DNA of 64,000 nucleotides, taken from contig NC_135241.1 in the NCBI RefSeq assembly GCF_947623445.1, positions 2,668,501 to 2,732,500 of the forward strand. The letters run 5' to 3'. Position 1 is the first letter of the stretch; the number at the start of each line of letters is the position of its first letter. Below the pieces are notes generated by a model that was not told the origin of the DNA, made no database searches, and saw nothing but the letters and a program-made list of their open reading frames with translations. Made by a program: the position numbers and the translations under genes. Source of the DNA: Clavelina lepadiformis (lineage: Eukaryota; Chordata; Ascidiacea; Aplousobranchia; Clavelinidae). Below are positions 1 through 64,000 of this stretch, piece by piece.

Positions 1-24
1 ACAAAAGGGTGTATTTATGCTTAC

Positions 25-2509
25 CAAACTGTCTAGCCCAAGCAGAAATAGCATCAGAAAGAAAGCAACTGACCAAAACTGTGACCCCGGCATCATGGAA
101 AGTGCTTGCGGATAAACAGTGAAAACCAGACCGGGTCCTGACTCCGCGACTAGATCGACTGTCGTATTCTAGATTGCCAGGAAAAGTTAACAATTGTTTA
201 AATTACTTTGGAAAGTCATCGATTAAATGTATTGAGAAAAATTTATGTTAGCTGTTTCCAACTTGATTTAATTTTACGGCTGTTTTGCTTACTTGCTGCT
301 TTGCCATAAATCCAAGCGTCGAAAACACAGCAATACCAGCTACAAAACTGGCGCAACTATTAACAACAGAAAGGGCTATAGCATCCCTGAAAGAATAAAA
401 AAGCACTTTTGCACATTTTTACCTTTGATAAAAAAAATTAAATTGTCCAACCTCAAAAAGTTATGATGGTAAGAATTAAAGCTTCCCATGGTCATCATGC
501 AACCGGAGCCAATAGACAACGAATACAAGTTCTGTAAAAGAGCATCTTTCCACACCTAGAAAAGCACCACATAAGGTGTAACTTTTGTTGTTGAATGACC
601 AGTACACCAGCTAAAGTTATCTACTTACGACCATGAATAGCTTTCTTCAGGTTTAAAGACATTGGTTTAAAATAATTGTTTTAAGTGACGTGTGTTACAG
701 GCACCTGAGGTTGGAATAATTTTGTCATATTTGGCTTTACAAAGTGAATTATTCCCTCGTATGAACCGTCCAAGGTGACGCCACGAACCAGAACCGCAAC
801 AAGAATAAAGATTGGCAGAGTTGACGTCACATAGGTGACCTATGACGTAAGCTTGTTACTTGAGCTTTAGATCAACGAGCACATTTAAATTACCCAATGA
901 TGATCAAGTAAAAGGTTGCCCGATCTCGTCATTGGCTTTACCTTGCTAGTCCAGTTGGCGCCTTTTAGCATAGCGAGGAATATAAGTGTCCACGTGATAG
1001 TGTGGCAGACAACCAAAGGGGTTTGAAACCTTCCAATATCAGTGAGACCTTCAGATAAGCCCAAAACGCCTCTCCTGTTTTATTAAGAAAAATATCGAAA
1101 TGAAATGCTTTTGTTGATTAACTGTGTTTTACTTGACAGGATATTGGTCTTCGATAGATAAGTTTGCAATTTTTATAGTTTGTTTTTAATATGCATATCC
1201 AGATTTACGGAAGAAGTTTAATAAAAATAAAATTTACGTCCAAAACTCAGCAACCGATGATGCAATTTCCGATGTGTTTCTAGTTGAGTTATTCCCAGAT
1301 GCGTTGACGTATAAACTCATACTGGTAGATTGGTTGTTATCTGGCACAAAGCAGCCCAAAGTGTTCCACGAGTTGGTGCACGTCATCCATGGGAGGACAG
1401 GAGACATGCTTGCGTACAAATACCGCAACGTCCAGGCAAGTACAGTCGAATATGTAACGTTACAGAGTACCGCGTAAACGGTTGCAGCATATCCAATCCC
1501 TATACACAAAGTAAACTAAATGTTAAATATGTTTGTTTCTTAATTCTTTGATACTTTGTTGGCTCGTTATAGCGTGATGGTTAGAGCGTTATGGCCCGCG
1601 ATTATACAGCCCGTTTCCGATGCTCTGTTAAAACTATGGCCCAGTTTAAGCTGCGTTCATACAGAACATGTTTCGCAACCAATAACGTTTTTTACTAGTG
1701 TGAACGCTTTATCACGTCACGATTCCTGGTATCCCGAAGTTTGAAATTGAGTGGGTTTCGTTCCAGGTTTTCCGTTTAAGTCTCATGTGTGAACGTTTCA
1801 CATCATGAAACCCGCGTGATTTCGCATTGAAATTAGCAAATCTAGTTATCTATATAACGATTGTTGTCTAAGTGATTACGCCTGGAAATCTTTAGTTATG
1901 TAAGGAAATAACAATATTAGCCACATTCTGCACCTTTCATTGTTGGAACCATCTCCCAGGCTTTCACAGGTGACAAGCTTGTGTGTTGGCCCAAAGACAC
2001 TTGTAGTATTAACTGGGGGAGAGCCACAATAAGTAATGTAACCAAATATGGAATTAGAAAAGCTCCTGTAGAAATAGATCACGGAATGTCGTTTTATACT
2101 ACTTAGTCCAAAATTTCCAATAATACGATTTATTACCACGCCATCATCCATTTCTTATGACTTGTATGAAAATTCACGACAAGTTATATAATAAACAGCA
2201 AGCACAGCATCACTCAGTATTAGCTTAAAAACAATTCAGTACAAATGCTATATGCATATAATATTAAGATTGTGCAAACCTTGTTTGCGCATGTGACTTA
2301 CCTCCTCCGCTTTGGTAACATAGATAAGGAAACCTCCACATATTTCCCAAGCCAACTGCAGAGCCGACCGTTACGAAAAGAAAATCAAAACGATTTGTCC
2401 ATTTTTCACGCATGTTGTCGTTAATGCTTTTACGAGAACTCTCTATCTCCCTATAGTACCTTTCAGAAATCGCCTTTTCAACGAAAAAATTCGACAAATA
2501 AATTTTAAA
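25..2509 (-). CDS. SLC6-family Na+/Cl--coupled transporter, 3' end outside window
   Basis: This gene encodes a plasma-membrane neurotransmitter/osmolyte symporter of the SLC6 family. Eight coding exons join with consistent phases: 2302-2509, 1934-2065, 1238-1499, 942-1074, 705-839, 452-555, 293-386 and 25-168, all bounded by AG/GT. The order follows the family: REKW then [22 protein letters not shown]-type TM1 (first exon), GAFLIPY TM2, the large second extracellular loop with [13 protein letters not shown] and several N-glycosylation sequons, LGLSEGL, the TLPIFILV and VRGVTLDG segment, [14 protein letters not shown] (TM6), GFMAKQQ, and AESGPGLVF...[12 protein letters not shown] (TM8). The stretch after LDS lies beyond the window. 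The start is uncertain: an ATG lies at 2413, directly before REKW, but the frame stays open upstream to an acceptor-like site at 2510, so an upstream exon is possible. TM6 ([12 protein letters not shown]) is divergent, so the substrate cannot be assigned. Confidence 0.93.
1561..1626 (+). repeat. Possible tRNA-derived SINE head in an SLC6 intron
   Basis: Inside the intron between 1500 and 1933 there is a tRNA-like stretch with an A-box-like TAGCGTGATGGTTAGAGCG and, about 35 bp on, a degraded B-box-like CCGTTTCCGATGC. No tail or target duplication was identified, so this is only a suggestion. Confidence 0.25.
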
Positions 2510-2527
2510 CTGATAAAATCGAAACAA

Positions 2528-5500
2528 TTACTGAATTAAGTAGAATTTATTTCTTCTTGCAAACCGATTTACAATAAATTTCTAAACGTGCCTAAGTGCT
2601 AAAACCAAGACGTGATATTCCTGTAAAATATTCAGCTTACTGTTTAAATTATGGCAAACGTTAGCAAAAGCTTAAAGTGTTTGCGGAAAAGGAAAAACAA
2701 AAACAGCATCAGCAGGAAATGGTTTCATTCGTCACTTCGGTTTGTTGATATCTGATCGAGAAAATGCTCAAGATGCTGTAATACACTGTCAATCATGCAA
2801 ACATTTTGATTAAACGCTTGTTCATGTTATTCTTTTGCACACGTTTGTCGAATGAAGTGTTTAAATATGGATTTGACGTTTTGTCCTACAAGTGTTATTT
2901 CTTGAATACGTTTAAATTGTGCATGAAATGAACGAACGTTAAAGCAAACAAAACATGGAAAGAACACGTTTGATAAAGTTCAGTGACATGCATCACTTAG
3001 CATTTTTGGTACAAATGTTACCGGCCTTTTTCTAGTGATGGTTCGAAGAGACCTGCAGTTAACTACATGATTGTATTTCAAAAACGGTAACAGTAGGCAC
3101 GCCTACATAGCAGTACACTACAGGCATCGGTAGAATGTCATCATCACTCGTAGTAGCAAGAGACAAGGCGCAGCCAAATCTACAAACACTTCCGCCCGGA
3201 GGCAGACAAGACTGCGGAATGACAAATCAAACGTAAAACATAGTAACACAGCTTCATATATTCTATGAAACGTGCAGATTTAAACACGGGATTCTTTAAA
3301 TCCTGTTAAAGCTCTACTTGTAAAAACCCTAACAGCTGATATGGAATATGTTAACTTAGATCCCATGCGTAGTAACACACCAGCAATGATAATACGCAAT
3401 TCAGAGCCGGCCTTCTACTAGCATTTGTAGATGCAGGTAGATAGATGCCATCTGCCACGATGTGGCTTTCAAACAATTTAAACACGAAGCATTTCAAACA
3501 AACATAAATCAAGTAATAGGAATGAAAAACCGTAGATTTTGTTTTAAATCGGTCTCATTAGTTGAAAACTTTATAGTTAAAATATAGCGAAAATATATGT
3601 AGACTAGGTTTGTAAACATCTCATTTATTTAGTTCTGATTTTAAATTAAATGGTTTTAAACGGTGTTGTCACCGATTTGATTTTCACAAATTTTGACATA
3701 ATTTAAAATGAGAAATCTAAAAATTTAAATAAATGAAAAAATATGCAAGTAGATCTTTTCTCAAAATTATCACAATTTTGAAAACAGTCGCATGCCAAAC
3801 GCTGTAATCATTCGCGTACAGCGAGCCGACCATTCAAATCATAATGAAAATGTCTTTGAGACAAATTATACTTCGAAACGCGTCAAAATAAAAACACGTC
3901 ATTAAAAAACACTCAAACACTTGAAGAAATTTTGATTAAACGCTTCAAGCGTTATTTTTCAGAAAAGCAATTCACTTTTAGACGTTTAGCGCCTTATTTA
4001 ATTTGAAACTCTTCAAGATAAATCATAAAGCATAAAGTGATTACTTTTGTAATCCTTAAAGATTTAAACACTTCAACACATCAAAAACATATAATTAACA
4101 CTTCAAACGTGTTTAGGTGTTTTAAAATCAAACACCTCGTTTACAATGAAGACGCTGCAATATCTTTTCGACGCGCAACAGGTAATTCTTCGTGACTTCC
4201 TGATATTTGCTTTTTGCCAGTTTCTGCAAGATGAATACCAGAAACAAAATCTGCATTCGTCGTGACAATTTCAATTTCTTTGGCATGCTCATTGATGTTG
4301 TTCAGTGCAACTCAATTTTTTCACTCATCTATATATGTGTAGGTATATAGATACCTGGGATTTATTTAGTCATTGTGTCCAATATGTCTAAAACTGGAAA
4401 GCAATCATTATTGCAACAATTTAACATTCAAATCACAAACACATTTTGTAACGTCAGAATTGCCAGTCTAGGTCGATACACGCTGCATTACCATTGCTGG
4501 AAGCCTAAAACTGAAACCTAATGTCATTATTGTTAAATCTTCTTGACTGCTGCTTTGCGATTACAGTTACGTTTTCAAAGCCTCGCAAAATACTCTATTT
4601 ATTAAATAACTGATTTATTTTGCATGCGACAACGTGCAAATTAATACACGTTTTCAGATTTACGTCCACGATTACGATTAAGTAAGTTTAAGTTTATTTA
4701 AGTTCTTCGTTTACGTCCAACAGTTAAAGGGAGTGCATTTCATCTGCTGTCCTTGAGCCGATGTTCATCTTCTTTCATCCTAAATTCAGCAAAGGTACGT
4801 CACACTAAAAGGTTTAAAAGTCACTTTTTCGTGTGCCTGTCATCATTTTTAAACAATATGTAATCTCTGACGTCGCTTTAACCACTAGGCTACCGAGTCG
4901 ACTAATAACGGTAACCGTTTAGCGAGAACGAAATATCTTCCAAAACATTGCATTGTTATTTGGCAATACGAATTGCAAAAGAAGTAACGTTCAATAACTT
5001 ATAATACGAAGAACATAATTTTAAGAAAACAGAGTGTTAACATTTTTAGCATATACATTGTTGTTTAATGGAGACGATGAAAGTAAACCGGAATGCACCG
5101 GAACGCCGTTTCGTTATACATATATATATACGTTATACATCTTATACAGTTTAGTGCGTTCTGGTAGAAAGTCCTATGTAAAAGTGTATTTCGCAACATA
5201 GTATTTGTTTAACAACCAAAACCTTCGTATTTCGATTTCTGACAATAATGTAATGATTGGACGCACCTGCCATGCAGTCGTTAACTACAAACAACCAAAG
5301 AGATGTGGCAATTTCGCATCTCAATACATGTGTAAAGTTTCGATTGATAATATGCCAGTTAATGCATCGACTTTGCATTTGTGGTGCCTTTTAAAGCATT
5401 GGCGATTATTACAATAAGATCGAAGTTCAATTTTAAATTCAAGAAATTTATGAAACCTTTAGAGACCAACTATGAAGTAAACGATTGCATTTGTGTTTGC

Positions 5501-6223
5501 AATCATTGTAGTTTTTTGTCTGTCGTTTATAGTTCCGGAAATTTACATGACAACGCAATAATTATTTAATAACTTATTATTTAAGTCAATGAAGCGTTGC
5601 AAAAACGTTTTGTATCACAACGGGTGAAGAAACAACATAAGATATGTAAATAAGTTGTAAACTGCTGAACCCATAAAAGCAAATAAAAATACACGAATTT
5701 AAGGAGGCAATACAAAAACGACTTTTTACCAGAGAATATTTTCCTTCCAGAGGATGGCGCGCCCTCTAGTCTATATATTTGTAGATTGTTTTGAATCTTT
5801 CGAAACGTGCTAGAAGCACGTTTATTCTTATGCAATTAGTGCAATGGCTCCTGCAATGATATTTTTTGAGATGGTTTAATACCTGCATAGACGAAGTAAA
5901 TTGTTAGGACATTTCGATTCATTCTTTGATAGCGATGAAACAAAACTTACAAACATAGTAAATTGAAGGAATGAAGTTCGTTCAATTTTTGGAAAATTTC
6001 TATCTCAACCACAATTTAAAATGAATCTGTTCAATTTTCTCTGTAACGTGTTTTAGATTATCTATACTTATTTAGTACAAGCAAGCAATGTATCTCAGTT
6101 TTAGAAAACTGTGAGATTTTATATTTGTTTACTTTCTTCAATGTAAGGGGCGCCTTCCACAATAAGTTCTTATCACCGACCTCAAACATATAATCTAGAA
6201 AGGTGATCTTATATAGGTCATAT
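2528..6223. other. Intergenic, no gene recognised
   Basis: AT-rich sequence between the SLC6 gene and the first MITE. I see only short open frames without splice-consistent neighbours or recognisable motifs, plus a short ATATAT run near 5120. The SLC6 promoter and any 5' noncoding exon should lie near the left edge of this stretch, but no distinctive element is visible. Confidence 0.5.
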
Positions 6224-6227
6224 TTAA

Positions 6228-6676
6228 GGGGTCACTTCCCAATACAAAGACAATTTTGTGCCGGCAACACAGTGATTGTGACCGTGTCGCACTAAATGCG
6301 TCATATTAAAAAAAGTAAAAATTTTTCGGTCCAATGCGCATGTGACGTCGATGTGGAGTAGTTCGTCGTTGCTTTGACGACAGCTGGTTCCAGGTCTAGG
6401 CTAAGTTGTAAATTTTGTGTGGGTTTGAATTTTTGGTTTTTTGGAGTATTTGTCATAAAATTTTAAGCTAAAAACTTGATGTAAAGTTTAGGCAATTGTT
6501 ATAGAAAACTGAGTACATGGATTTTGTCCAAATTAAGACTGTAGACAGACATAACCTAGGTCTCGTTGCAAGCCAAAATTCAGGGTAGGTTTATGATGTA
6601 GTTTTGCGTTGGTAGCTTCTTGATTTAATGTACTTTGCATTGAAAAGCCTATCTCTTTGAATTGGGACATGACCCC
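6228..6676 (+). mobile_element. piggyBac-like TTAA MITE, copy A
   Basis: A 449 bp non-autonomous element flanked by TTAA on both sides (6224-6227 and 6677-6680). It begins GGGGTCACTTCCCAAT and ends ATTGGGACATGACCCC, giving imperfect terminal inverted repeats. A TTAA target duplication is the hallmark of piggyBac-type transposition. Copies B (20238-20686) and C (16405-16864, inverted) are close relatives. No coding capacity. Confidence 0.88.
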
Positions 6677-6680
6677 TTAA

Positions 6681-7195
6681 GCAAATAACAGAAGTTTACT
6701 TTAGTACTTAAAATTTAGTTGAAACTAGCTTATAGTTAACTAGGAAACTCTAGTTTAACAAGGAACTGAACAAAATGGCAGCAAACATTAACATCTTACC
6801 CGTTACATAGTGGCAAATTTCTGCAATCGTTCAGTCGTGTTAAATACGTGAACGTGTTTAGTGCTAAATGTCAAAATAGCCAAGACAGATTACGAAACAA
6901 TGTTTATCAAAAACGCTTGATTTTTACGGTTGACTGACATTCGTATAAGTGATAATAGCTTACCGTTAGGTTGAGTGATTCAACAAAATGGTTCGCTCAT
7001 GTTAACCGCCACAAAAGCTTGTGACGCGCGAACGCTTCAATTCACCGTAGAGACGTAGGCGTAGCTAGGTCTCGAAATCAGCTTGATTTTCATCTAGACT
7101 ACGCTAGCTTGATTTTAATCTAGACTACGCTAACTTGAATTTCATCTAGACTACGCTAGCTTGATTTTCATCTAGACTACGTTAGCTTGATTGAA
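6681..7195 (+). repeat. Repeat X, copy 1 (full length), heads a tRNA-Ser array
   Basis: About 500 bp matching, as inverted sequence and with only scattered differences, the copy at 18868-19463. It begins exactly at the TTAA that ends MITE copy A. It finishes in 26-bp tandem units (TTTTCATCTAGACTACG core) at 7078-7190. A four-gene tRNA-Ser array follows in the same orientation, as it does for copies X2 and X3. No coding potential was seen. Confidence 0.85.
7078..7190 (+). repeat. 26-bp tandem repeat, about 4 units
   Basis: Units with the core CATCTAGACTACGCTAGC followed by TTGATTT. They form the tail of repeat X1. The reverse complement recurs at 18868-19065 (about 7 units), 16210-16290 and 17125-17160. 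The units are contiguous and there are no unique spacers, so this is not a CRISPR array. Confidence 0.85.
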
Positions 7196-7261
7196 ATTAT
7201 GTTTTCATAAGAGATTCGAGAAAAGTGCGATTTTATTTATTTGCATTGAACGTTAAGCACA

Positions 7262-7343
7262 GTTGTCGTGGCCGAGTGGTTAAGGCGACAGACTAGAAAT
7301 CTGTTGGGCTCTGCCCGCGTAGGTTCGAATCCTGCCCACAACG
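7262..7343 (+). tRNA. tRNA-Ser(AGA), array 1 gene 1
   Basis: An 82 nt class II tRNA with long variable arm (GGGC-TCT-GCCC), A box TGGCCGAGTGG and B box GGTTCGAATCC. The anticodon loop CTAGAAA gives AGA. The acceptor stem GTTGTCG/CCACAAC has one mismatch. A TTTT at 7360-7363 can terminate Pol III. It is the first of four genes repeated every 158 bp with near-identical spacers. Confidence 0.9.
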
Positions 7344-7419
7344 CGGAATTGAAATTATGTTTTCATAAGAGATTCGAGAAAAGTGCGATTTTATTTATTT
7401 GCATTGCACATTAAGCACA

Positions 7420-7501
7420 GTTGTCTTGGCCGAGTGGTTAAGGCGACAGACTTGAAACCTGTTGGGCTCTGCCCGCGTAGGTTCGAATCCCGCCGACAAC
7501 G
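7420..7501 (+). tRNA. tRNA-Ser(TGA), array 1 gene 2, weakened
   Basis: Same backbone as its neighbours with anticodon TGA. It has an acceptor-stem mismatch (GTTGTCT against CGACAAC) and an anticodon-stem mismatch next to the loop, so it may be a weak gene or an early pseudogene. Confidence 0.75.
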
Positions 7502-7577
7502 AGGAATTGAAATTTTGTTTTCATAAGAGATTCGAGAAAAGTGCGATTTAATTTATTTTCATTGAACATTAAGCACA

Positions 7578-7659
7578 GTTGTCGTGGCCGAGTGGTTAAG
7601 GCGACAGACTTGAAATCTGTTGGGCTCTGCCTGCGTAGGTTCGAATCCTGCCGACAACG
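7578..7659 (+). tRNA. tRNA-Ser(TGA), array 1 gene 3
   Basis: An 82 nt gene with a fully paired GTTGTCG/CGACAAC acceptor stem, a paired ACAGA/TCTGT anticodon stem and anticodon TGA. Both internal Pol III boxes are intact. This is one of the best-preserved copies in the window. Confidence 0.93.
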
Positions 7660-7735
7660 CGGAATTAAAATTATGTTTTCATAAGAGATTCGAGAAAAGT
7701 GCGATTTTATTTATTTGCATTGAACATTAAGCACA

Positions 7736-7817
7736 GTTGTCGTGGCCGAGTGGTTAAGGCGACAGACTAGAAATCTGTTGGGCTCTGCCCGCGTAGGTTC
7801 GAATCCTGCCGACAACG
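7736..7817 (+). tRNA. tRNA-Ser(AGA), array 1 gene 4
   Basis: An 82 nt gene with all stems paired, anticodon AGA and intact A and B boxes. An 8-bp satellite begins about 50 bp downstream. Confidence 0.93.
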
Positions 7818-7869
7818 CGGAATTGAAATTATGTTTCATAAGAGATTCGAGAAAAGCGCGATTTTATTT

Positions 7870-7986
7870 ACTAGAGTACTAGAGTGCTAGAGTGCTAGAG
7901 TGCTAGAGTGCTAGAGTGCTAGAGTGCTAGAGTGCTAGTGTGCTAGAGTGCTAGTGTGCTAGAGTGCTAGAGTGCTAGAGTACTAG
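7870..7986 (+). repeat. 8-bp satellite (GCTAGAGT)n, about 14 units
   Basis: Contiguous GCTAGAGT units, with GCTAGTGT and ACTAGAGT variants inside the array and at the ends. It lies just downstream of the last tRNA-Ser of array 1. Two other 8-bp-period arrays in the window also touch tRNA sequence. Confidence 0.95.
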
Positions 7987-8376
7987 TAAATCTCTTTGCT
8001 TTCAAGTGATGAAAGTACGGTAACCCTAATCATACTTAAGTAAACGCTCTGTGTTCAGGAAAAACTTCCAAGAATGGGACTCAAAATGGACCACAATACC
8101 GCCACCTGACGGTGTAAATTTTCTGAGATAAGAACCGAAAACGGAAACAATCTTCTTTATTTCTCAAGTTCATGTTCTCAGCCAAGTTACTTTGAACGAA
8201 TAAAACAAAACCGGAATTTTAGCGAGCTGGAATGTAACAATCTAAATGGAAAAAGTATCATTTCTTGACATCTTTTCAAGAACGACAGTTTGTTAACAAT
8301 CTTTTAACAACTTCCATTGAAAATAAGCTATTCATGAAAAAACGCAGTAATTTAAACAATGCGATGACAAACATGA

Positions 8377-11300
8377 TCAACTTTCAAGTATTTGACTTAT
8401 ATTACACGTCACAATCCAATCGGTGACGTCACGTACACGCTCATCACCCCAAATGACGTGGCGCGCGATTTGTCCGTAGGTCGTGTTTAGAACTGCCAGT
8501 TCCTTCAAACTTCTTTCTTCTTTGCCGTCCCAAGTTTTCAAATATCTGTCGGAAAATATCAGGAACTTAATCACTTATAGGGAGCAGTTTTAGCAAAAGT
8601 TTAGTGCAGTGGTGTAATTACTCGATTCATTGACTTGACTCGCTTCGAGTCACGTTTTTTGATGACTCCATTTTACTCGAGTCAAAGTCCAAATTGACCG
8701 AACGATTGTGAAGGCAAAAATGACAACTTTTTAAGAAATAAAAACGGATATTTTTCAAAACAGTTACAGCTGTCGGTAAAAGTTTTAACCGGTGATATGT
8801 AGACAGTAATGACGTAATAATGGCCAATTTAATGCTACGCATAACGTGACCTCAAAATATTTTTTACTTTAGAAGCATTGACTTGACTCGGCTCACAAAT
8901 TAAGTTAACTCGACTTTACACGAGTCACAACTCAAAATGAATCGACTTGAATCGATTCAGAGAAAAATGACTCAGTTTTAACTCTGGCTCCGTGTCAATT
9001 TTATGGAGAAATGCCGAAGCTCGGTAGCCTAAGCCCTGGCAAAAACCTGTTTTTCCCTATATTATTCCTATAGGCCCTAGGGCTATCTGTCATATCAGAG
9101 TCATTAACTATCATCATGAAATAAACGTAAGCTTCAAGCAAATAAGGAAATACATTCATAATTTTTACTGTTTTAAGTTAAACCCAATTCGTGCTTATGA
9201 CAAATATTAACAGTGCTTATAAGCAACTGAAAGTCTTGTTATAATAGGACACAGAGCACAAACATAAAAACAATCATCTAGAATTCAACATCCAAGGCAT
9301 GCGTTTCACCTGGCATATAGATGAAGAATATAGTTCTGATGCCAGTCGTATAGCTCGTGGAAAATATAAGAAAGTTCAGTCCAGTTCGGTCGACAAATAA
9401 GTTTCTTCACAACCTTAATCTTGTCCGGGAATAACTTCCAAATCGCCCAGGGGACAAGAACGGAGTTTTTGCCCCAACTTAAAACAAACGAAACCGCTCA
9501 AGCTAATTTACGAGATAGCCGACGGCCTAGTCCGCCATATACTCACTGTGCGTCAACGAAGTATTTGTATTCCCAGTACCACCGCTGGAGGAACCAAGAA
9601 TGGCGGTTGGCGAAAATCATTCCATTAGCTACAAAACGTTTGGACGAATAACGCACAGAGAAATAATAAAGAATTTTTTTTAATTCTTTGTTAGTTAGGC
9701 TAATGCTTTTAAATTTATCAAGGAAATGGGGAAATCACCTAAACAGTTGACATTTTCTTCACTCAAAGTCATTTCGTCCATTCGTAGTGAATCGACACTA
9801 CGCAGTACTATGCTGTCTGTGTCCAGATATATTCCACCGACTTCAAGCATTATTTGAAGCCTCGCCACATCAGCCCGATGCTCAACAACCTGAGAAAAAT
9901 CTTAATTCGGTTATTTCGATTTACTTGGACGTGAAAAAATAACTGTTTTGATTTGAACCGACCTTTATAGGAATTCCCCAAATCGTCAACGGAGGCGAGC
10001 GTTTGACGAGGCGCAGTGTTGCCCCGGCAATTTTTTTAAAAACAACCCAGTACTCGCTCTCTGGTTCACAGTCAGTGTGGAAAAGAATAAGTTTAGGATT
10101 CTGGTATCTAAAAGCTCCTAGCAGACTATATTATATATGTTCGTTAAGGTGTTTTCTTTGAGTGTCACGTGGTAAATTCGCTGTTCATTTAATACTCACG
10201 TGATGTAATGATCGACCCGAAATCTTCTGCATCCAAACCAAATAAAATGAACCAAGTTGGGAACCTTATATACCGTCTCGTTTTCCATTACGGCGACCAC
10301 TTCTTTTATCTGCAACCAACGTACAATCGAATTTTTTATTATAATTTTTCGAACGCTTTTGCGTGAATATATAAACAAACACAGCCCGAGAAGAAATGGG
10401 AAAGTGTTTGGTTATCGCGGTGACCGCTTTGTTCATAGGAAGGGCTGACTTGTATAATATTATTCATTCGCTATTTTCGGCGATCAGATAAAACGTAAAT
10501 CTTGAGATTTAAGCTGGTCATCGATTGCTTTAAGCCAACACAATAGCAGTGAGACGACCCATTTGTGTAGAACAAAAGAGTTTGTTTGCAGTTTTGGACG
10601 GCGAACACATTGAACGTATACGAACAACGGCGGGTTTATTGATATTTGTTTAGTTTAATTGCCATGGGCGTACCAAGAAAAGCTTCAATTTTCCTTAAAG
10701 TTTACCTGCAGTAGATCGTCGTCGCCGAGCGCGATTCTTCGCTTCCGTTCAATCTCGATGTTTTTTGCCATCGCTTTCATATCCACAACTTCTTTCACAT
10801 TACGCAGTTGGGTGTTTGGGTTCGGTTTCGGGAGATTCTAAACAAACAGACAAACAATAAACTTTTTCACGTGACTGTACAAATAAATGCAATGATAAAA
10901 GTATTTGAGACTTCAAACTCTTGGCTTGTGTACATTACTGTGTTACGTTGACAACAAAAAAGAAATGGTTTGGAAAGTTATCTTTTACGTTTGAGTCCTA
11001 AATCGAGAATGGTCATAGCTAGTAGTCATAATACACAACATTGCAAAAAGTATCCGACAAACTTCTACTTTAAACATAATAACCGGGGTCAAGTTTCGCG
11101 ATGACGTGATAATGTTGATTATTACCTCATAAGAACGCAAGGTTGGTGACACTGAGCTTTTCTTGCCGGGGTTGGCGTTCTTTGCCACAAATTCCCGAGC
11201 TAAATTGTCTTTGTACTCTGTCATTGATATTGTCTCATTTCCGATGCTGACATCAAACTCTTCGATGCTTGTGTCGCAGTTTTCATTTAAAATAATCCTC

Positions 11301-11512
11301 AATTTTTTCTCAGTGATAACTTTTCTTCTGCTGTCGCTAAAATTTCGGAAACTTTCCGTCTTGTTTTGATCCAAGGAAAAGTGTCGGGGTTCCAAAACCG
11401 TTTGATATTGACTGAAAGATTCGTTTCGCAGCGTTACCAGGAAAAGTGACCCCAACAAAAGTGCAACAAAGAAACAACAAAATAGGACGCGGGGTTTTGA
11501 GCTACCTTTCAT
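8377..11512 (-). CDS. GT32-type glycosyltransferase, A4GALT/A4GNT-like, 8 exons
   Basis: A predicted 453-residue type II Golgi enzyme. The exons are 11126-11512, 10706-10837, 10200-10309, 9963-10125, 9739-9889, 9547-9628, 9310-9477 and 8377-8545. All are bounded by AG/GT and in phase from an ATG at 11512 to a TGA at 8377-8379; one intron is only 69 bp. Residues 1-8 are basic, about 9-28 form a membrane anchor, and a stem region with N-glycosylation sequons follows. The catalytic part has PNLVHFIWFG, then LILFHTDCEP, then the nucleotide-sugar motif GGIYLDTDS with its DXD at about 287-289, then ANGMIFANRHS, NSVLVPWAIWKLFP, HELYDWHQNY and a C-terminal NTTYGQIARHV. Known members transfer alpha1,4-linked Gal or GlcNAc; acceptor and donor cannot be told here. 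The gene looks intact although it is enclosed by rearranged tRNA/repeat units. Confidence 0.9.
8608..8990. mobile_element. hAT-like short element rich in GACTCGAGTC motifs
   Basis: Lies in the last intron of the GT32 gene. It opens with CAGTGGTGTAATTACTCG and contains many GACTTGACTCG / CGAGTC words in both orientations. It closes with a degraded inverted counterpart of its start near 8985. No clear 8-bp target duplication was found, so the boundaries and family are tentative. A weaker relative (AAGTCAAGTCAAATC) is near 61540. Confidence 0.4.
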
Positions 11513-14247
11513 TATTCAGTCGACAGCTCAGTCGACAACACCAGTTGCTTGATTGTCAGCAAAGACAAACTTCGACAATTTATACTCCTAATAAAAACAT
11601 CATTTGATCGTAATTAAGTTGGCTTTTCTAGTTTGTTTGGGCAAAGTGTTTCTTCTGATCTGCAGGTTTTACAAAGACCTGTAATGAAATGTGGGTTAAT
11701 GGTAGTTGAACTTGACAGTTTGACCCACTTCATTACAATGTTTGCTGGTTGAATTGTTTATTGCGGTCAATGATATATGAGTCTCATAAGGTCGTTGTCT
11801 GCTTTTCTCAACCTTGGACTTAATTGTTCACCTTAACGAAGTATTGTCTTATGAAGATGACAACAAAGTTGTATACATTATTCCTTCTGTATATTTTAAT
11901 CTCTCCTTACCATCACAGACCTGTCACAGTCCATAAACACTTTATAACACTTATTAGTTAAATACTGGTCATACAAGCTAACTTCCCTGGGTAATAGAAG
12001 CTATTTTACTATTTACATAAATGCGAACATATAAGAATATGAACTTCATAACATGTACTACGCTTAGACAACCACGTGTTAATATATATTGGAGCGTTGC
12101 CAAGTTTTTCGTAGCTTCCCGGTCGTAGGCGCGCAATTTTTCTGTCCACACAGCGCAAATATAGATCCTGGCGACAACCAATTCCGTTTATGCTAATGTC
12201 GGATATGCAATTTCTTCTCAGAAGCTTTGAACATCTTTTTAAAAATAGGCATTAAAAGGAACTTAAGCGAGTAGAAGTATTCCTTCTGTTCCATTGGTAC
12301 TTTCAGCGCGAGCACCTTTCACGAAAACCTTGTCAATATTGGGCTTGTCTTATGCTTCAGGAAAAAAGAGAGAGACCAAAAAGATTGATGTTAGTTAAGT
12401 TTTTCGTTTATTTATCGTCTATTTTACCTGAATGGTCTATATACTCTATAAGACTCCATTTCCACTGGCGTTTTCAGAGCTTGCCTAAAATAAAACAAAT
12501 CCCTTTCAAATGACATGCTTTGTCGATAACTCTGACCTGTAACTGTAAGCTATATTGTGCGGCAGTTTGTGCTAGCCAGCCAGCGGTTGAAGATCAAACA
12601 CTACAGTTCAGTCGAATTTATCAACATAAAAAGATCGTTTTATCTCGTTATGGAAAGCACAACTAGATACATATCTTTATAGAATCGCGGCCTTTGGAAG
12701 CAATTACTTGGCTTCGCCCTTGTGACGCGATCACAAGACGAACAGACAGCAGAGAGTCAGTGTTATGTAGTTAAGAGTAAACTTCTGTTTTTGCTTGAAT
12801 TTCCAAGTGTCTTGTTTCTTAGCTTATATCGGTTTTCCGACTATAAGATGGCTCCAATCGCTGAAATCGCTCATTTTATTTCAAGTCAAACATTTTATTT
12901 ATTACAGAACCAGCAACATAAATAAACTTTCTGTCAGGAACAATAAGCTATAAATCTACACGCAGTATGATTGTGTATTTTTCTTTGTTTTTGACCAAAC
13001 GACAAGAAACCCTATTTCATTACCGATGACAAGGACACGCCCAAGTAATTTATTGACATATCTGGTTGTAAATTACATTTTTATAATTCTCCTATTGTAC
13101 CATGCTTTTTTCGCCCTTGTTTGGTTTTTGGAAGAAAATATGATTGTATTGCGTATTGCACAAATAACTCATTTCAAAGATATTCCTTGCCAATTTACGC
13201 TCCATTCGACGGTAGTAATAATTGTACCATTAATCTCTAAACTACAACACCGGCTGCATACAACGACAAGCGGCTAAGACCACTATATGACACATGTTTG
13301 TTTAAGACTGTTCAAAAAAACTAGAAAGATTTTGATAGTTGCTACGTGGAATCATTGGAATTAGGAATCCTTGTGTTGGAATACGTATGAAAGCAAAAAC
13401 AACTTGGTGAACTTATCTACTTGGCAAACAATAACATGATAGACGCTATCTACATGGTTGACAGGAAATCAAACAAACTTTAATCATCATGAAAAAAAAT
13501 CGAAACCTTAAAAGACTTGGTAAATATAAGTAATAGTGGACTGGATGTAAATAAAAACACGACCATTGAGAAAGTAGAGAAATTAAAACAGTTCCTTGAA
13601 TAGACCTCTGTCTCTTTATCGCCCGTAGCCTACATTCTATTACGCTACTGCTATTGGGGGCAACGCCTTTAACAACCATCCTTATAACGATGCACTCGAT
13701 CATAACCTATTCCAGAAAAAACATAAACCGGTAAAGATCTTCTAATTGTATCTAGATGAATGGAGACCAATAAAGGCCAGATAAATCAATCCTGTGCACA
13801 ACAGAAGCTCCTAAAAGTTAATTAAGAGCAAAGTAACAATTCAACCAACAAAAAATAACTGATGAACAAGAATTTAGCAACTAACCACCCCATTCGTCAA
13901 GGATTAGCTCATAGGAAAGGGAAAAGGAATGCACGGATTAGCCATTCGTATGAGCTGAAAGGAATAATTCCATTTTTTAAAACTATTTTACGTGTATTAT
14001 AAATATGTTGAACATTTTTCAGAATTATGCTCAAAGGCTGGCGAACAATTGTTTTCAGGAGATGATAAGGTACCAGATGATGCAAGAAGCACAAAACTTT
14101 TGTTAATACTGCTCTGGTTGTAAGTTGCCGAACATCCTCCCAGAGTTTGCAGGTTCAAAACCTTGTCCACCCACCTCCTGCTTTTCTTGCGAGATTGTAA
14201 GTTCGACTGCGTTAAAGTGCACAATAATATTGCAAAAACGCCCAAAG
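11513..14247. other. Intergenic, no gene recognised
   Basis: AT-rich sequence upstream of the GT32 start. Short open frames on both strands have no family signature or splice support. The GT32 promoter should lie within the first few hundred bases, but no element is recognisable. Confidence 0.5.
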
Positions 14248-14410
14248 TCCTAAAGCAATAAAGTCAAGATGCACAGAAAGCAGAGGGTGGGTGGGGGGAA
14301 GCTCATGGCGCAGTGGAAAAATCGGAGAACGTCGATCGACAAGCTGCAGGTTCAAACCAGCGAGCCGCAGAGCGACGAGTCAACAACCGTTTGATGACCA
14401 TTTGACCGTC
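14248..14410 (+). repeat. tRNA-derived SINE-like repeat, left arm of an inverted pair
   Basis: Contains a clear Pol III A box (TGGCGCAGTGG near 14306) and a B-box-like GGTTCAAACC about 45 bp further on, preceded by a G-rich run. An inverted copy lies at 15322-15486, so the two could pair over about 160 bp. The tail AACAACCGTTTGATGACC is shared by both. Confidence 0.65.
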
Positions 14411-14415
14411 TAGAC

Positions 14416-14694
14416 CAGGGATGTCTAACCTGCGGCCCGCCTGAGATTTTTGTTCGGCCCGCTAGTCATTTTCACTCCAAGTAGTATTTTGAACTTTCAA
14501 TCTTACCCTAATTAAAATGTACCAGTCAGCTTTTAGGGGTGCAGTAATAGTATAGTATGGTAGCAACAGGATTATATATAACTATAAGACTCGAAGATCT
14601 ACCCATTTTTCTTGAAATTTAATAGTTTCTGCGGCCCACTGAATTATTTCAAGTGACAATGCGGCCCACTACAATAAAAGGTTGGACATCCCTG
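14416..14694. mobile_element. hAT MITE inserted in a 28-bp tandem array
   Basis: 279 bp with inverted ends CAGGGATGTCTAACCTG and GGTTGGACATCCCTG. It contains the GCGGCCCGC/GCGGCCCAC words common near hAT termini. The flanks CTAGACCA and CTAGAACA look like an 8-bp duplication with one change. The insertion interrupts the TCTAGACCACCAGCTGG repeat array. Confidence 0.75.
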
Positions 14695-14696
14695 CT

Positions 14697-14862
14697 AGAA
14701 CACCAGCTGGCTAGACTCACGTCTAGACCACCAGCTGGCTAGACTCACGTCTAGACCACCAGCTGGCTAGACTCACGTTTAGACCACCAGCTGGCTTGAC
14801 TCACGTCTAGACCACCAGCTGGCTTGACTCACGTCTAGACCACCAGCTGGCTAGACTCACGT
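14697..14862 (+). repeat. 28-bp tandem repeat, about 6 units
   Basis: Units of ACCAGCTGGCTAGACTCACG plus TCTAGACC with few changes. A related array in inverted sense (GACGTGAGTCTGGCCAGCTGG, about 30 bp) lies at 15217-15320. Together they form part of the nested inverted structure between 14.2 and 17.0 kb. Confidence 0.88.
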
Positions 14863-14889
14863 AAATTCTGAGTATTTAGCTGCCGGAAG

Positions 14890-15069
14890 CTGTAAAAAAA
14901 GTTGCAAAAGTTGCAAAAACTTGCCCTACTAATCACCTAATCCTAATCCTAATCACTTACCTTATATAATATATATAGATATCTATATATAGATATAGTC
15001 AAAAGTAAAGCTAAAATTTATGAATTTCTTCACGTTTAAGGGGTCACTTCCCAATAAAACGACAATTTA
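14890..15069 (+). repeat. Inverted-repeat arm with a MITE end fragment (copy D)
   Basis: Reverse complement of about 16840-17005. It covers TTGCAAAAACTTGCCC, a CCTAAT-rich stretch, ATAGATATCTATATATAG and a flank ending CTTCACGT. Then come TTAA (15036-15039) and the first ~30 bp of the MITE (15040-15069), which is cut off by an AT dinucleotide run to about 15100. Confidence 0.8.
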
Positions 15070-15100
15070 CTATATATATAGTATATATATATATATATAG

Positions 15101-15190
15101 TATTAACTATAAGCTAGTTTCAACTAAATTTTAAGTACTAAAGTAAACTTCTGTTATTTGCTTAAACGTGAAGAAATTCATAAATTTTAG
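15101..15190 (-). repeat. X-end fragment with an empty TTAA site (X5)
   Basis: Carries the terminal ~60 bp of repeat X joined through a single TTAA (15162-15165) to ACGTGAAGAAATTC. At 16340-16890 the same two flanks are separated by MITE copy C with TTAA on each side. This stretch is therefore the pre-insertion or precisely excised version of that site. Confidence 0.85.
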
Positions 15191-15216
15191 TTGTGATGTT
15201 TTGTTGATGATGTTAA

Positions 15217-15320
15217 TTTTAGGTGGCCTACAGACGTGAGTCTGGCCAGCTGGTGGCCAACAGACGTGAGTCTGGCCAGCTGGTGGCCTACAGACGTGAG
15301 TCTGGCCAGCTGGTGGCCTA
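15217..15320 (-). repeat. 30-bp tandem repeat, about 3.5 units
   Basis: Units with core CAGACGTGAGTCTGGCCAGC alternating with TGGTGGCCTA. It is an inverted relative of the array at 14697-14862. Confidence 0.85.
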
Positions 15321-15321
15321 G

Positions 15322-15486
15322 ACAGTCAAATGGTCATCAAACGGTTGTTGGCTCGTCGCTCTGCGGCTCGCTGGTTTGAACCTGCAGCTTGTCTGTCGAC
15401 GTTCTCCGGTTTTTTCCACTGTGCTATAGGTTCCCCCCACCCACCCTATGCTTTCTGCGAATCTTGATTTTATTGCTTTAGTACTT
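15322..15486 (-). repeat. tRNA-derived SINE-like repeat, right arm of an inverted pair
   Basis: Inverted copy of 14248-14410: GGTTTGAACC is the B-box complement and CCACTGTGC the A-box region, followed by the C-rich complement of the G run. It ends beside tRNA-Ser array 2. Confidence 0.65.
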
Positions 15487-15539
15487 AAATAAAATCGCAC
15501 TTTTCGCAAATCACTTATGGAAGCGTGATTCCAATTCCG

Positions 15540-15621
15540 CGTTGTCGGCAGGATTCGAACCTACGCGGGCAGAGCCCAGCAGATTTCGAGTCTGTCGCCT
15601 TAACCACTCGGCCACGACAAC
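15540..15621 (-). tRNA. tRNA-Ser(CGA), array 2
   Basis: An 82 nt gene with paired acceptor stem and intact A and B boxes. The anticodon loop CTCGAAA gives CGA. One mismatch lies at the outer pair of the anticodon stem. The four array-2 genes repeat every 159 bp on the minus strand. Confidence 0.85.
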
Positions 15622-15698
15622 TGTGCTTAATGCATAGATGAAATAGTTAAAATGCCACATTTCCGAATATCCATATGAAATTGCAAAAGTAATATCTG

Positions 15699-15780
15699 CA
15701 TTGTCGGCAGGATTCGAACCTACGCGGGCAGGGCCCAATAGATTTCGAGTTTGTCGCCTTAACCACTCGGCCACGACAAC
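15699..15780 (-). pseudogene. tRNA-Ser(CGA)-like, degraded, array 2
   Basis: Keeps both boxes and anticodon CGA. The anticodon stem (ACAAA against TCTAT) has two mismatches and the acceptor end has a G-U pair. Probably a tRNA pseudogene. Confidence 0.7.
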
Positions 15781-15857
15781 TGTGCTTAATGCATAGATGA
15801 AATAGTTAAAATGCCACATTTCCGAATATCCATATGAAATTGCAAAAGTAATATCTG

Positions 15858-15939
15858 CATTGTCGGCAGGATTCTAACCTACGAGGGCAGGGCCCAACAG
15901 ATTTCGAGTCTGTCGCCTTAACCACTCGGCCACGACAAC
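15858..15939 (-). pseudogene. tRNA-Ser(CGA)-like with damaged B box, array 2
   Basis: The T-loop reads GGTTAGAATCC, losing the invariant C of the B box. The rest of the backbone and anticodon CGA are kept. Probably inactive. Confidence 0.7.
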
Positions 15940-16016
15940 TGTGCTTAATGCATAGATGAAATAGATAAAATCGCACTTTTCCGAATATCCATATGAAATT
16001 GCAAAAGTAATATCGG

Positions 16017-16098
16017 CGTTGTCGGCGGGATTCGAACCTACGCGGGCAGGGCCTAACAGATTTCAAGTCTGTCGCCTTAACCACTCGGCCACGACAAC
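16017..16098 (-). tRNA. tRNA-Ser(TGA), array 2
   Basis: An 82 nt gene with paired acceptor and anticodon stems, anticodon TGA and B box GGTTCGAATCC. The variable arm is slightly altered (AGGC-CCT-GCCC). It is the first gene of array 2 after repeat X3 in the minus-strand sense. Confidence 0.88.
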
Positions 16099-16141
16099 TG
16101 TGCTTAATGTGCAATGCAAATAGATAAAATGGCACTTTTCT

Positions 16142-16400
16142 CGAATCACTAGATAAATTCCACCATGTCGGTGTTTCCGGAATCTTCTCCTGACTTTCAA
16201 ATCTGACAAGATGAAAATGTAGCTAGCGTAGTCTAGATGAAAATCAAGCAAGCGTAGTCTAGATAAAAATCTAGCTAGGGTAGTCTAGATGAAAATCAAG
16301 CTGATTTCGAGACCTAGCTACGCCTACGTCTCTGTAGTGTATTAACTATAAGCTAGTTTCAACTAAATTTTAAGTACTAAAGTAAACTTCTGTTATTTGC
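16142..16400 (-). repeat. Repeat X, copy 3, internally deleted
   Basis: Contains 26-bp units, then the GAGACCTAGCTACGCC end of X joined directly to the terminal AACTATAAGCTAGTTTC end; about 300 bp of the middle is missing. It abuts the TTAA of MITE copy C. The first part (16142-16210) is directly repeated at 17050-17125. Confidence 0.8.
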
Positions 16401-16404
16401 TTAA

Positions 16405-16864
16405 GGGATCATGTCCCAATTCAAAGAGATAGGCTTTTCAATGCAAAGTACATTAAATCAAGAAGCTACCAACGCAAAACTACATCATAAACCTTCCCTG
16501 AATTTTGGCTTGCAACAAGACCTAGGTTATGTCTGTCTACAGTCTTAATTTGGACAAAATCCATGTACTCAGTTTTCTATAACAATTGCCTAAACTTTAC
16601 AACAAGTTTTTAGCTTAACATTTTATGACAAATACTCCAAAAAAACAAAAATTCAAACCCACACAAAATTTACAACTTAGCCTAGACCTGGAACCAGCTG
16701 TCGTCAAAGCAACGACGAACTACTCCACATCGACGTCACATGCGCATTGGACCGGAAAATTTTTCCTTTTTTTAATATGACGCATTGAGTGCGACACGGT
16801 CACAATCACTGTGTTGCCCGGCACAAAATTGTCGTTTTATTGGGAAGTGACCCCTTAAACGTGA
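16405..16864 (-). mobile_element. piggyBac-like TTAA MITE, copy C (inverted)
   Basis: A 460 bp copy in reverse orientation, flanked by TTAA at 16401-16404 and 16865-16868. One base in the first terminal run differs (GGGATCATGTCCC). It sits at the same position relative to repeat X as copy A. Confidence 0.87.
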
Positions 16865-17005
16865 AGAAATTCATAAATTTTAGTTTTACTTATGACTATA
16901 TCTATATATAGCTATCTATATATATTATATAAGGTAAGTGATTAGGATTAGGATTAGGTGATTAGTAGGGCAAGTTTTTGCAACTTTTGCAACTTTTTTT
17001 AGTTG
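16865..17005 (-). repeat. Inverted-repeat arm paired with 14890-15039
   Basis: Reverse complement of 14890-15039, including ATAGCTATCTATATATATTA and a GATTAGGATTAGG stretch. The two arms enclose array 2, X3 and MITE C and could form a very large hairpin. Confidence 0.8.
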
Positions 17006-17049
17006 CTAGCTTAATGCATAGATGAAATAGATAAAATGGCACTTTAATC

Positions 17050-17200
17050 GAATCACTAGATAGATTCCACCGTGTCGGTGTTTCCGGAATCTTCTCCTGA
17101 CTTTCAAATCTGACAAGATGAAAATGTACCTAGCGAAGTCTAGATGAAAATCAAGCTGATTTCGAGACCTAGCTACGCCTACGTCTCTGTAGTGTATCAG
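17050..17200 (-). repeat. Repeat X, copy 4, truncated by a satellite
   Basis: Repeats the TCCGGAATCTTCTCCTGAC flank and one 26-bp unit. It then carries the GAGACCTAGCTACGCC end of X and breaks off at 17200, where the 8-bp satellite begins. Confidence 0.8.
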
Positions 17201-17734
17201 CGACTCGGCGACTCGGCGACTCGGCGACTCGGCGACTCGGCGACTCGGCGACTCGGCGACTCGGCGACTCGGCGACTCGGCGACTCGGCGACTCGGCGAC
17301 TCGGCGACTCGGCGACTCGGCGACTCGGCGACTCGGCGACTCGGCGACTCGGCGACTCGGCGACTCGGCGACTCGGCGACTCGGCGACTCGGCGACTCGG
17401 CGACTCGGCGACTCGGCGACTCGGCGACTCGGCGACTCGGCGACTCGGCGACTCGGCGACTCGGCGACTCGGCGACTCGGCGACTCGGCGACTCGGCGAC
17501 TCGGCGACTCGGCGACTCGGCGACTCGGCGACTCGGCGACTCGGCGACTCGGCGACTCGGCGACTCGGCGACTCGGCGACTCGGCGACTCGGCGACTCGG
17601 CGACTCGGCGACTCGGCGACTCGGCGACTCGGCGACTCGGCGACTCGGCGACTCGGCGACTCGGCGACTCGGCGACTCGGCGACTCGGCGACTCGGCGAC
17701 TCGGCGACTCGGCGACTCGGCGACTCGGCGACTC
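17201..17734. repeat. Perfect 8-bp satellite (CGACTCGG)n, about 67 units
   Basis: 534 bp of uninterrupted CGACTCGG with no unit variants that I can see, implying recent expansion or continuing homogenisation. It ends about 12 bp from the 3' end of tRNA-Arg on the opposite strand. The unit is not a multiple of three, but a 24-bp superperiod keeps frames open; the apparent protein is not believed. Confidence 0.97.
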
Positions 17735-17745
17735 AGCTACTTAAT

Positions 17746-17819
17746 CATCCCTGCCGGGATTCGAACCCGGAACCTCTGGATTAGAAGTCCAGCGCGCTAA
17801 TCCATTGCGCCACAGAGAC
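17746..17819 (-). tRNA. tRNA-Arg(TCT)
   Basis: A 74 nt gene with A box TGGCGCAATGG, anticodon loop ACTTCTAAT (TCT), B box GGTTCGAATCC, and paired acceptor, anticodon and T stems. No run of four T follows; the (GCCGAGTC)n satellite begins about 12 nt after its end on this strand. Confidence 0.93.
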
Positions 17820-18008
17820 AAACTCATACCAAGATTTAACATTTTCACCCTTTAAAAAACAATCCAACCTAGAAAGTTGGAAAAAATTACTTGATCAAAC
17901 CGTTTTTGAACTAAGACATAAGTTTCTCAATGTTCGATTTTACTATCCGCTTCAATGCATTCCGACACAAAGTTAGCATATATGTGAAGTAAAACTTTCC
18001 AAAGATAC

Positions 18009-18126
18009 TGTCAGAAGTGGAATTCGAACCCACGCCTCTATTCGGAGACCAGAACACCCTATAGCCGCACAAAGCGACTAAGTCTCTGCTTGAGTCTGGC
18101 GCCTTAGACCACTCGGCCATCCTGAC
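18009..18126 (-). tRNA. tRNA-Leu(CAA) with 34-nt intron
   Basis: A 118 nt gene beginning GTCAGGATGGCCGAGTGG, with anticodon CAA followed by a ~34 nt intron at the usual site one base after the anticodon. It resumes TTCTGGTCTCCG and ends TTCTGACA. The layout matches the conserved intron-containing tRNA-Leu(CAA) of animals. Confidence 0.93.
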
Positions 18127-18408
18127 TTCGATGTTTTGTATTCATCTTCGTTCTTATAATACTTAACACAAAACCAGGAAAAGGCTGAATTTAGCACTAA
18201 TATCACGGTTGTTTTTACTCGTGGCTGTATAAAATTCACAGATGCATGCAACGATGTTTAATCGAGGATAAATACAACGAAGCAGGCCAAGTTGTTTCAT
18301 TCTAGTTTCACTTTATGGAAGACGTAGACGATGATGTTAACGGTATGCTCAATTTAGGATGAAACTATGTACAGTTAAGTGATAAGATTTTAAAAGTATT
18401 AAGCCAAT

Positions 18409-18455
18409 CATCCCTGCCGGGACTCGAACCCGGAACCTCTGGATTAGAGGTCCAG
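18409..18455 (-). pseudogene. tRNA-Arg(CCT)-like 3' half
   Basis: Matches the 3' half of tRNA-Arg from the anticodon stem (anticodon CCT) to the discriminator, with an intact T arm. The 5' half is replaced by TTAGCTAG repeats. Confidence 0.85.
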
Positions 18456-18480
18456 TTAGCTAGTTAGCTAGTTAGCTAGT
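18455..18480. repeat. 8-bp repeat (GTTAGCTA)n, 3 units
   Basis: Three GTTAGCTA units lie exactly at the break of the truncated tRNA-Arg. This is the third 8-bp-period array beside a tRNA in this district. Confidence 0.85.
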
Positions 18481-18509
18481 ACTCAACATTACCCATTAAC
18501 ATTATCATT

Positions 18510-18557
18510 ACCCAACAGATTTCGAGTCTGACGCCTTAACCGCTAGGCCAAGAAAAC
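18510..18557 (-). pseudogene. tRNA-Ser-like 5' half
   Basis: Carries the degraded 5' portion of the tRNA-Ser backbone (TTTTCTTGGCCTAGCGG start) up to the anticodon stem with CGA. The 3' half is absent. Confidence 0.7.
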
Positions 18558-18641
18558 TATGCTTAATGATTTATGTATAAAGGAAATCATTAAAGTGGCA
18601 CTTTTCTCAATATACTTGTTAATTTGTAAAATTAATATCGC

Positions 18642-18723
18642 CGTTGTCGACAGGATTAGAATCTATGCGGGCGGAGCCCAACAGATTTCTAGTCTGTCGC
18701 CTTAACCACTCGGCCACGACAAC
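18642..18723 (-). pseudogene. tRNA-Ser(AGA)-like with altered T arm
   Basis: Full-length 82 nt with anticodon AGA and paired acceptor stem. The T-loop/B box is changed (GATTCTAATCC) and the variable arm is altered, so activity is doubtful. Confidence 0.65.
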
Positions 18724-18800
18724 TGTGCCTAATGTTCAATGCAAATAAATAAGATCGCACTTTTCCTAATATCCATATGAAATTGCAAAAGTAATATCGG

Positions 18801-18856
18801 CGTTGTCGGCAGGATTCGAACCTACGCGGGCAGAGCCCAACAGATTTCATGTCTGA
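18801..18856 (-). pseudogene. tRNA-Ser 3' half fused to repeat X2
   Basis: Intact T arm and acceptor 3' strand. The sequence breaks after the anticodon region, which has mutated to ATG, and runs into the 26-bp repeats of X2. Confidence 0.75.
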
Positions 18857-18867
18857 CTTTCAAATCT

Positions 18868-19463
18868 TACAAGATGAAAATCTAGCTAGCGTAGTCTAGA
18901 TGAGAATCTAGCTAGCGTAGTCTAGATGAAAATCAAGCTAGCGTAGTCTAGATGAAAATCAAGCTAACGTAGTCTAGATGAAAATCAAGCCAGCGTAGTC
19001 TAGATGAAAATCTAGCAAGCGTAGTCTAGACGAAAATCTAGCCAACGTAGTCTAGATGAGAATCAAGCTGATTTCGTGACCTAGCTACGCCTACGTCTCC
19101 ACGGTGAATTGAACCGTTCGCGCGTCACAAGGTTTTGTGGCGGTTAACATGAGCGAACCATTTTGTTGAATCACTCAACCTAACGGTAAGCTATTACCAC
19201 TTATAGGAATGTCAGTCAACCGTAAAAATCAAGCGTTTTTGATAAAAATTGTTTCGTATTCTGTCTTGGCTATTTTGACATGTAGCACTAAACACGTTCA
19301 CGTATTTAACACGACTGAACGATTGCAGAAATTTGCCACTATGTAATGGGTAAGATGTTAACGTTTGCTGCCTTTTGTTCAGTTTCTTGTTAAACTAGAG
19401 TTTCCTAGTTAACTATAAGCTAGTTTCAACTAAATTTCAAGCACTAAAGTAAACTTCTGTTAT
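18868..19463 (-). repeat. Repeat X, copy 2 (full length, inverted)
   Basis: Near-identical reverse complement of 6681-7195, with a longer array (about 7) of the 26-bp unit at 18868-19065. The outer end stops within a base or two of where copies 1 and 3 meet TTAA and a MITE; here the flank reads TTTAGTTTGAC and there is no MITE. Confidence 0.87.
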
Positions 19464-20237
19464 TTACTTTAGTTTGACTTACTGTTAACCTAAGCGCCTA
19501 TATTTGAAAATATATCGTTCCGGTTCATTTTTATGCAGAGTTCAAATTAAATTCCAAAAGTTTTCAAAATCTGCCTTCAACAACATTACCTTCTAAAAGT
19601 ATGAAACTAAAGACTTCCAGTAATTATATTTATTGTAATGGGAAAAGCTGAAACAAAGCAGTTGAATAATTGTAGCTGTCTCACAAAACGCGTATAAGTG
19701 TTGCGTCATAACAATGGTGCACGAAATACAACAAGAAATGGGAGCGGTGAAATGATAACTAAACGAAAGTAGCAGTTTTTGTTCCTGCTTACTTGGCAAG
19801 TATAATATCCAGTTAGTTGGCGACCTAGCCAGTACCAACTGTTTGAGTGAAGCAGTTGAGCACCGAGGCAGGGTTGTTAACAAGTAAGTTTTTTTACTCT
19901 TTTTTGAGCCATTCCAGCACTGCCAGAAGATCTAAGCTATTGTTAACTATACAAGAGCAATGCCATGGGAAGAAATTTGAAAAAACAATTCACTTTAAAA
20001 AGTAATATTCGTCAGCAGTGTTTTTGAAATGTAGCCTACAGGGTAATCTGTAAAGTTTGCCGCCTCTAGAACTTTTTTTTCGGGGTGACGTTCTAGATCT
20101 AGTTATTGGGCCCACATTCAGAGTCTGGCCTCCTCTACCGACGGCGCCAATTGCATCTTCGTTGGGAGTAGTTTCCAACGGTAACCGTGTGTCATCCGGG
20201 TGTTTTCCGCCGGGACGGGTCGACCTGCGGAGCTTAA

Positions 20238-20686
20238 GGGGTCACTTCCCAATAAAACGACAATTTTGAGCCGGCAACACAGTGATTGTGACCGTGTCGC
20301 ACTCAATGCGTCATATTAAAAAAAGTAAAAATTTTCCGGTCCAATGCGCATGTGACGTCGATGTGGAGTAGTTCGTCGTTGCTTTGACAACAGCTGGTTC
20401 CAGGTCTAGGCTAAGTTGTAAATTTTGTGTGGGTTTGAATTTTTGTTTTTTTGAAGTATTTGTCATAAAATTTTAAGCTAAAAACTTGTTGTAAAGTTTA
20501 GGCAATTGTTATAGAAAACTGAGTTAATGGATTTTGTCCAAATTAAGACTGCAGACAGACATAACCTAGGTCTTGTTGCAAGCCAAAATTCAGGGTAGGT
20601 TTATGATGTATTTTTGCGTTGGTAGCTTCTTGATTTAATGTACTTTGCATTGAAAAACCTGTCTCTTTGAATTGGGACATGACCCC
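20238..20686 (+). mobile_element. piggyBac-like TTAA MITE, copy B
   Basis: 449 bp, the same length and orientation as copy A, flanked by TTAA at 20234-20237 and 20687-20690. Its neighbours are unrelated to repeat X, so this is an independent insertion. Confidence 0.88.
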
Positions 20687-20997
20687 TTAAGAGAGATTAT
20701 ATTGGGCCTAGTAGGCGATTATTTTTGCATGTTAACTAGAAGAAAAAGTAAAGCAGAACATATCGTGACAACTTCACCATCATTATGTATCCGTTGGCAC
20801 AGTTTCTGCCGAGAGCTTACTGGTAAAATAAATTTACTTACTCACATTATCTCGTTCCGTGTGACCTTTGCCCCCAAAGTCAAAGGCGTCATCAAGTGAT
20901 GATTTGCTTGCTTTTATAGAAGCTGAACTTATTCCGAATTACAATCTTTCTAGCAGTGCATACAAGCATGTTACAGAAGAAAAGATATGCATTAGAC

Positions 20998-21324
20998 CAG
21001 AGGTCGGAAACCTATGACTTGCGAGCCAGATGTGGTTCTTTTGATAACGGCATCTGTCTCGCAGATAAATCTAAGCTGGCATTTCTTAGCACGATTGTTA
21101 CGAATAAAACTTTTTCTGTAATTGTAAGTGGCATTAATAGTAAGAAGCATGTTATAAAGAGTAAATTCAGACATTTACTGTTGTCTAAAATTGTTGGTTT
21201 TGCTTAAAAATGCACACGTTAGTTGCATTAAGTGTTGAAAAAATATTATATGGTTCTCACAGAAGTACAATTAAAAATACGTAGCTTTCATGGGCCCCTT
21301 AACCAAAAAGCCACCCGTCCCCTG
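20998..21324. mobile_element. hAT MITE with perfect 8-bp target duplication
   Basis: 327 bp from CAGAGGTCGGAAACC to CCACCCGTCCCCTG. The direct repeat CATTAGAC lies on both sides (20990-20997 and 21325-21332). The internal start GCGAGCCAGATGTGG and the TGCTTAAAAATGCACACG-type 3' part look, from memory, like a hAT family common in teleost fish. Confidence 0.92.
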
Positions 21325-21332
21325 CATTAGAC

Positions 21333-23621
21333 CAAAACGTCATACTCGAAGTGAAAGTTGGTTGGAGTCAAAACAAGTTATTTAGCCTTCTAAGCTGAAA
21401 AGCGAGCGTTATATTCTGCATGAAATTAAATATACCAGATCTCAAGCGACCAAAACTTTTTCATAGCCTGGGTAACGTCTATGATAAGGTAATTGGTCAA
21501 ATACAGGATGACTTTCAAGGAATGCATAAACGGCGAAAGTGTCATATAATTCTAAGGTTTTCTGAAACAGAAGCTTCCAAGGATTTGGTTAAACCACGGT
21601 TATGTTATTCTGTTACTATTATACACGTTTATTTGATAGCTATAGCATATTTTGTTTCAGGCAAATCTAAAGTTATCTATCATTTCACGTAATTTCAGCC
21701 GCGTAATACAATAAATAATAAGTTTTTTAACTTGAATAAAAGCTGTACAGTAAAGTATCCATTTGCATTAAAAAATAAATATAACCGGTAACCAACTTCA
21801 TGATTTAAATAAATAACCAAATATTTAAAATCTGCAGTTGTTTGTGGTAACTGTAATGATGAGTAGAAACGCGGGTAAATGTTTTATTTTCTCTCTTGTC
21901 GTAGCAGTTAGCATAAAAACGAATAGATAAATAAAAAGTTTGTTATTTTTCTGTAGTGAAACGTTTAATTGTCTAGCGAGGTTGACTAAACCTGACTTGA
22001 GTAATCTAAAATTCTAAATGACAATACTGTATCTGCAACAAACATGTCGCGAAATTTGTTTTTCTCTCACTCATCTGTCTGCCCTTTTTTCTCTGTTCTC
22101 TCGCTTGCTAGATAAAATTTCTTATTGTTGCTGATCAAAGCGTTCAACAAAACGATGGTTTCGTCTGAGACTGCTTTTTTTGCCTGTGTTGGTTATCCAG
22201 TGAGCTTATCTGTCCAAAATATAATTAATTCTTTCTTACATCATAACCTAGATTTCTAAAAATTTGACCAAAATAGGATGACAGATTATTCAGTAATGTA
22301 ATTGTAACGGATAAACAAAACAAGCGGCCAAAAAGGTCATGAACGCATAAAACCTCATTGGCGGACCCCCCGGCAAAAGTTGATATGCGACATACACGCG
22401 CGTGACATACCAAGCACACACGACACACTTGAACAAATTCCGATTCCATATACGCATTCGGAGCGCTATATCATTTGCAATTCCACACCACGTGTGTATA
22501 CGCTTTAACAGTACTTTCTTGTCTTTTTCTCAAGGCAACATACAGCACATAGACTTATACTCATTTTTTCCCCGGACAGAAGATGAGAAAGCGGTTTGTT
22601 TCCTGATATATATAAATATCCTAATATAATCTATTGTGGGCGAGGCCCATTACTTTCTATGCTGTGCAAGATTTCCATTTTCTATAAATGTTTTGCGTGA
22701 CGTGCAAAGTTTGGGCAAAATTTTGTCCAGCTTGCTCCATCAGCGCCAGTAAAAGTATTAATTGCTTTTCGTTTATAACGTAAGTGCGCACACACATTCC
22801 TGCTTATACATAAAAGCGTATACCGAAAAAATGTTAACGATTTACGCGTTAGTCGCTATGCCTATGTAATGTTTATGATGCACACCACGCCAGGATGTTC
22901 AATTTGTGAGCACGAGTGGGTGATTACACCATAAGGACTACAAATGTTTTCAACATATTAGCAACTGATCTTGCAAGGAAAGGATTTTGCCGAAAACACT
23001 CAGTCAAGATGATTTCGCTGAAAATAAATTGAATGAAAAAGATTCGGAGAATTGAAAAATTTACTCCGACAAAGTAATCCTGAGGCGACGCTTCCTTTTA
23101 AAATATTTGCAACTCAAACAGGTGAAATAAATTAACTAGAAATAATTTTACTTTTATTTTTCTTAGATATAAAAGTATAGTTAATGTTCAGCACACCATA
23201 AAATTTTAAACAATTAGCAAGTCCTGTTAAACGAGCCTAAAAACCATAGATTAGACAGTGGCTAACAACGGATAATTTCGCAGAAATATTATCTGAATGT
23301 TGTTTGTGTCACGGACAGGCCTGAGGGCATGTTGCTGAAATGAAAAGCTTTTTGACCAAAATGAAAAATTTTTTTAAGGTCACTTGTCCTGAGTCCTCAA
23401 ACCTGTTGAGGTACTGTGGTAAAATTTCTAGTAAACGTACTTGGTTGCGAATCGCGGTACAAGTAAATAGCCTATGTACTGCACGTATAGTAAAAAGCAT
23501 AACAGACTGTATTATTTTCAGGAAAGAATTTTAATAGCTAGATTATGCTATAGAAAGCTAAAAAGTTATAACTTACATAGAAAATTCTCAAAAAAAAACA
23601 AATTAAAATCTTTGAATTGTT
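21333..23621. other. Intergenic, no gene recognised
   Basis: A 90-codon open frame at 21420-21692 has no recognisable motif and no matching splice partners. The rest is AT-rich and featureless to my eye. Confidence 0.45.
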
Positions 23622-26600
23622 ATGATGAATATGTGGTTATGTATGTTTGTGATATCAACTGCTTCTGTTGTCTATGTGCTGGCTGACACAGGTAGGAAGG
23701 TTAAGATTTTCACAGCTAAAGTTATAATATTATTATAAAAATGATGAAATAATTAAATGATTAAATTTCAAAATTATTAAATATATTCTATTATTATTAT
23801 ATTATTATTATATATTCTATTATTATATTCTTCTATATTATTCTATTAAATTTTAAATATATTCTATACAGTAAATTCGATTTTTAGCTAAAACAAACAT
23901 GATTGCATAATTATTAAATAGATAATTATTTAATCTTAGTGGCGGGTTTATAAAAGAAATCTTTTTCGTCTGATTTAGATAAAATAAATTGAAAGCAAAC
24001 AAGAAAAACTTGAACTATATATTTTGGAATAATAACGATTAAACATTGCTGAAAAAAAACAAAAGCAAATTAGTTACAACCGAAAACATACAAAGACATT
24101 ATCTCTTTAACGCAGGTTTTTAAATCGCACAATAGACGGCTGTTTCAACTGAAGTCCGTTTGTTAAAAAAGTGCGGATAATCATATATTTGCAGCGCAGC
24201 TTTCAAGATCTTTACAACTCGGCAAAGATTTATTATTGTTACAAATTTACTTATTATTAGATTTTATTTCGCTCATAATTTTTAAACTTAAGTTTACTGA
24301 TATTGCCGAGCACAGAACCTGTTTAAAGATAAAACTGCGTCGTTTTTTTTTCTATCAACAGCAGGAGTTTATTGCGAGGCATCACCTGCAACTAATCTAA
24401 CTATTAGTTCTGACAGCCAAGATCTAAGCCGTTTAATTAAAAAAAGTAATAGGTTAGTTGAAATATTTGCGGCAAAAACGCCCAAATCACATGTCACTTT
24501 AGAATATTTGATTAAGTACATCTTACACATTATGGCGGTTTTGTATAAACGACCTTACTTAACGCTCTGAGATGTTAAGAAAAAGTATTACAAATCTCTT
24601 GTACTTTTTCAAGTGAATTCTTACAGCTTGTGTGTATTAAAAGTAGTTTATCTTAATTGGAGTAAAGCAGGACCGAAACACCACCTTTTTCACTTGCAGG
24701 TGGTGTTTACAGTCACAACATAACCCTTGCGCATTTTTCTAGAAATCACAGTCAAGGAGACAACAACGTCGTCAAATACGTCAAAGGTTAACGCTACAGT
24801 GGTGGTGAAAACAACCACCATCACTACTAAAGCGACGATCAAACCAACGACGCTTGCATCCAAAGCAAAAGTACCTCTGCAAAGGGTATCTCTAAGTTGT
24901 AGCAACTGTATAGAGTTGGTAAAAAAATATGTTGCTGTGTGGGTTAATTATTTTGTAAAATTTTGCTACTAAGGTGATTTTATTTATCATATGATATTAA
25001 AAACAATCGTATTTTAGAAAACTCTTCGACACCTATGCAACATGTTCTGCAGAAGAAAATACAACCGGACATTTTTACTTCCTGATTGTAAATATATTAA
25101 AAAAAATAAATGTAAGTAGCCTATAGACAAACTATTACGTTTATATAGGTAAAGAAATTTGTGTAAATTTTACAATATAGGTTTTAACGTAGAGACACAA
25201 AAACTTGTAAATAGCCATAAGACTGTTAGTTTACAACATTTGTTGAATCAATTGCCTCGCTTGGAACTTTTTGAAGCGCAAAAATGCAAAGAAAAACAGT
25301 TACATTGCTTGTAGCATGGAAGCTGTATATATATTTACATAATAATCCATTACTAAAAACTTTTGAGATAAAAACCTTAAGTCAATATTTTGCAACATTT
25401 TAAAACATTTTAAATATCATTTTCAAAGGAAATTAAGGCTATAAAAGAACGGTCGTAAACTAACGAGTTAAAATCATGTTTTTGCAAGCACCTAAACGAT
25501 TAATGGACAAGATTTGTTAAACGTTCCACCTTATATGGTAGAATGATTCATGGGGTTACGCAGAACGACTAAAATAGCAGAACATACCCACAGATGGGCA
25601 AATCACCTTATACGTAAACCGTTGCACAGTGTTTAGCAACAAACAGTTTAATCTTGACTTGTTTAATGCGATTAATAACTAAAACGTGAGGAAGGTTTAG
25701 CCGGAACTTCACTACATAGGTTACTATCCAGATGTTCAGAAAAATACGTCATAACATTGAAACGAGTGTTAAGTTCAGTTATCCTGGTTTCCGATGTAAA
25801 TTGTAAATTTTTCAAAACAACTTACACAAAGTGGACCAACCGAAAAATAAAGATTTCAGACAGTATCATCACTAAAAAAAACATGACAAAAGTGAAATAA
25901 CATATCATTATTATTCAGGAAAGAAATTTCATATCGCTTTAAAGATCTTTTGAAAGTTATATTTGTTTATTTTGCAGGGGTTTGCTTTATGTGCAGACGC
26001 ATTCGAAGATGCTCTACGGTACTAAACCCATTGTAACCGGATCGGAACAATACTTTGTACATGATTATACCAAAGCTTGTCCGTATGCATGAGTCCCTTT
26101 TACATTCGTTGAAATTAATTTGTAAAGATGTTTGTGTGACGTATAATATCTGTGGTCATTTTCAGACACGTTTTTAGCAACTTTTGCTTCAAGATATGTA
26201 TTATGTATTAATAATTGTGCTTCGGGGCAAACGTTCAAGCTAATGCACACAGTAACACGTCTTCACAAAGATAAACACTATAGTACATTTTTTGCAATAT
26301 TGCAAACTAAAAGATGAAATTATTTACGTAAAACGTTTGCTTTCGGTATACTTACAACGTTTGTTATCAATTTTAGTCGTCAGAGTCAACATGAATGTAA
26401 ACAATACAAATAATCATCCAAAAAATTACATTAATACATCTGAAAATATTTCTTAATCATAACTTAATTATGCATAAAGCTATATACTATATTTGACAAA
26501 TGAGATTCTTTCAAACCACAACTGGGTGTGGTTGTGATAAACGTATACTTTACAAAATACTAATGACTTGACTTAATAAAAACTTTCGTATCACATTTTA

Positions 26601-27415
26601 TCTAAAAGCTTTGTAGAATGTTAGACGCGACCAAAAGTCACTCGTTAGCACAAGTTGTATGTATATGCTCAGTATCAAATCTTTTTTCGAACTTATTAAT
26701 TCTGCAAAATAGTGATATTGCTTAAATTCAGCAAAATCTTGTACAAACAAGTATTCTGAATTGCTTAATTTTAATAATAAAAACAGTGACATAACAAGGC
26801 ATGAAGTTTTATTTCATCATCTCCATAATTGAGCATAATTCGCCAAAAACGTTGAATATCATAGATTTATCTAAGCTCGGTTATGATACATTGAATCACT
26901 TCTGTGCAAAGTGCTTCGTGTCTTTTTCAAGAACTATCAAATATATTGACGCAGCGATAAGAAGCTTTTCCAGGTGAGTATATTATCTAATCATTCTTTG
27001 TATAGCAAATTTTGTTTATTAAGCTTTCTTACAGAATAGCTTTGAATTGGTCAAGTGGTCAACCGGTAAGAACACGTCGTAACATTGCGTGTTATCACTG
27101 CGAAGGGGCCTTCAGACTGTATTTGACATTTTCCTGGTAATGGGAGATATCTTAATTGCTGTTTAGGATTAACTTCTTTATTTATTTAAGTTGTCAACGT
27201 TGGTGAAGCTAAAACAAACAAGATTTATATCGATCAGACAACAAGATCGAAAAATACCTTTCACGCTAAATCGAAAAAATCTCACGGAACAAATTGGTAT
27301 AACTGTTACACTTGTTTTTGCCTTGTATTTATTGCGTTTCTCCCTTGCGGCAGATTACGCTTTTTCGTGGTTAATTAAGCACATGTGTCTTTATCGACTT
27401 GTGTCCGACAGGTAG
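23622..27415 (+). CDS. Putative DC-STAMP-domain-like membrane protein, exons partly resolved
   Basis: A chain of phase-compatible exons: 23622-23691 (ATG; hydrophobic signal or TM segment), 24362-24452, 25018-25111 (KLFDTYATC..., donor GTAAGT), 25978-26018 (ALCADAFEDALR), possibly 26166-26197, 26865-26973, 27035-27065 and 27191-27415. The last three are the most convincing. They read KCFVSFSRTIKYIDAAIRSF, then ALNWSSGQP, then a basic stretch and a hydrophobic segment ending LAADYAFSWLI. That layout recalls the DC-STAMP (DCST1/2, sneaky) domain, whose members act in cell fusion and sperm-egg interaction. The stop at 27413-27415 is followed by AATAAA near 27487. The product would be only ~230 residues, shorter than known members, so exons may be missing on either side; a donor-like GACAG|GTAG overlaps the stop. 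Family assignment is inference. Confidence 0.45.
23755..23875. repeat. AT-only low-complexity run
   Basis: ATTATT/ATATTCTATT-type simple sequence in the first intron of the preceding gene model. Confidence 0.7.
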
Positions 27416-28566
27416 TTGCACGGTCAGTTTTGTATTGGAGCTCCTGAAATGAGCTGGGTCAACAAAACTTTACTAAACTGTTTTTAAATAAAAGATGTGC
27501 CTGTAACTCTAAGAGTGAGGACAACAAAACGTAACATAACTGAATAACAGACTAAGACGTCAATGGAACGTGAAATACTTTAGACTCGAAATACAAACAT
27601 CGGACTAAACCTAGGGAATGCTTTAAGAAACAAAACTCTACAAGTTTCTTTTCATAAAAGACCTTCTACCATTCCTCCTCATACTACGGTTGAATATATG
27701 CCTTAGACCGGCTGTGACTTTTCCCAAAACAGTGACCATTAAAACTAAAAAGTATTTTTCAGTTTTATTTTCTACATTCCTGGGCTCATAATGTGTAGCT
27801 TCGCCGTAAATACATGTATTGAATATTTAAGTTTTTAAATTTAACATTTTTTCCCATTAATTTCACATGTATTGTGCAAACATTTAAACAAATCTTTAAA
27901 AAAGCGTAAGTTGGAATCCGTTTTTGCCGATGACGATAAGCGTCGATCTTTTAAACGCATGCTCTGTGACGTTTTGAGCATTTGTTTATAAATTTATTTT
28001 TAATACTTTTTGCATATTTTGTACTATGAATGAGAACGACTACTCGGTCGTACAGCAGCAAACCGTTAGTGCTTGAATTCTGGTTTTTCAAGAAACATAA
28101 AGTATTGATATACTTCTATGTTGCCTTCTTCTGCGACACGTGTTTGCAGTATTCGAACAGCGTTCTCATAGCGCACTAAATGATACTGAGGTCATGTGTG
28201 CGTGACGATTGCTTAAATGTCAAACAAAAATTGCGATGCCAGATGCTTTGCATAAATTCTTGTTCAATAGCGCGTGAACTTTTAGTTCACCTTTTTAAGA
28301 ACCTGGATTAAAAATTTGTGCCCCGGTGTCACATTGTATTTACTTAACAGTGTTTGACGATTCATTCGTACAAACGCCAAAAGCAAAACCGTAGGACATC
28401 GAATGAAATTGTTTAAATTTACGTCCTTATAGTATAATTTTCATTAAACATACTTGCAACATGCATGGCGCACCCACTGTGTATAGATGCCAATAATAAA
28501 GATAAAAAAACGAAATGTTTACGTATAACGATGTCTTTATCATCATTTGTCGATATTTATAATTTA
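27416..28566. other. Intergenic or unresolved 3' region
   Basis: Holds an AATAAA near 27487. A 41-codon open stretch at about 27583-27706 could be a further exon, but its phase does not match the preceding exon. Nothing else is recognisable. Confidence 0.4.
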
Positions 28567-29198
28567 TTAAACAACTTCTTCATAAGTTGGAAGATAATTT
28601 GACAATCCCTGAAGGTTTTCCGTCACTTGAGCTTGGTGTAAAGACTCGTATGATGGCGGTTGCTCTGAATTTACCGGTTGATCTGCCCGTACAGATAATC
28701 TGTGCTGTCGACACCGATGTAACTCATCTGTTGTGCACCGCCTTGAACTTTGAGGCAAGTGTAAATTTCTGACATGACTTCGACCAGTCTCGTTGGTTGT
28801 CGTTGTAATAGCCTCAGACGAGAATAGGTTCAAGATTTTCTTGTTGCAGATGCCATATACAATTGAACTCACAAAAAGTAACACGCTCACGCTGAGCAAA
28901 CCAATACCAAGATGAACACGACCAAGTGAAAACTGTACACCCCCGTTCACCGCAAGAGCGATCACAAATCCAAACGTGAAGATGATTGCCGATAGTACCC
29001 TACCGCAAGCTGGAGGATAAAAAACTATTTTAATCTATCTATAATTTCCAAATATATTAAACCTGTGCAGTACTTATTCAATCAATATACCAGTAAACTC
29101 TATTACCACAGTAATTTGTAATTTATAGTTATTTGAAAAATTTTCATAGTTTACTTTGTACCTGATCGCAAGGTGGTTCCACGATCATCGAAGCACAT
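28567..29198 (-). CDS. Two-TM protein with PPSY and PTYEE tail motifs, paralogue 1
   Basis: A predicted 159-residue protein from two exons, 29162-29198 (ATG at 29198) and 28567-29009, joined in phase 1 (CAG|GT donor, TCCAG acceptor). A short N-terminus (MCFDDRG) precedes TM1 (about 17-35) and TM2 (about 46-66). A Ser/Thr/Arg/His-rich cytosolic tail then ends with PPSYESL at 130 and PTYEEVV at the C-terminus. PPxY motifs are known ligands of WW domains such as those of Nedd4-type ubiquitin ligases, and PTYEE could be a tyrosine sorting or phosphorylation site; both roles are inference. It shares intron position and tail (LHQAQV, NLHLPQ) with the gene at 30352-30988. I do not recognise a named family. 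Confidence 0.75.
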
Positions 29199-30351
29199 GG
29201 TTGACGAACCAACTGCATCAAGTAAAGTAATTAGCTTAACATTTATACTACTAGTGACATGCTGTAGCGTTAATGAAATAATAACACTATAGACTCAATA
29301 AATATACTAGATTAAACTTCACACTGGGCAAAAGAATCCCAAGTCAAGATACAGAATCCCAAGTCTTTCTCATACAGCTCCAACATTTACAAGATAGCCT
29401 GGGTGTCTAAATAACACACGAAGTCGACAGTAAAACATTTTTGCCAGGTTACCTGGACACGGTTGAAAAACTGCCACGCTATAACCTTGACCATATAACC
29501 GTGATCGACAAACCATGAAATGTTTTTTAGGTTTCACATCCTTTGGTTCATGTGCACTGCTATGCCAGTCACTTTTAGTCAAGGTTTCTTGCCCGTTTTG
29601 AGAGTTTTTATGGCAGGTATGCCTTGGAACGTTGAAAGGTAAAATTTGAAACGTGTGAAGCTTTTTGCACTGGCGGCTTCGTAACATTGTTTTATGTTAT
29701 GTGAGAAATTACGTCCCTTTGTAAAACGACACTTTAAAATTGTTTCTTCAATTTATGTTTTTACATATCTTTTTAGGAATTAAAACATTTATATATTATT
29801 CCAGTAATATCTGACATATACTCAGAGACTAGCCGAATACTAAACTATGCAAAATATGAGATTGCACAAAACATAAATACTTTATGAAAGTATAACGTGT
29901 ATAAAACAAATCCCAGTTCCCTGTTGATTTCTATATGTATATGATATATGCTATGATAAGTAAATTTGTCAATTACAAGCCAAAATGGCTTTAACAAAAG
30001 CGGCTACTTGATAACTACTTGATTGTAACTCACCCACGTTTGTAAGCCGCATGCAATGGTACAGTCACCGGCACCAGAACATAAAGTACAGTATAACTGT
30101 AGGGCTACAGTAACTCAATTATCAAATCATTCCTTGTTACTAAATCTTGGGACAAAAGTACATTTTCTTCAAATTTTTTATTGCTTCATCCAGCTAAACG
30201 TCAACGACTTAGGACAATATGTTCTTCATATACAGTAATTGTCTTTACAAAAAGCAGCAATAAACATGCATGATATTTGCACTTTGTAGATTTCACTAAA
30301 AGCATTAGAATAATTATAAATCAGTCCAGCCCAGTTTTAATTTTTTTAAAT

Positions 30352-30988
30352 TTATCTGTCCGTAAACATATTTTTTCTAACAACTTCTTCATATGTTGGA
30401 AGATAACACGACAGTCCCGTAATGTTTTCCTCCACTTGAGCTTGGTGTAAGGAATCATATGATGGCGGTTTGTCTGAGTACATCGGTCGATCTAGTCGTG
30501 TCGTTGATCTTTGTTGCTGACAACGATGTAACTCAGTTGTCGTACTACGTCCACCTTGAGGCAAATGCAAATTTCTGGCATGACTTTGACCAGTTGCGTT
30601 GCTGGTTCCAGCTGTGGAAGACTCAAACGTGTGTCTACTGTTGATTGGTTCACATTTCACCAAGATAAAAGCAAGAATGATAACAAAAACTAAACCACCT
30701 GTGGAAAGCAGGCTAACGCCAACAATGTTTTGTGATAAATCATTGGGTCGGTGTATCACAACAAAACCGGCTATGACAAGAGCGAACATAAACCACTCAA
30801 ATAGCACTGCAAAGATGAGCATTTTTGGCCTACTTCGACAATCTGAAAAATTAAAAGTTTGACCATACAGCAATATTTTATTTAAATTACAGATGATCTT
30901 ATGTTTAGAGCATTGAGAAAGTTTCACCCTTTATATAGTTTATACCTGATTTGCTTCTGAAGACAATCCTTTGATCTTCCATGCACAT
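30352..30988 (-). CDS. Two-TM protein with PPSY and PTYEE tail motifs, paralogue 2
   Basis: A predicted 177-residue protein from exons 30946-30988 (ATG at 30988, MCMEDQRI) and 30352-30842, joined in phase 1 exactly as in paralogue 1. Both copies start the second exon with a residue followed by Cys. TM1 is about 22-45 and TM2 about 53-77. The tail holds HARNLHLPQGGR, PPSYDSLHQAQV (140 on) and LPTYEEVV (162 on), plus an extra RKNMFTDR. The transmembrane parts have diverged much more than the tail, which suggests that the tail motifs are under constraint. Head-to-tail tandem duplication on the same strand; function unknown. Confidence 0.78.
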
Positions 30989-31512
30989 GGTTTTGCGATA
31001 CAGGTTGCATCAGACTGACCAGTTGGTTAAATAAAACTTGCAAGTTTGGTTTGGTATAGAGGCTAAAGGGTTATTGGAATAAATAACCATATACTAACTA
31101 TCCATGTCATCAACTAAACCACATGCTGCGCAAATTCTTGAAGAAACTATGATCAAACTCGTTTATATTTCTTTGCCATGTTATAACCGACTGTCGTTTT
31201 ACTTGGCCATAAAACTTACCACGGTTGAAAACTTGCCTGTGACGTACGATCGCATTCATGATTACCGATCCATGAAATCTTCAATGAAACTGCTTCACCT
31301 TCTTCACTATTTTGGGTTTTTCAATATTTCATTTTCTGCACTGTTAAACACAAGGTCAAGGTTAGCTTGATCGTAGGTTTTGATGTGTTGCATACTTTTA
31401 AGTGTTTAAAATGAAATTTATTGCCACAGTTTTTTTATATACATATTGTATTAATATTCTAATGTAGAACGTTAATTAAAGGCCATTTTTTGCGCGTCAC
31501 TGTGTGTGATCA

Positions 31513-31917
31513 TCATTTATTTACGGCATAAATTGTGCTTTTTGGGAATTTTCTTTCAAAGCCACAGCATGAGAACAACTGAAGATGGCGAAACGAATAT
31601 ATAGGTACTGATGAGTGATAATGTCCTAACTTAGTTACAGGCAATTCAATGCTCGCAAAAACAGCAATAATCATGCTGCCAATAAACATAATTAGAAAAT
31701 AAAATTGGTTCTTAGAATTAAAAAGACTACGAAAAATGGATTCGGCTCGTTCGAAATTCGGTTTTTGAAAATTGGTTTTTTCTAGAAGGGACATTCTTAC
31801 GCTACTCATTAGTGTCGTTGGCTCAGGATGATGATTCGGGAATATGTCAAATCTACTAAAAATGGTCTCCAACTCGCTATAGCGGTGAGACCTGCTCACG
31901 GTGGTCGTCGAAGGCAT
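31513..31917 (-). CDS. Hypothetical single-exon one-TM protein
   Basis: A 134-codon ATG-started frame. The N-terminal ~70 residues are polar (MPSTTTVSRSHRYSELE...) and a hydrophobic segment spans about 72-91 (FYFLIMFIGSMIIAVFASI). The tail has SFRHLQLFSCCGF. It lies upstream of the PPxY pair on the same strand, but I find no shared motif. No intron is needed. It could be a lineage-specific gene or a chance frame. Confidence 0.4.
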   Translation of the reverse strand: MPSTTTVSRSHRYSELETIFSRFDIFPNHHPEPTTLMSSVRMSLLEKTNFQKPNFERAESIFRSLFNSKNQFYFLIMFIGSMIIAVFASIELPVTKLGHYHSSVPIYSFRHLQLFSCCGFERKFPKSTIYAVNK

Positions 31918-32216
31918 TTTTTAAACTGAACAGTAATACTGTACGTACTTATATCGGTTATTTATTAACCGGAAAGAGTTTTGCTGCTATGCTTTTTGTT
32001 AATACTTAACTTACATCAGTGATGTTGTAGCGTTCGCCATCCTGTCCGCTAGGTAGCGGTAAGGCACAGCATTCTGTTGGCGGAAAATGTTGAAAAAAGA
32101 ATTGTATCAAATTATAGGGAAATTATTTTTAAAGGTGACAAACGTTCATTGGAAAACTTAGTGATGAAATTATTTTAAAGACAGCCTCGCTTCTTTTTGT
32201 CACACTTCGTCTACAA

Positions 32217-32346
32217 ACCATTCTATAGACCGAAAGGTAGCGAATGTAACTATAATGTAGCAACTAAATACCAAAATGTAGCTTATGTGACTATTGTGGC
32301 GACTGAATTATAGTTACATTGGCTATATTTTGGTATATAGAATGGT
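32217..32346. repeat. Fold-back palindrome, about 130 bp
   Basis: The left half (ACCATTCTATAGACC, then GCGAATGTAACTATAATG) reappears inverted in the right half (ATTATAGTTACATTGGC, then GGTATATAGAATGGT) with a short centre. It is probably a small fold-back MITE; no target duplication is evident. Confidence 0.75.
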
Positions 32347-32638
32347 CCCTGTTATACCGTTAAAAGAATAATGACGCAAATTATGAAAACATGGGTGGGC
32401 AACTTTTCGAAATTCACAAAAATCGGCAGAGATGAATCTTAAAAGACCACGATAATGAATGAATTCTAACCATAAAGCAATTCTAAGCAGAATTCTAAGC
32501 TATATTATATTAACAAGTGTTTGATGTTAAAAATTAATGAAATTTGGAACGATTGCATTGAACTGAGACTTGGTCGTAGACTAAGAAAATTTTCCTTATA
32601 GTGTTATAGCATAGTATAATGCATATAGTGTTACATTA

Positions 32639-34705
32639 CACTGGTCTACAAATTTCAACTTTTTTTTTCAGGTTTGGGTTTTGACAACTGATTGTAGCTA
32701 ATTTTGGGGCGCTGAATCCGAAAATGAACTCAGATTTTCTCTATCACATCAAGTTTTCTTTCTATCGGTGTCATTATTTTATGAAATTGACCAATTTTAC
32801 CCTTTTTACAGTAAAATGTCAAATATAATTATTTTCTGACAGCTAAGTTATAAACTTTCAAACATAGAGATATTTTTGCACTAAATTCATAAATTGGTTC
32901 AGATTTCCTCTAAAATAAAAAAAATCCTGTTATGATATCATAATAGGACATAGTTGAAATTGCTCGCGTAGAGTTTTTCCATGCTGGCTTGAACTCCCTG
33001 TCTTGGCTTCTCAGGCGTTATCTGTGGGTCAGCTGCTATCTCTGTGCAGCTGGAATATCGTAGGAAGACAGCTGGTGGGAGTAGATTTGACTTAGTAATA
33101 AATTCTTGCTTAGTAAGGAAGATTTATTTAGAAGTTTCATAAAGCACATGTACATTGTACAGACCAACATCAGAGTTCAAGCTGAAAAGTGGTTTGTAGA
33201 AGGAAAAGGTATTTTCATACTATATAAGTTTGAGTTCAAGTCGGTTAGAGTTTTTGGTATAGTGGTGTTTCTGTGGAAAAACTTGCTCTTAGAAAACTAC
33301 TAACAACGAAAGGTTATATTTGATCTCAAGCTATGTCTGCTTCCAGCAAAAGAAGAAAATGTTGTAATGATCCGGATATATTTTGTTACATTTGTGGATG
33401 CTTCATGTTGAAGTCTCAACAATACAATATTACCACGTTTGTAAAAAGGGCATATCTTGCTTACTTTAAAGTCAAGTTAGGGGACCAGGACAAAAGCTGG
33501 GCTCTTCATAAAGCGTGCAAGACCTGCGTTGAATGTCTGAGAAGTTGGTCGCAAGGAAAAGGTTCACAAATGAAATTTGGAATACCCATGATTTGGCGAG
33601 AGCAACGAAATCATGTTGACGATTGTTATTTTTGTCTTGTTAGTGTGAAAGGGTATAACAAAAAGAGTAAACATCGTTTGAAATATCCAAATCTGGATTC
33701 GGCATTGCGGCCAGTTCCTCACAGTGATGAAAAGCCACTGCCACTATTTATATCACTTCCAGAACTACACTCCAGAAGCATCGTTTAGTGAAGGAGAAAG
33801 TGAAATTTTTCAACCAGCACCCAGAAATTTTTTGGGAAACAGAAAAGCAGAAAATTATAAAGATCTCTTAAGGGAGCTACTGCTTAGTTTTGAAGATTTG
33901 GGATGCAGGATGAGCATCAAAGTTCACTACTTGAAGAGCCATGCGGATGAGTTTCCAGAAAACCTTGGGAAAGTTAGTGAAGAACAGGGTGAACGTTTCC
34001 ACCAGGATATTAAAATTATGGAGGAACGTTATCAAGGTCGGTGGGATTGTCATATGATGGCCGACTATTGCTGGAGTTTGAAAAGAGAAATTCCAGATGC
34101 TGCTCATAAAAGAAAGTCCTTCAAAAGAGCATTTTTAAGCTCATAAGTGAAGAGTTCATATTTTATGAAAGCTCTTTTGTTGACTGTTTCTGAACTCGCC
34201 CTGCCCAAGTCCCTTTGAGTCAATCTTTATTTTGGCACTTTGCTATTTCTGTGTGTGTCTTCAGAATTTCTGCACTCCGTTGTCTATGTGCATATTGCGT
34301 GAACTTTAGGCTATAATTCAGATAATACCTTGTCAGTGTCCTATCGACAGGTTCGTCAGCATAATGTAGCGTTTGATGTTATTATGGTTGCTCTTTTGTA
34401 TGCCTATTTTTTATTCCAAAACATGAAATTTTAATAAAGACAACGCAAATTTGTGTGAATATAATATAGAATGCTTGTTTGCTAATTAAAGCTAGATTAT
34501 TGCAGGTAAAACAGTGTTTATTGCATCAGAATTCCTTGTTTTGACAACAGAGGGGGGGCAAAAATTGATTTTTTTCAAAAATTAGGGATATTTCATATCT
34601 CAAAAACGTGATGTGATAGAAAAAATCTGAGTTCATTTTCGGATTCAGCGCCCCAAAATTAGCTAAAATGAGTTGTCAAAACCTGAAATTTTGTGTAGAC
34701 CAGTG
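32639..34705 (+). mobile_element. CMC-like (CACTA/Mirage/Chapaev) DNA transposon, internally deleted
   Basis: A 2067 bp element starting CACTGGTCTAC and ending GTAGACCAGTG. Its terminal inverted repeats are about 115 bp and include TTTTGGGGCGCTGAATCCG. TTA occurs directly on both sides (32636-32638 and 34706-34708). A CACTG start with a 3-bp duplication fits the CMC superfamily. It carries one decayed coding region (33333-34146) missing its middle, so it is non-autonomous. Confidence 0.82.
33333..34146 (+). pseudogene. Transposon protein remnant with zinc-binding N-terminus
   Basis: The first frame (33333-33788, 151 codons) has CYICGCF, KACKTCVECLRSW, FGIPMIWREQRNH and DDCYFCL, a Cys-rich layout repeated in many invertebrate transposon proteins. 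It ends at a stop after LPELHSRSIV. An overlapping frame (to 34146) carries the C-terminal part: LGCRMSIKVHYLKSH, FPENLGKVSEEQGERFHQDI and MMADYCWSLKRE. From memory, full family members have several hundred residues between these blocks; here they are absent and the two blocks are out of frame. This is a plain DNA-transposon relic, and the catalytic core is not present. Confidence 0.75.
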
Positions 34706-34708
34706 TTA

Positions 34709-35434
34709 TAGTATAGTGGTAATAACCATTATAGTGTATTTCAGCAAAAAGTGGACCGTACTTCTTGCATTACAACTGACTTGATTTGAATAGATAAACG
34801 AAGGTCATCGGAGATGTCTAACTCAATGGGTAGTTTCCCACTTTTATGCCGTTGTAATTTTGTCTAAAAGTTTTCGAAATATGAGTTTTATTTCATCTTA
34901 CGGGAACCGAAAGCACAACCAAATGCCTCTTTGCTTTAGTGTGGCATGTTTGTTAATAAGACGACTCGCCCTAACGAAACAGAAAAAAGTGCGCAAAAGT
35001 ACATTAAATACACGAAAGTATTGCAACGTTAAAACTGAGATGCAAAGACAACTAATTTATCACAATTTGTTCCAATGGGGATTGCGTATGACATAAACAC
35101 CGAAAACGTAATCCACAAGCTCGTAACTCCATTTTTGTACATTTCCGAGATATTTGGCCTACTTGAGCCCAGGAAAGCTATGATAAGTAAATAAACTAAT
35201 TGAGAAAAATGTTTCATTTACAAAGAAAAATTTTTGCTAAGTGCACTTTATGAAAACAGTGATCTTGGATAAACCGTAACTGCAAAGTCAGTGTCATTGC
35301 TAAGTGTCTTTACTGCTAAAACCATGTAAAAGCTGCCCCCTCCAAGGTTACGTGACGTAATCGATGACGTCGCCTCTCTACTTATTCGACGCGCCGTGCA
35401 GAGCGTTGACCACCAGATAGTGATGTCACAATGC
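34709..35434. other. Intergenic, 3' side of GALNT
   Basis: Short gap holding the presumed 3' UTR of the minus-strand GALNT gene and nothing else recognisable. Confidence 0.5.
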
Positions 35435-38400
35435 TTATGTCCAATACCAGTTCTGATAATTGCTGGAGGAGTCGCAAGTTGCGAGGCTCAGTTGCGGTTT
35501 TCCATCTCCGCTGTATCTTGCCTTGATGCATTTGTTTGCGAGCACGCTCTTGATCGTGCCGTCCTGGTGACAAAAATATGATCATTATGGAAGAGAATCA
35601 TGTTTTCGAAAGTATTCCAGTGGAAAAACTTTACTATCGTCCGCAGGTAAGTCATTTTTGCAGTGACAATCGATGTTACTATACAGCACATATTTGAAAA
35701 CTACCTTGCCAAGCTCCACACAGCCTTGGAATTGTGAGAATCTATTCAAGTTATAACTAACAGGGAACAAAGTTCAAGGAAGGGACGTAACAAAAATGTT
35801 CAATATTTCAGTTAAAATTTCATCGTAAACATATCATAAACAACACAGATCACTAAACTATATCATCTACCTCGGCCAGTATCCATTGTTGGGAGCGTTG
35901 GGGTTGCCGGTTGTCCTGTGCGCAGTCTCTCATCGTGATCGTGTCGTCAGCTAACATGGCTGTCATGCACATCTCTTTCTCCGAGTTGAATCGAACTTCA
36001 CGTCGCGACGTGTATTCAAAAAACTGAAGGCGAGACGTAGCCGGTTTTAGCCAGCGGTGTAACACTTTACAGCAACTCAAAGTTAAAACTCGCAAAATTA
36101 ACTATAAGGCGCATTTGTTGACTAAATATAACTACGTAAAACGGTGCTCACACATCGTGTAAACAGACCACCCACGTGACCAAGTGTTACAGCCATCACA
36201 AATACCAAGAGATACCTGATGACTTTTATAACCTAGCATGCAGCAAATTAAAGGCACCGGTGTCACCTTCTGATTGGTTGAGTGAATAACCGACTTTTAT
36301 CGGTTGATAGGAGGCAGTGATAAGACGGGGACATGCTTTTCAAAATTACCAGAATTATTAAGAACAAAAATAGGCGGAAACAAACCGAACTGAAGAAATT
36401 TATAATTGGGGCGAAGCAAAGGGTTTCTAAAGTAAAACTTTAATGAGCGTGACACGATCAATTACGCATAGTCAAGTCAGAACTTGCAAAAAGTAGCTTC
36501 AATTCTTCGGGCAAATTATTCTCGCAGAAAAACAAGGACAACCTGCAGTGTACTGAAGCGGTAGCAGTGTTGCAAAGTTAGAGGCCGACCCAGCCAGGTA
36601 CGAGTTAGATTTGAAAAAGCCTTCAACGGCTTCACGCCGTGTACTGCATAATGCAAGCAGAGCCGGTATTGGCGGTTGTTTATCTTTGAACCAGTCGGAA
36701 GGCGACACCGAGAAAATATAACAACAACAACAATATTGTTAGAAGGTTTGGAAGATGCTTGACTGGGAAACGCGATGGTTTCTACAGTTGCCGCCGACAT
36801 TGTAAGAATAAGGTTCCGATATCTCTCAGGCATACGAAATTTCCTTCAAATTGTGCAAAATACATCGGGATTTTGACGACAAAACTGCCAGAAACAACAA
36901 CCGCGTTTCCCGCCGGGGTCCAAACCCGGTTTACCTGATTGCCGCCCTGGCCATGACAACCAAAAACGGAAACCTTTCCACCTGTTGGGTCCTGTTGCGG
37001 TGGGGCATAGTCGAGGCAGTACGCCGACATTCCATTATTGCGTAACTAAGATAAATTATGAGATCATAATCGAAAAGTTACAGGTTCCAAAAAGCGGAAC
37101 GTTCTGGCCTGTAAGTTACAGACTGCGATAAAGTAGCGATAAGTACTTAACTAGCAGTGAACATTGCAAAATTTAAGCGCTTGGATGGGTTATACAGGCC
37201 TATGTTAAATATGTGGAACAAGTGAACAAACCAGTTTGTCAACAATTCAATTATAGTGGTCTTACTGCGCCATAGCTGCCAGGCTTGTCTTCAGGGACGT
37301 GTAGATCGGGATAAACGTTGTCAAGATACCATTTGAAGTCGTGACATTCAAGTCGCTGGCGGAGTTGTTTTCGGCTGTTAATATCGCCGTAATTTTCCTG
37401 TAATTTAAGATGAAAATTGGTAACATCAAAGCTATCACAGATGGTACTCGAAAGAAGTTAGTGCATGCTTGTAATATCAGCTATAAGATGATCTCGTTAT
37501 CCCAAAATAGTCGGTAATGTTTAAAATAGAATCGGAGTAAAGATAATAATAACTGACAAGTGACAATTCAAAGACAGAAATTAACATTTAAAAAAAAAAA
37601 CAGTTGCCTCTGTAAGCTTTCAGCACAAACCTTCAAGGCTGGGGGGTTCCTGATATAGAAGTGTTGTTTGTAATCATCCATCCAAACTTCAGCGGCGCGT
37701 AGTGTGTTGGTGAGAAATTTCGGCCGCGGGTATGGCGACTGTTTTGGAAACACGTGACCTACGTGGGAGCAAGGTATGGTCTCCAATTTTCCACCACACA
37801 TCCATGTCTAAAAAATTTAAAATTTTTTTAGAGTTAAATGTAAAAAATTTATATTTTTTCTAACAAGGTGACTTTCGTTTCAAAAATTTGCCTGTGTTTC
37901 AATTTGGTCACGTTCTAATCTGATGAAAACATGAACAATTTGCCAATTGTCAGAACTTACACTAAATTTTCACAGGCACGTTTCTAGCAAAGAGGCAAGT
38001 TTGCTTGAGCCTTTAGTTCTCCAGAGAAAACAAAAATTACAATAATGAGCAACCGTGGTCGGTTGAATCATCAAAAACATTTAAAAACTACCCTTATCTA
38101 TTGATGAGATAAAACATACTTTAGTCATCTAACGAGTTAGAATTCGTTTAATAAACATGAACAAAATTTTATCAAGGTAAGGAGAAGGAGAAAATGTCTA
38201 TATAAGAAATCATGTCTAGTTAGTACAAAGATAAAAATCTTATAAAAGTAAATTTCAAAGAGGTCAGAAATGTTTCAGTGAAATGCGAGAAGAGAGGTTG
38301 AGGAAAAACATCCTCATCCTCATTAACTTACCCGGAAAGAGAGTTCGAGATTCTCTCCCCCCCAGATCTCCATCCCCGCATCGTAAGTCCCGATGTGGGC

Positions 38401-41400
38401 GAAGAACCTCTTGCTCACTGCAAAGAGTCCTCCGGCCATTGTGGGAGACCGGATCGGATCCACTGGACTTGTCCGTCTCTTCCGTTCGTGATCCGGGATT
38501 GTGTGCCACTGGAAAGTCAACCTCCAGTCGAATCCGCCGATCTGTGGCTCGTGTCCTCCGTAATAATATCTGTTTGTGACGGAACAAAGACAAACCGTTT
38601 TGAAATTATCAAGGTGAAACGGTTTGGTAAGTTATCACAACCTGATATGGAAGAAAATATTTTAAGAATAAATTTGTGGTAACAAGCATTAAAGAAACCC
38701 CAAAAACATCCCGTCTTTTACAACCTTTACATCAATGTTTCTTTCAACTGAAGAGAAAATTTTCTGCACATTAATATATGACATTTTTTTATACAGCATT
38801 CATACATGCATAATGTGATTGATTTAACACGTAAACTATAACAGACCACAACATAAAAAACAACTTGCGGCGGAACAACAACAACAGAACGAGATATGAG
38901 AAATCTTTGCCCCTCAAAATAACTCGCAAAGTGATAAAATTTGGACCAAACTGAGGCGAAGAGATCAATAACATTGCACCCGACTTTCTAGAACAGATAA
39001 CGTTATACGCTGGCAGGTGAGTAAGCATCGTGGCTTTATTGTGTGAGTGGTTCAAAATCCGTAACATGTCGATGTTATGCGAGGTATTAAAAATACCGAA
39101 CGTTTGCAACGATTATGATCTTTGCGGCGAGTATTTTTGTTGTTTCGAGATAACCTGAAACTTTTAATAAAGATTGTCCGGAAGAATGGGCTGAACCCGG
39201 AAGTAAGAAAAAATTCTCTTAAATGTAAAATAACACGATGGTTAAATTTAACATAGTTTTTGTGGAGTAAAAATCCTTAGAATATCTACCACAAATATCG
39301 TGATCACGAAATAAAGATTTAACAAGTGCTTCGGTTTGTCCAAATCAAATTAGGAAATAACATTCTACAACACACACCCGATGCCAGCAAGATCGAGACG
39401 AGAAATATTTTTGTGTTATCTAATGGGTTGGTGTGACTAAAAACAGCGTATTGTCGGGCGGGTCTCACTGCGAATGGTACAGGGCGGCGAATCGCGCTAT
39501 AGCGGTTTAGTAAACACCACGCAGAGACATAATTTGCGTTAAAAATCGTCTCAACTTAAGATAAGATTTAATTAAGCGAAGTGGTCGAACAACCAAACCT
39601 CACATAATAAGCGAATGACAGACAGCTTTTACAGTTTGTAATTTTTTATGTTAACATTCTCACGAATTGCCGCTAAGCCGTTTTTCCCATAAACACCTTG
39701 CAACGTTTTTAAATAAGCACTGAATGACGGACGTCGGTGAATAGGACACGTGTGACGTCACAACAAGCAGACGTCTACGCGGTAAAGTTTTTTTCCATAG
39801 ATTTATGCCCAGAAAAAAATCACAAGAAAAGATAATTCATAACATCGGATCTGCCAAACCCACATGAAACAAAGCTTCAATCAGTTTATCATGCTGTATA
39901 TGGTAATGTTGCCTCATTTCAGGTATTTTTAATTAAATTAAGCTTGTTAAATCTCTCCACAAGGTGGTGTACCGCGCTCGCCAAGAAGGTCTTACATGTA
40001 CACATGCCCATAAATGGTGTTGAGACGGTGCAACAAAAGCGATAACGTTTATATTTATTCATAGAAGGTGGGTTAATACTTTTGGTTGTTAGCCACGCAG
40101 CAAGAAGTAATAATCAACTCCCCGCTCAACTGACGTAGCTGAGCACATAATTAGTCGAACCAACTCAAAAAGCATCACTCACTCAAAGGTGTCCCAGTCG
40201 ATGGTGTCAATCACAGGCACGGTAATGACCGATTCGTCCTCCATGATCCTTTCCAGTAACGGCTCCAGCCAACCCTGCATGCACTCGCAGTGGCAATCCA
40301 GGAAAGTGAGAACATCCCCTGAAATAAGTGCGCAAGGCTTTAAGGATACTTTCAAGAATGTATCAATTCGAAAACGCCGTTTCTTTATTTTCATTTTTGT
40401 GAAAATTCATTTATTGTCAGCTTTTGCTGGTTTATGTGATTGTACTTTCCCACCTTTCAATGACGTCAAAAAGGACTAAAATAAAGATTAAGCCAAAAGT
40501 CATGCAGAAATTTCTCAAGCCTAAAAACATGCAAAGATTGTTCAACACTGGGACACACCTTTAGCGTGGGACGCGCCGAGCAGTCGTGCCCTGACCAGGC
40601 CTTCGCGTTTGGTTGTTCGAACCAGACGAACACGTTCCACGTCCTTTAAATAATCTTCTAAAGGCTCCTTTAAATGAGCTGAAAACGCAAAGTTGAAATT
40701 AAATTACCAGCAAACATTTAAAGCGCTAAGCCTGATATTAGTTGCACAAGTTTCTTGTATTATCATATATGCCAATGAGCTAAAAGCATCTTTAAAATGA
40801 TCAACAATCTTAAACTTTGACTTGACGGTAAAATAACGCAAAAAAGCATGACTCAGCGGGGCAGACTTTCGCGCATAGTTTTTTTTGTTTTCAAACATTC
40901 AGTTGGCTATGAAGCAGGATAAACCAGTACAGGATCGTGCAACCGTCTATCATTGGTTTCATACATAAACGTTACATGTAGGTGAACAAAACCGGCATAG
41001 TAGCGAAAAAATGTTATATCACGAACATTTCGCTCTTTTTGTGAAGATTAACGATCTAACGATTAACGTTAAGGTCAAAAATTACCGCATATCCCCTCAA
41101 AAATGGTTTGCATTGGAAAGTTTTAACCGGACAGGTCGGAGCATTCGTCGTCCAGGAATGTGTTGATATTTTACACATTAAAGCTATTTAAAGCAATGAT
41201 ATTTAGAGAAAGTTTCCATACCGTTAATTAGAGGATTTCGTTCAAGAATGTTCGCTTACTGTCGAGTTTGCTTTGACCCACAGAGAGACGGAGTGCTAAG
41301 TGTTTACATCCAACGAGAACTTAAAGAAAAGCGCCCGTTTATTAAAAATTTTGAAATTGTTTCTAACTTGCATATTGAGCGAAATTGGATTGCAACAGCG

Positions 41401-43621
41401 TTTTTTAAGGCGTTACAATTCCACCAAACTTCCAACTATACAAGGCGTAACCTTGTTTTGCACATTTGACTGCATACATACAGAACCAGCATAAACACTA
41501 GAAGAACAAAACTTTTTAAAGCTTCTGCTTATTTTATGATTCGAACAAAACAAAAAATTAAAATTTTTTGTACGTACGTCTGTCGCTAAAATCGTCGACC
41601 AGCACAATTTCTTTAAGTAGTGCATTTGGCGAGTTGTGTAGAACGCTGAATATCGTTCGAAGCAATGTCGTCCATCCTTCGTTGTAGAATGCTATGACGA
41701 CGCTCGTAGTAGGCAAGTTTCCATAATCAAACGGCGCCCTCTGACGACATCTGGTAAGGTCACAGGGTCACGTCACAGACATGTCTGTTATTTTAATTTG
41801 CTTTTTGCTAAATGCCAATTTGAGAAGTGTCTGCCAAAACTAATAAGACCAATTTAGAAGAACTTAATCGTTAAAGAAACGCTAAAAACTCCAAACTACA
41901 GACGAGTGACGGAAGGATGAAAACCTAGGGTAATGTGATTAATGTGTGCTAAATAAGTTCACTAATCAATAAAGCGTTTGTGATCGATATTCGGTTCATT
42001 TTCCAAGAAAATGTTAAAAATAACTTCATCATAAAGGATTATAACGAAGCCACAATGGTATACTTATGATACTTCTTCATCAACATTTGGTTGTTAAATC
42101 GTACCTAAGGTATATACTTGTAGTGTTTTGTATAAAAGAGAATTGGCCGCATAGAGATTATAAACACGCCAGCAAATTGCAAGGTCAGATGTTGCGGTAA
42201 GCTGGTTTACGTCATTACACCATAATCTGTATCTGAAGTTTATGTAAGGAACTTTTAAAAAACCAATAACACGCGAACTACACTGTAAGTGGGTGATAAA
42301 TAAACGGCTTATGGTCATAGTTTTAGATATCATGCAAAACAACCGCACATTTTTAACTTTCATCAGTGGAAAGGTTGTCAGGTTTTCTATGTACAATAAG
42401 GTACGTTCGCCGTAACGTTGACATTTAATCATGTAGCTGTAGCGACGTAAAACAATGAATAATTTAACGAGTTGCGAAAAGTGCTGAGTGTACCTTAAAA
42501 ACAATTGATCATTTGAATATCATATAAACCTTATTTGTTCATGAATAACGACGATTTTCGAAGCTAAAATTTTCTTTTGCCATCTAAATGGCCACTATTG
42601 ATTATATTTATTGGTTAAATACTTGCCTTGGGCCGATGACGCCATCACATTTAAAGTATGTAGTGGCCTAATGCACGTAGGAAATAGATAGAAGCTTAAT
42701 AAGGGGAAGGCGCAATTCGCCGAGAAACAACAAAGGGAATCGAGTGCGGCAAACATCGAGGTTATTTTCGATCGTCGACCTACGCAATTTACGGCTTCGC
42801 ATCCGGCCAGACGCATATGGTCGATAAGGCATCCATTGTAACGCAAACTTGCAATGACGGAGGAGCAAGCTCATAAACCTGGCCGGACCGCATATTTTTC
42901 TCCGAGGTCATGCCTTGATGGCATCACCCGATAAGCACAGAATGAGAATAATGCGGAGAACAAAACCGCAATACGCAAACTAAGCGCAGAGGACATAGTG
43001 AGTTACAAGGGACATAAATGCTTTCCCGAAAAGCAATTCACAAATTAGTAATTTTCCTCATGACAACATCCCAAAAGCTGTTAACCCGAAACATTCTAGA
43101 AGACAAAGATCACTGTAGTACGGAGTAGGATGAAGCAGTCCGACATCTGTCATACGGGTATATACGTCTTGCAGAGAGTGATACTTCGGGAATAGAGATG
43201 ACAAAACAGGATAATTATAAACATCTCATACTCACAGTTCATGTCGAGGATCTCGGAGCTTACGGTGAAGAGAGATCTTTTCGCTCACAAACTGATTCAC
43301 AGCGTAAGTCTTGATGCTGTCTTCCTGTTCTTGTTTCTCCTGCGGACTCAAATGAAGGAGTCGAACCGAGGCTCCGTTTTCTCCGAGTCCGTTGGGATCG
43401 TGATCCTCAGGACGCGGAAGAGCAGGCATAGCAAGCTTCAGATAGGATGTGTCCGTCTTCTGCTCCTGCTCATCTTGAGCAAGCTCAGCTTTCTCTTTTA
43501 CGGCGATTAATTTATCACCAGACTTCTTCCGGATGTTGATGAAGAGGATTGTGATGATGAAGACGCTGGATGCTGAGACGGCGATCCGAGTCAGTCGAAA
43601 TCTTCTATAAATCCGCATCAT
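35435..43621 (-). CDS. GALNT: Polypeptide N-acetylgalactosaminyltransferase, complete, 10 exons
   Basis: Starts mucin-type O-glycosylation by moving GalNAc from UDP-GalNAc to Ser/Thr in the Golgi. The predicted protein has 584 residues. Exons: 43236-43621, 41578-41750, 40559-40678, 40183-40318, 38332-38569, 37631-37807, 37266-37397, 36935-37045, 35871-36023 and 35435-35563, in phase from ATGATG at 43616-43621 to a TAA. Basic N-terminus and TM anchor about 13-30; [15 protein letters not shown] part with [29 protein letters not shown] and the metal-binding DXH as DCH (234-236); [21 protein letters not shown] (341 on); SHVGHVF with His369. A ricin-type lectin domain (from about 455) has [13 protein letters not shown], a QQW and a QNW. 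The frame stays open upstream of the chosen ATG. The [18 protein letters not shown] style suggests the GALNT3/6 or 4/12 side of the family. Confidence 0.95.
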
Positions 43622-46600
43622 ATAACTTGACACTTCCACTATCTTCACTTCATAAAAACAACTGCTTCGAATACGCAATAAAGCTGCTATGGTTTTGGGC
43701 ATGCGGCCCGATCTGGCAAAAAGAAACATACTTGAAAAAATAAATCAAAAACCCTCGTTTCGATTTAAAATAACCTTTCTCCCCAGGAAATCCATGCTTA
43801 GGTGTATAGTGTAAACCTGCTGAGTAATTGCATGAGTTTGCAGACACGGATTAAACCAACTTTGACATGATATCGCTTTCAAGCCGATTAGCTTCAATTA
43901 GCGTTGTGGCCGGGGGGCGTTTGCGTGGATGCGTGACGTAAAACTTCGCAAAATGTTTACAACAGACACTACGTGACGTCAAGTGTTGAAATATAAACAC
44001 CACTTCTAAGCTCATGGTCTATTTCGCTTCGCACGTACCAACTATTTTAACAATTTCGACAAGCAGTGGTGTCCGTGTTGCCTGCAATAATTCTATGCAT
44101 GGTTATTGTAAAAACATACGAGATGTGAAAAGTGTTACCAAGTTTACTTTTCACGTGACGCAACTTCCCAATTATTCAATCTCTCCAAGCTATCTTGCGC
44201 TTTACAGGAAGCCGTCACAACAAACACTTCTGAGGATAAAGCTCATGCTTCATCTATGTTCTCGTTTTCTCGGTTGCTTTTTTTGGTTTTAACACCAAAG
44301 CAACAAATTTTGTAATTTCATCTAAATGCCAACCGGGTGGGAGCAATTCGCGCTGCATTTGTCTCGTCTCCCGAAATACAAAAACAAAGCAAGCAACAGA
44401 AACAAAATGATCGCGACGAATGAACAGACACACTTCGTATCTGACGTAACCTTATATTGTGCTTCATTTTCATTAAGTTTCTTCACACCGTATACCAACA
44501 CAGTAGTATAACTATCAAAAAGAAAGTAACGACGCTATTACTGACCATTTGCATACACATTCCACAAATCAGACACGAATTAAGCCAGGGCCTTGACATT
44601 AATGAAAGTAACGAGAATATTAACTGACCTGTACGACTTAACTGTGCTGGTTTCTAGTTGAACAGTTACTTGCCCAGTTGTAGGGTACAGGCAACAACGA
44701 ATAGACAGCAAAGTTGACGTTGAAATTGATCACTCTATTTTACTGCGATATTCACGTCTGTCAGTTACCGGTTTCCACACAATTTGTTACAAACTGTAGA
44801 CTAACCAGTAACAACGGGTTTATCAGTTAGTCAGTCGATAAGAAAACCTTCCCTTTTTTATCAGTTCAAACTTTGACTTCAGTCATGAATTCTTTCTCTC
44901 TACATTTAAACCATCAAAAACGATGTTAACGCGTTAACATCTCTACAAGATTTGTGTTTTAAAAGCCGACCACACTAGCAACTCATTCCATAAGTACGTT
45001 TTCCGATAAGCATCTTTCGAACTAACTACGTTATTCCTATTTGACTTACGGGCACAGTCAATACTAGGTATGTATAATTATTATAGGAGCAAGGCGTCAA
45101 AACATTACGCTTAGTTGACTATAATCACAATCGTTCATAGAAGGAAGTACACAAAGGCGCAAATAAAAACTAAACCGTTTGTTCGGGCGTCTTCGAAGAT
45201 TAACAGACAACCAAGAGCCACGATCGCATTTTATATGTATTCGTATTACCTGAAGGCAAATACTAAGTGAAATCAAACAAGTTTGAACCGCGCTACGGCT
45301 GGTAAGATACTAAACCATACGATGAGTTTCCGTTGTTATCTATTTATAGCTTCACAGCCGTTTATAATCCAAGTCAGTCCCTTAATTTGTTCGTTATGAT
45401 TTCAAGCTAAGTCTTAGTAACTTACTGCTTCTCCATGATGGAAATATTAAAAACGTGTCATACACCGGTTATTAACTTTATAGTTATGCCCTCTAATACG
45501 TTGTTAACATACGACGTTGTTGTTTGGTATCATAGCAACTGGCGAGCTAAAACATGTATAGATGGAAGAGTTCATTGTACAGGCGAGACCATTTTGACCC
45601 TCGGTGATGGCATCAAAATTCAGGCCTTTCTTAGCTAGTAAGTTTCAATTTATGTGACACTCACGTGCTAGTTTGGTAAACGCATAACAGCCAACCACTA
45701 CCTCACGTACCCTGCCATCAAAAACGTTCCTTCCAGTTCATGGCGTTTCAGTTTACAAAATATTATATAGACATGAACTGCTGACGGCTATTGCAAATAA
45801 TACAGCCTAAAACCAGAAACACTTTAACCAGTTTACCGCATGTACTTGAACAGGTTTCTTCTACTATACGGTAACGGTTCAAGGCTCACAATATAAGTTT
45901 ATCACATAAAGACTATTTCTACTAACTCATTTTCTTCACGAAGCCGACAAAGAATTGCAACCGTGAGAAAAACAACATCTGCAATGGCGTGAGAAAGAAA
46001 AGAGCTGGTCATTAGTATCAACGCCATGGTGTAGTTATCTGACGTAACCTGCAGTTAACCGGGAGAATACTGGAACTGCATTAACTCGAGCTCAACATCT
46101 TGATTACCGGATTGACTATACGCAGTAATTTACTCAGGAAACGAACGTGTCATTTCATCTAGCCACGCTACGTTCTGTCAGCACACAACGTTCAGAAACA
46201 GACAGCTATTTGTATAACTAGCATTTGTAATCTATATTGAAGCTTTACGCTGACTAAACTTTGCGCAGCCTACACAGTGATGTAGCCTGCAGGCTGCAGT
46301 CAGTCATTGAAACCGCTATGGGGTTAAAAATTAACCTAAAGCCCTCTTTCTCCTTTCACAGACCAACGTATGACAAATTTATACCAATGTATGGCGCTTT
46401 GTTTGTATAGTTTATATTTATAAACTGTCGCAGACACTGCATATTTACAAAAATAAACGACTGAAAGCACGCCCTTTACCAGCTCTTTTAACTAACTACG
46501 TTTTGAAGTTTACAACACATTTGATTTATACCGTATGGTTTTGTAATAGGCCAATGCAGGAAGCGACATACGTGCACAATAGAAATGTGTACAACCTAGG

Positions 46601-47916
46601 CTGCACGGTTCTTTTACCCACGAGATTACTTTATATCTCGCTTACCTACTTGAGAACTAGCCAAAACCGCTGATCCACATACACATAACTTGTTCCGTCA
46701 ATTATCACTGTATGGCTATTCTTCAGACCAAAGCGTTAACATTTTCGACGTTCTGATCAGGTCATCAAATCACGCCTTTAATTGTCTTCGATTAACGCAA
46801 CTAAGACTTGCAACGAAATTAGACGTCCCTTGCATCGAAAACATATTAACTTCCTTGCCCGGTATACTGTCACAAGGTGCGCTTCCGACATCTCTGACAT
46901 TATGTTTATGTGAAATTAAATTACCAGTTTAAATTTTGCTTCAAAACCTTTCTGAAAAACAAGTGAAAGAACATAAACACTACTACGCTCAGTCAAGTGC
47001 CTGTTTCACTTTCACCCCAAAGCGCCTAATGCAGATAGCGCAGGCTTAGAAATACATGGTACATCGAACACCTGACAGAATGGGAATTATTACCACTTTC
47101 CAGTATTATAAACTGAAATATACCCATAGGCTACAACGTATGATAACACCTTTGTAGAATTAAGTACGTATATGTACCTATTATTTAATGTTTTGTATTA
47201 TCGCAATGCAAATTATTGCCAGCAGGGTTACTCCCGGTCAACCTTACATTCATCCATTTAGTGAAAAAATCTCGGAACCTTCATTCGACAAGCCGCAAAA
47301 TCATCAGACCGATAAATCAACAAAGGGAGAATACGCTTGGAATTGACCCGAAATGGTAAACAATAGTTTCTCATGAAAAGTGAGGAATTTTAAACTGTCC
47401 CATCTTCGCTTTCTGGGCAGATCTACATTAAGTCGGGCGTGAAACATGCTACGTAAAGTTTCAATTTTACTGAACAAAAGCAGTTGAGAAAACCAAGTTT
47501 ATGGACTAGTACAGGGTAACTAAAAGCTCACCACTGTCACCGTACGAATAAATATATTTCAAAGCGCCCTTTGTCGTAATTGATTAGCAAGCCCTCGTAT
47601 CACATTGTTTGTTTTTGCCATTAGCTGTGCGGAGTGAAAATTACGATGTTAACTGTTATAGTTATAGCACAATAAAGAAGATGCTCACGAACAATTACGA
47701 ACAGAAAAAAGTGGCAAAATCTCAAGGGCTTAAAACGTACAAAACGGCAACATTAAAGTTGTGCTACCAAATGGCAAGTTGGCATCATGGCAACCGACCC
47801 TACAAAACAGCTTTTTGAAAAGTGACTGGGGTAATTATGACATGGTGTAGTTCCCTAGCGATTAACCTCGTGGCGGCATTGGCATCTGTCTCGGATCAGC
47901 AGAATTGATTTACCGA
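43622..47916. other. Intergenic, no gene recognised
   Basis: About 4.3 kb upstream of GALNT with only short unsupported frames on both strands. The GALNT promoter and 5' UTR should be at the left end. No tRNA, repeat array or transposon end was identified. Confidence 0.45.
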
Positions 47917-47924
47917 CTTATAAC

Positions 47925-48400
47925 CAGAGGTGGGCAGTCGGTATTTGAAAGTACCGTCAGTACCGGTAGGCTACTTGGAAAAAAATGTACCGACAATTCC
48001 GGTATTTGGTACTATTTGAAAAAGTAGTTCGGTATTTTGTCGGTACTCGGTGCCGTTACTTTATGTGGAAAAGATGCTGCTGCAAATGCAATGTTTGCCG
48101 CTATTGTGGCCAGGTAAAGGTTATTCCAGGCCAAAACATATGTGACGTTAATCGCTTGCAATTTTACTTGACATTTCTCGATTAACAAATATCAACAGTT
48201 GCTAAAATTAGTATTAAGGATTAATTAACATGTATTTTTGAAACATATTTGTTAAAATTTCGAAATAATCACCTGAAAAGCATCGAGTACCGGGACCGAC
48301 TGAAATTTCTTGAAAAAAGTATAACTTAATTCGGTACTTCAAAAGTACCGACGGTACCGGTTTCAGTACCGAAAAAGTACCGCGGTACTGCCCACCTATG
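47925..48400. mobile_element. hAT MITE with perfect 8-bp target duplication
   Basis: 476 bp from CAGAGGTGGGCAGTCGG to GCGGTACTGCCCACCTATG, with CTTATAAC repeated directly on both sides (47917-47924 and 48401-48408). GTACCG words recur in both arms, extending the terminal inverted repeat. No coding capacity. Confidence 0.9.
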
Positions 48401-48408
48401 CTTATAAC

Positions 48409-51400
48409 GTGATACCATTCTGTGGCGAACAACAATGCATACTCATCTGCTCATCATCGGCGTGAAATTCGGAGCTCAGCTATACAGACTATGGGTCTCG
48501 ATCAGAAGTGGCTTCCACATTATAATCATGACATTATAATCATGTCCACCAGAAAGCAGGCTTTTGCTTTGAATGAGATTTCGTTTGTGGTGAGTTTTAT
48601 TTTCTATCTATTAATGAAGATAGCTGTCATGTCAAGATACACTCCATCGAGTGCCGCGTGCTAGAACACAGCCTGCTTGCCCCATGAGTCTGCACTACTT
48701 AGATTGCGAACAGCGCTGAGTAGACTACAAAACTGTAGCGTCTAATCTTAGAATGGTCTTTAAATCTTATTCGTTCACGATCTTATCAAAAAGAATTTTT
48801 TAAATGCAAGCAGTTGGAAACTAGACTGTCCTTACTCTCATTGGAAAGGTCTAACAGGAGTAGAAATTTGAAACTATTGCAGTTGTGCGGTATTCATGGC
48901 ATCTTACTAGTACGCCTACCTGTTAAATCAATATGCAATTGCCCTAAAATCTTTGTCTGTCTGAACACTCTTTAGAGGTAACCGATCACGGTGGAGGTTG
49001 GACTCTGCCAAAGGTGCGTGTTGTCATTTCTTCTCAATGGTTTACCTGAAGTGCTGGATGAACAGGCAGAGCCTTGGTGAAGAGTGTGTCATGGTTGAAA
49101 ATAATAAGTTACAGTTCGATCAGTCATCTGTTGTTTTGCAGATGATCCGGTTTCCCTGGCTTTTTCCAAAATTTCTTTTCAACAAACACTCGATCCTTTT
49201 GCAATTTTTTACGATGTTTTTACTCTTTGAGATGCAAACAGGACTATGGAAATCCAAACCAGGCTACTCTGCTTCTTAAGTAAACCTGCTCAGTGCTCAC
49301 TGGAAGCGTGCGGAGAAAAACTGAAGCAGGAAAAGAGGTTCAGATAAGCTAGCCAGCTGAGAGTGCAATTCCCACGAGTGAGTGACTGAAGACAGAACAG
49401 AGAATTAGACACCCGAATAAGTGCGGTCATCCACGAGTTTATCCTAGTTTCGGTTGTTACGAAGCGAAAGCTTTGTAAGACCACTGAGCTTTCAACTTTC
49501 ATATAAATTTTCCTTCCAGTTGTCACAATCCCAAATCTCTAAATGCTTTGCCCATACCTCTTCAAATTAGCAGATCCCAACTACGATGTTATAATCGCAT
49601 CATTAGAAATTAGAATGCCGCAGGAAAACATGCCAGGAACGCCTGAACAAGACATGTTTGTCACGGTCGACAAAGAACCAGATGGTAAAACTCCGTCACT
49701 GACCTACTATACGGTCACGACTGCGTAAAAGCACTATTTGTGTTTTTCGTTTTTTTATTGAGTAGGCTATTGCCCGAATATAGCATTGTTCACCAAGTAC
49801 ACTGACCAGAAGCAAGCGTCGTTAATGCCTTGCCCAAGGCCATTAGATTACGACGGTAGTCCTAATGATTCTGGTTATAAAACATAAAACTTGGACGGCA
49901 TTATTGCGAGTCCACTCAAGGCACTCGCAAACGAGTCAATTTATTGCAACTTAGTCCGGTTTTGTTAATAAGATAAGCTAGGTAGCTTACCAGCCAATCA
50001 AATTTTAACTCTATTTATAATGCTCTGTGACTTATGTCAAACACTACAAAATATAACCCATCGTGTTTCTTTAGATTACGGAGTTGTGCAAAAACAATTT
50101 TCTTTTCTACAAAACAAATTATTATTATTTTTCATCATTTTTGCACCGATGAACCGTCTTTGGGGACATGCTTAAACAGAGATAAGCTTCAGCTATGGAT
50201 TAAAATATTTTTACTGCTCTAGTGATAATTTCTTTAAACAAACATGTTTTAAATAAAGCAATCGGCATACCTTGGTGGTCAATGATGAAGAAAGTTTAAC
50301 AAATCACAACCTTAAGAAAATTGTCGAAGTATATCATACAATGCTAGATTAATTTGCTTTTCTAAATTACTAAATAATAAAACATATAAAAAAAGGTAGT
50401 TTAGATATAAAAAATACAGTATATAACCAAGTTTAGTTAACCACTTTTTAAACTCAGTAATAAGCTGCTGATTTGTTAACACTAATTTTCAAAATTGATA
50501 TTTTTAGTTTGTGATGTTTTCAAAAGAAATCTGAGCGAAAGGAAACTATGAAATATTGCATCGATATTTCCAAATTAATTGTACAGTAAACTGCAAACAG
50601 GTCGGGTTTTGGTTATTTTATGGCATATCAGTAAACCTGGTTATCGAACTTTTACCTTATGCGTGAGAGAGTTCATAATAAATCAACAATTGTTGACCGT
50701 ATTTGCAATCAACTACATACCAAGTATATTGTGGGTCTAATATACAAGTGCACAACCAGATGACGTCACAATTTGAGTAGCTGTGGACTGTGGTTTAGTA
50801 TGCAAAGACATCCTATGGTTGTTAACTTTTATAGCCTACTAGGCTAGACTCGTATATAGGTGTGTATAATGCCATAATGGGCTATTTCTGATGGTTATCA
50901 GGATGTTTTAAGTTGACTTTATTGTTATGGTTGGGTGATTAGGAGCTTGTCTTTTGTGATAGACCAGATGAATGGCGTTGAGTCAGATTCAGGAACTAAG
51001 ATACAGACTACGGTATGGCCTAGCCCTAATATCCGTAGGCCTACACTGCTCATTCAATGCATGAGTCAAATCCAAATTGAAGACAAACCTTGATAAGTCT
51101 GTTCGGTGGAACTGGTGCCTGTATGGAAAGCTTGTATTTTAGCACAGGAGGAAGCACAGCAAGGAGATATACACCAAAGAATTTGTTTTTATGTTTTATG
51201 CCACGCTTTATCGGCTTCATTCAGTAAATGGAGTCGATTGCCGCGATAAGAAAGCCATTAGCTTCACTTGCAATTTTTGAATGTATGTTTCTTGTGACAC
51301 GATTTTGTGACGTTGTGACTTTGTGACCAAAAGGGCCGAAGCTGATAGGCCTATTTACGCCATTGGGCAGTTTTTAAAAAAATTTGTCCTTGCATGGACA

Positions 51401-51824
51401 CAAATTTTTGGCATGACGGCGTGCACTAAGTTCATTTTTATAGGCTAAATCGATGTTCAAACAACCAACTTTGCATGGTTTGTTTATTATGAACCGCTTG
51501 CTTGCAACTGCCACACTTTCCATTATGGTTAAGATTAATGAATCTCATGCGGTATGTGTGCCACACTTTCCACTATAGCACAGTTTGTATGCATTTTTAT
51601 ATGATTTAGTGCAGGTTTTATAGCAGACCGGCTTTACAAGGGGCTGATTAAAGCATTAAAATTCGCACCTGATAGCTTGTGAGTGCGCACATGAAATGCA
51701 CCCTTCAGTAGTCTAGATTTTCTGCGCATTCAAAATCTTGTCGAAAAAGGCCAAAAAATTCCATGTGCCCAATTACTAGGCCTTTTAGCAGGACTGTCTG
51801 AGTTGTATTGCAGTCGCAAAACAT
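48409..51824. other. Intergenic; one weak exon candidate
   Basis: A 61-codon frame at 49543-49728 (MLCPYLFKLADPNYDV start, ending YYTVTTA) has higher GC and a more protein-like composition than its surroundings, but no partner exon or family was recognised. The rest of the stretch shows nothing definite. Confidence 0.3.
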
Positions 51825-51910
51825 AGCTAGCCATAAATAAAGCTAGCTCGCTAGCCATAAATAAAGCTAGCTCGCTAGCCATAAATAAAGCTAGCTCGCT
51901 AGCAATAAAT
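51825..51910 (+). repeat. 24-bp tandem repeat, about 3.5 units
   Basis: Contiguous GCTAGCCATAAATAAAGCTAGCTC units; the GCTAGC words are palindromic. Confidence 0.92.
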
Positions 51911-52639
51911 GTGCTGGAAAAGTGACTAAGGCCTGGTAAGCCAAACTGTGAAAATAGTTAAATAATTAAACACGTAAACCGCTGCCACAATTTTGTTTTC
52001 ACAGTAATCAATGTGTTTGTGTGAAGTAGTAACCACCACATTTACTGAAATCGTGTTCATTGAAATTGTTGTGCTTAAAAATATTAAACAAAATAAATCT
52101 AATTTCTGGGAAAACTAATTTGTATTAGCAATAATATTGCTAATACAAATATGACAACTGAATAGTTTTACAATTATTTCATAAAGTTTCGATATTCTAA
52201 AGTGCCTAGGTTGTTTTTGAATTTATTATTTGTCATGTATCAAAATCCAAATTTTTTTAGAAATGGTGTATCTACATAATAATGTTTGCTTTGCTTTTAT
52301 GAAAAAATTGTATGTATTGTTTTAACATACATTGACTGAACGTTATTATCAGTGAAACTGCTAGGGTTTTTCAATTATATAGAAATCACTAAAACTAATT
52401 GCATATAGGTATTTCACCATACAGTGTCAAAAAGGTGGTTTAGTTAAGTTTAGCAATATAGTCGAATCCGGTTAATTGCATAGTCAATTTGCCAAGGCTT
52501 TTTATGCGATTAAACGAATTGTGCGTTTATGCGAAAGTGCAAAGTCCACTTATTGTCTTACTTGAAGTGCAAAGCTGGTGACTTGTAAAAACATCAACAC
52601 GCAAAACACTTTGACATTTATTGTTTAATCAAGAAAAAT

Positions 52640-54102
52640 ACTGTGCGATTTTTGTTTGTTTAATTTTATTTTGCATGGTTTCTTGCATTTGTGTTTCTAA
52701 ACGAACAAATGTGTCCATGTCCGCCCCTTTAAACTGTAGTCGTTGCCGAATTGTATCCAGTGGAACTTCCTTATTTTTTGGCGTTGTCGCAGCGATTGCG
52801 TCAGCAGACCTTTCTTTATTGATATCGTCTTTTTCAACTTGTTTGTTTCGTAAAACTTCTTCACATATAACAGCATCATCTTTAACCCCTACTACTTCAA
52901 GACCATCATCAAGATTTAGGTATTGTGTGTATGCATCCAGTGCTAATTCAGATAGAACTTCATCGGATGGAAATCAAAGAAAGGGATCATCAATTACCTT
53001 GGGTGTTAGACCACGGAAAAAAGTTTTGAATTGTGTCTGCCGAAACATTGTTCTAAGCAGCACTCATAAAGTTTACAGCATCAATACAATACAATACAAT
53101 ACAATAATAGATTGAGTAATCATCTGCATCAATTGTCAGCACAAGGTTTTTTAACATTCGACGGCGGTAATGGTGTTTGAAGTTTTTAATGATCCCCTGG
53201 TCAAGTGGTTGGACAGAGGAAGTAGTGTTTGGTGGCAATAAGTTCTAAAGTTCTATACACTTTAAACCATTATCTTCAACTTTGTGAGCAGAACAATTGT
53301 CTAACAGTAAACACACTTTTTTCTTTGTTTTTGCATGCAATCATCAAGGCATTCCAACCATTCTTAAAAGAGTGGTGCAGTCATCCAGGAATTGCCATTA
53401 GATTTGTAAGTAACTTTATTCCCCTAAAGCAGCATGGATTTGCAGATTTTCCTACGACAAATGGCTGTAGCTTGTCTGATTCGTCCATATTTGCAGTAAG
53501 TAAGACTGTAAGGCATTCTTTTGACTGCTTGCTGCCCGAGAGTATTTCATTTTTAAAGCACAAGGTTCCCTGTGGTAATACACGAAAATAAAGCCCTGTC
53601 TCATCACAGTTGTAAATTTCTGAGGCAGAATAACAGTCTTGTATTTTTGGCCACACAGATGTTATCCAATTTTCAGCGGCTTCAGAATCATGGTCTTATA
53701 TCTCACTATGCTTACACTTAAAAGCGATCAATTGTGACCTTGCCTGCAAGTAATCCAGCTCATTGATGGATCATAGTCTACATCTATTATTTTTCCAAAG
53801 TTTTTTGCTTTTTCACGTAACATTGGGCCACTGATCAGAAGACCTCTACTTTTAGCTTGCTTAAACCATTGTAATAAAGCGTTTTCTACATCTTCATGAG
53901 TACTTTTTCTTGCCCTTTTACGCGATGGTTTTATGATGTGCAGACAAAAGTTTTTCTTTTGATTTAAATTTCGTGACAATTGTGATTCCAAACTTTTTGA
54001 CAAATGCACTTTGAGATGTTTTCTTGCCAAGTTCGCCAATGACAAGATTTTGTCAGATAACGATAAATCTTTCCGCTTGTTCCTGATTCAGTCATTTTGA
54101 TA
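52640..54102 (-). pseudogene. pogo/Tigger (Tc1/mariner superfamily) transposase, decayed
   Basis: Reading from 54102 down: an NKRKDLSLSDKI start, a CENP-B-type HTH (ALLQWFKQAKSRGLLISGPMLREKA), then the DDE core with YNCDETGLYFR (first Asp), KECLTVLLTANMDESDKLQPFVVGKS, LLDNCSAHK (second Asp) and PPNTTSSVQPLDQGIIKNF (third Asp region). The parts lie in at least three frames with stops between them, so no transposase can be made. Terminal repeats were not resolved; TGCGAAAGTGC-like words near 52535 and 54210 may be subterminal. An (AATAC)n run lies at 53085-53107. Confidence 0.85.
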
Positions 54103-54105
54103 TCA

Positions 54106-57100
54106 CAGTGTCTTGCAAACTGGGTACTGTACTGTAATCAATGCTAAATAAAAAACGCATTAAGACAGTTTTCAAATGCGATTATGGTAACGCACTTTCA
54201 CCTTTTCGCATGACTTCACTTTGCCGTCCTGGTTATGATTATTTGCGAGTAAAGCAGATGATATTAATGTTTTATTATTTACAAAATTGAACAAATGCAT
54301 ACATCAGTTCAAATTCGTTTAACAGTTCGAAAATGGAAAAAGAAATAGGTTGCCAAATGGGCAATTTTGCAGGAAGTTGTGTTGCCATAGATTACGATTA
54401 TGTTATAGGATACTTTTTGTTCAAAAGCACGCTGCATTATTATGAAATTGTAACGTTGCGACTGCAAGCAAACATAATAGACTAAGACTTCATGGTTCAA
54501 GGTGCATTTATTCCATTGAAGTTAAAGGCAAAATTGTGGCATGGGCTTTACAGTGAATATCGGCTACATTACTTTTCGTAAAATGTCAAGATTAGGCAGC
54601 ATTCTGGATACTTGTAACAATATCATAATAACTCATATCATTGTCAACATCATGACAATGCATCATCGCAACAATATCATATCATAATAATATCGCATCT
54701 AATTCTGTTCGTTTATGACACTTTTTCACATTTAATAGAGCAGTGATTTTCAGTGGGGGTCCGTGGAGAAAAAGTGCTGATACAATTGCCAACTGATGAT
54801 TATATATTTGTGCAAAGAAATAATTAAGATTTTCACGCTGTTGCATGTCATCGTTTGTGCAAGGCAAGCAAGCAATTTTTCTCTATGATGTCACAATTTT
54901 CATTCATCACATTGATCGTTTAGTTGTGGCATAATTTTGATTACACAGTGGTTTTCTATCGCAGTAATTATCTTACTATGAAGGCCTGCTAGAAGTTTTA
55001 GACATTGCGTTGGTGGCTTCTCCCTTTGTTTTGTCATAGTCTGATAAACATCTTGTAGATCTTTAAAGTATTTTTGCTTACATTTCAAAACACCAGAGGT
55101 CCGCATATACTTTGATGGTAAAAAAGGGTTCGCCAAGTACCCAATACAAAAATGTTAAGTATCACTGCATTGGAGTGTGTTGCTTAGTGATTTTTGAAGA
55201 AAAATATATTTCAAACATAAAAACAGATTCTATAACAAAATGTATTAATTTGGATTGTGAGTCAAGTCAAGTTACAATGCTGCAACTAGTCACGTTTTTC
55301 TTTAAATGCGATTGTTGTGTGCTATTGTTGCGTCACATTAGGGTGTTGAGGCTAACACTGTCTGAACATATGACAGGCACATTACAAAAGATGATCACCA
55401 GCAATATGCTGGTCAACGAAGATAAAGATTACACTCATACATAGAATGAGCTTTAGAGCCATCATAATGGAAACATATTTCTTTTGCTGACATTTCGATT
55501 GATGCTAAAACTGGTGCTGCTGCTATTAATTTAAAAAACCGTTAACTTTGGCAAGAGTTAGAAATACGACAGTAGTAGACTAAAAGAGACTATACAGTAA
55601 GTGATAAAGTGATTTTCTCCCTCCAACTCTCATCTTAGTTGTTTTCAAACACATTGGTAATGGTTGTAACATAAACCAAAATGTCTGATTAATTAATATG
55701 TCTTTTATTGCTCTGGCTCTGGTAGTCTAGTAGTTTTTTTCTGCATATGAGTCGCTTCTCCCTAAGAATTGCATGATGGGTGCCAGGTGAAAACTTACAT
55801 CCAATATGCCAATGTGTAAGTTTAGTTGTACTTTACATTTCGCTTAACCCCCTATTTGCTCTGCTGTGTTGATGTTATGTTGATTAATGAACAAGTTTCA
55901 GTTTTATGCAACTAGTTTGTTGAAACCATGCCCAGATTGGTGAAAATTATGAATGTATTTGGAGAAAGTTCATTTATTTTTGTGAAATTTACTCTTCAAC
56001 TATAAATTGTTTATGTGGCACACCCCAGGTTTGTTGCTCGATATTTTGTCTAAACGTTTCACTTATACACAAGGCTTTATCTTTGTGGCGTACACTTAAG
56101 CCTACACATTTAGAGCTGATGACTGGTACAAAAAGCTTTATCTTCATGTAATTACATTAAACATTGGTTTAGCAAATAACTTTCAGTGCTTTTTTATATC
56201 CCGCTACAAATTATTAACATAACCCAGATTTTTTCTTTTCGGTCAACACAACATTTGCAACTGCCTTTTGTGGAGATAGTGCTGAGACTACTTGTTAATC
56301 CATTATTTTTTGGCATTTTCTTCTATCTGCAGTTCTATGTACAAAGTCTTGCACTGGCATGCAAGTTTATACTGTATTGTTTGTAATCACTGTGTGTTTT
56401 ACTTCTAAAAAGGTCGTTTGTTTGAGTACTTTGTTGACACTGAAATATGCAGTTTACTGTATGTTCCTTTGTGGCTTTTTTACATTTTAGTGACATAACT
56501 CAATTCAGTTGGTAGTTTGTGTAAGAGAGCTTATTTCGCTTATGACTGCTGTATGGTACCGGCAATTTTTCACCAAACTAAACATATTTGTTATTTTGTT
56601 TTCAAATTTGTCCTTATGAGTCCTGTTAGACTAGAAACAGCATAGCATAAATAATATGTTGTGACGTCAAGACAGTTGCCTCGACATATACACGACAGTT
56701 CTTGTAAATTTTTGTGCCCACCTGTGTTTAAATTTGCTCACTACAGTCACCTGGTCGGTTATTTGCTTTTGATAAAAAATAAGATATGGTTGATATTCGA
56801 TAAATGATATATGATAAAGAATCTTTTTGTGTGTGTTTAAGATTTTTTGTTTGGCGTATTGTGTTTCATGCTTCTTTCTACATTGTTACTAAAGCATCTT
56901 TGTGTGTAACCATTAATTATCGGATAGGAAGTTCCTGTTGTTGCTTTATGTTTCTATAAAGCTATAAATACAGTATTTTGTTTCTTCACTTTTGTGTAAA
57001 TTATTTTTTTGTAACGATTTTTTTGATTCAGTGATCTGTTCTGTAGTGTTTGCTATTCGCTGAAGTCGTTATTTAGAAGAGTTGCATTTAAGTTAAGGCC

Positions 57101-60100
57101 ATATTTTTACATATAGCCCAATGGAAAACATTGATGCACACACACATATATATGTACATACTGGTAGTGGTATACTTACTTAGGTATCAGCTCCCAGTTG
57201 GGAAAAGGTCTCTTAAAAGTAAGAAAAGAAGAATTGTTAAAAGGCAGCCAGGTCACACTTTTTAAATTTGATGAGCAAATGATCGAGAAATAGTTATAGT
57301 TAGATAAAAAATCGTGCAAGTGCAAAATCAAATACCTATATGCGAAAATAGTTTACGAACGAGAATATCCTGATAGATTATTTAATTGTATGCATAATGT
57401 TGTATGGTAGTATTATTAATCAGCTTGTACATTTGCATTAAAAATACATCAGTAACTTTAAAGCCAAGTAACAGTTTTGCAAACCCAGGTTCTTAGCTTT
57501 TACAAGCGCTGTATAGCTGAACAAAATCTATTTTACAGACGCTACTTTACTATTGTACTATATTCTTAGGTTAAAATTTATGAAAAACTTTACCAACACT
57601 TGAATTTTAGTAGTTTTTATAGCTGTATTTTTTTACAGTGGCCCAATCTTCATACTGCCCTGACCCTTACCTTAAATTATTTTCTTTAAATATCAAAATT
57701 TGATTGGTCATGAAAGAGTTAAATTGTGAACGGATTGGAGAACAAAGCAAATCTATGAAAGTTAGTATAGTAGCTTACAAGCAAGGGTTGTCTTTTCAAG
57801 AATGATATTTAATGCAGACCATTGTTGGAGCTATTTTTAACAAGACCAAAAGTACCCGGGCACTTTCCCTTACATATAGTATTGTAAAAATCTCAACTGA
57901 AGTATGTGGCATTTATTCCGATGAAGTTTGTAATCAATATAAATCTCTCTAGTTTTTCAGCAAACCCAATTATAGTGTATGAGTATGGTACGAGCAGTAA
58001 CAGTTTCTAGTGCAGTACATTCCTATCCTTGATCATAGGAGCTTGACGTTGTGTGTGAACCTTGCATTAATTTTTTATGACTCTTGGTTCAATCTGTGCA
58101 ATAGCACAATCATGCAGTAATACGGCATGGAAGGTTGGCAGATCTACACTTGCCTTAACTCCGCTTGTTCCTAATAATTAAGACTATTGGCAGTAATATG
58201 AGAAGTGGTGAACAATTTTATGAACAACCACCAAATGTTCTTTATATGGACTATTTAGGAACTTTGTACGATGCATTGTGCTAAATTAGAATTTGCCCAT
58301 TCAAGGAGTGATTCAAATCTTGGCTTTGTACCAAGATGATGTAATGTCTATGATGTAACAAATAAATTTGGATTGCTTAATCATCGCATTTTGTGCTCAT
58401 TATATTGTTGGTTTCTTTTATTCTCTTTTCAGACGATTTCGGAAACTGCGTGTTTGCATGTTATCGGCATTTAAGCTGTATCATTCTGCCTAAAAACTTA
58501 CTTACATGCATGCATTGTTGCCAGGGTTTATAATCATGCAGTTTGGTTTAAATGAGGCAGGTTATGTTTAAATCGAAACTGTAATAGTGAAACTATTAGT
58601 TGTCGGAAAAGAATTACGCTATGTCAACGCTGATGCGTGTCAGGTATTTGCACTAAATGTGTGGCATGTGTACACTCTTCTTCTAAAACAACCGTTGATG
58701 GCAATAGAAACCACATGGCAGATTTGTGTCTTTGTTTAAAAATCATATCTCTGTGTTCTTGGTTGTACAAAAAGTATAATATATTAAATGCATTTTATGC
58801 TCCTGTTGTGTTACGTCATGTACTTTGTACATAACATATAAAGCATTTTTATTTATGCATTACAGGCCTTTGTAAACTGTTATATAGGTCTTTTACATGT
58901 GTATACAACTGAATATTGAGGTAATTACCCCATGTGTAACGGAAGAGATAAGTATAATGACATTTTCCAATAATTAAATATCAGTGCACAATATTTCTTG
59001 TAAAGTAAAAAAGTGCCGTTGCCATAAACAGCATTGCTGGGGTGTTTTTTTACAGCAAGTTGGTCATTTCACACTGCCTGCTACCAGTCACTTCACTCAC
59101 TGGCTTGCATACAGGAAATGAAATCAGCTTCCGTCAGCACCTATATTAGACATCACAATTCGGCTTGTTGACAAATAATTAGCAAGGTACAAATACTATG
59201 TCGCAATTATGAGTAAAATTTTTGCATATATGTATTTATATACTTTTTATTTTTCATGTTTTAGACATAACAATTAAACAATTAACCATTAGCAATGAAA
59301 AAAATAATATTTGCCATTACCATAGTAGAAATATGGTCATTTGTTTTAAAACCTAGTTTGCCTTGCTATAATGCGACATCATCAAATGTAGTTTATTAAT
59401 TAACATTATTTCGTATTTGTGGTTTATTAAAGTCCTGTGTCTGAAAAATGCTGTTCTGTTTTTATGCTAAACATAAATGTTGGCCAGATTTGACAAGACT
59501 GTTATTTTTAAGTTAAATCGCTGTGTCACACAGAATGTTGCACTTCGTTACATGCAACAATACAACAACTGTTAAATGAAAATATTACAGCATACCATCG
59601 GAGTCTGCCGCTTCTCATTTAAACCAGCACTGCAGTATCACTGCAGATGATTTTTATCTCTGCCCAAATGTTCAACTTTGTGTTTACTGGACTCTAATCT
59701 CTGCCTTTTTGTTGAGACTAACTGCTCAACTATATAGTTTTCCAGTAAGTTATAGTCATCAAACCTCAGATCACATAGTATGTAGGTCCCTTAGATATAA
59801 TTAGGAAACTAAATAATGAAGAGTTTTGTGGTGTTAGATTAAAGACTGTTTATTGAAAAATGTGTAACTTCTGAAGGAAGTTTCAATAGTAACGTTAAAT
59901 TATTGAAAGTTAAGATCGTTATTGCAAAGTTTAATGACAAAGTTAACTTCCACTCTCTGACTAGACTTCCTAAGCCATGAGTAAAAGATATAAATTAATA
60001 TACTAATGAACATTATATACTGTTCATGTGGCATTGAATTGACATGTATACGTTGTATATATGCAATACTGTATATACACACATTGCCTACATTGGACCT

Positions 60101-60312
60101 ACGTATGCTCATACCTATATGGGCCCGGTATATACACATATCATAAAATGTGTTGATTCACTGTTACTTCGTTTTTGTGGAAATCTTAAAATACATCGTT
60201 TATTTATGACTGAGAATGACAAAAAAATATTGATATAAAATTTAGATGCATAGCAGTTAGCAAACCTGTGCGAAGCAAAAGCTTTTCTAATTTCGTATTG
60301 AATCTTTTTCAG
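54106..60312. other. Intergenic or 5' noncoding region of the WIP-family gene
   Basis: About 6.2 kb of AT-rich sequence. At 54741-54766 CAGTGATTTTCAGTGGGGGTCCG resembles a lone hAT end. A 78-codon minus-strand frame at 54900-55136 has no recognised family. The acceptor CTTTTTCAG at 60304-60312 implies that a 5' noncoding exon of the WIP-family gene lies somewhere in this stretch; I cannot place it. Confidence 0.4.
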
Positions 60313-60329
60313 ACTAAAAGCTTTGAAAT

Positions 60330-63300
60330 ATGCCGCCGCCACCACCACCCCCCGCTCCAGTTGCCCCACCTCCACCACCCGTATCATCACAAACGCCGCA
60401 ATTAAGTAAATCCGCTGCAAAAGACCGCGGTGCACTCCTCAGCGATATCAATAAGTTCAAAGGAGCTAAGCTGAAGAAGGCGGTCACCAATGATAGAAGT
60501 GCACCGGCTTTAGCAAGTATGTTGTGTAGAGTGCGCATACACTACTACAATATATCGCATTGGCTTGAAAAGCATGATGTTTACCAGAATAACTTAACTA
60601 TTTTGGACATGTTTGACACATTTTTGAACATTTAGATATTTAGTAAAAAACAGTCGACTCCACTTTGTCCAGTCACTTTGGTCAGAGATGATTTTGTTCG
60701 AATTAATCGCAGAAACGAGCTTGTTCAATTTCATGAGAGGACAAGGGCTAGAACGCCCATCTTTACCAATTGTAAAGTAAATGGGTAGTAATAGGTAGAC
60801 AATAAAAACATTTGTGAAGCTCGAATAGTTATGACTCCGTGATGGCGAGTAAGGAAGGTTGCGTTTCTTACCGGTGAGCACTTTTTGTTTCCAGCGTAGC
60901 CTACCTGTAAACAATACAGACTCATAAAAGCCCTACTTGTATTGTCGTGCTACACCTGATCTTGATTGCCCGAACGACAAGTTTGCATACAATAAATATG
61001 TTTTGAATTTATACCAATTAAATACCATGCATACCTGTGTAAAATCAGTGCAGACACAATTTAAAGTGATATGTCCAAGCGATGGTTGCAGAGTCACCGC
61101 GTGGTGGCACCATGGCCGCGAAACGTTTAAAAAGCATTTGAAGCAAAAAGTTAACAACCAAAACAACAATCACTATACTGAAAAACTGTTCCATGTTCAT
61201 CATATGGTCTAATAAACAGAACTGGTAGTGAGAGTGGCTTGTCTTGTTTCTGAAAAGTTAGTGGCATTATCAGTTCATTGTTACACCACAGTCCACAATC
61301 ACTCAAAATGCTTGTGTATTCAGCGTTAAAGTGAGAGAACGGTAAAGCTTTTTACCCACCATTTCTTCAGAAAGAGAGTGCTGCTTTCCGTATGATGGGT
61401 AAAAGGCTCTACCATGCCTGCTAAAATTCAAAATTACATTGTATGACGTAGGCGCTACAGTACAGCGGTGGTGGAAAAAAGGTCCTAATGGTTGTGACAC
61501 AGGTCCAGGTGAAGTCGAGTTATTTTAATTACATTTTCAAGTTAAGTCAAGTCAAATCAGTTACGTTCACCCAGTGAAGTCCATGTCTTAAAACGTACCA
61601 AGTCACCAACAAGTCATAATTTATAATTAACTTTTTGTCAAACGTTGAGATTTAGCGGCAATCTAAATACTTGTAATAACATTATATGCTTGTCATCTAA
61701 TTTTAGTTATTTCTGATGTTGTTGGGATTATCCTATTGCCGAATAAAGCATAGTCAGCTGTATCACAACAATTTCAGTTGTTAAGTAATTTTTTGTGTGA
61801 ATAAGATGTCAAAGTTTTTGCATTTAAAAAGTTGCATAAATGCTGGTGGTTATATAACTGAAGGACAGGTTTTTAACTGATAATTAAATAGTAAATAATA
61901 ATAAAATAAGTGAATAATTCCACAATTATAAACACAAATCAATTAAACCTTATGTAATTCAATGTCTTCAATACATCTTCCCGATAATTTTGAGTTGAAA
62001 AGCTTAATTCAAATTTGCAGTGTTCTTTTTTTCAAAAACATTACCATGTTATACTTATATTATGTAATAATCTTATAACCACAACACATACAATCGTAGA
62101 TATATATACAGTGGATTATGTAGTAGATGTAGTTGTAGCCAAAAATTGCAATATGTATAATATACTGAAAATTGTAAACATATATATGTATACTGGTTGT
62201 AGTAACCGTAGGTGTATATCAGTGGTTCTCAAACTGTGTGCTACGGCACACTACTATGCCGTTAGAGTTTTCCAGGTGTGTCATGAACGTTTGGAAATGT
62301 ATGCCCAATTTCTATTTAAACATCTTTGTTAACTCAACAAAAAAGGTTGCTATAATCTATGATGTCAAATAACAATGTGCTATACAAAGCTTGTACAGCC
62401 TCTGATGCAGTAGCATCAATGAAATCAGCAATGTTGCTACTGCCATAAGACTGTTTTATTAACACACGATAACTGTTTGGTGCCAGTTTGACGCCAGGAT
62501 TTCTATTGAGACAAATTAATGGCCCTAAAGTTAGTTCCAACCTTTTTTGTTTCAGTTAAAGCAGCGCTTCCTTAACTTTGTAATTTCAGTAATCATGCAC
62601 ATCAGACCACTGTAATTATGGCGCACTTCTAAAAACTGTAAATTTATTGCAGTACGATTTTTTATCGATATAGTGAGTGAGTGTCAAGAAAACAAAAGAT
62701 TTAGATTGAAAAGGTATTACAAAGCGGTTTTAAATCCAAACTTTTGTGCTTGTAGTTTTTAAAAGTAATGTGCCGCAAAACAGGTAGGTTAGCTATATGC
62801 TATATGCAGATGTATATACTAATATATAGAACTGGGTCACATTGTTATATCGAGAAGAGATTAATATATAATCACTGGAATATTGTAAGCTCAAAATGTC
62901 CTCAATAATTCCATCAAAGCAATCTGTTTTTCTATATTTTCAATACATTACTAAATACAGTCTTGTTCTTAAACAATCTAGTGATGGTCTTATTCCAACA
63001 TAAACCTTTGGTTTTCTTGACAATGTTGATTTCATTCAGACTTTAATGTTACCATTTTAAGATTTCTATTTACCCAAGATGAAATTATTTTTCTCTCGCA
63101 GCTAAGAAGGAGCCAAGCGGCGGTGGAGGAGGAGGAGGAATGGGAGGAGGGATGGGAGGATTGTTCGCTGGAGGGATGCCACAACTTCGGAAGACCGGTG
63201 GTGGTGGTGGTAAGGTTTTGTTCAGTGGTGTTATACTGCTGCTTGTGTTGAAGATGCTTTCATGATGGTTTAACTTTTGTATTCATATGCATTTGTGCAT

Positions 63301-64000
63301 ATCTAGGAATGCACATTATGCAATAACAAGTCAAATCTAAGTCACAAATAGCAAAATATCGGAATATGTTTTTTGCTTTGTTGATCCTTTTGTGCCAGTT
63401 TTATGCACTAAGCAATTGTTATAGTTGGTGCATGCCTTTCATTTTGTTGCTTTTGGTCCTCGAGATCTGTCAATGTATCGTAGAAAGCTAATCAAGGTGT
63501 AGGAAAAACCGTGCTACCCTCGTTGTCTAACCAGTTAATATTAACAATGAATGGAGTAACGTTGCAACTCATACGTTAAAAACTACTGCAAGATTTGATT
63601 TTTCCTATCCTATACATAGTTCCTTGTGTGCATAATATCTGGGGAAAAAATTTGTGTTGCAAATTGCGAATTGAAGTACTCTTCCCCTTCTCATTAACGT
63701 ATTAGTGAATGGAAAAATTTATCAAAAATTAAATACTGATGTGACTAGTTAAAAGGAAATATCTATATTTTGAATATAGTATTTAAAAAAATTAAGTGTG
63801 TTTTTTTAGTTAAAAAGTCTCATAATATATTTGCTGAGTTGACAGTTTCATGTAATTTTGTCTTTAGTAAACATTTATGGTTATGACAGGTTCACCCATG
63901 CTGCCTCCTGGGAGGGGACCAGCTTCCGGAGGACCACGACTCCCAAGCAGTAACGCAAGTTCAGGCCATGCTCGGACCGGCCCACCACCTTTTGGGGGAG
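60330..64000 (+). CDS. WIPF: WIP/WIPF-family WASP-interacting protein, 5' part
   Basis: WIP proteins bind actin through WH2 and hold WASP/N-WASP, linking it to the cytoskeleton. Three coding exons are in the window: 60330-60516 (with 5' UTR from 60313 after a TTTTTCAG acceptor), 63102-63209 and 63890 to the right edge. Junctions GCAA|GTATGT, CTCGCAG|C, GGTG|GTAAGG and GACAG|G keep phase. Residues 1-20 are a profilin-binding-type polyproline run. Residues 31-50 are a WH2 domain (DRGALLSDINKFKGAKLKK) with LKKAV in place of the usual LKKT. TNDRSAP follows, then a Gly/Met-rich linker ending LFAGGMPQLRKTGGGG, matching vertebrate WIP. A Pro/Gly region begins (PMLPPGRGPASGG). The WASP-binding C-terminus lies outside the window. 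Confidence 0.93.
60517..63101 (+). other. First coding intron of the WIP-family gene
   Basis: A 2.6 kb intron, long for this window. It holds the hAT-like end near 62220 and a CAAGTCAAGTC-rich stretch near 61500-61600. No independent gene was recognised. Confidence 0.6.
62220..62305 (+). mobile_element. hAT-like terminus (CAGTGGTTCTCAAAC type), single end
   Basis: Starts CAGTGGTTCTCAAACTGTG, then has GCTACGGCACAC and TTTTCCAGGTGTGTC, the usual order of words at one end of a widespread hAT family. The matching other end was not found, so it is truncated or too diverged. Confidence 0.6.

Follow-up and report, generated by a model that had tools for sequence, protein, structure and literature searches.

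Serine tRNA gene arrays as probable cargo of a composite-like DNA transposon in the tunicate Clavelina lepadiformis

Results

The window, a 64-kb stretch of the Clavelina lepadiformis HiFi assembly (the genome used throughout), contains three copies of a sequence, X, each of which lies 5' of tRNA-Ser genes on the same strand (3/3 places), as a preliminary description of this DNA had it. X1 (6681..7192, plus strand; sequence comparison) consists of XA, XB, XC and a 26-bp minisatellite, and is followed by four tRNA-Ser genes (AGA, TGA, TGA, AGA) in 158-bp units at 7262..7818 (plus). X3 (16102..16401, minus) is made up of XA, part of XC, the 26-bp minisatellite and a leader, lacks a 270-bp middle part that X1 and X2 share, and is followed by four tRNA-Ser genes (TGA, CGA, CGA, CGA) in 159-bp units at 15539..16098 (minus). 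These head-to-tail units of 158/159 bp are tandem tRNA gene arrays. X2 (18872..19469, minus) comprises XA, XB, XC and the 26-mer; on its 3' side (18511..18855, minus) are one intact tRNA-Ser gene (18642-18723, minus) and two truncated copies (18511-18557 and 18800-18855). The X2 block also holds a tRNA-Arg (TCT) gene (17745..17820, minus) with an octamer satellite on its 3' side (17200-17734), and a tRNA with an intron-sized insertion (18009..18126, minus; Rfam 43.8 bits), read by eye as tRNA-Leu(CAA).

X1 begins immediately after the TTAA that closes a 449-bp terminal direct repeat (LTDR-like; 6228..6676, plus), identified from the sequence, with its ends placed by eye, from a repeat search and from the edge listing. 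The repeat has the ends GGGGTCACTTCCCAATACAAAGA / GGGGTCATGTCCCAATTCAAAGA (in short GGGGTCA..TGACCCC) and TTAA on both sides (6224-6227 and 6677-6680), and passes on its outside into non-array DNA. At its other end the X1 unit terminates in an octamer satellite, CTAGAGTG (7871..7986, plus), with no 3' terminal repeat. X3 is likewise joined at its 5' end through TTAA to a copy of the repeat (16406..16854, minus; TTAA on both sides), which separates it from the tail segment that ends the upstream unit (16855..17001, minus); the 3' part of the X3 unit (15222..15480, minus) has a 30-bp minisatellite and a module found 3' of many tRNA-Ser arrays. Two extra pieces of X are present: 15103-15163, in a unit-to-unit junction without terminal repeat (tail, one TTAA, XA; 15103..15195, minus), and 17009-17188 (minus), a fragment that belongs to a different unit and holds leader, 26-mer and XC. 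X2 alone among the three copies continues 5' into a 488-bp extension (19464..19951, minus) with relatives on C3, C5, C6, C7 and C8; further upstream lie exon-like sequence (20037..20237, minus; 95% identity to locus L042) and, at the outer edge of the block, a terminal direct repeat (20238..20686, plus) in the orientation opposite to X2. The edge repeat of an array at C3:22.4 is also opposite to its own array.

X1 and X2 form an inverted repeat of 420 bp, 95% complementary and 11.8 kb apart (sequence comparison), in accordance with the ~12 kb of the preliminary description. Two further statements in it fared less well. The three places were taken to be one segment duplicated three times, whereas the X copies are of three different subtypes; and the interval was said to enclose an intact GT32 gene, whereas four single frames from 8-14.6 kb matched no glycosyltransferase model in Pfam (a weak negative result).

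Genome-wide, a tRNA-Ser 31-mer occurs 1341 times with up to 2 mismatches, and the junction between repeat and X 91 times with up to 3 mismatches; the reversed-pattern controls gave 0 matches in both cases, so these counts are far beyond chance. The 91 repeat-X junctions fall into 13 clusters on five chromosomes (C2, C3, C6, C7 and C8), with as many as 29 at a single locus, and the repeat-end pattern is found 415 times. That the arrays and the inverted layout are products of collapsed or misjoined repeats is very improbable. Near-identical long arrays are indeed the hardest regions to assemble, but the assembly is curated, with 117-fold HiFi coverage and QV 67.4 (PMC10884593), units within arrays vary in length and sequence, array edges pass into non-array DNA, and a single-unit locus of 3.3 kb (L047) is short compared with library fragments of 12-20 kb.

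To relate X to tRNA-Ser, 50 copies of XA were examined, after leaving out two loci that are the same DNA as the window (L033 and L034) and the first 1900 bases of L026, which overlap L025; at six of the 50 the sequence ends before a judgement can be made. In 41 of the 44 judged copies a same-strand tRNA-Ser gene follows on the 3' side at no more than 1.5 kb, in a sample biased by loci mostly chosen for matching X or tRNA-Ser; of the other three, two have tRNA-Ser at 1502 and 2563 bp and one has none. Of 37 candidates scored with the X2 extension as query, ten gave long matches: six with tRNA-Ser, two without (L024 and L042) and two on C3 outside the reading. X copies spread widely without tRNA-Ser, named in the preliminary description as grounds for abandoning its proposal, were not seen among the XA copies and X2-extension matches examined. 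The converse arrangement, a tRNA-Ser cluster without XA, is common (16/55).

Upstream of X there are two contexts, a nuclease region (L018) and exon-like sequence (X2, L022 and L042), so more than one origin of X is conceivable. X may be the 3' flank of a host gene: L024 and L042, which have no tRNA, carry exon-like sequence upstream of X, but L018 has the nuclease region there. A stitched exon peptide gave nothing above the cut-off in Pfam. The view that X alone is a mobile element was rejected, since no terminal inverted repeats or target duplications belonging to X were seen and its breakpoints on the 5' side are not constant.

At six clusters the reading covered both outer edges, and at five of these they are repeat termini with matching 4-bp flanks: TTAA at C8:17.76 (L047, the single unit), at C8:1.65 (19 junctions) and at the bounded array at C8:15.98-16.007, TTCA at the bounded array at C7:19.02, and TAAA at that at C2:24.63. 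Because TTAA is the expected target, only the TTCA and TAAA flanks are informative as pairs. The sixth cluster is X1, with the repeat at the left only; among the six right edges read, its octamer satellite is the exception. Ten left edges were read, and four of them depart from this pattern: those at C8:3.06, C7:17.38 and C2:22.43 begin inside unit sequence with no repeat, and that at C6:1.706 has a truncated repeat. An array at C1:26.05 has a left-edge repeat with TTGA outside and, further right, only repeat fragments. The interiors of the arrays at C2:24.63, C7:19.02, C8:1.65 and C8:15.98 were read in part; C2:24.63 includes a 10.4-kb stretch without a repeat-X junction. At a paralogous site of the C8:1.65 array there is no array and about 38 bp lie between the two flanks, so this insertion was either imprecise or followed by later change at the site.

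These edges bear on a second explanation, in which a tRNA-Ser cluster was multiplied by ordinary segmental duplication and unequal crossing over, X and the repeat were carried along, and the arrays are distal because exchange is frequent there. It would account for the position of all 13 repeat-X clusters at distances of 1.4-4.2 Mb from chromosome ends (P of about 0.0002 for the mean distance, by simulation), for the longer flanks with varying breakpoints that X2, L020, L021 and L023 have in common, for the four aberrant left edges and for arrays of XA and tRNA-Ser without the repeat between units (L037 and L039). However, breakpoints placed at random would not fall, on both sides of five loci, on a repeat terminus with a matching 4-bp site, and we regard this explanation as improbable.

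The repeat also inserts by itself. One solo repeat (L055) is flanked by TTCA on both sides, and another (L046) sits inside a tRNA-Ser spacer between two TTAA copies, where L045 has the uninterrupted spacer with one TTAA; this is a solo insertion with TTAA duplication. Repeats are 98-100% identical within arrays and 96% identical between loci. The internal repeats at C8:1.65 join the left part of the right-edge repeat to the right part of the left-edge repeat, a chimeric structure that is the signature of unequal exchange. In a comparison of variants (31 of 40 full-length repeats displayed, nine left out), array-specific variants extend to the outer portions of edge repeats at C2:24.63, at C8:17.76 and on the left of C8:1.65, a pattern that speaks for the unit having moved together with its boundaries. 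The X1 repeat, by contrast, carries solo-class variants over most of its length; on this ground and that of the opposite orientation of the X2 repeat, we rejected a single repeat insertion common to X1, X2 and X3.

The main rival to movement as a unit is recombination between resident repeats: solo repeats would have transposed and left the 4-bp duplications, and a circular or broken repeat-X-tRNA unit would later have recombined with a resident solo repeat and expanded, homologous exchange thus being the unit's sole means of spread, with no transposition of the whole. This rival predicts the outer geometry and matching 4-bp sites equally well, draws on solo repeats that are mobile and a repeat-end pattern that occurs 415 times, and would explain the solo-class variants of X1 if exchange near the 3' end of that repeat joined it to X; a circle route is among the models proposed in the available part of PMC9587614. 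The array-specific variants in the outer edge repeats at the three loci are, however, not expected of an unrelated resident repeat, barring gene conversion, and we consider recombination alone rather unlikely.

The array at C1:26.05 contains three copies of an arrangement of repeat, 115-aa His-Me nuclease, X and tRNA-Ser, in which the second and third repeats lack the first 45 bp. The predicted nuclease matches Pfam PF05551 (42.6 bits), its best PDB match is I-PpoI, and by that alignment it retains I-PpoI S97, H98, H110, E114 and N119; to judge from its sequence, one member thus carries an I-PpoI-like endonuclease gene, with no match in the other loci examined. The enzyme may drive exchange between repeats.

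The 213 tRNA-Ser hits include 186 that are full-length (spanning positions 3-80), or 182 after removal of overlaps, and in 172 of these 182 the anticodon is still a serine NGA. Among the 82 sites, position 34 varies most and 35-36 are nearly fixed. With up to three copies per region in between-region pairs, the tRNA is more conserved than the spacer in 97.8% of 276 region pairs; C8:1.65 and L046 are two regions in which it is not better conserved. Many of the array tRNAs may be functional.

Discussion

Taken together, the data make it probable that a non-autonomous, KolobokP-like composite DNA transposon carries X and the tRNA-Ser array as cargo in its internal region (INT). Such an element would have at both of its ends a direct repeat of 449 bp (LTDR) that itself has short inverted ends, would be flanked by matching 4-bp sites in the target (TTAA, TTCA or TAAA), and in its single form would read LTDR-X-tRNA-Ser-tail-LTDR. 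Arrays of the form (LTDR-X-tRNA-Ser-tail)n-LTDR would then result when its two direct repeats undergo unequal exchange. New loci could arise in two ways, when the ends of two repeats act as one transposon, presumably moved by a Kolobok-type transposase, or when the unit recombines with a resident solo repeat.

KolobokP elements were described by Kojima and Bao 2022 (PMC9587614), in whose accessible text the listed chordate hosts are Branchiostoma (lancelets) only. Their autonomous members encode a Kolobok DDD/E transposase. According to that text they share with the present family direct terminal repeats some 450 bp long, each with short inverted ends of its own that start with purines; short duplications of the target; solo repeats (here L055 and L046), monomers (L047) and (LTDR-INT)n-LTDR multimers (C8:1.65 and C7:19.02); INT-INT junctions without repeat (in the window at 15103..15195); and an I-PpoI-like His-Me nuclease in one member (here one array, C1:26.05). 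Termini of the form 5'-RR..YY-3' (here GG..CC) with TTAA-like target duplications of 3-5 bp, as given there, are found at the five bounded loci and not at X1 and the four aberrant left edges. The present case differs in that its INT is X plus tRNA-Ser arrays, which the accessible text of PMC9587614 does not mention, its host is a tunicate, and it reaches 29 junctions at one locus.

More distant parallels are known from the parts of three other papers available to us. In maize Ac/Ds macrotransposons two linked transposon ends also mobilise the DNA between them, but that DNA is mostly retrotransposon and spans as much as 100 kb, with no tRNA arrays mentioned there (PMC3260210). Entamoeba has tandem tRNA units at very high copy number with short tandem repeats between them, but in a protist, for most tRNA species and with no transposon bounds mentioned there (PMC2652664). 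Helenus LTR retrotransposons are mobile elements that likewise inflate the predicted tRNA gene count, but there the tRNA-like sequence is the retroelement LTR rather than complete arrays inside a DNA transposon (PMC10886601).

Other identities fit less well. SINEs and tRNA-derived retroposons have a single tRNA-related head and a retroposed tail, whereas here complete tRNA genes lie in arrays with shared spacers and DNA-transposon-like bounds. A Helitron or DINE-like element, suggested by the octamers and CTAG motifs, was rejected since the ends and 4-bp duplications point elsewhere, and a piggyBac MITE because the repeat ends begin GGGG and not CCYT, the rule for piggyBac inverted ends in the available text of PMC10175614.

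The transposon-like organisation of the unit and its copies on several chromosomes mean that a selfish element appears to multiply a basic gene of translation; whole arrays of tRNA genes appear to be the cargo of a DNA transposon and to have been spread by it over five chromosomes of a chordate. tRNA gene numbers are usually put down to selection on translation or to SINE-like decay, and no case of tRNA carried by composite transposons was found among the matches listed in the open-licence literature. A wider proposal, which we put forward tentatively with the chances close to even, is that a composite-like DNA transposon captured complete tRNA-Ser genes and multiplies them in tandem internal arrays, so that the number of copies of a host translation gene is set by selfish amplification, through transposition and through exchange between direct repeats that the nuclease promotes. 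The copies would drift among serine anticodons, and in a few the serine tRNA body would come to bear another anticodon. If true, this would be a route for quick, selfish change of tRNA gene dosage and anticodon sets and a permanent source of isoacceptor change or of mistranslation; it would extend the KolobokP range to tunicates and offer a natural case where transposition and homing-nuclease-driven exchange can be separated.

For the window, the preliminary description had offered two origins, local segmental duplication with inversion or amplification of X and the tRNA array as one unit. The layout is real, and the genome-wide evidence favours the second, with the amendment that the unit is larger and includes a terminal direct repeat the description did not list. 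We propose that X1, X2 and X3 belong to this composite-transposon family, or derive from it, and have partly decayed.

The three copies of X in the window are different subtypes

The genome containing the window (C2:2668501-2732500; C1-C8 denote chromosomes, and other loci are given in Mb) comprises 209 Mb in 95 contigs; for the published kaClaLepa1 assembly, the assembly details in PMC10884593 give 117-fold PacBio HiFi and QV 67.4. Calling with ARAGORN and Rfam places the tRNA-Ser genes of the window where the preliminary description had put them, with units of 158 and 159 bp, and X1 and X2 indeed form an inverted pair (420 bp, 95% complementary). The start assigned to X at 6681 is a real boundary, with the addition that a 449-bp direct repeat with short inverted ends (GGGGTCA..TGACCCC) precedes it through TTAA; the same repeat, joined in the same way, stands before X3. 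On the module map, X1, X2, and X3 are three subtypes, X1 and X2 containing modules XA, XB, and XC and a 26-bp minisatellite, X3 lacking XB, and X2 only carrying 488 bp extra on its 5' side. Their neighbors differ as well. X1 runs repeat-X-tRNA-Ser x4 until an octamer satellite interrupts it; X3 is internal, bordered on one side by the repeat and on the other by a unit junction without it (15103-15195); and X2, the longer subtype, comes with exon-like sequence and an edge repeat of its own. The inverted look of the window therefore reflects several family members in opposite orientation, partly decayed, and not a single segment present in triplicate. Elsewhere, a short sequence resembling a first exon is found 5' of the X block at one of two loci and 3' at the other (L021:5720-5915 and L020:8513-8708).

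Five repeat-X clusters are bounded by repeat ends

Repeat-X junctions number 91 (reversed control, 0) in 13 clusters on chromosomes C2, C3, C6, C7, and C8, several of which are regular tandem arrays, as at C8:1.655-1.694 (19 junctions, spacing ~2158 bp), C2:2.049-2.111 (29 junctions), C7:19.02-19.04 (10 junctions), and C8:15.98-16.007 (11 junctions). Array interiors were seen in part. Six clusters could be read at both outer edges; in five, a left repeat end opens and a right repeat end closes the array or single unit, the DNA beyond is non-array, and the same four bases flank both sides: TTAA/TTAA at C8:1.65, C8:15.98-16.007, and C8:17.76, TTCA/TTCA at C7:19.02, and TAAA/TAAA at C2:24.63. The sixth, X1, has repeat plus TTAA on the left and the octamer satellite on the right. 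Three further left edges fall inside unit sequence, without a repeat (C8:3.06, L025; C7:17.38, L048; C2:22.43, L050), and at C6:1.706 (L058) the repeat is truncated; with these four and the right edge of X1, intact repeat ends are found at 6 of 10 left edges and 5 of 6 right edges read. The first junction at C2:2.11, C3:21.50, and C6:18.37 is preceded by tail sequence (the 3' end of the unit) up to the end of the stretch read, the array edge lying beyond it, and at X2 and C3:22.4 the edge repeat is oriented opposite to the array.

As described in PMC9587614, KolobokP elements, a composite-like DNA transposon group, have direct terminal repeats of ~450 or ~660 bp with inverted ends of their own (≤18 bp), 5'-RR/YY-3' ends, short duplications, solo repeats, repeat-sharing multimers, and repeat-less junctions between internal regions (INT-INT), and they encode a DDD/E transposase and an I-PpoI-like nuclease; the chordate hosts listed there are Branchiostoma only. 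Every structural feature tested holds at the five bounded loci, so that the repeat-X-tRNA-Ser element behaves as KolobokP does and probably represents a non-autonomous family within that group, with a putative transposase and with tRNA-Ser arrays as cargo.

Proposed movement and growth of the element

The repeat is mobile in its own right: a solo copy (L055) has matching flanks, TTCA/TTCA. At L046 another solo copy sits within a tRNA-Ser spacer with TTAA on either side, and at L045 the same spacer is uninterrupted, with a single TTAA. An array-free paralog of the C8:1.65 flanks lies ~4.6 kb upstream; it is not a clean empty site, because ~38 bp separates the two flanks. Repeats are 98-100% identical inside arrays and 96% across loci, and internal repeats at C8:1.65 carry right-edge variants in their left part and left-edge variants in their right part; arrays would grow when the repeats at the two sides exchange unequally, which would yield such chimeric internal repeats. 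In a display of 31 of the 40 repeats, edge repeats at three loci have array-specific variants in their outer parts; neither the edges of C7:19.02 nor the right edge of C8:1.65 is informative. We take these variants as a sign that a bounded unit moved, and not that exchange took place with a resident repeat unrelated to it, although gene conversion could mimic the pattern. The X1 repeat, by contrast, has variants of the solo class, so exchange may be the origin of X1 itself. Each of the 13 clusters is located at 1.4-4.2 Mb from a chromosome end (P ~0.0002, mean distance, simulated), a placement noticed post hoc; a preference for, or survival in, distal regions may add to dispersal.

A nuclease frame at C1:26.05

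Among the loci examined, the KolobokP nuclease feature was found at C1:26.05 only, where the order repeat, 115-aa open frame, X, tRNA-Ser occurs three times, repeats two and three lacking 45 bp. The frame scores 42.6 bits against PF05551 (cut-off 27), the best PDB match to it is I-PpoI, a homing endonuclease (E 0.0019), and I-PpoI residues S97, H98, H110, E114, and N119, whose importance is given in PMC9587614, are present (alignment, counted by eye). At E ≤ 1, a PF05551 search of this genome, with 150 of 159 candidates scored, gave at least 150 matches; 14 control genomes gave none. Many of these matches belong to other tandem arrays and are below or close to the cut-off, with one stop (C5:14.56-14.72, C6:15.93-15.97, C2:2.19-2.23); this genome may therefore contain many KolobokP-like elements. 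The His-Me endonuclease-like frames of the C5, C6, and C2 (2.193-2.230 Mb) arrays are spaced mostly 1657 or 2110 bp, one stop each, and three open frames of this type lie 4112 bp apart at C4:6.079-6.087 Mb; these four arrays are likely further KolobokP-like multimers.

X and tRNA-Ser genes across the genome

Genome-wide, a tRNA-Ser 31-mer occurs 1341 times (876 + 465) at ≤2 mismatches (reversed control, 0) and XA 162 times (68 + 94) at ≤3 (control, 0). Among sequenced loci examined, a biased sample, tRNA-Ser follows 41 of the 44 judgeable XA copies on their 3' side, on the same strand and no more than 1.5 kb away. In the other direction, XA lies 5' of 39 of the 55 tRNA-Ser clusters; among the others are L044, a solitary tRNA-Ser(AGA) amid other DNA, and the XA-free arrays L036, L040, L045, and L046. 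The 488-bp X2 extension gave ten long matches (37 of 37 candidates scored); of the eight read, six have tRNA-Ser (window X2, L020, L021, L022, L023, L038) and two do not (L024, L042), the other two being on C3.

Among 182 full-length, non-overlapping tRNA-Ser copies, a serine NGA anticodon is present in 172 (CGA 90, TGA 56, AGA 26). Of the 82 sites, position 34 varies most; G occupies position 35 in 173 copies, and A occupies position 36 in 180. When 24 regions are compared with one another, tRNAs are 92.5% identical and spacers 80.4%. The tRNA value is the higher of the two in 97.8% of 276 region pairs and, where the spacers are similar, in 90% of 58 pairs; within two regions, C8:1.65 and L046, the trend is reversed. 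This sequence comparison suggests that many copies are under constraint or selective conversion. The remaining 10 of 182, at L014-L016, L036, L037, L040, L045, and L046, combine a tRNA-Ser body with a non-serine anticodon (TAA, CAA, TGC, AAA, ACA, TTG, and TTA) and are possibly mistranslating tRNAs or decayed copies. Octamer satellites (CTAGAGTG, GCGACTCG, TAACTAGC, and others) flank tRNA-Ser or tRNA-Arg genes at their 3' side in the window (7871-7986 and 17200-17734) and at L017, L018, L020, L021, and L023, the longest stretch seen having 326 copies. At L029:360-4413, seven tRNA-Arg(TCT) units of ~663 bp each stand in tandem; their homolog in the window is the Arg portion of the X2 block.
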